IMG/VR virus record: IMGVR_UViG_3300024506_000022
Span: 1-22,935 of that record
Strand: one strand, 5' to 3'
DNA: 22,935 nucleotides
Origin: a virus
Of the stretch, positions 1 to 22,935 are shown piece by piece. The position numbers and the translations under genes were made by a program. The notes beneath the pieces are model-generated. The model made no database searches. It was not told the origin of the DNA and saw only the letters and a list, made by a program, of their open reading frames with translations. The first letter of the stretch is position 1, and the number at the start of each line of letters is the position of its first letter.

Positions 1-116
1 GGCGGTGCCATTCCAGCCGCTGCGATAGCATCGCGCAGCTGAACGTGTGGCGGATCTGGCTCGATCGGCTTTGGCGGTGACCAAGGTCCGCCCATTATCG
101 AAGTGATGTCAGCCAT
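1..116 (-). CDS. Partial phage replication protein, probably primase/helicase N-terminus
   Basis: The reverse-strand frame opens with ATG at 116 and runs off the left edge, leaving 38 codons. The start shares one base with the stop of the HTH gene upstream (TAATG), so the two are probably translationally coupled. The N-terminus is proline-rich, beginning MADITSIMGGPWSPP, followed by PPHVQLRDAIAAAG. From memory, N-termini of this form (Gly-Gly-x-x-x-Pro-Pro, a proline run, then QLR-A-AG-x-x-P) occur on phage toprim or P4-type primase/helicase proteins; this is an inference from style, since no catalytic motif lies inside the window. That it is a real gene is well supported by the coupled start and open frame. 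The function is a guess until the sequence to the left is seen. Confidence 0.55.
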   Translation of the reverse strand, partial: MADITSIMGGPWSPPKPIEPDPPHVQLRDAIAAAGMAP

Positions 117-298
117 TATTCCCCTTGTCCCTTAAGATAGCACGCCAGCCGGTTGAGCGTTTCAAACTTGGGATTGGTTTCCTTGCCATCCCTGATCTTG
201 ATGATGGTGTTAACGTGCAGTCCAGTTCTTTCCGCCACAATCTTTGGCCGTCGATCCGAAAGGCCCTGCCTGATCCATTCCAATTCCATCATGTGCAT
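116..298 (-). CDS. Small Cro/CI-like helix-turn-helix protein
   Basis: A 60-residue protein consisting almost entirely of a lambda-repressor-type HTH. The segment PKIVAERTGLHVNTIIKIRD (about residues 18-37) has the helix-turn-recognition-helix pattern, followed by ETNPKFETLNRLACYL, the usual third-helix extension. No ligand, cleavage or dimerisation domain is present, so it resembles Cro or a short XRE regulator rather than a full CI repressor. The frame opens at ATG 298, but the purine-rich AGAGGG lies only 2 bases upstream of it; the ATG at 292 has a better 8-base spacing, so the true start may be two codons later. It is divergent from the Sak4-like operon and leads into the probable primase gene, so it likely controls one or both directions from the 299-407 region. 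Confidence 0.8.
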   Translation of the reverse strand: MHMMELEWIRQGLSDRRPKIVAERTGLHVNTIIKIRDGKETNPKFETLNRLACYLKGQGE

Positions 299-315
299 AA
301 CCCTCTGCGATGTTG

Positions 316-329
316 TTTTTCCCCTTTAC
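316..329 (+). repeat. 14-base motif, copy 1 of 2
   Basis: TTTTTCCCCTTTAC lies in the divergent control region. The same 14 bases appear at 6712-6725, in the only other gene-free gap of more than 100 bases on the plus-strand side. Both copies are in upstream regions and in the same orientation relative to the following plus-strand genes, which suggests a shared regulatory site. Confidence 0.55.
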
Positions 330-353
330 GCAGGATCAATAAGCCTGTAAAGG
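323..353. repeat. Interrupted inverted repeat, candidate operator
   Basis: CCTTTAC at 323-329 is the exact reverse complement of GTAAAGG at 347-353. Inside, AGG (332-334) pairs with CCT (344-346), with a two-base bulge (330-331) and a 9-base centre. The dyad lies between divergent genes next to an HTH gene, so a repressor operator is the natural reading. An RNA hairpin in either leader is the alternative. The left half-site belongs to the 14-base motif that recurs at 6712. Confidence 0.5.
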
Positions 354-365
354 TCAATCCACGCA

Positions 366-386
366 CCGACTGGATTGTCCGACTGG
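366..386 (+). repeat. Short direct repeat upstream of the Sak4-like gene
   Basis: CCGACTGG occurs at 366-373 and again at 379-386, a 13-base period, just before the Shine-Dalgarno at 394. It could be a protein-binding repeat or chance; an 8-base repeat of two copies is weak evidence on its own. Confidence 0.3.
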
Positions 387-407
387 TGCTGACAAGGAGA
401 GTCTCTA

Positions 408-1082
408 ATGGCAATCAATTTGAAGAAGACTGGCGGCTTGACCGCTAACGGTGTCAAGCTTTTGGTCTATGGCCAAGCTGGCGCTGGTAAGACGAGCCTG
501 ATCCGCACGCTGCCGAATCCGGTAGTGCTATCGGCTGAGGGTGGTTTGCTTTCGATTCAGGATGCCGATCTGCCGTTTATTGAGATCGCCAATATGGACG
601 ATCTGACCGAAGCCTTTGCATGGTGCAAGGATAGCAAGGAAGCGGCTGGCTTTGAGAGCGTGGCATTGGATAGCATTAGCGAGGTCGCTGAGGTTGTCCT
701 GCAGCACGAGCTAAAGCGCAACAAGGATGGCCGCGCTGCATATGGTGAGCTGAACACCACCATGCAGGAGCTGATCCGCGCGTTCCGCGATCTTCCCGGA
801 AAGCACGTCTACATGAGCGCCAAGCTGGAGAAGTCGCAGGATGAGATGGGCAAGTTGCTGTTCAATCCTTCGATGCCAGGCAAGTCGCTCACGCAGGGTC
901 TGCCTTACTTCTTTGACGAGGTGCTGGCACTGCGGGTCGAAAAGGATGGAGAAGGCAACACCCAGCGCGCACTGATGTGCGATAGCGATGGGATTTGGCT
1001 GGCCAAGGATCGCTCTGGCAAGCTGGAGGCTTGGGAAGCTCCTGACCTTGGCGCGATTATCTCCAAGATCGGAGGACAATAA
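408..1082 (+). CDS. Sak4-like RecA-fold ATPase (single-strand annealing recombinase)
   Basis: A 224-residue P-loop ATPase. Walker A is GQAGAGKT at residues 22-29, close to the N-terminus, and the Walker B strand FESVALD (82-88) ends in the acidic residue, followed by SISEV as in RecA-core phage ATPases. Size, early Walker A and absence of a RecA N-terminal domain fit the Sak4 / AAA_24 family. Members act as single-strand annealing recombinases, and family work links them to a phage or host SSB. The DUF669 gene downstream fits that partnership. Start is ATG 408 with AAGGAGA at 394-400, 7-base spacing. It is the first gene of the plus-strand operon; the next start is 2 bases after its stop. The family call is by motif and context; an annealing role is inference from the family. 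Confidence 0.8.
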   Translation: MAINLKKTGGLTANGVKLLVYGQAGAGKTSLIRTLPNPVVLSAEGGLLSIQDADLPFIEIANMDDLTEAFAWCKDSKEAAGFESVALDSISEVAEVVLQHELKRNKDGRAAYGELNTTMQELIRAFRDLPGKHVYMSAKLEKSQDEMGKLLFNPSMPGKSLTQGLPYFFDEVLALRVEKDGEGNTQRALMCDSDGIWLAKDRSGKLEAWEAPDLGAIISKIGGQ

Positions 1083-1084
1083 TC

Positions 1085-1672
1085 ATGGCAAAGAAGGTTC
1101 TTAACAAATCACACCGAGAGTTGCTGATTCATCATGCAGAAAAGTTGGTGCGTAGCACGCAAGATCGCGCACCACTTGACAGCGCATATGATGCTGCAGC
1201 CTTGATGGTGGTTGGCCTCGTTGAAAAGAAATATCCCAAGGCTGACATGGCCGTGCTGGCAAAATACAACCTCGGTCGGATTGATCGTTGCATCTTTGTA
1301 TCATCTGGATTCGGTGGATATGAGAGGTTTCAGTTTCGATATGAGGATGATCGCACTCCGCGTGTTCCAGATCGTTACTGCAATGATCGCACACCGCACC
1401 TAATGGATGAAGATCAAGCAGCACTTTTTGAGGCTTGGGAAACCGCTGAGAAGCAATACACTGCTGCCGTCAACCAACGCATCAACGACTTTAGAGCACT
1501 GATTAACGTGGCGCGCACGTTCGAGGATGTTGAGGAAGTCTGGCCCGCTGCTGGCGCACTACGCGAGCGGATTTGTGGCACCAACACAGCTGTCGCCACC
1601 ATCAATGATGAGGTGATTGCTAGGATTAAGTCAGATGCTGCAAACATCGTCGAAGAAGGAGGTGGCGCATGA
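1085..1672 (+). CDS. Conserved phage protein of unknown function in recombination operon
   Basis: A 195-residue soluble protein starting at ATG 1085 behind GGAGGA. I do not recognise it firmly. The overall shape (helical N-terminus, a middle section with FGGYERFQFRYEDDRTP, and an end with INVARTFEDVEEVWPAAG) faintly recalls the Nmad5 (nucleotide-modification-associated) proteins that sit in phage recombination clusters. The link rests mainly on the R-T-F then V-WP pattern near the end and should be treated as weak. There are no membrane segments, no Cys clusters and no P-loop. It overlaps the next gene by 4 bases (ATGA), so it is co-translated between the Sak4-like and SSB-like genes. A role with DNA recombination or replication is likely from position only. 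Confidence 0.7.
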   Translation: MAKKVLNKSHRELLIHHAEKLVRSTQDRAPLDSAYDAAALMVVGLVEKKYPKADMAVLAKYNLGRIDRCIFVSSGFGGYERFQFRYEDDRTPRVPDRYCNDRTPHLMDEDQAALFEAWETAEKQYTAAVNQRINDFRALINVARTFEDVEEVWPAAGALRERICGTNTAVATINDEVIARIKSDAANIVEEGGGA

Positions 1673-2052
1673 CTGTCTCACTCTATCAGCAATGGCTGAA
1701 CGCAAAGCAGATCGAAGCTGCGGCGGTTAAGACGCGCCGCGATATCGAGGACCAACTGGTCAAGCAGTTTGAGATCCCCGAAGGTCTCGAAGGCACAAAG
1801 AACCTTGAGGCCGACAGCTATAAGATCAAGATCGAAGGCCGGATCAACCGCAAGGTCAATGGCGATAAGCTGCAGGAGCTGGCCGCAGAGCATGGTCTGA
1901 CCGACCATCTGGCAAGCCTCTTCCGCTGGAAGCCTGAGATCAACATGACCGCTTGGAAAGCGGCAGACGCATCAATCACCACCCCATTGCTGGACGCGAT
2001 TACGGCAACGCCTGGCCGTCCGTCCTTTACCATCACCAAGGCAGGAGAATAA
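1669..2052 (+). CDS. Small conserved phage protein (DUF7173-like) between Sak4 and SSB-like genes
   Basis: A 127-residue protein whose ATG at 1669 overlaps the preceding stop (ATGA). Residues 1-30 form a helical stretch (MTVSLYQQWLNAKQIEAAAV), followed by a beta-rich middle with SYKIKIEGRINRKVNGDKL and the pattern LFRWKPEINMTAWKAAD, ending in FTITKAGE. I recall this layout, a short N-terminal helix, KI...RKVN-D-KL and then WKPE-N...WK, from phage proteins labelled DUF7173 that travel with Sak4/DUF669 cassettes. The function is unknown. No catalytic motif is apparent. Its stop is 2 bases before the start of the SSB-like gene. Confidence 0.75.
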   Translation: MTVSLYQQWLNAKQIEAAAVKTRRDIEDQLVKQFEIPEGLEGTKNLEADSYKIKIEGRINRKVNGDKLQELAAEHGLTDHLASLFRWKPEINMTAWKAADASITTPLLDAITATPGRPSFTITKAGE

Positions 2053-2054
2053 TC

Positions 2055-2564
2055 ATGGCATTTCTTGGAGAAACCTTTGGCGTTGACGACCTTCCGCAGT
2101 CGGATCGCAATTACGAACTGATTCCCGAAGGCTGGTATAACGCCACCATCACTAAGGCCGAGCTTGGCAACACCAAGTCTGGCACGGGCCAGAAGATCGA
2201 TGTGCGTTACGACATCACTGGCCCAACGCAGCAAGGCCGCGTGATCTTTCAAGCGGTGAACATCCGCAATCAGAGCCAAAAGGCCGAGGAGATCGGTCGC
2301 CAGCAGCTTGGCGAGATCATGCGGGCGATCGGTCTGGCACGGGTTGAGGATACCGACCAACTGATCGGTGGTCAGCTTTGCATCAAGATCAAGATCAAGC
2401 AGCCGACCGACAAGGATAAGGCCGCTGGCTATACCGAGAACAAGAACGAGGTGGCTGGCTTTAAGGCTGCAAACGGCACATCAGCGCCGATGCCTTCGGT
2501 TGCCTCAAGCGCACCTGCAGCATCTTCTGCACCTGGTGGATCGAAGCCGCCTTGGGCGAAGTGA
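2055..2564 (+). CDS. DUF669 family, ssDNA-binding-like protein
   Basis: A 169-residue protein. Start is ATG 2055 with AGGAGA at 2043-2048; the open frame reaches further upstream, but that part overlaps the previous gene in another frame and has no ribosome site. Residues 1-125 form a compact beta-rich domain: an N-terminal YELIPEGWYNATITKAEL, then GQKIDVRYDITGP and a core with GQLCIKIKIKQ. This is the DUF669 signature as I know it. From about residue 130 the chain becomes a Ser/Ala/Pro-rich flexible tail ending GGSKPPWAK. The tail resembles the disordered C-terminus and aromatic tip of bacterial SSB, although it lacks the acidic residues. DUF669 proteins are proposed to act as phage SSBs beside Sak4-type annealases, which suits the operon. 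Confidence 0.8.
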   Translation: MAFLGETFGVDDLPQSDRNYELIPEGWYNATITKAELGNTKSGTGQKIDVRYDITGPTQQGRVIFQAVNIRNQSQKAEEIGRQQLGEIMRAIGLARVEDTDQLIGGQLCIKIKIKQPTDKDKAAGYTENKNEVAGFKAANGTSAPMPSVASSAPAASSAPGGSKPPWAK

Positions 2565-2572
2565 AATGAAAA

Positions 2573-2607
2573 GACCTCGGCAGGGAAGGGAGAAACCTGC
2601 CGAGGTC
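2573..2607 (+). terminator. Perfect 12-bp hairpin inside the recombination operon (attenuator or processing site)
   Basis: GACCTCGGCAGG (2573-2584) is the exact reverse complement of CCTGCCGAGGTC (2596-2607), with an 11-base purine-rich loop. It fills the 69-base gap between the SSB-like and nuclease genes, the largest gap within the block 408-6604. Only three T residues follow (AATTTCC), so it is a poor classical terminator. Partial termination, mRNA stabilisation of the upstream part, or endonuclease processing are all possible. The stem is long and GC-rich enough that chance is unlikely. Confidence 0.7.
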
Positions 2608-2633
2608 AATTTCCATTCGGAAGTGAGACAACC

Positions 2634-3641
2634 ATGAAGCTGCCTGAACCTATTCATACCATATCGAGCCTGATCGACCAATACCACGAGAGCAAATCCG
2701 AGAAGCCGCGTCCGCATATGGGTTGCAGCTTGCTAGGCCATCCCTGCGATCGGTGGCTTTGGCTTTCGTTTCGCTGGGCTGTGCGTGAGCAGTTCGAAGG
2801 CCGCATCCTCCGCCTGTTCCGGCGCGGCCAGATGGAGGAAGATACGATCATTCGGGATCTGCGCGCGATCGGGATCGATATTAGATCAAGCCAGCAGCGT
2901 GTGAACTTCGGCAGTCACGTTTCTGGATCTCTGGATGGCATCATTCAATCTGGCGTGCCTGAGGCACCGAAGAAGCGCCATGTGGCTGAGTTCAAGACGC
3001 ACTCGAAGAAGAGCTTTGACGAGATGGTCAAGCTAGGTGTCGAGAAGTCCAAGCCGATGCACTTCGTCCAGATGCAGGTCTATATGCACGGCACCAACAT
3101 CGATCGGGCGCTTTATCTGGCGGTCTGCAAGGACGATGACAGGATCTATACCGAGCGCGTTAAATACGACCAGGCTGTGGCCGAGCGGTATATTGAGCGG
3201 GGCAAGCGCCTTGCGCTGCAGGACCGCATTCCTGAGCCATTGAGCGCCGATCCGACATGGTATCAGTGCCGCTTTTGCCCAGCGCACAGCTTCTGCCACA
3301 AGGCCGAGCCAACCAAATACGCCAACTGCCGCACCTGCGCGCATAGTTCAGCGTTAGCTGACTCAACCTGGCGCTGCGAACGCCATGAGGCTGACGGCAT
3401 TCCGGTCGAGTTCCAGCACGAAGGCTGCGACGATCATATCCTGCACCCTGATTTGGTGCCTTGGGCCATGATCCCGAGCGAAGATGGCTTATCCGTCATG
3501 TGGAAGATTGGCGATCGCGTGATCGAGAATGGAGCCAACGGATACAAGAGCCGGGAGATCGTGGCAAACCCGGCTGCGTGCGGTGATCCGATGGTTGAGG
3601 AAGCGAAGAGCATCTTTCCCGGTGCGGAGGTGATTGGCTGA
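2634..3641 (+). CDS. Cas4/RecB-like PD-(D/E)XK nuclease with extra C-terminal Cys module
   Basis: A 335-residue nuclease. Catalytic residues of the PD-(D/E)XK fold are visible: Asp101 in GSLDGII, Glu119 and Lys121 in AEFKTH, and the QMQVY motif (146-150) typical of the RecB/Cas4 branch. Cys38 near the N-terminus together with Cys212, Cys215 and Cys221 (YQCRFCPAHSFC) matches the four-cysteine iron-sulphur cluster of Cas4 and AddB. After this, residues 230-268 hold a second Cys/His cluster (C232, C235, H237, C248, H251, C265, H268), followed by a C-terminal extension to 335. The likely role is resection of DNA ends to produce substrate for the Sak4-like annealase. No cas genes are near, so this is a phage recombination enzyme. 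Its stop overlaps the helicase start (TGATG). Start ATG 2634 follows GGAAGTGAG. Confidence 0.85.
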   Translation: MKLPEPIHTISSLIDQYHESKSEKPRPHMGCSLLGHPCDRWLWLSFRWAVREQFEGRILRLFRRGQMEEDTIIRDLRAIGIDIRSSQQRVNFGSHVSGSLDGIIQSGVPEAPKKRHVAEFKTHSKKSFDEMVKLGVEKSKPMHFVQMQVYMHGTNIDRALYLAVCKDDDRIYTERVKYDQAVAERYIERGKRLALQDRIPEPLSADPTWYQCRFCPAHSFCHKAEPTKYANCRTCAHSSALADSTWRCERHEADGIPVEFQHEGCDDHILHPDLVPWAMIPSEDGLSVMWKIGDRVIENGANGYKSREIVANPAACGDPMVEEAKSIFPGAEVIG

Positions 3642-5230
3642 TGCTGCGTGACTACCAACAGCGCGCCATCGATCAGCTTTACGCATGGTTCGCGGCTGGC
3701 AAGCAGGGGAACCCATGCCTGGTGCTGCCAACTGGATCAGGCAAGAGCCACATCGTGGCTGCGCTCTGTAAAGACGCGATCCAGAACTGGCCTGAGACGC
3801 GGATCTTGATGCTAACGCACGTTAAGGAGCTGATCGAGCAGAACGCGGAGAAGATGCGCGAACACTGGCGCGGCGCACCGATGGGCATCTATTCGGCTGG
3901 CATGGGCCGCAAGCAGCTGGGTGAGCCGATCACATTCGCTGGCATTCAATCGATCAGGAAGCACGCCAGCCGCGTCGGCCATATCGATCTGTGCATCATC
4001 GACGAGTGCCACCTGGTCAGCCATAAAGACGAAGGTGGCTATCGGACGTTCCTGGCCGAGTTAAAGGCGATCAATCCTGCGATGCGTGTGGTTGGCCTGA
4101 CTGCCACGCCTTATCGCCTGGGGCATGGCCTGATCACGGACAAGCCTGCGCTGTTTGATGATCTAATTGAGCCAGTCACGATAGAGGAGCTGGTCCATAA
4201 AGGCTATCTCTCGACGCTGCGAAGCAAAGTCACCAAGGCCGCGCTCGATACGTCTGGCGTGCATAAGCGTGGCGGTGAGTTCATCGAGAGCGAGTTGCAG
4301 GCTGCGGTCGATACCGACGAGAACAATCTGCGGGTGGTGCGTGAAGTCATGGCATTGGCTAGCGATCGCAAGGCTTGGCTGTTCTTTTGCGCTGGTGTTC
4401 ACCATGCCGAAGCTGTGGCCGAGGTGCTGCAATCGCATGGTGTTCCAGCCGCCTGCGTGACTGGATCAACGCCAAAGGCCGAGCGGGAACGATTGCTGTC
4501 TGCCTTTAAATCTGGACAATTAAAGGCGCTGACCAACGCCAATGTGCTGACCACTGGCTTCGACTATCCTGACATCGATCTGATCGCCATGCTGCGGCCA
4601 ACAATGAGCGCCAGCTTGTATGTGCAGATGGCGGGACGCGGTATGCGAGTGAAGAGCCATACCGATCATTGCTTAGTGTTGGATTTTGCTGGCGTGGTGC
4701 AGATGCACGGCCCTATCACTGCTGTGGAGCCGCCCAAGCGCAAGGGTGAGGGTAATGGCGAGGCTCCGGTCAAGGTCTGCGACGAGTGCAACGAGCTGGT
4801 GCATATCAGCGCCAAGGAGTGTCCGACTTGCGGTGCAGCCTTCCCTGAGCCTGAGAAGAAGAAGCTGGAGCTGCGCCAAGATGACATCATGGGGCTGGAG
4901 GCCGAGGAGATGGCCCTGACAGGCTGGAACTGGCGCAAGCACACCAGTAAGGCCAGCGGCAAGGATATGCTGGCCGTGTCCTATTATGGTGGCCTGAGCG
5001 ATCCCAGCGTGGTCGAGTATTTCCCAGTGACGCATGAAGGCTATGCCGGCCAGAAGGCGCTGAACACCGTGGCGACGATTGCGGATCGTGCTGGCGTTGG
5101 CTTTGCTGGTGCGGATGCGCTTGAGGAATGGGCTGATCGGCTAAATGATGGCGATTGCCCCAGCTTGATCGAGTATCGCCGTGACGGGAAATATTATCGA
5201 GTCGTGAGGAGGAAATGGACCAATGCCTAG
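3641..5230 (+). CDS. SF2 DEAD/DEAH-box helicase with zinc ribbon
   Basis: A 529-residue helicase. Motif I is PTGSGKS (30-36), motif II is DECH (121-124), motif III is TAT (154-156), and motif VI is QMAGRGMR in the second RecA-like domain. Cys380, Cys383, Cys394 and Cys397 (CDEC...CPTC) form a zinc ribbon after the helicase core. The last ~120 residues (GWNWRKH, GKDMLAVSYYGG, HEGYAGQKA) form the C-terminal domain found on phage ATP-dependent helicases of the COG1061 type, which probably contacts DNA. It is expected to unwind or remodel DNA for recombination or replication. The start overlaps the nuclease stop by one base, and its end overlaps the next gene by 8 bases, so nuclease and helicase are probably made in matched amounts. 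Confidence 0.9.
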   Translation: MLRDYQQRAIDQLYAWFAAGKQGNPCLVLPTGSGKSHIVAALCKDAIQNWPETRILMLTHVKELIEQNAEKMREHWRGAPMGIYSAGMGRKQLGEPITFAGIQSIRKHASRVGHIDLCIIDECHLVSHKDEGGYRTFLAELKAINPAMRVVGLTATPYRLGHGLITDKPALFDDLIEPVTIEELVHKGYLSTLRSKVTKAALDTSGVHKRGGEFIESELQAAVDTDENNLRVVREVMALASDRKAWLFFCAGVHHAEAVAEVLQSHGVPAACVTGSTPKAERERLLSAFKSGQLKALTNANVLTTGFDYPDIDLIAMLRPTMSASLYVQMAGRGMRVKSHTDHCLVLDFAGVVQMHGPITAVEPPKRKGEGNGEAPVKVCDECNELVHISAKECPTCGAAFPEPEKKKLELRQDDIMGLEAEEMALTGWNWRKHTSKASGKDMLAVSYYGGLSDPSVVEYFPVTHEGYAGQKALNTVATIADRAGVGFAGADALEEWADRLNDGDCPSLIEYRRDGKYYRVVRRKWTNA

Positions 5231-5417
5231 ACCGCCAAAGCCAGATTTTTTGGTGCAATATGAGGAATGGACCAAAGCTGGCCCACCACCCTGCTGCCAC
5301 ACCTGCGATCACTATAGCGGCGATGGGCAGTGCTTCATCTTCAAGATGGAGCCGCCGATCGAGTTCGTGAACAGCTATGGTCAATGTGAGAAGTGGGAAC
5401 AGATGATTCCATTCTAG
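5223..5417 (+). CDS. Small Cys-rich metal-binding protein
   Basis: A 64-residue protein overlapping the helicase end by 8 bases, with Shine-Dalgarno GAGGAGG a few bases upstream inside the helicase gene. Cys25-x-x-Cys28, Cys37 and Cys55 suggest one zinc or iron-sulphur site; Cys24 is an extra cysteine. The order Cys-x-Thr-Cys-x-His, Cys, Pro-x-Glu-Phe, Cys matches residues 232-265 of the nuclease two genes upstream, as if the same module exists both free and fused. The function is unknown. A structural or regulatory partner of the nuclease-helicase pair is inference. Confidence 0.8.
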   Translation: MPRPPKPDFLVQYEEWTKAGPPPCCHTCDHYSGDGQCFIFKMEPPIEFVNSYGQCEKWEQMIPF

Positions 5418-5423
5418 CCACCA

Positions 5424-5443
5424 TTTTGTTATACCAAACAAAA
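5424..5443 (+). repeat. AT-rich inverted repeat in front of the HNH gene
   Basis: TTTTGTT (5424-5430) and AACAAAA (5437-5443) are exact reverse complements with a 6-base loop, ending directly before the Shine-Dalgarno GGAGG (5444-5448) of the HNH gene. Within it, TG-T-TATACC resembles an extended -10 element with no good -35. It could tune HNH translation or mark its 5' boundary. An all-AT 7-bp stem with one GC pair is weak. Confidence 0.35.
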
Positions 5444-5452
5444 GGAGGCATT

Positions 5453-6001
5453 ATGGATTTAGCTTATTTGAATGAGGCTTTGGATTATAATCCTGAAAAT
5501 GGCTCATTTGTATGGAAACATCGCCCAAGGCATCACTTCGATTCTGATCGTGCATGGTGGCAATGGAATGGCAGGTATGCCGGAACAAAAGCCGGAACAA
5601 CATACAAGCCAAATCCTAAATTTGATTACACCAGAACGAAAATCATCATTAATAAAAAAATGCACTTTGCCCATCGGATTGCATGGCGAATGGCATTTGG
5701 AGAAATTCCACAAGGCCATTCAATCGATCATATCGATGGCGATGCGACTAACAATTCCATCATCAACCTTAGGCTGGTGAAGCATTCGGAAAATCACAAA
5801 AACAGAGGTTTTCCAAAAAATAATACCAGCGGCGCGGTTGGCGTTAAAAAGGTAAAAAACAGATGGCGTGCCAGAATCAAGATTGATCAAAAGGAGATAA
5901 GCCTTGGCTCATATGAAACATTTGAGGAAGCTAAACTTGCAAGAGAACGCGCTGCCAAAGAATATGGTTTCACCGAAAGGCATATTAAAATCGGAGCATG
6001 A
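5453..6001 (+). CDS. HNH endonuclease with AP2 DNA-binding domain (homing-type)
   Basis: A 182-residue protein. ATG 5453 with AAAGGAGG at 5441-5448 is chosen; the frame extends upstream to 5393, but that overlaps the previous gene without a ribosome site. Residues 74-118 carry the HNH nuclease: HRIAWRMAFGEIPQGHSIDH, then DGDATNN and NLRLVKHSENHKNR, with His93, Asn101/Asn105 and the terminal Asn/His as metal-site candidates. Residues 125-172 form an AP2 fold (TSGAVGVKK, WRARI, ISLGSYETFEEA) used for DNA recognition in phage homing enzymes. The gene is far more AT-rich than its neighbours: 33 percent GC counted over 5461-5520 against 57 percent over 5101-5160. It is most likely a selfish free-standing endonuclease acquired by transfer. 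Its 3' end overlaps the VRR-NUC gene. Confidence 0.92.
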   Translation: MDLAYLNEALDYNPENGSFVWKHRPRHHFDSDRAWWQWNGRYAGTKAGTTYKPNPKFDYTRTKIIINKKMHFAHRIAWRMAFGEIPQGHSIDHIDGDATNNSIINLRLVKHSENHKNRGFPKNNTSGAVGVKKVKNRWRARIKIDQKEISLGSYETFEEAKLARERAAKEYGFTERHIKIGA

Positions 6002-6320
6002 GGAGCAAAGGGAATTTGTCAAATGGTTCAGGAGGAAATACGCTCCTGTTAGGATTTTTTCTATTCCAAACGGCGGACACCGTAGCAAGGCCACTGCCGC
6101 CAGGCTCAAGGCAGAAGGTGTTTCGCCCGGCGTGCCTGATCTGTTTGTGCCGTATTTCCGGCTCTGGATCGAAATGAAGCGGGTGAAGGATGGCCGACTA
6201 TCCACCGATCAGAAGGACTGGATCAGATACCTCACGGAAAGCGGATACACCTGCATCACCTGCTACGGTGCTGAGGACGCCAAGGCGCAGATCGATGCGT
6301 TTTTTGAAGGGAGAGAATGA
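5964..6320 (+). CDS. VRR-NUC domain nuclease
   Basis: A PD-(D/E)XK nuclease of the VRR-NUC family, 118 residues from ATG 5964. Conserved elements are SEHEEQREFVKWFRR, the NGGHRS segment, GVPDLF with the catalytic Asp, IEMK with the Glu/Lys pair, and LSTDQKDW before a final helix. Such phage enzymes are regarded as Holliday-junction or flap-type nucleases and often end recombination operons. The start is uncertain. TTG 5904 has a good AAGGAG 7 bases upstream, while ATG 5964 has none visible; both lie inside the HNH gene. The domain proper begins almost exactly where the HNH gene stops. The 3' end overlaps the next gene by 4 bases. Confidence 0.88.
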   Translation: MVSPKGILKSEHEEQREFVKWFRRKYAPVRIFSIPNGGHRSKATAARLKAEGVSPGVPDLFVPYFRLWIEMKRVKDGRLSTDQKDWIRYLTESGYTCITCYGAEDAKAQIDAFFEGRE

Positions 6321-6604
6321 TGGACTGGGACAAAACTCGTGCGACGTTTCGCACCATGTTCGAGGACGTGCGAACGGCTGGCATCATCAACATTGGCGTG
6401 CCGGTGCCGGAAGCTGACTGGGAATACCTTGTCACCTTGGAGGACGACGACAGCCTGCTGATGATCATCAAAGGTGACTTCATTCAGGAAAGCAGCAAGA
6501 GCGGCTGGCTGCATTTTGGCGCGTATGAAGCGCGAGAGCTGGCGGCGATCCTGCTTGGCTTTGCCGATTCTTCTGATGCGAGAAAAGGTGGGGAGAGCCG
6601 ATAA
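6317..6604 (+). CDS. Hypothetical phage protein, 95 residues
   Basis: The frame starts with ATG ATG at 6317, overlapping the VRR-NUC stop. The second ATG (6320) is better spaced from AAGGGAG (6307-6313). The protein is acidic, with alternating strand and helix predicted by eye (VPEADWEYLVTLEDDDSLLM, then YEARELAAILLGFAD). No recognised motif, Cys cluster or membrane segment. It ends the continuously overlapping part of the operon, and a 180-base gap follows. Confidence 0.65.
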   Translation: MMDWDKTRATFRTMFEDVRTAGIINIGVPVPEADWEYLVTLEDDDSLLMIIKGDFIQESSKSGWLHFGAYEARELAAILLGFADSSDARKGGESR

Positions 6605-6711
6605 GTTGGCCCTCCCCTGGGCGGTGTGGACCAAGGCGAAAAGGACGCACCGCTCATATTCACCACATACCGGCTGCTACATTATTTTGTCGGGATGACG
6701 CAGAAATATAC

Positions 6712-6725
6712 TTTTTCCCCTTTAC
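6712..6725 (+). repeat. 14-base motif, copy 2 of 2
   Basis: TTTTTCCCCTTTAC, identical to 316-329. Here it follows TATACT, so a protein bound to it would cover the expected transcription start. The GTAAAGG partner that makes copy 1 a dyad is absent nearby. Confidence 0.55.
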
Positions 6726-6736
6726 ATGGCGGGGAG

Positions 6737-6759
6737 GATGTGGGAAGAATCACCACATC
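6737..6759 (+). repeat. Inverted repeat downstream of motif copy 2
   Basis: GATGTGG (6737-6743) and CCACATC (6753-6759) are exact reverse complements around a 9-base centre. It lies 25 bases before ATG 6785. It could be an operator dyad or an mRNA hairpin in the leader of the 56-residue protein. Confidence 0.45.
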
Positions 6760-6784
6760 AACAAGGCAGACCGGAGTTACCGAC

Positions 6785-6955
6785 ATGCAACGCATCGCAG
6801 ACTACACCGCACCGACCAAGCGTTACGATGGAGTCCTGACCATCAGTATCCTTGAGGACGGTCGCCGCCATTTCATCGCTGAACACAAGGTTGACGGCAA
6901 GCGCGCCGCTCGCGCTGTAGCTGCACAATACAACGCGAAGCCTTGGAACTTCTGA
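6785..6955 (+). CDS. Small hypothetical protein, 56 residues
   Basis: The frame is open from 6626, but ATG 6785 follows CCGGAG at about 9 bases and starts the plausible protein MQRIADYTAPTKRYDGVLTI. It is basic, with one beta-hairpin-like segment and a terminal helix KRAARAVAAQYNAKPWNF. It is unrecognised. It leads directly into the wHTH-RHH gene (1 base between stop and start), so it may be co-regulated with it. Confidence 0.6.
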   Translation: MQRIADYTAPTKRYDGVLTISILEDGRRHFIAEHKVDGKRAARAVAAQYNAKPWNF

Positions 6956-6956
6956 G

Positions 6957-7352
6957 ATGGATGAGATCATCTATCCTTCATGGCGCGATGTGCTGGTGAC
7001 GGTCTATCACCATCCTAGCAGCACCTTCGAGATCGCTGCACGCCTTGGCCGCAGCCAAACCTCGGTGAGCGCCAACCTCAAGAAGCTGGCCGATCGCGGA
7101 TACGTCATCCGCCAGCGCCGGGGAATGTATCACCACAACAGCCTGACGCCCAAGGGCATCGAGGCCATCAAGCAAGAAATAAAGGAAGAACCAATGCCAC
7201 CCAAAGATTACATGACCGTCCGCATCGAGCCGGAACTGCGTGCCCGAATCGAAAAGATCGCCATGCAGGAACATCGATCGCTTTCTGCCCAGGCGCGCTT
7301 GATGCTGCACCGCGCAGTTCAGAAGGAGGAAGAAAATGCAGGACGTAATTGA
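6957..7352 (+). CDS. Winged-HTH plus ribbon-helix-helix fusion regulator
   Basis: A 131-residue protein with two DNA-binding units. Residues 8-70 look like a MarR/ArsR-type winged helix: TFEIAARLGRSQTSVSANLK is the HTH, then DRGYVIRQRRGMYHHNSL the wing, and LTPKGIEAI the closing helix. Residues 84-118 match Arc/MetJ-type ribbon-helix-helix proteins: MTVRIEPELRARIEKIA (strand and helix A), then RSLSAQARLML (helix B). A second start is credible: ATG 7194 (Met80) is preceded by AAAGGAAG at 7181-7188, so the RHH part may also be made alone. It probably regulates phage genes; the target is unknown. The stop lies inside the following tiny membrane-protein gene. Confidence 0.8.
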   Translation: MDEIIYPSWRDVLVTVYHHPSSTFEIAARLGRSQTSVSANLKKLADRGYVIRQRRGMYHHNSLTPKGIEAIKQEIKEEPMPPKDYMTVRIEPELRARIEKIAMQEHRSLSAQARLMLHRAVQKEEENAGRN

Positions 7353-7455
7353 ACTCTGGCGCACCATGCCGCGCAGCGAGAAGATCGGCGCGATCGTGTT
7401 TCCGCCAGTCTTTCTGGGTATTTTCTGGGCAATATGGGTGATGACACCAGCCTGA
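7336..7455 (+). CDS. Tiny single-span membrane protein, 39 residues
   Basis: ATG 7336 lies inside the end of the wHTH-RHH gene with a strong AAGGAGGA at 7323-7330, 5 bases upstream. The product starts MQDVIELWRTMPRSEKIG and continues with about 18 hydrophobic residues (AIVFPPVFLGIFWAIWVM), a clear transmembrane helix with the charged part N-terminal. The function is unknown. Superinfection exclusion or accessory lysis are possibilities without direct support. Confidence 0.7.
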   Translation: MQDVIELWRTMPRSEKIGAIVFPPVFLGIFWAIWVMTPA

Positions 7456-7480
7456 CAATCAACGCAACGGGAGTAGGGAT

Positions 7481-7606
7481 ATGTTCGAGATCATTCTACA
7501 AATCATCATGATAGTTGGCGCTGGGATTGCTGGATACTGCATCCGCGCACTTCAAAAGCCTGAGCAGCCACGCGATCGTAATGGTCGCTTTGTCAAGAGG
7601 AGTTGA
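7481..7606 (+). CDS. Tiny membrane-anchored protein, 41 residues
   Basis: ATG 7481 follows GAGTAGGGAT. The product has an N-terminal hydrophobic helix (EIILQIIMIVGAGIAGYCI) and a short basic tail PRDRNGRFVKRS, so it would be anchored with the positive tail in the cytoplasm. It is unrecognised. It lies in a run of four small genes with tight spacing and good ribosome sites; the next start is 3 bases after its stop. Confidence 0.65.
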   Translation: MFEIILQIIMIVGAGIAGYCIRALQKPEQPRDRNGRFVKRS

Positions 7607-7609
7607 GCC

Positions 7610-7771
7610 ATGCAGGTCACCTATGAGATCCGCACGCAGCGCAATGCCAGGGTGTTTGCCTATGAAAGCCTGCACCGTGCTCAGGAGGAACGCCTCAAGG
7701 CTGAGAAACGTGTTGGTGTGAAGATGCAGATCGTGAAGATCACGCACATGGAGGAGGTTCTCCATGACTGA
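7610..7771 (+). CDS. Small basic protein, 53 residues
   Basis: ATG 7610 with GAGGAG 8 bases upstream. The sequence suggests strand-helix-strand (VTYEIRTQRNARVFAYES, then a charged helix RAQEERLKAEKR, then GVKMQIVKIT), a compact fold with no catalytic motif. The function is unknown. It overlaps the next gene by 8 bases, and its last codons supply that gene's Shine-Dalgarno. Confidence 0.65.
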   Translation: MQVTYEIRTQRNARVFAYESLHRAQEERLKAEKRVGVKMQIVKITHMEEVLHD

Positions 7772-7901
7772 GCAGAAGATCAAATCTATCTGGTGCGATC
7801 ATTGCAACACAGACATCAGCCTAGCCGGCGTGCGTGGATGCCTTCGCAAGACATGCCAGACCAAGGAGTTGCTGCCCGATGCGAGGAAGGTATTCAAATG
7901 A
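7764..7901 (+). CDS. Small putative zinc-finger protein, 45 residues
   Basis: ATG 7764 follows GAGGAGG (7751-7757) at about 6 bases. Cys11-x-x-Cys14 and Cys26-x4-Cys31 (WCDHCN, GCLRKTC) suggest one four-cysteine metal site. The protein is basic and short, so DNA or RNA contact or a protein-inhibitor role is possible. It ends in ATGA overlap with the next gene. Confidence 0.65.
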   Translation: MTEQKIKSIWCDHCNTDISLAGVRGCLRKTCQTKELLPDARKVFK

Positions 7902-8239
7902 CAGACGAAATTGATCGGACACTTCCAGATGGCACAATCTTTCAGGACAAACCAAAACTGCGTTATCCAGAAGAGATAATGACCGACCGCCTCGAAGCCC
8001 TGACTGCCGATAACGAGCGGCTGCGGGAGGCGTTGGTAGCTGAACGCGAGGAGAACCTATGGAGCGCCTATGCCACGGGCGATGTGATTGGCGATGAGTG
8101 GACGCACTTGTTTATGTCTGACGGTGAATGGCTGGCTAAGGAATGCGGCTTTGATCCTAGGCAGGGGTATTACAGCGCCGAAGCAATCCGCAATGCTATC
8201 CCGATTGCCGCCCGCGCCGCACTGGGAGACACGCAATGA
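7898..8239 (+). CDS. Hypothetical phage protein with coiled-coil segment, 113 residues
   Basis: The frame is open from 7793, but ATG 7898 overlaps the preceding stop (ATGA) and is the coupled start. Residues 28-52 form a heptad-like helix (DRLEALTADNERLREALVAE), followed by a W-rich acidic domain with GEWLAKECGFDPRQGYYSAE and a terminal helix of alanines. The N-terminal coil plus mixed C-terminus recalls Ea-type accessory phage proteins, but I cannot name a family. Its stop overlaps the dcd start by 4 bases. Confidence 0.7.
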   Translation: MTDEIDRTLPDGTIFQDKPKLRYPEEIMTDRLEALTADNERLREALVAEREENLWSAYATGDVIGDEWTHLFMSDGEWLAKECGFDPRQGYYSAEAIRNAIPIAARAALGDTQ

Positions 8240-8772
8240 CACTTTTAAGCCATGAAGAATTGCGCCGCATCGTCGAGCAGGAGATCATCACACCAGTTGA
8301 TGTGAAGGACATCAACGCAGCCTCGATCGACATTCACCTTGGCGATACGATCCTCTGGGAAGATGAGCAGGTCGGCTCTGTTGACTTCCGCAAGCGTGAG
8401 CCAGTCGCCTTCAACGAATACGTCATGGACGCTGATGGCTGGGTGCTTGAGCCTGGAGACTTCATCCTTGCCCAGAGCCGTGAGGTGTTCAACCTGCCAA
8501 ATTGGCTAAGTGCGGAATACAAGCTCAAGTCATCGATGGCACGGATCGGCTTGGAGCATATGAACGCAGGCTGGTGTGATGCCGGCTGGAATGGTTCGGT
8601 GCTGACGCTGGAACTGAAGAACATGTGCCAGCACCACAGCATCATAATCCGCCCTGGGGACGCTATAGGGCAGATGATCTTCTTCCGGCATGAGCCAGTG
8701 GCGCAGGAGGCTTCTTACGCCTCTAGAGGCCGCTATAACGGAGATAAGGCCGTATCAGGGATTAAGGCTTAA
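8236..8772 (+). CDS. dcd: dCTP deaminase
   Basis: A 178-residue trimeric dUTPase-fold enzyme converting dCTP to dUTP, which feeds dTMP synthesis. Motifs in order: INAASIDIHLGDT (26-38), EPGDFILAQSRE (72-83), KSSMARIGL (98-106) with the conserved Ser and Arg103, then GWCDAGWNGSVLTLELKN (112-129), where Glu126 aligns with the catalytic glutamate of E. coli Dcd (Glu138), then RPGDAIGQMIFF and a C-terminal GRYNGDKAVSGIK lid. The length is close to the family norm. The first position of the RSS motif is Lys98 rather than Arg. It is the last gene of the plus-strand block; its TAA lies inside the convergent o-spanin gene. No separate dUTPase or thymidylate synthase is in the window. Confidence 0.88.
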   Translation: MTLLSHEELRRIVEQEIITPVDVKDINAASIDIHLGDTILWEDEQVGSVDFRKREPVAFNEYVMDADGWVLEPGDFILAQSREVFNLPNWLSAEYKLKSSMARIGLEHMNAGWCDAGWNGSVLTLELKNMCQHHSIIIRPGDAIGQMIFFRHEPVAQEASYASRGRYNGDKAVSGIKA

Positions 8773-9001
8773 CTGGGCAGTCGTTTTCGCAGATGCACAC
8801 CCAGCGGCTGTTGTGCGCCTCGATCTGCTTGACCGTCTCTGGCGTGTCCTTGATGCCATCATAGCTGATAGGACGCGCCACAGCGCAATAGCTATTGACC
8901 GGAGCGGGATCGGTCAAAACGTGAGCGCAGGCGCTCGTCACGCTCAGGATCAGGAACGCTGACAGCAGCTTCACCAAGTTCGATCTGGCGATTGATGGCA
9001 T
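8762..9001 (-). CDS. Rz1-like outer-membrane spanin (lipoprotein)
   Basis: A 79-residue protein with a lipoprotein-type leader: basic residues (Arg6, Lys11), hydrophobic LLSAFLILSV, and a Cys at 25 after TSA. The lipobox is imperfect because Leu or Val is missing at -3. The mature part SYCAVARPISYDGI then DTPETVKQIEAHNSRW follows a pattern I recall for phage Rz1-like proteins of Gram-negative hosts. Its start lies 110 bases inside the i-spanin gene in another frame, the nested layout of Rz/Rz1 pairs. It would fuse inner and outer membranes in the last lysis step. It ends overlapping dcd, which is convergent. Confidence 0.72.
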   Translation of the reverse strand: MPSIARSNLVKLLSAFLILSVTSACAHVLTDPAPVNSYCAVARPISYDGIKDTPETVKQIEAHNSRWVCICENDCPVKP

Positions 9002-9113
9002 CGTTCATCTCCTTGATCGCTTCCTGACGGCCCTGCTGCTTCCAATGCTGCTGATCGAAGAACGCAAAGATCTTGTCGATCGCAGCCAGCAAGGCCGTCA
9101 GGAACTTAATCAC
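8892..9113 (-). CDS. Rz-like inner-membrane spanin candidate
   Basis: A 73-residue protein starting with GTG 9113 inside a GTGA overlap with the holin gene. Residues 3-20 are hydrophobic (FLTALLAAIDKIFAFF), suitable as an N-terminal membrane anchor though interrupted by Asp13 and Lys14. The rest is a charged helix (RQEAIKEMNDAINRQIEL) and a tail VPDPERDERLRSRFDRSR often seen at the end of small phage lysis proteins. The nested o-spanin gene in another frame supports the i-spanin call. It is shorter than lambda Rz (153), so the periplasmic reach would be short. Confidence 0.65.
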   Translation of the reverse strand: MIKFLTALLAAIDKIFAFFDQQHWKQQGRQEAIKEMNDAINRQIELGEAAVSVPDPERDERLRSRFDRSRSGQ

Positions 9114-9283
9114 TTGGCGCGCTCGGCCAGGATGACCGCCACAAGGCCAGCAACGCCAGCCAGTGCGCCAGCAGCAGCGTTATAAAGCTCACCAGAGACA
9201 CCAAGTGCCAGTGCAAGGCCTGACAGGCCAGCATAGGTTGAAGGCTCTTTCAGACGAGCCAGAGCAAAGTTCACAAACGACAT
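9110..9283 (-). CDS. Holin
   Basis: A 57-residue protein. ATG 9283 with AAGGAAAG upstream is chosen; the frame opens earlier but inside the endolysin gene. The N-terminal LARLKEPSTYAGLSGLALAL is characteristic of a small phage holin family. Two hydrophobic segments (about 17-33 and 36-53) are joined by a short turn with Glu-Leu-Tyr, and the C-terminus is charged (ERAK). It would form the inner-membrane lesion that releases the endolysin. It lies between endolysin and spanin genes, as expected. Confidence 0.82.
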   Translation of the reverse strand: MSFVNFALARLKEPSTYAGLSGLALALGVSGELYNAAAGALAGVAGLVAVILAERAK

Positions 9284-9285
9284 AA

Positions 9286-9678
9286 TCACTTTCCTTTCGG
9301 ATATTGCTTCCAAGGCAGTTCCCAATGTGGGCCATCCTTGAAAGTGCGCCAGTCCCCACCCCATTGGATCGGGACTTTCTCAGCTTTGGCAGCATCTTTC
9401 ACGATCACAGCCAGCTGATGGTAAAGCGGCCAGTCCCAGCGCACTGTGCCACCGACCATAGGGGCCAGATCAACAGCATGGCCGGTGAGATGCCGCGAAT
9501 TTAGTGTCTTGGTCGCACCCAGATCCAGCAGCTGCTTTTGGCGCGCTGCGGTGCGCAAACCTTCCAGCACGGTGAAGTCTAGCGAGGACATAGCAGCAGC
9601 CTTCTTTACTACGCGCACCAGATCAGGATGCACGCCTTCAAGCCGTGATAGAGATCGCTGGCCAAGGACGATGCTCAC
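9286..9678 (-). CDS. Endolysin, M15-type L-alanyl-D-glutamate peptidase
   Basis: A 130-residue enzyme starting with GTG 9678 in a GTGA overlap with the gene before it. EGLRTAARQKQLLDLGAT leads into SRHLTGHAVDLAP, where His63 and Asp70 are zinc ligands spaced exactly as in the T5 endolysin, and His118 in GPHWELPW is the third ligand. This is the VanY/D-alanyl-D-alanine carboxypeptidase-like M15 family; it cuts peptide cross-links of peptidoglycan. There is no signal peptide, so export depends on the holin. The length matches T5 Lys (137). Confidence 0.93.
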   Translation of the reverse strand: MSIVLGQRSLSRLEGVHPDLVRVVKKAAAMSSLDFTVLEGLRTAARQKQLLDLGATKTLNSRHLTGHAVDLAPMVGGTVRWDWPLYHQLAVIVKDAAKAEKVPIQWGGDWRTFKDGPHWELPWKQYPKGK

Positions 9679-9965
9679 CGCGCACGATCCTCTTTGGCCT
9701 CAAGACGCTTGAACACCGCACCAAGCGTATCGTCGATGTGCTTGAAGCTGATCTTCATGTCCTGGCGCATCTCACGCATCTCGGTGCGAATCTCTTGCAC
9801 GGCATCACGGAAATCATCCTTGCGCACATAGACCTCAGGCAAATCCTTCTCGATCTCTCGAAGGTCTGATTTCAGATCACGAATGGCGTCCCAGATCACC
9901 TTTAGAATCCAACCGATGGCTGCTCCAAACCCTGCGAACAACCAGTTAATGATCTGCTGATCCAC
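9675..9965 (-). CDS. Membrane-anchored coiled-coil protein of the lysis cassette
   Basis: A 96-residue protein from GTG 9965, preceded by TGAGG; the open frame reaches 10034, but that part overlaps the tailspike gene. Residues 7-23 are a transmembrane helix (NWLFAGFGAAIGWILKV) and 26-96 are a long charged helix with heptad character (DLKSDLREIEKDL, EIRTEMREMRQDM, IDDTLGAVFKRLEAKEDR). It resembles XhlA/hemolysin-like or spanin-type membrane coils of phage lysis modules. A position directly before the endolysin supports a role in lysis; whether it assists the holin or spans the periplasm is open. Confidence 0.68.
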   Translation of the reverse strand: MDQQIINWLFAGFGAAIGWILKVIWDAIRDLKSDLREIEKDLPEVYVRKDDFRDAVQEIRTEMREMRQDMKISFKHIDDTLGAVFKRLEAKEDRAR

Positions 9966-9981
9966 ACCAACCTCACAAATC

Positions 9982-11619
9982 TTAGTTCGAGACACGCAGT
10001 GCGCGATAGCCAGCACCAGCACTATCTGCAGCACCTACTTCAACAGTTTTCAACGCGCCATTGACATAGATTTGGATGGCGTTCGTCGCATCTGAAACCC
10101 GGAAACGCGAGATGCTGTTGATGTCGATATAACGGACATTGCTGGATCGAATATAGCCGTCAACATCGTTGGCATCCCAGTTCACGATAGGATTGCCAGC
10201 GTTATCGCCAAACCATGAGTTATTATCGACCTCAAATCGAAGTGAAGATGTGTAGATTTTGTCGGCGTCTGCATAATTGCCGAGCGTATTGTTAAAGATG
10301 ATTGGATTGGTCACTTTGACACGGATGCCGGTGTTCTCGATACCGTAGCGAGCATGGCTGGTGATCTTGCCGCCCGTCACGACCACACGGTCTTGAGAAA
10401 TGGCTGGGCCGACAAAAATGCCCGATCCAGCCACACTGCCGTGCAGATACAGCAGCGGCGTGAAATAGAAGTCCTCGCCGGCATCCAGTTGAACGGCGTG
10501 GCTTTCAGGGAAGTCCACTTCAAGATCGTCGAACATACCAAATAGCGGCAACCAACCGCCAGAGGTATTGCGAACGTGGACACCAATAGACGGATGAACG
10601 ATGGTTACTGCCTGCACCTGCAAAGTGTTACAATTGCCGTCCCACATGATGCCGACAGCATTCCCCTGCGACGACAGGTTAATCCCGATCAAACGCAGAA
10701 CGTCGCTTCGCTTCGCCGTTTCGCCATACCAATGAATGCCGTAATCGCCGCGAATGTTGTTAACCCAGCAATTCTCAACGCTGACGAGGTTGGCCTGCTC
10801 TGCGTAAAGGAAGTTCCACGGGTTGTAGACACGAATGTTGTTGATCGTGCAGCGATCAGCATTGCGGATGTCAATGACATATCCGCCGGTCATATCCTGG
10901 CCTTCAATCTCGCCATCGCAGATCGTAATGTTGCGCAGGCCACCAGTGATCTCGAACCCGCTGAAATTGCCATCGAGCGTGATCATGGCACCATTCAGAT
11001 TGATGACCTGACCATTCGCGGTAGGATTAAGCGAAGCAGTTACGAGGTAGTTTTCACCGCAAGTGAACCAGATGCTTTTACCAGTGTTCAATGCGGCTTG
11101 GATCGCAGCCGTATCATTGGCAACGCCGTCACCAACCGCGCCAAAATCTTTGACGTTGATGAAGTCACGCATTTTATCCTGTGCGGAGCGAGGAACTGCG
11201 CCAAGCCCTGGGGGAACGTATCCAACCCAGTCGGAACCATCAGCGTCGCCAAGGTCGCTGACAAAGCCAGACTGCCCTTTTACACCAGTGAAGGTGATAG
11301 CCGAAGCATCGGCCCGCTGAATGCCAGTGCCATCAGGGAAATTATAGACGAGCGTGTTCTTGCTATCCTTGACGGTGATCGAGAAATTCACCGCGTCCAC
11401 ATAAAGCTGCGTTGGCGTGCCATTGCGGTAGACATAGCCATTGCTCGTCTTGAGCGGCTGGCTTGCCGGGATCGTCAGCGCCTCGTCGTAATAGACCTGA
11501 ATCGGATTGGTCACAGGATCGAGATTGGCAACACCAATGTAGATGTTGCCATTATCGAGCGGCTGGCCGTCACGATCATAGAAAACCGGATACGGAACCT
11601 GAATGGAAAGCGCGGCCAT
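9982..11619 (-). CDS. Tailspike with P22-type head-binding domain and beta-helix
   Basis: A 545-residue protein. Residues 8-95 match the P22 tailspike head-binding domain: PYPVFYDRDGQPLDNGNIYI, DPVTNPIQVYYDE, QPLKTSNGYVYRNG and YVDAVNFSITVKDSKN, the same order as in P22 gp9. Residues 156-173 (VKDFGAVGDGVANDTAAI) are the classical start of a pectate-lyase-type right-handed beta-helix, which continues to about residue 470 with stacked N/G/V-rich turns. The last ~60 residues form a small beta tip ending GAGYRALRVSN. It is expected to bind and perhaps cut surface polysaccharide; the active site is not identifiable by eye. It is the last virion gene before the lysis cassette. Confidence 0.9.
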   Translation of the reverse strand: MAALSIQVPYPVFYDRDGQPLDNGNIYIGVANLDPVTNPIQVYYDEALTIPASQPLKTSNGYVYRNGTPTQLYVDAVNFSITVKDSKNTLVYNFPDGTGIQRADASAITFTGVKGQSGFVSDLGDADGSDWVGYVPPGLGAVPRSAQDKMRDFINVKDFGAVGDGVANDTAAIQAALNTGKSIWFTCGENYLVTASLNPTANGQVINLNGAMITLDGNFSGFEITGGLRNITICDGEIEGQDMTGGYVIDIRNADRCTINNIRVYNPWNFLYAEQANLVSVENCWVNNIRGDYGIHWYGETAKRSDVLRLIGINLSSQGNAVGIMWDGNCNTLQVQAVTIVHPSIGVHVRNTSGGWLPLFGMFDDLEVDFPESHAVQLDAGEDFYFTPLLYLHGSVAGSGIFVGPAISQDRVVVTGGKITSHARYGIENTGIRVKVTNPIIFNNTLGNYADADKIYTSSLRFEVDNNSWFGDNAGNPIVNWDANDVDGYIRSSNVRYIDINSISRFRVSDATNAIQIYVNGALKTVEVGAADSAGAGYRALRVSN

Positions 11620-11671
11620 CAGTTAAACTCCTGTGCGCTGGTTATGCCTGAAAATGCAGTTCGGGAAAAGG

Positions 11672-14600
11672 TCATTGCGGACGCACCATGATTGCGCCTT
11701 CGGGAGGACCGGCTTCAGCAGGCGTGCCCCCAACTTGTTCGGTGGCCCCCACAGCCAGAGCCGACCTAATCCATGAGCGCCGCGCTTCCTGTGTATTCAG
11801 GCCCATCCCGCGAGCCATCAAACCGAATGGGCGGCTATTGGCCAAGCGGTTGATTGCGCGGGTCGTAACATTGCCGCGCCCAGCTTCTGCAACCAGATCA
11901 CGATAAGGCGCAGAGCCGATCACTTGAGAGACGCGATCAAGATTGGATGCGCCGCCCCTGCCGAGATAGGCTAGACCGGATTCCAACGCCACTGCGGCTG
12001 GAATTCCCATAGTCACATCGCCCAGAAGCGTGCCGCCGAGCATACCAGTGCCAGCACCAACGCCCCGGCGAGTAGCCTGCTCGACAATCTTCTGTGTCAG
12101 GCTCTGTGCATTGATCTCAGCCGCTGGCCCACCACGAGCGCGGCCAGTCGTGATCAGGCGGCTATTAGCGTCTGCGATATTCTCAGAAACCCGATACAGA
12201 TTATCAAGGAACGTGCGCTGCGGTTCCGTCATGTTCCGAGACAGTTCACGATAGACTGGCGCGTTGTCACGGATGGAGCGATAGGTATTGCGGAAATTGG
12301 CGAAGCTGAATGCACCATCAGCACCGCGTGATCGCGCATTGGCAAGGATGCCTGAGAACGCCACATCTGAGCGCATACCTTCTGGCAGAACGCTAAACAT
12401 TCGGCGCAGATTGGTGGTGTCGCCACGCGCGCCCTGGGCGATGACAGAGCGAATCTGCTGTCCGATACCGCGATCAAGATCACGCCCGAAAAGATCAGTC
12501 ATTTCTTCACGAGCCGCGAACATGGCTTGAAAGATACGATTACTAGAGGCGAGATCATTGGCCGCGTCTTGGCCAAGTTCGCGCGCGACATGATCAATGC
12601 GATCTTCGGCCAATGCGTTGTAATAACGCTGGAGCGTCACCCGTTCAGTGTCAGCCCACGGGCCAGTGCCATTATTGAGCGCATCGCCAATCTCACGCCG
12701 CAAGCGATCCATGTAAGCATAGGTGGGCTGCTTAGGAGTTTCGCCAACTCCAAGAGCTTGCAGCAACCTGCGTTCTTGCGAAGTCATGGCCTGCGTGGCT
12801 TCCTCGATGCCACCAAGATCATTGATGGTCTGGGCCAGTGCATCCTGCAGGTTAGTGGCTTCGACCCGGCTCTGCATATTCAGATTGGCATTCACCGCCT
12901 CACGCAGTTCATCGCCTTGGCGTTGCAGCGCCTGCATATTGCTATTCATGCGCGTGAAAACGTCATCAGACAATTGAGCCAGATCACGGCTTGCGCCCAT
13001 CTCAGTGAGCGATTCCTCAACTTGCCGTGCGGAATTGGCGACCGTCTGCTGCCATTGAGCTTCGGCTGCGCTACCCGGCTGCGAGCGCGCAAGGCCGGTC
13101 AGGTTTCGCAGCTGCACATTGGCGCTGAACACATCAGCAGGCAGTTCAAGGCCGAGCGCTTCGGCAGCCTGAACAATGGTCGGATCGGCTTCCACGGCTG
13201 AGCGCAGTTCTTCACGTGCCGCACCGCTTCCGGGGCCACGCCCAGAGGCTCGACGAGCCAGTGCAACCATCTCCTCGCTGATGCCCTGCTGCTCTGCGGC
13301 GCTGGGAGCGCGAGGTGCTGGAGTTGGCGCTGCTGCACCAGCAGGAATGGGAGAGGTAGTAGGAGCAGCAGCGCCAACAGGGGGAACTTCAGGAGTGGGG
13401 GCAACGCCACCAGGAGGCACTTGAGCACCGCCACGAGGCGGAACAGGCGGACCAAATGCCTCTTGGACCAACTGTTCAACAGCTTCTCGCGGCGCACCGG
13501 TCTGCCCAGAGATGCGATCTATTACAGCGCGAACACCCGGTTCAATGAACCTGCTCGAAATTTGCTGTCCAGCCAACGTGCCAAGAGCGCCAGCGCCAGC
13601 GCCAAGCAGACGATCTTCATTGGCCTCGCCTGCGCCATAAGCTGCACCCTGCGCCACTTCGAGAGCGCCAAGGCCACGAGCGCCAAGACCAACTGCCTGA
13701 GCGCCACGCATGACAGGAATAGCCTGAAGGACCTGACCGCTTACTTCACCGGCAAAAGACGAAGCAGGATAGCGTTCACGAAGAGCTTCTTTGCCTGCCT
13801 GAACTGCCTCTGCATCAAGGCCCATGGTACCAGCGATCTCGTCGAGACCACCAGAAGTCAAGGCATTGGCAGCACCGATGAAGTATGCGCCGACTGGCGT
13901 TTCAGCAGCCTGACCAAGCACGCTCTGCAAGCCGGTGCGCCTGCCAGTTGGGTCTGCAGCAACGCCACGACCCTGTCGGCGAGCCTCATCAAGTTCTGCC
14001 TGACTAGCCAACGGGATTCTGCGACCGTATTCAGCGGCGATTGCCTGCAGCTGCTCAAGCGTTGCCGTGTTCCAAACAGCTTGCAGCCTGCTTTGCAACT
14101 CACGATCTTCAGGTGTCATGAATGTCTCGCCAAGACCGGACGCTTCAAGCGGGCGCTCTCGCTCTTGTTGAGCTTGCTCTTGATCTCTGCGAGCCTGAAA
14201 ATATTCGTTAATCTGGTCTACATAGCGGCTGCCGATGTGCTCACCGATCACAAGGTTTGGATCAATCCCGTATTCTGGGCTTTGCGCAAGTTGCCGATAC
14301 TGATCACGAGCAGAGCGATAAGCGAGATTACGCTGCGTGATGATACCCAGAAGTTCACGCCGAAGCCCTTCACGAGCGGCGTCTGTAAAGCGACCGTCGC
14401 TCGCCCGCAGTTCTCGCAAAGCTGTCTGGACAGCTGCAGGAAGGCGAGCGTCAGTGCTTTGGATGTTGTCCATTTCACCTTGCTGAACTGCGCTGCCAGG
14501 GTCGATGGTTTTGGCGAAATAATAGACCAACGCGAGATCACCCGTGCCAGTCGGTGCAGTTCGGAGAGCAGCGGTAAAATTTGGAATAGCCTGCTCATAA

Positions 14601-14878
14601 TCTTTAACAGCAGGAAGGCCGCGAAATTCGGTTCTCAGCTCTCTAGCTGAACCACGAACTTCTTCGCGTGCCTGCCGCGCTTCGCCTTCTCGCGTAATTC
14701 CCAAGCGCTCTTGCTCAAGCCCAAGAGAAGTTTCCGCCCGCGCCTCACCGCGCTCTGCTCGCGCTTCTTGTGCTGCGGCTGGGTTGCGGACAACCACACC
14801 ACGAGTTACCGGAACCGGCTGCGGCTGAGGTTCAGTAGGTGCATTGAGATGCCCGAAAGGATTTTGCTGATCAGCCAT
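11672..14878 (-). CDS. Very large DNA-ejection (internal virion) protein
   Basis: 1068 residues, nearly twice P22 gp16 (609), which holds the equivalent position after the gp7- and gp20-like genes. Layout: a Pro-rich start, a helical charged region to about 330, a Gly/Ala-rich hydrophobic region around 335-460 (VGAYFIGAANALTSGGLDEI and GAGAGALGTLAGQQ), a Pro/Ala/Gly linker at about 470-530, a long helical region, and a second Gly-rich hydrophobic patch near 945-985 (GVGAGTGMLGGTLLGDVTMG). Such hydrophobic Gly-rich patches fit proteins that leave the virion and insert into the host envelope. I see no lysozyme or peptidase motif. The start overlaps the preceding stop (TAATG). The role is inferred from order and composition. 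Confidence 0.75.
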   Translation of the reverse strand: MADQQNPFGHLNAPTEPQPQPVPVTRGVVVRNPAAAQEARAERGEARAETSLGLEQERLGITREGEARQAREEVRGSARELRTEFRGLPAVKDYEQAIPNFTAALRTAPTGTGDLALVYYFAKTIDPGSAVQQGEMDNIQSTDARLPAAVQTALRELRASDGRFTDAAREGLRRELLGIITQRNLAYRSARDQYRQLAQSPEYGIDPNLVIGEHIGSRYVDQINEYFQARRDQEQAQQERERPLEASGLGETFMTPEDRELQSRLQAVWNTATLEQLQAIAAEYGRRIPLASQAELDEARRQGRGVAADPTGRRTGLQSVLGQAAETPVGAYFIGAANALTSGGLDEIAGTMGLDAEAVQAGKEALRERYPASSFAGEVSGQVLQAIPVMRGAQAVGLGARGLGALEVAQGAAYGAGEANEDRLLGAGAGALGTLAGQQISSRFIEPGVRAVIDRISGQTGAPREAVEQLVQEAFGPPVPPRGGAQVPPGGVAPTPEVPPVGAAAPTTSPIPAGAAAPTPAPRAPSAAEQQGISEEMVALARRASGRGPGSGAAREELRSAVEADPTIVQAAEALGLELPADVFSANVQLRNLTGLARSQPGSAAEAQWQQTVANSARQVEESLTEMGASRDLAQLSDDVFTRMNSNMQALQRQGDELREAVNANLNMQSRVEATNLQDALAQTINDLGGIEEATQAMTSQERRLLQALGVGETPKQPTYAYMDRLRREIGDALNNGTGPWADTERVTLQRYYNALAEDRIDHVARELGQDAANDLASSNRIFQAMFAAREEMTDLFGRDLDRGIGQQIRSVIAQGARGDTTNLRRMFSVLPEGMRSDVAFSGILANARSRGADGAFSFANFRNTYRSIRDNAPVYRELSRNMTEPQRTFLDNLYRVSENIADANSRLITTGRARGGPAAEINAQSLTQKIVEQATRRGVGAGTGMLGGTLLGDVTMGIPAAVALESGLAYLGRGGASNLDRVSQVIGSAPYRDLVAEAGRGNVTTRAINRLANSRPFGLMARGMGLNTQEARRSWIRSALAVGATEQVGGTPAEAGPPEGAIMVRPQ

Positions 14879-15810
14879 TACGGATTAACTCCCCATTCCC
14901 GCAGTTGGCGGAAAATCAATTCAACATTGGTGCCTTCCCGCGCTGCGCGATGGCCCCAGCTAATCAACTCTTCGTCGGTCATGTTGGGCCGTTCAGAACG
15001 CGGTCTAATTTGTGGTGCTCTTGCTACTGGAGGTTGTAGCGGAGAACCACTAGGTATTGATGTGTCACCCACAACCGCATTTACGTTGCCGTAAAGCCGT
15101 CGATACTCGGAGAACGGGCCACGGAAGATGCCTGTACCATCTGGCGTGGTCATTTCCACCATTGGATCAGCACGACCTTCGGCATACTGACGCGCCAGAT
15201 TGCGTCCTGTATCGCTGGCCGGATCAATACCCGCCGCAACCAAGTCCTTCTGGAACGTGGTTAATTCTTGATCGCCACCCAACGCTTGAGAAATAGTGCG
15301 GAACCGATCTGGGTCAGAAAACGCCAGCATAGTGCCGATTACTGTTCGGCCAGCGGCAGGATTGATGCGCAACGCAGCAGCGGAATCACGCAGCTGGCGT
15401 GCAACGTCTGTTTCGCCAGAGTTCTCGAAAGCCGTAGCGTTCTGCTCCAAAGCTGCAATGGCTTGTTCGGGATTGATTGAACCATCAAGTCCTGGACGGA
15501 GCATCGCAAAGGCTTGCGATCCGACATTGAAAAGCGCATTGCGGCGTGCATCGTTGAACTGCTGTTGTTGCCCCAAAAGGACCTCAGCAAGATCAGGATT
15601 GGCGCGCACCTGCGCCATATAGTCCGCGTAGGTCGCATCAGGGCCAAGGTTGCCAAGCACCGTCTGTAACCTAGTTGCTCTTTCAGCCTCGCGCTGCTGC
15701 TGAGCAATTGCCTGCTCATTAGCGCGACCAGCTTGGCCGATCTGCATACCCTGCATGAAAGCCTGTGTGGGCGAAGCAATGTTCAACGAGTAATTGTAAG
15801 GCTGTACCAT
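14878..15810 (-). CDS. DNA-ejection protein, gp20-position
   Basis: A 310-residue protein from ATG 15810 behind GAGGT. It is rich in Gln and Ala with long helices (ANEQAIAQQQREAERATRLQ), followed by the segment FQKDLVAAGIDPASDTGRNL, which recurs in phage ejection proteins, and a Pro/Arg-rich C-terminal part ending LIFRQLREWGVNP. There is no signal or membrane segment. It sits between the gp7-like and the 1068-residue proteins, so it is the likely counterpart of P22 gp20. Assignment is by position and composition. Confidence 0.7.
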   Translation of the reverse strand: MVQPYNYSLNIASPTQAFMQGMQIGQAGRANEQAIAQQQREAERATRLQTVLGNLGPDATYADYMAQVRANPDLAEVLLGQQQQFNDARRNALFNVGSQAFAMLRPGLDGSINPEQAIAALEQNATAFENSGETDVARQLRDSAAALRINPAAGRTVIGTMLAFSDPDRFRTISQALGGDQELTTFQKDLVAAGIDPASDTGRNLARQYAEGRADPMVEMTTPDGTGIFRGPFSEYRRLYGNVNAVVGDTSIPSGSPLQPPVARAPQIRPRSERPNMTDEELISWGHRAAREGTNVELIFRQLREWGVNP

Positions 15811-15818
15811 TTTTTACC

Positions 15819-16466
15819 TCAGGACATCGAGCCGAAGCCTTGACCAGTACGGCCATACTGCAAGCCAGCAAATTGCGCAGGAAGGCTCAGGACATTGCCC
15901 CAAGCCTGTGCGGAACCAAGTTTAGCACCAGCCTGCGCAGCGCCCATCTGAGCAAGCAAGTCACCAATGGCACCAGCGCTTTCTTGACCAGCTGCGCCCA
16001 CACCAGCCGCTGAACGCTGGCCGAGCGCAGTCATGCCACCAAGGCGCTCATACTGCTGCGTTAGGAATTGATTGAGCAATGCAGGGCGAAACTGGGCCAG
16101 CGCACCCTGCACATTACCACCACGCAATCCGCCAGTGGCTGATGCGTTCTGCAGGATGGCTTCTTCCTGCTGACGCGCCAAAGCCTGGAAGATAGGACTT
16201 TGCTCTTGCTGCTGCACAAATGCGGCCTGTTCCTCCGGCCCACGCAAACCAAGAGATGCCATCTGCGCTTGCAGTGCTGGGCCACCAGCAGCCACATAAG
16301 GCTCAAGCAGGCGGCGCATTTCCTCGCGTGCTGCACGCTGCTCCTCAACATTCATCATGGCGGCGCGCTCTTGGGCAGCACCAGCGCTTTTGGCCGCGCT
16401 GGATTGCATAGCACCACCGATAAGCGATGTTCCGCCAACGATCAGCCCAGTTACTGGATCAGGCAT
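15819..16466 (-). CDS. DNA-ejection protein, P22 gp7-like
   Basis: A 215-residue protein, close to P22 gp7 (229). It starts with a Gly-rich hydrophobic segment (PVTGLIVGGTSLIGGAM), then a helical region rich in Ala, Gln and Glu (RAAREEMRRLLEPYVAAGG), and ends in a Gly/Ser-rich tail (LQYGRTGQGFGSMS). The motif EPYVAAGGPAL and the start are typical of the proteins labelled DNA transfer protein p32/gp7. It is injected with the DNA and probably inserts into the envelope. It overlaps the upstream gene by 8 bases. Confidence 0.78.
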   Translation of the reverse strand: MPDPVTGLIVGGTSLIGGAMQSSAAKSAGAAQERAAMMNVEEQRAAREEMRRLLEPYVAAGGPALQAQMASLGLRGPEEQAAFVQQQEQSPIFQALARQQEEAILQNASATGGLRGGNVQGALAQFRPALLNQFLTQQYERLGGMTALGQRSAAGVGAAGQESAGAIGDLLAQMGAAQAGAKLGSAQAWGNVLSLPAQFAGLQYGRTGQGFGSMS

Positions 16467-16920
16467 GAGACATTTCCTTCATGTATTCCTCAAGGCTCTC
16501 GCCATATAGCTTTAGGACCGCGTGGCCGATATCCATCGCAGCTTGCACGCCATGTTCGATCTGCACCGCAGCAAGCACCAGATCATAGTATCCAGCGCGC
16601 CAAACAAAGCTGGTAGCGCAGGCACCGCCATCACGCTCGACCACATCAGACGCTTTCCACTTGAACACCGCAATGCCCATCAGCGGGATCAGGATGTGCG
16701 CGTTGCGCTGATAGAAGCCATTTGACGGCAGGCCAATCAGCGCATTCCAGATGGCTGCATCAAGATCATCACGATCGATCGCACCGCCATCAGCAATATC
16801 GTCGAAAAGCTGAATGACTTCCCAAAGCGCAATCAGCCAGTCGGAGGCTTCTTCCGAGAGACTTAGCGTCTCGGTGAAGTTCCGCCTGAGCCAGTATTTT
16901 GGTGAGCCATCCTGCGTCAT
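16459..16920 (-). CDS. Conserved virion-module protein, unknown role
   Basis: A 153-residue mainly helical protein, ATG 16920 behind AAAGGGG. Recognisable patterns are LWEVIQLFDDIADGG, DDLDAAIWNALIGLP, LMGIAVFKWKASD, SFVWRAGYYDLVLAAVQIEHG and a terminal YGESLEEYMKE. I recall proteins with this order in podophage structural regions, where the function is not known. Position between the needle candidate and the gp7-like gene is that of P22 gp14, a head assembly or maturation factor, but the sequence does not show a relation. Its leader holds an 8-bp hairpin at 16939-16970. Confidence 0.7.
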   Translation of the reverse strand: MTQDGSPKYWLRRNFTETLSLSEEASDWLIALWEVIQLFDDIADGGAIDRDDLDAAIWNALIGLPSNGFYQRNAHILIPLMGIAVFKWKASDVVERDGGACATSFVWRAGYYDLVLAAVQIEHGVQAAMDIGHAVLKLYGESLEEYMKEMSHA

Positions 16921-16938
16921 TCAAACCCCTTTAAGGTG

Positions 16939-16970
16939 AGCCACCGGCTGCTCAATGACGCTCGGTGGCT
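16939..16970 (-). promoter_or_regulatory. Leader hairpin before the 153-residue protein
   Basis: AGCCACCG (16939-16946) is the reverse complement of CGGTGGCT (16963-16970), with a 16-base loop, in one of the longest gaps (64 bases) of the late operon. On the minus-strand RNA it ends about 10 bases before the AAAGGGG ribosome site. There is no T run after it, so it is not a classical terminator. Processing or translational control is possible. Confidence 0.5.
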
Positions 16971-16984
16971 GCACCATATCACAG

Positions 16985-17386
16985 TCAATATTCTTTTTCA
17001 AACTCACGCTCTTCCCATGCTTGGCAGGAACGTAGGTCGTGGCAGATGAAGTCAAACTTGCGGCAATAGCCACGGAAGCCAGCATCAACGTCCCAGGCAT
17101 TCCAAGGGATCTTGTCCATCTTGGCCTGCATCAGCGTGGAGTTGTCGTAATACTCGCAGTTCGAGCAGCGGCGACGGCGAGCCTCGGTCTCATCGACCTG
17201 CATCGCCTTGCCAAGCGCACGCCAGTATTCGGGATTAGCACCGCGCTCGTTGCTGGGCTTTTCAGGGCCAAGCATCCAGTCATCGATGACGGTCTGCGTG
17301 TTCTTCTTGTTCTCGGCAGCGGTGATGAACGGCTCACTCTCGCGCAGACCAGCGAAGCCTTCAATCATGATCATGGGCTTTTTCAT
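16985..17386 (-). CDS. Conserved Cys-rich virion-module protein
   Basis: A 133-residue protein overlapping the previous gene (ATGA). The N-terminal MIEGFAGLRESEPFITAAEN and VIDDWMLGPEKPSNERGANP are near-invariant features of a widespread phage protein of unknown role. The C-terminal half has Cys74-x-x-Cys77 (CSNCEYYDN), Cys108, Cys115 and Cys121 before Trp124 (CQAW), a probable metal site. The spacing recalls the two Cys modules of the early operon. No enzyme motif is apparent. It is probably a minor structural or assembly protein. Confidence 0.75.
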   Translation of the reverse strand: MKKPMIMIEGFAGLRESEPFITAAENKKNTQTVIDDWMLGPEKPSNERGANPEYWRALGKAMQVDETEARRRRCSNCEYYDNSTLMQAKMDKIPWNAWDVDAGFRGYCRKFDFICHDLRSCQAWEEREFEKEY

Positions 17387-17721
17387 GCGACAATCTCCCG
17401 TCCAGATGCGCGGATCGTCAAGGAAGCTGCCGCGCTGGCAATGGTTGAAATGAACGAACCTGAGTCCAGCACTTGGCCGACCAGTTCAGGGAAGGTGTAG
17501 GTTTCGCCAGGTGCAATCATGCGTGCATCGACAATCAGGTTGTCGTTGCCAGCAGCTCCACCACTTGCGACCAGATTGACGCTCAGGCTTTCATTGCCTG
17601 CACTGACATTCGTGGCAGTGAACTTGTCGATGATGCAGCGGCAATTGGTGGCCGTATACTGATCGGTCTGGACCGCCTCTGCTTCCTTGGCTGGGATGAT
17701 ATTCTTGACGGTGACAGCCAT
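17383..17721 (-). CDS. Small beta-rich virion-module protein
   Basis: A 112-residue protein from ATG 17721. It begins AVTVKNIIPAKEAEAVQTDQ and has a beta-sandwich-like succession CIIDKFTATNVSAGNESLSV, NLIVDARMIAPGETYTFPEL, FISTIASAAASLTIRASGRE. The style matches small accessory structural proteins common in podophage tail regions. The precise function is unknown; a decoration or tail-attachment role is possible. It lies directly after the needle candidate with 9 bases between. Confidence 0.72.
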   Translation of the reverse strand: MAVTVKNIIPAKEAEAVQTDQYTATNCRCIIDKFTATNVSAGNESLSVNLVASGGAAGNDNLIVDARMIAPGETYTFPELVGQVLDSGSFISTIASAAASLTIRASGREIVA

Positions 17722-17730
17722 GTGGCCCTC

Positions 17731-18942
17731 CTACTGCTGAACCTGAGTAACGTTAAGGACAACCGCAGGGGCGTCCGGCGCAAACGCTGTCGCCGGAACA
17801 TTGTCCACTGTGATGTTGACGTTGCTGGCAGCGAAAGCAAGTTCAATGTAATCGCCCGCCGCCATAGATACGGTTTCAATAAGCGATGTAGTGGCATAGC
17901 CAAGATTGACGGACACAATACGCGAAGAGTTAGCGACGGCTGTTCCGTTTTTCTTCAGCCAAAACCAAACATTCTTGGTGACAGGCCCGGTATCAGTAAC
18001 CTGAAATGTTGCGTCAAACTGATATAGGCCAGACTCCGGCACCACAATACGCGAGGTCGGAGTGCCGATAACTACACCATTGCTGATCTGCGTGTTGTCA
18101 AACGTCAGAAGATATTCGGTGTTCGTCAATGCCGGTGTCTGGTCGGTCGTCTTAGTGAACACACCGTAATACTGCATCTGCGTGATCGTGGGCCGCACGA
18201 AGATAACGCCGCCAGTGGCGTCGGACACGATACAAGCAGCCACCGGAATGACGTTATTCGGAGCAGTCGGTTTGACGTTGGTCAGCGCACCTGCCGTGGT
18301 CGGGCTGGCGTAGAGGATGTCCCCGGCGCTGAACGCGCTGGTATCGAGATCACGGACAAACCCCCAAGTCGTGCAGTAGCCCTTCTCACCGCTGTCCGGC
18401 AGGTCATGCGTCATCACGCCAAGGATGTAGAGGCTCGGCTGCGATCCGTTGGCGAGATATGGCGCGACAAGCAGCGCATTTGATGTAGCCCCGGCAAAGC
18501 CGACGACGGAACCATTGGGGATGGTCGAGCCAGTCGTGTTTCCGACGCGGGCATAAGTCTCTTCGCCAATCTGCTGGATCACGCCGTAATCCATGCCGAG
18601 ATTCAGCGTCTGATCACTATTGTTCCAGCCCAAGCGACCGGCCTTGTCTATGAACGGAGCATTCTGGTCGAAATCCACATAATCCGTGACGATCGAGTTG
18701 TTGTTCTCGATCGTGGGCGCAGTCGCCAAGCCCTGCAAGGTTTCGATAATGCTTGAGATCTGGGCCAGCGCTTCATTGGCCGATGCGCTTGCACTGCCAG
18801 CTGCGACATTGATCTCATCGACGATTGCCGAGTTCAGATCATTGACTGTCGAGAACAGCTTCTCAAACTGCTTGATCTGCTCGAAGTCTTGCAAAAACGA
18901 GGCAAGCTGATCGCGGGTGAGGTTTAGCCTCTGAGCGGCCAT
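17731..18942 (-). CDS. Tail-needle or short-fibre candidate with TNF/C1q-like tip
   Basis: A 403-residue protein. ATG 18942 overlaps the gp10-like stop (TAATG); the longer open frame from 19041 lies inside that gene. Residues 1-75 are helical and coil-like (LASFLQDFEQIKQFEKLFST, ASANEALAQISSIIETLQ). Residues 108-255 form a domain seen on many phage fibres (QTLNLGMDYGVIQQIGEETY, then ILGVMTHDLPDSGEKGYCTT and IFVRPTITQ). Residues 258-403 look like a C1q/TNF jelly roll (GLYQFDATFQV, VWFWLKKNG, MAAGDYIELAF). The place directly after the nozzle gene equals that of P22 gp26 (233 residues), the plug that seals the tail; in phage Sf6 the needle tip is TNF-like. The needle role is inference from order and architecture. 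Confidence 0.72.
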   Translation of the reverse strand: MAAQRLNLTRDQLASFLQDFEQIKQFEKLFSTVNDLNSAIVDEINVAAGSASASANEALAQISSIIETLQGLATAPTIENNNSIVTDYVDFDQNAPFIDKAGRLGWNNSDQTLNLGMDYGVIQQIGEETYARVGNTTGSTIPNGSVVGFAGATSNALLVAPYLANGSQPSLYILGVMTHDLPDSGEKGYCTTWGFVRDLDTSAFSAGDILYASPTTAGALTNVKPTAPNNVIPVAACIVSDATGGVIFVRPTITQMQYYGVFTKTTDQTPALTNTEYLLTFDNTQISNGVVIGTPTSRIVVPESGLYQFDATFQVTDTGPVTKNVWFWLKKNGTAVANSSRIVSVNLGYATTSLIETVSMAAGDYIELAFAASNVNITVDNVPATAFAPDAPAVVLNVTQVQQ

Positions 18943-20348
18943 TAGAACGCCAACGGCTCGATGGCCGCCTCCAATCTGGCAAACGACAGATGCGCGTCTG
19001 AGGTGCCTTGGAATCGCTGAATACGCCAGTTGCGCATCCACCCCTGCTGGAACCAGACAAGGCGCTTGGCGCGCTGCCCGGTCGTTCCTGCCTTGATGAA
19101 CTTCGGCTGGCTCCAGTTCTGACCATCGACAGAATAGCTGGTGCTGATCGTCGGATCTTCCCCGAAGGCAACCGATCCAGTCAGGCCGACTAGTTCGAGG
19201 TTGCTAATGATCGCGCCTCGGCCTTCATTGTATAGAATGGTGGTTCCGAACTCCCAGCGCACAGCCTGTCCATAATGGCTGGAAATATCCTGCACCATAT
19301 AGCCAACATTGCCGCCGACCGGATCGCCAACGAGCCAGCGATCATAGCACCAGACAAGGCTCTGAGCGCGATACTTGGAGAAGCCTTCGAGGCTGCTGGT
19401 CAGCGTGAACCACACCGGCTGGCCCAGTTCCTGAGTGGCCGCTGCATCAAACACTAAAGTGCGATCTGGCAGGTGAACATAGAGATGTTGATGCGCTCGA
19501 TCATTGCGGGCTTCGAGCTTCACCAAGGCCAGCTGCGCCTCAGTATAGTTCAGCAGGATCTCATCGATCTCTTGCGTGCTGATCTTGGTCGCGTTGGCAT
19601 TGGCACCCATGTAGATGCCAGGCGCTTCATTGAAGCCGCCACCAAGGAAGGCGATGGTCTCCATGTAGACGCAGCAGGCTTGCGTGCCGATCACGCCCTT
19701 CTCGATCTGCGCCCCATCAATGCGCTGAAACGGGAACAGATCGCCGCCCACATTGTCGAACACTTCGATCGTCTGACGGTTGAGCGCATAGACCTCATTG
19801 CGAAGCTTGAGCAGCGCCACGACCGGATCAGGATCAACTTCGGAAGAACCATATTTCAGCGGATTGACCTGCGTCGGATCGCTGAGTTCCGTGACGACCA
19901 GAAATTCTCCGTCAGTGGTCATGAAGTAACCATCCACCCAGACCACATCAATCACAACGCCAAGATCGGGATCGGTCACTTCGATGAGACCAAGGCTTTG
20001 CGACCAATAAAACAGCTTGCCAGATGATGCGATTGCCAACCGGTCAAAGCTGTAATCCATTGAGACGAGCTGACCATCGTCCCCAACATCGCCAAGGATG
20101 CTGACAGTTCCGGTCTGGCCAACCGTGACCAGCTTCGATCCCATGACGCGGTAACAGACACCGTTCCAATTGATGCCGCCGCGATCGTGTCCTGGGCCAA
20201 TACCGTTTGAAACAAGGCCATCAGCGGGCCGCAGGAAGCCATTGCTGATCCCATTGGCCTTGGGGACAGGCACCATATTCACCGGATAGGACGTGCGGAA
20301 ATCCGGCCCATTATCCGTGTAGATGCCATTCAGGATCGGGATTTGCAT
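18942..20348 (-). CDS. Tail nozzle / packaged DNA stabilization protein, P22 gp10-like
   Basis: 468 residues against 472 for P22 gp10. The N-terminus IPILNGIYTDN then DFRTSYPVNMVPVPK parallels the gp10 start (a short Pro/Leu strand, DFR, then Y-PVNM--PK). The chain continues as a beta-propeller-like series (VYRVMGSKLVTVG, VTDPDLGVVIDVVWVDGYFM, LLKLRNEVYALNRQTIEVFD) and holds LHVHLP-type and DGQNWSQP repeats. gp10 hexamers form the nozzle below gp4 and bind the needle and tailspikes. This gene fixes the phage as P22-like in tail design. It starts 11 bases after the stop of the upstream gene. Confidence 0.88.
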   Translation of the reverse strand: MQIPILNGIYTDNGPDFRTSYPVNMVPVPKANGISNGFLRPADGLVSNGIGPGHDRGGINWNGVCYRVMGSKLVTVGQTGTVSILGDVGDDGQLVSMDYSFDRLAIASSGKLFYWSQSLGLIEVTDPDLGVVIDVVWVDGYFMTTDGEFLVVTELSDPTQVNPLKYGSSEVDPDPVVALLKLRNEVYALNRQTIEVFDNVGGDLFPFQRIDGAQIEKGVIGTQACCVYMETIAFLGGGFNEAPGIYMGANANATKISTQEIDEILLNYTEAQLALVKLEARNDRAHQHLYVHLPDRTLVFDAAATQELGQPVWFTLTSSLEGFSKYRAQSLVWCYDRWLVGDPVGGNVGYMVQDISSHYGQAVRWEFGTTILYNEGRGAIISNLELVGLTGSVAFGEDPTISTSYSVDGQNWSQPKFIKAGTTGQRAKRLVWFQQGWMRNWRIQRFQGTSDAHLSFARLEAAIEPLAF

Positions 20349-20359
20349 TCAGCAACCCT

Positions 20360-21325
20360 TTAATATGCCAGACCCAATATGGCTTTAATGATCGGCCTAT
20401 TGAGATTGGTCGGAATGGTATAAGCGCCTGCGGACACCGTAACGTCCTGCGTGCTGTCATTATCAAACACGTAGCGCAGTTTGGTTACGCCAGAAGGAAT
20501 GGTGAACGCTGCGTTATCTGCGGAGCGCGTAGCCGATGATGCTGTCGTTATGGTATAACTTGTGGCCGAAGAACCAGCTTCAAGCTGGGCACCCCAGACG
20601 TAAATACCTGATGTACCATCGCCAGTGTAACTGGCTGACCCTGAAGCGTTTTCCATAAAAGTAGCAAAGTTTATAGTAGTCAACCCTGCATTAGTTGTGG
20701 CTGTGTTTGTTATCCTGAACCAACCATTAGAAAATTCAGTTATCGTTGCAGACGCATTTGCCCAACCACCGTAAGACGCTGCCGTTACGGTTTTCGTCAC
20801 AAGGTTAAATAGGACAGTGCTTCCGCCACTATTCCCATAAATTTGAAGCTGACCTCTGTTTCTCTCGCCAGCTTTTACAAAAATTGAACCTGTATATGCA
20901 GTCGATGCGCTGGCACTTATCGCCAACTTGCGAACATCATGCGTGCCTGTGGCGGTATTTTCCACAAGCTTGTCAGCGGTTGTTGTACCATCAGGTGCCG
21001 CGATAGCGTCACTTGAAATGGTCGTGTTTGTTTTTCCCCAATAGGCGTTATCGAATTGTTCGCTGTATTGAAGGACATTGACGCGCGAAGGCTCTATAAG
21101 AAGGCCCTGTTGCAGCAGTGTTAGAGGATTATACGCAAAACGTGCAGCGTCTATCGCAGCCGTTTGGATCAGCCCGTTTGACCCGACAAAAGTGCCACTG
21201 GACGCACGCGTAAAGGTGATATTGGAGCTTAGATCAGCAGGAATGAAATTGAACACAAGCGGATAAACACTAGTGCTTAACCGATTCACATGCCCTGCGC
21301 CTCGGCCACCCCAATGGATAGACAT
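20360..21325 (-). CDS. Lectin-like virion protein (carbohydrate-binding jelly roll)
   Basis: A 321-residue protein starting in a TAATG overlap. Residues 30-90 hold the common phage pattern FTRASSGTFVGSNGLIQ, then ARFAYNP, GLLIEPSRVNVLQYSEQFDN, followed by a CBM-like jelly roll (SSDAIAAPDGTTTADKL, YTGSIFVKAGERNR, TITEFSNGWFRIT, GIYVWGAQLEAGSSAT). Such modules occur on head spikes and fibres and are thought to bind sugars. The gene is AT-richer than its neighbours: 38 percent GC counted over 20641-20700. It has long runs of Ser/Thr/Ala, fitting exchange between phages. Whether it sits on head or tail is not visible. Confidence 0.75.
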   Translation of the reverse strand: MSIHWGGRGAGHVNRLSTSVYPLVFNFIPADLSSNITFTRASSGTFVGSNGLIQTAAIDAARFAYNPLTLLQQGLLIEPSRVNVLQYSEQFDNAYWGKTNTTISSDAIAAPDGTTTADKLVENTATGTHDVRKLAISASASTAYTGSIFVKAGERNRGQLQIYGNSGGSTVLFNLVTKTVTAASYGGWANASATITEFSNGWFRITNTATTNAGLTTINFATFMENASGSASYTGDGTSGIYVWGAQLEAGSSATSYTITTASSATRSADNAAFTIPSGVTKLRYVFDNDSTQDVTVSAGAYTIPTNLNRPIIKAILGLAY

Positions 21326-21636
21326 TAGATGCCCTCACCTTCAGTGAAGTAAATTCGACCAGTCGCCCCAGCAGCGATAGCAGCAATATAGAGTTTGCCA
21401 TCCTTCCCCGGAGAAAACGTCAGCACCTCATGCACCCCAGGACCAACTGGAACTCCAGTGGTGGTGGTTGCGGTTACAGTCGCATCACCACCGTTGATCC
21501 ATGCGGTTGCCGTGCCATTGTTCATAATGCGAACGCTGATCGGGCTGTTGCGCTTGGCAACCAGAACGCGCTGGGATGATCCAGACACATTGATATTGAC
21601 CGTATTATCCTTGGCGGGGGAGAAAGAACGAACCAT
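21325..21636 (-). CDS. Small beta-rich structural protein
   Basis: A 103-residue protein from ATG 21636 with AAGGAG upstream. It is built of short strands with Thr/Val/Gly repeats (NTVNINVSGSSQRVLV, WINGGDATVTATTTTGVPV) and ends GRIYFTEGEGI, a terminal pattern shared by many small phage structural proteins. The fold is probably a small beta sandwich. The role is unknown; a companion to the lectin-like protein with which it shares a one-base overlap is possible. Confidence 0.72.
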   Translation of the reverse strand: MVRSFSPAKDNTVNINVSGSSQRVLVAKRNSPISVRIMNNGTATAWINGGDATVTATTTTGVPVGPGVHEVLTFSPGKDGKLYIAAIAAGATGRIYFTEGEGI

Positions 21637-21682
21637 CTCAGAAACTCCTTCAAACCGTTTGTATCACAAATTTAATGATGCG

Positions 21683-21967
21683 TCACCACTTCACCTTGTC
21701 CGCCCAGAACGCGGCGCTCATCTTGCCCTTGGCGATGTTCTTTGCGTGCCGAGCCTTGAATGATGCGCGCTTCTTTTTCATCGCTTCAGATTCGCCGGCC
21801 TTCGGTTTACCAGCAGTCTTCGCGCCCTGCTCCCCAAAGCGGATTGTCTTGATCTTACCACCTTCCTTGGCGACAACGATGTGAGACTTCTTCGGATGCC
21901 CTGGTGTGCGCTTGGGCTTGTTATAGCCAGCGACACCAGCACGAGCGAGGCGCGAATCTTTAGGCAT
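21683..21967 (-). CDS. Small, highly basic conserved phage protein
   Basis: 94 residues from ATG 21967. It is strongly basic throughout (YNKPKRTPGHPKKSHIVVAK, KIKTIRFGEQGAKTAGKPK, MKKKRASFKARHAKNIAKGK) and ends SAAFWADKVKW. This is a widespread phage small-protein type whose function I do not know. The charge suggests nucleic-acid contact in the virion or during packaging. It overlaps the upstream gene by 8 bases; a 46-base gap with no clear signal follows. Confidence 0.75.
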   Translation of the reverse strand: MPKDSRLARAGVAGYNKPKRTPGHPKKSHIVVAKEGGKIKTIRFGEQGAKTAGKPKAGESEAMKKKRASFKARHAKNIAKGKMSAAFWADKVKW

Positions 21968-22103
21968 CAACCTGCTTTCCAGTTAGCTGAAATATTTCAT
22001 GTTTCACCTGGTCTCCATCACGCCACACACGCCATTGACCCGGCACGCAGATGCGTTGCGCCTTACCCGCTTCTACGTCAGCTATAGCCTGTTTCAGTGT
22101 CAT
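21960..22103 (-). CDS. Tiny hypothetical protein, 47 residues
   Basis: ATG 22103 overlaps the stop of the fibre gene (ATGA), so it is coupled. The frame is open further upstream, but only inside the fibre gene. The product begins MTLKQAIADVEAGKAQRI and has a strand pair (QWRVWRDGDQVKHEIFQL). It is unrecognised and short. It bridges the fibre gene and the basic protein in one translational chain. Confidence 0.6.
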   Translation of the reverse strand: MTLKQAIADVEAGKAQRICVPGQWRVWRDGDQVKHEIFQLTGKQVDA

Positions 22104-22935
22104 CGCGGCGCAATTTGCAGAATACAGCTGTGCATTGAAGCGGCGGCGGCGGCAGACGTGACAAGTTCTATGTTTATGGACGCCCCCTTTGAGACAGGGA
22201 CCAACGTGCCGGACCAATTGTCCACGCCGCCAAACGAAGTACCGCTGATTGCGGCGCTAAGCGTTGTGGCCACGCCGTTGATGAGCGCGGTGTATGTGAA
22301 AGACTGCCCCGCCCCCGGTGCCGTGCCTACGGTAGGCATTAAACGAATGATGTAGCAGTCATAGGGCGCACGCCACTGCGCGTCGTTGATTGTCGCAGTT
22401 TGCCCTTGAACCCCCAGATACGTAGTGGCCCCCGCAGCCACGGTCCCAACTGACTTGCCCTCGTAGTTTTCACCATCGTCGACAATCAACTTGGCACCCG
22501 CCGCAACGCTAATGCGCTTGGAACCTGTCCAGTTTCGCACAACAACGCTGGCCGTATCCGCGACGGTCAAGTCGTAATACGGGCCAGCAATTTCATACCA
22601 GCCAGCTTGGCCCCAAATCGGGATGCTGCCAATATTATATGTTTCAAGCCCATTAAACTGAATGTTGGCAGATGTGCCACCAACATAAATGCCTGCGTTA
22701 AAAGCACAAAAAAGATCAGTAAATTTTACTTTATCGCAAGCACCCGTCATTTGAACGCCGTAGCTAGAAGTGGCGTCCACAATGCAGCTAGTGAAAACGG
22801 TCAACACTGCATCGTGCAAACTGTAGCCAGTATCCAGACCAATGCAGTTGATAGATGTCAACTGATGACCGCCGCGTGCAAGCCCAACGTTGGGTGTATG
22901 CTGCCGCCAGCCAATAGAGCCTACTTGAGGCTTAA
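22100..22935 (-). CDS. Fibre/tailspike-type beta-helix protein, 5' end missing
   Basis: The frame is open from the right edge to the stop at 22100, 278 codons; an internal TTG at 22861 is not the start. Repeated turns (CIVDATSSYGVQMTGACDKV, AFNAGIYVGGTSANIQFNGL) indicate a right-handed beta-helix. They are followed by GPYYDLTVADTASVVVRNW and a tip domain (TIND, WRAPYDCYIIRLMPTVG, SFTYTALINGVATTLSAAI, GGVDNWSGTLVPVSKGASIN) that looks like a terminal jelly roll. It is probably a receptor-binding or appendage protein separate from the tailspike at 9982. The N-terminal attachment domain lies outside the window. Confidence 0.75.
   Translation of the reverse strand, partial: KPQVGSIGWRQHTPNVGLARGGHQLTSINCIGLDTGYSLHDAVLTVFTSCIVDATSSYGVQMTGACDKVKFTDLFCAFNAGIYVGGTSANIQFNGLETYNIGSIPIWGQAGWYEIAGPYYDLTVADTASVVVRNWTGSKRISVAAGAKLIVDDGENYEGKSVGTVAAGATTYLGVQGQTATINDAQWRAPYDCYIIRLMPTVGTAPGAGQSFTYTALINGVATTLSAAISGTSFGGVDNWSGTLVPVSKGASINIELVTSAAAAASMHSCILQIAPR

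Follow-up and report, generated by a model that had tools for sequence, protein, structure and literature searches.

The locus and its two domains

The window, by which we mean the whole 22,935-nucleotide stretch of an IMG/VR virus record that was analysed, carries a phage operon in which a single uninterrupted frame of 131 codons joins two DNA-binding domains (Table 1). Genes for a Sak4-like annealing protein, a Cas4-type exonuclease, a helicase, an HNH endonuclease and a resolvase-like nuclease lie to the left of the operon, and a dCTP deaminase gene lies to its right. The HNH endonuclease gene (5453-6001) lies where GC is low (0.466 for 5001-6000) and is missing between the same neighbours in two relatives (L004 and L005), and is likely a mobile insertion.

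Table 1. Coordinates of the features in and around the fused regulator gene.
Feature	Position	Strand	Basis
Putative sigma-70 promoter of the operon, TTTACA-18-AAGAAT	6721..6750	+	Consensus scan, 9/12
Candidate operator, palindrome TGTGGG-N7-ACCACA over the -10 region	6739..6757	+	Unique exact match; relatives
Upstream small gene, 56 aa, ending ..NAKPWNF; its stop codon is the insertion junction	6785..6955	+	In all close relatives
239-bp cassette, present in three alleles, absent in others; ends ambiguous by 1 base	6956..7194	+	Alignment of fused with free alleles
Fusion ORF, wHTH + RHH, 131 aa	6957..7352	+	ORF call; homologous fusions in L001, L002 and L003
MarR-type winged-HTH domain and E/K-rich linker, residues 1-79	6957..7193	+	Pfam MarR_2 above cut-off; AF2 model
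Internal Shine-Dalgarno-like AAAGGAAG	7181..7188	+	Sequence; SD energy -4.9 kcal/mol
Internal ATG (Met80); its homologue is the true start codon of the free RHH gene	7194..7196	+	Relatives
Arc-like RHH domain, possible free 52-aa product	7194..7352	+	phrog_3431, E=2e-7; free orthologues; low omega

A sequence-only reading of this DNA had proposed that the chain combines a winged HTH (wHTH) with a ribbon-helix-helix (RHH) domain, and profile searches recovered both, the former through Pfam and the latter through PHROG. Residues 1-79 match Pfam MarR_2 with E=1.3e-9 (38.5 bits; cut-off 27) and also MarR (27.3 bits against a cut-off of 24.6). The AlphaFold model of the fusion contains a canonical wHTH, with helices at residues 9-18, 23-30, 34-46 and 65-77 and strands at 50-55 and 58-63, and this core also matches MarR/SlyA structures. 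It differs from MarR-family regulators in that only eight residues precede the first helix of the model and a linker and the RHH follow the last one, the RHH occupying the place of the C-terminal part. As the N- and C-terminal dimerisation helices of MarR are thus missing, the protein is better described as carrying a MarR-like wHTH than as a full MarR protein. A structure search of the PDB and viral models matched the wHTH alone and recognised no equivalent fusion architecture; full-length matches had high rmsd and coverage limited to the wHTH. One further candidate relative of the wHTH (L044) was rejected as a chance match over 17 residues within another protein.

Residues 80-131 match the PHROG ‘Arc-like repressor’ profile, as do all ten homologues, while Pfam RHH models match the same residues with scores below their cut-offs. 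The fusion model has two helices where an RHH should have them, at 92-104 and 109-130 behind a low-confidence linker (residues 77-82), but no strand was called, and the 52-residue RHH modelled alone formed one long helix. The RHH fold assignment therefore rests on sequence profiles and not on the model. With its small size, the expected strand-helix-helix sequence pattern, a position in the phage early region and likely autoregulation, this part resembles Arc/CopG-type phage repressors, from which it differs in standing behind a wHTH in three alleles while being free in ten other relatives.

Purifying selection acts on both domains, with omega values of 0.03-0.23 for the wHTH and of 0.01-0.08 for the RHH in pairs that include a fused allele (excluding L003 paired with L004 or L005, which have few synonymous changes), indicating that the fusion is maintained as a working protein. 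Selection is relaxed in the linker between them. The chain is a new combination of known parts and not a new class of system; no description of a single-chain phage regulator with wHTH and RHH was found in a non-exhaustive literature search.

Fused and free alleles of the regulator gene

Whether the domain pair also exists as separate genes was addressed by searching viral contigs. These yielded three distinct fused alleles, namely that of the window (identical to L001, and to L006 where covered), L002 and L003, and ten contigs in which the RHH gene is free (L004, L005, L010-L016 and L040; L010 and L011 share their junction sequence). The ten free relatives are 65-96% identical, and no wHTH was found elsewhere in their contigs, which are partial. 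Neither phage records nor 85,000 prokaryote genomes yielded homologues of the fusion, although the pattern searches of the genomes reach close relatives only.

In all ten contigs the first residue of the free RHH protein is the homologue of Met80, and the protein opens with MPPKDYM or MPPTDYM, in agreement with the proposal that Met80 opens a self-contained RHH protein. In eight of them its first codon shares bases with the stop of the ‘..KPWNF’ gene upstream (TGATG or TAATG); the free gene of L016 has its own SD, and that of L040 lies apart from the upstream gene. As judged from these alignments, the placing of the domain boundary at codon 80 is beyond chance, since it coincides with the start of the free gene in ten relatives.

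When fused and free alleles were aligned, one clean difference separated them: 239 bases between TGA and TGCC, which encode the wHTH in the RHH frame without a stop. The TG of the former ATG survives the insertion, and codon 80 is therefore NTG irrespective of which base ends the insert; it reads ATG in the window and in L002 and GTG in L003. One phage operon can thus be compared with and without the inserted domain, in L003 and L004 between flanking alleles that are almost the same. Such a pair amounts to a natural before-and-after experiment, in which a regulator gains a second DNA-binding domain and the old gene is kept, and it also bears on whether an internal start could keep the old product alive.

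The start codon at the domain boundary

The ribosome site proposed for Met80, AAAGGAAG followed by a 5-base spacer, is indeed present in the window, and both other fused alleles retain an SD and a start at the same place (GAGGAA-ATG in one and GGAGGAA-GTG in the other), such that all three carry a ribosome-binding site and start codon at the domain boundary. Homologues lacking the site, which the sequence-only reading had named as evidence against its proposal, are thus not seen among the fused alleles. The SD energy in the window is reached by 11% of the 253 internal in-frame ATG/GTG codons of this phage. That of L002 is stronger (-5.8 kcal/mol, reached by 5% of such codons), and that of L003, where it is paired with GTG, is strongest (-9.3 kcal/mol, top 0.8%). 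At the fusion start the SD is -3.3 kcal/mol in all three alleles, weaker than the internal SD in each, and predicted RNA openness follows the same direction (0.80, 0.52 and 0.57 at the internal start versus 0.07, 0.04 and 0.35 at the fusion start). The fusion start at 6957 probably depends on being coupled to the stop upstream. A-rich stretches ahead of the start codon favour initiation in E. coli (PMC7043885), and AAATAAAGGAAGAACCA is A-rich.

Synonymous shuffling of the linker gave SDs of equal or greater strength in 0.84, 0.74 and 0.60 of draws for the three alleles, and selection for the internal site at the codon level is therefore not visible. The internal SD can be put down to the E/K-rich linker, and the retained start to where the insertion fell. 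The main competing explanation builds on exactly this, and holds that only the 131-residue protein is made, codon 80 being a relic of the former start and the SD-like run an incidental effect of coding for a Glu/Lys-rich linker. An SD no stronger than the linker peptide predicts, an NTG kept mechanically by the insertion, the replacement of ATG by GTG in L003, and equally strong SDs at about one in nine internal in-frame start codons of this phage would all be expected if this were so. Against it, the internal site exceeds the fusion start in both SD energy and openness in each of the three alleles, the GTG of L003 is joined with the strongest SD of all, and a free RHH, which every other relative has kept, may still be required. 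We consider production of the fusion alone a serious contender, albeit the less probable one, and put use of the internal start at 7194 at even chances or somewhat better.

Genes with two in-frame products are known elsewhere. The Tn5 transposase inhibitor, made in frame and shortened at its N-terminus, can enter mixed dimers and dampen the long form; it differs from the present case in deriving from a transposase and not from a repressor with two folds, and it has no homology to the wHTH-RHH chain. The principle is well documented in phage endolysins (PMC9430671), some of which use an in-frame internal start at a domain boundary to make a full-length and a C-terminal product, and mixed complexes of the two polypeptides have been demonstrated experimentally (PMC9430671, PMC12203907). 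The endolysins resemble our locus in having a single phage frame with an internal start at a domain boundary, whereas they are lytic enzymes and not a regulator, and the second product is in our case predicted only. In-frame double products from a phage regulator of wHTH-RHH architecture were not found in the literature searched.

Candidate operator, origin of the fusion and turnover of the operon

The putative promoter of the operon aligns with TTGACC-17-CATTAT and TTTACA-17-AATAAT of relatives. The palindrome over its -10 region occurs exactly once in the window, where 0.02 occurrences are expected, and similar sites in the rest of the window are no more frequent than chance predicts. Most relatives have a single copy of the palindrome at the locus, whether or not they carry the wHTH (its right half is missing in L005 and L016), a conservation that among close relatives is inseparable from that of the promoter region in general. 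Roughly one turn further upstream, most relatives also keep a TGNGG element. That the palindrome occurs at fused and at free loci is consistent with autorepression by the RHH they have in common, and such autorepression at this candidate site appears likely.

An alternative reading would make the RHH a dimerisation tail or antitoxin-like element that does not bind DNA, leaving regulation to the wHTH alone. It could draw on the FitA-like and ParD-like antitoxin RHH models among the weak Pfam matches and on the failure of the RHH fold to appear in the model of the isolated part, yet the best and universal profile matches are to Arc-like repressors, the RHH stands alone in most of the phages, with no wHTH found in their partial contigs, and no toxin-like partner was recognised adjacent to its gene. 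We regard this reading as unlikely, and favour a DNA-binding, autorepressing RHH.

As all the more distant relatives carry the free form, gain of the wHTH in the fused lineage is the simplest reading of the direction of change. The fused L003 and the free L004 have nearly the same RHH DNA (dS 0.03), suggesting that the cassette moves between phages, and their upstream genes differ at 2 of 140 positions. Their differences concentrate beside the insert (6 of 28 bp versus 7 of 296; Fisher p=3e-4, with the boundary set after inspection), a mosaic suggesting that recombination transferred the cassette. The converse history, in which the fusion came first and loss of the wHTH by deletion produced the free alleles, seems highly improbable: the sister RHH alleles of L003 and L004 do call for at least one loss or transfer, but L010-L016 and L040, all of them more distant, are free, each deletion would need to recreate the exact TGATG stop-start overlap, and the mosaic agrees with cassette transfer.

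In the insertion history that we favour, the ancestor would have carried a free, small Arc-like RHH as gene 2 or 3 of a promoter-proximal operon of the phage, with its translation coupled to that of the ‘..KPWNF’ gene. One lineage would then have acquired a 239-bp cassette for a MarR-type wHTH at the junction of the upstream stop with the RHH start, the cassette being open throughout and in the RHH frame. From the start at 6957, which is coupled to the upstream gene, the wHTH-RHH fusion would now be made, while the old start at 7194 would persist with its SD-like sequence and probably give some free RHH. Most likely, the fusion dimerises through its RHH, which also binds the palindrome on the promoter of its own operon as an autorepressor; the wHTH would contribute a second DNA contact or target. 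Taken as a whole, this account strikes us as reasonably probable. The sequence-only reading had speculated further on mixed dimers and a dose-sensing switch. Fusion and free RHH could in theory co-dimerise through the RHH, with the ratio of upstream-coupled to internal initiation setting operator occupancy, such that a single insertion created a dose-sensing autorepressor; we hold this extension to be speculative and unlikely.

The operon turns over quickly. L003, L004, L005, L012 and L013 each have a different extra small ORF before the ‘..KPWNF’ gene, directly behind the conserved promoter and leader, which makes this interval a hot spot of small-gene gain and loss. The wHTH is one more cassette of the operon, unusual for having landed in frame.

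Members of the ‘..KPWNF’ family share a strongly conserved C-terminus (..AAQYNAKPWNF) and also occur in otherwise different phages, beside the RHH gene in L040 and without a recognised RHH gene adjoining in L024-L026. At the other end of the fusion, a short gene (7336-7455) that encodes a probable membrane segment, MQDVIELWRTMPRSEKIGAIVFPPVFLGIFWAIWVMTPA, overlaps the 3′ end of the RHH frame and is kept in relatives.
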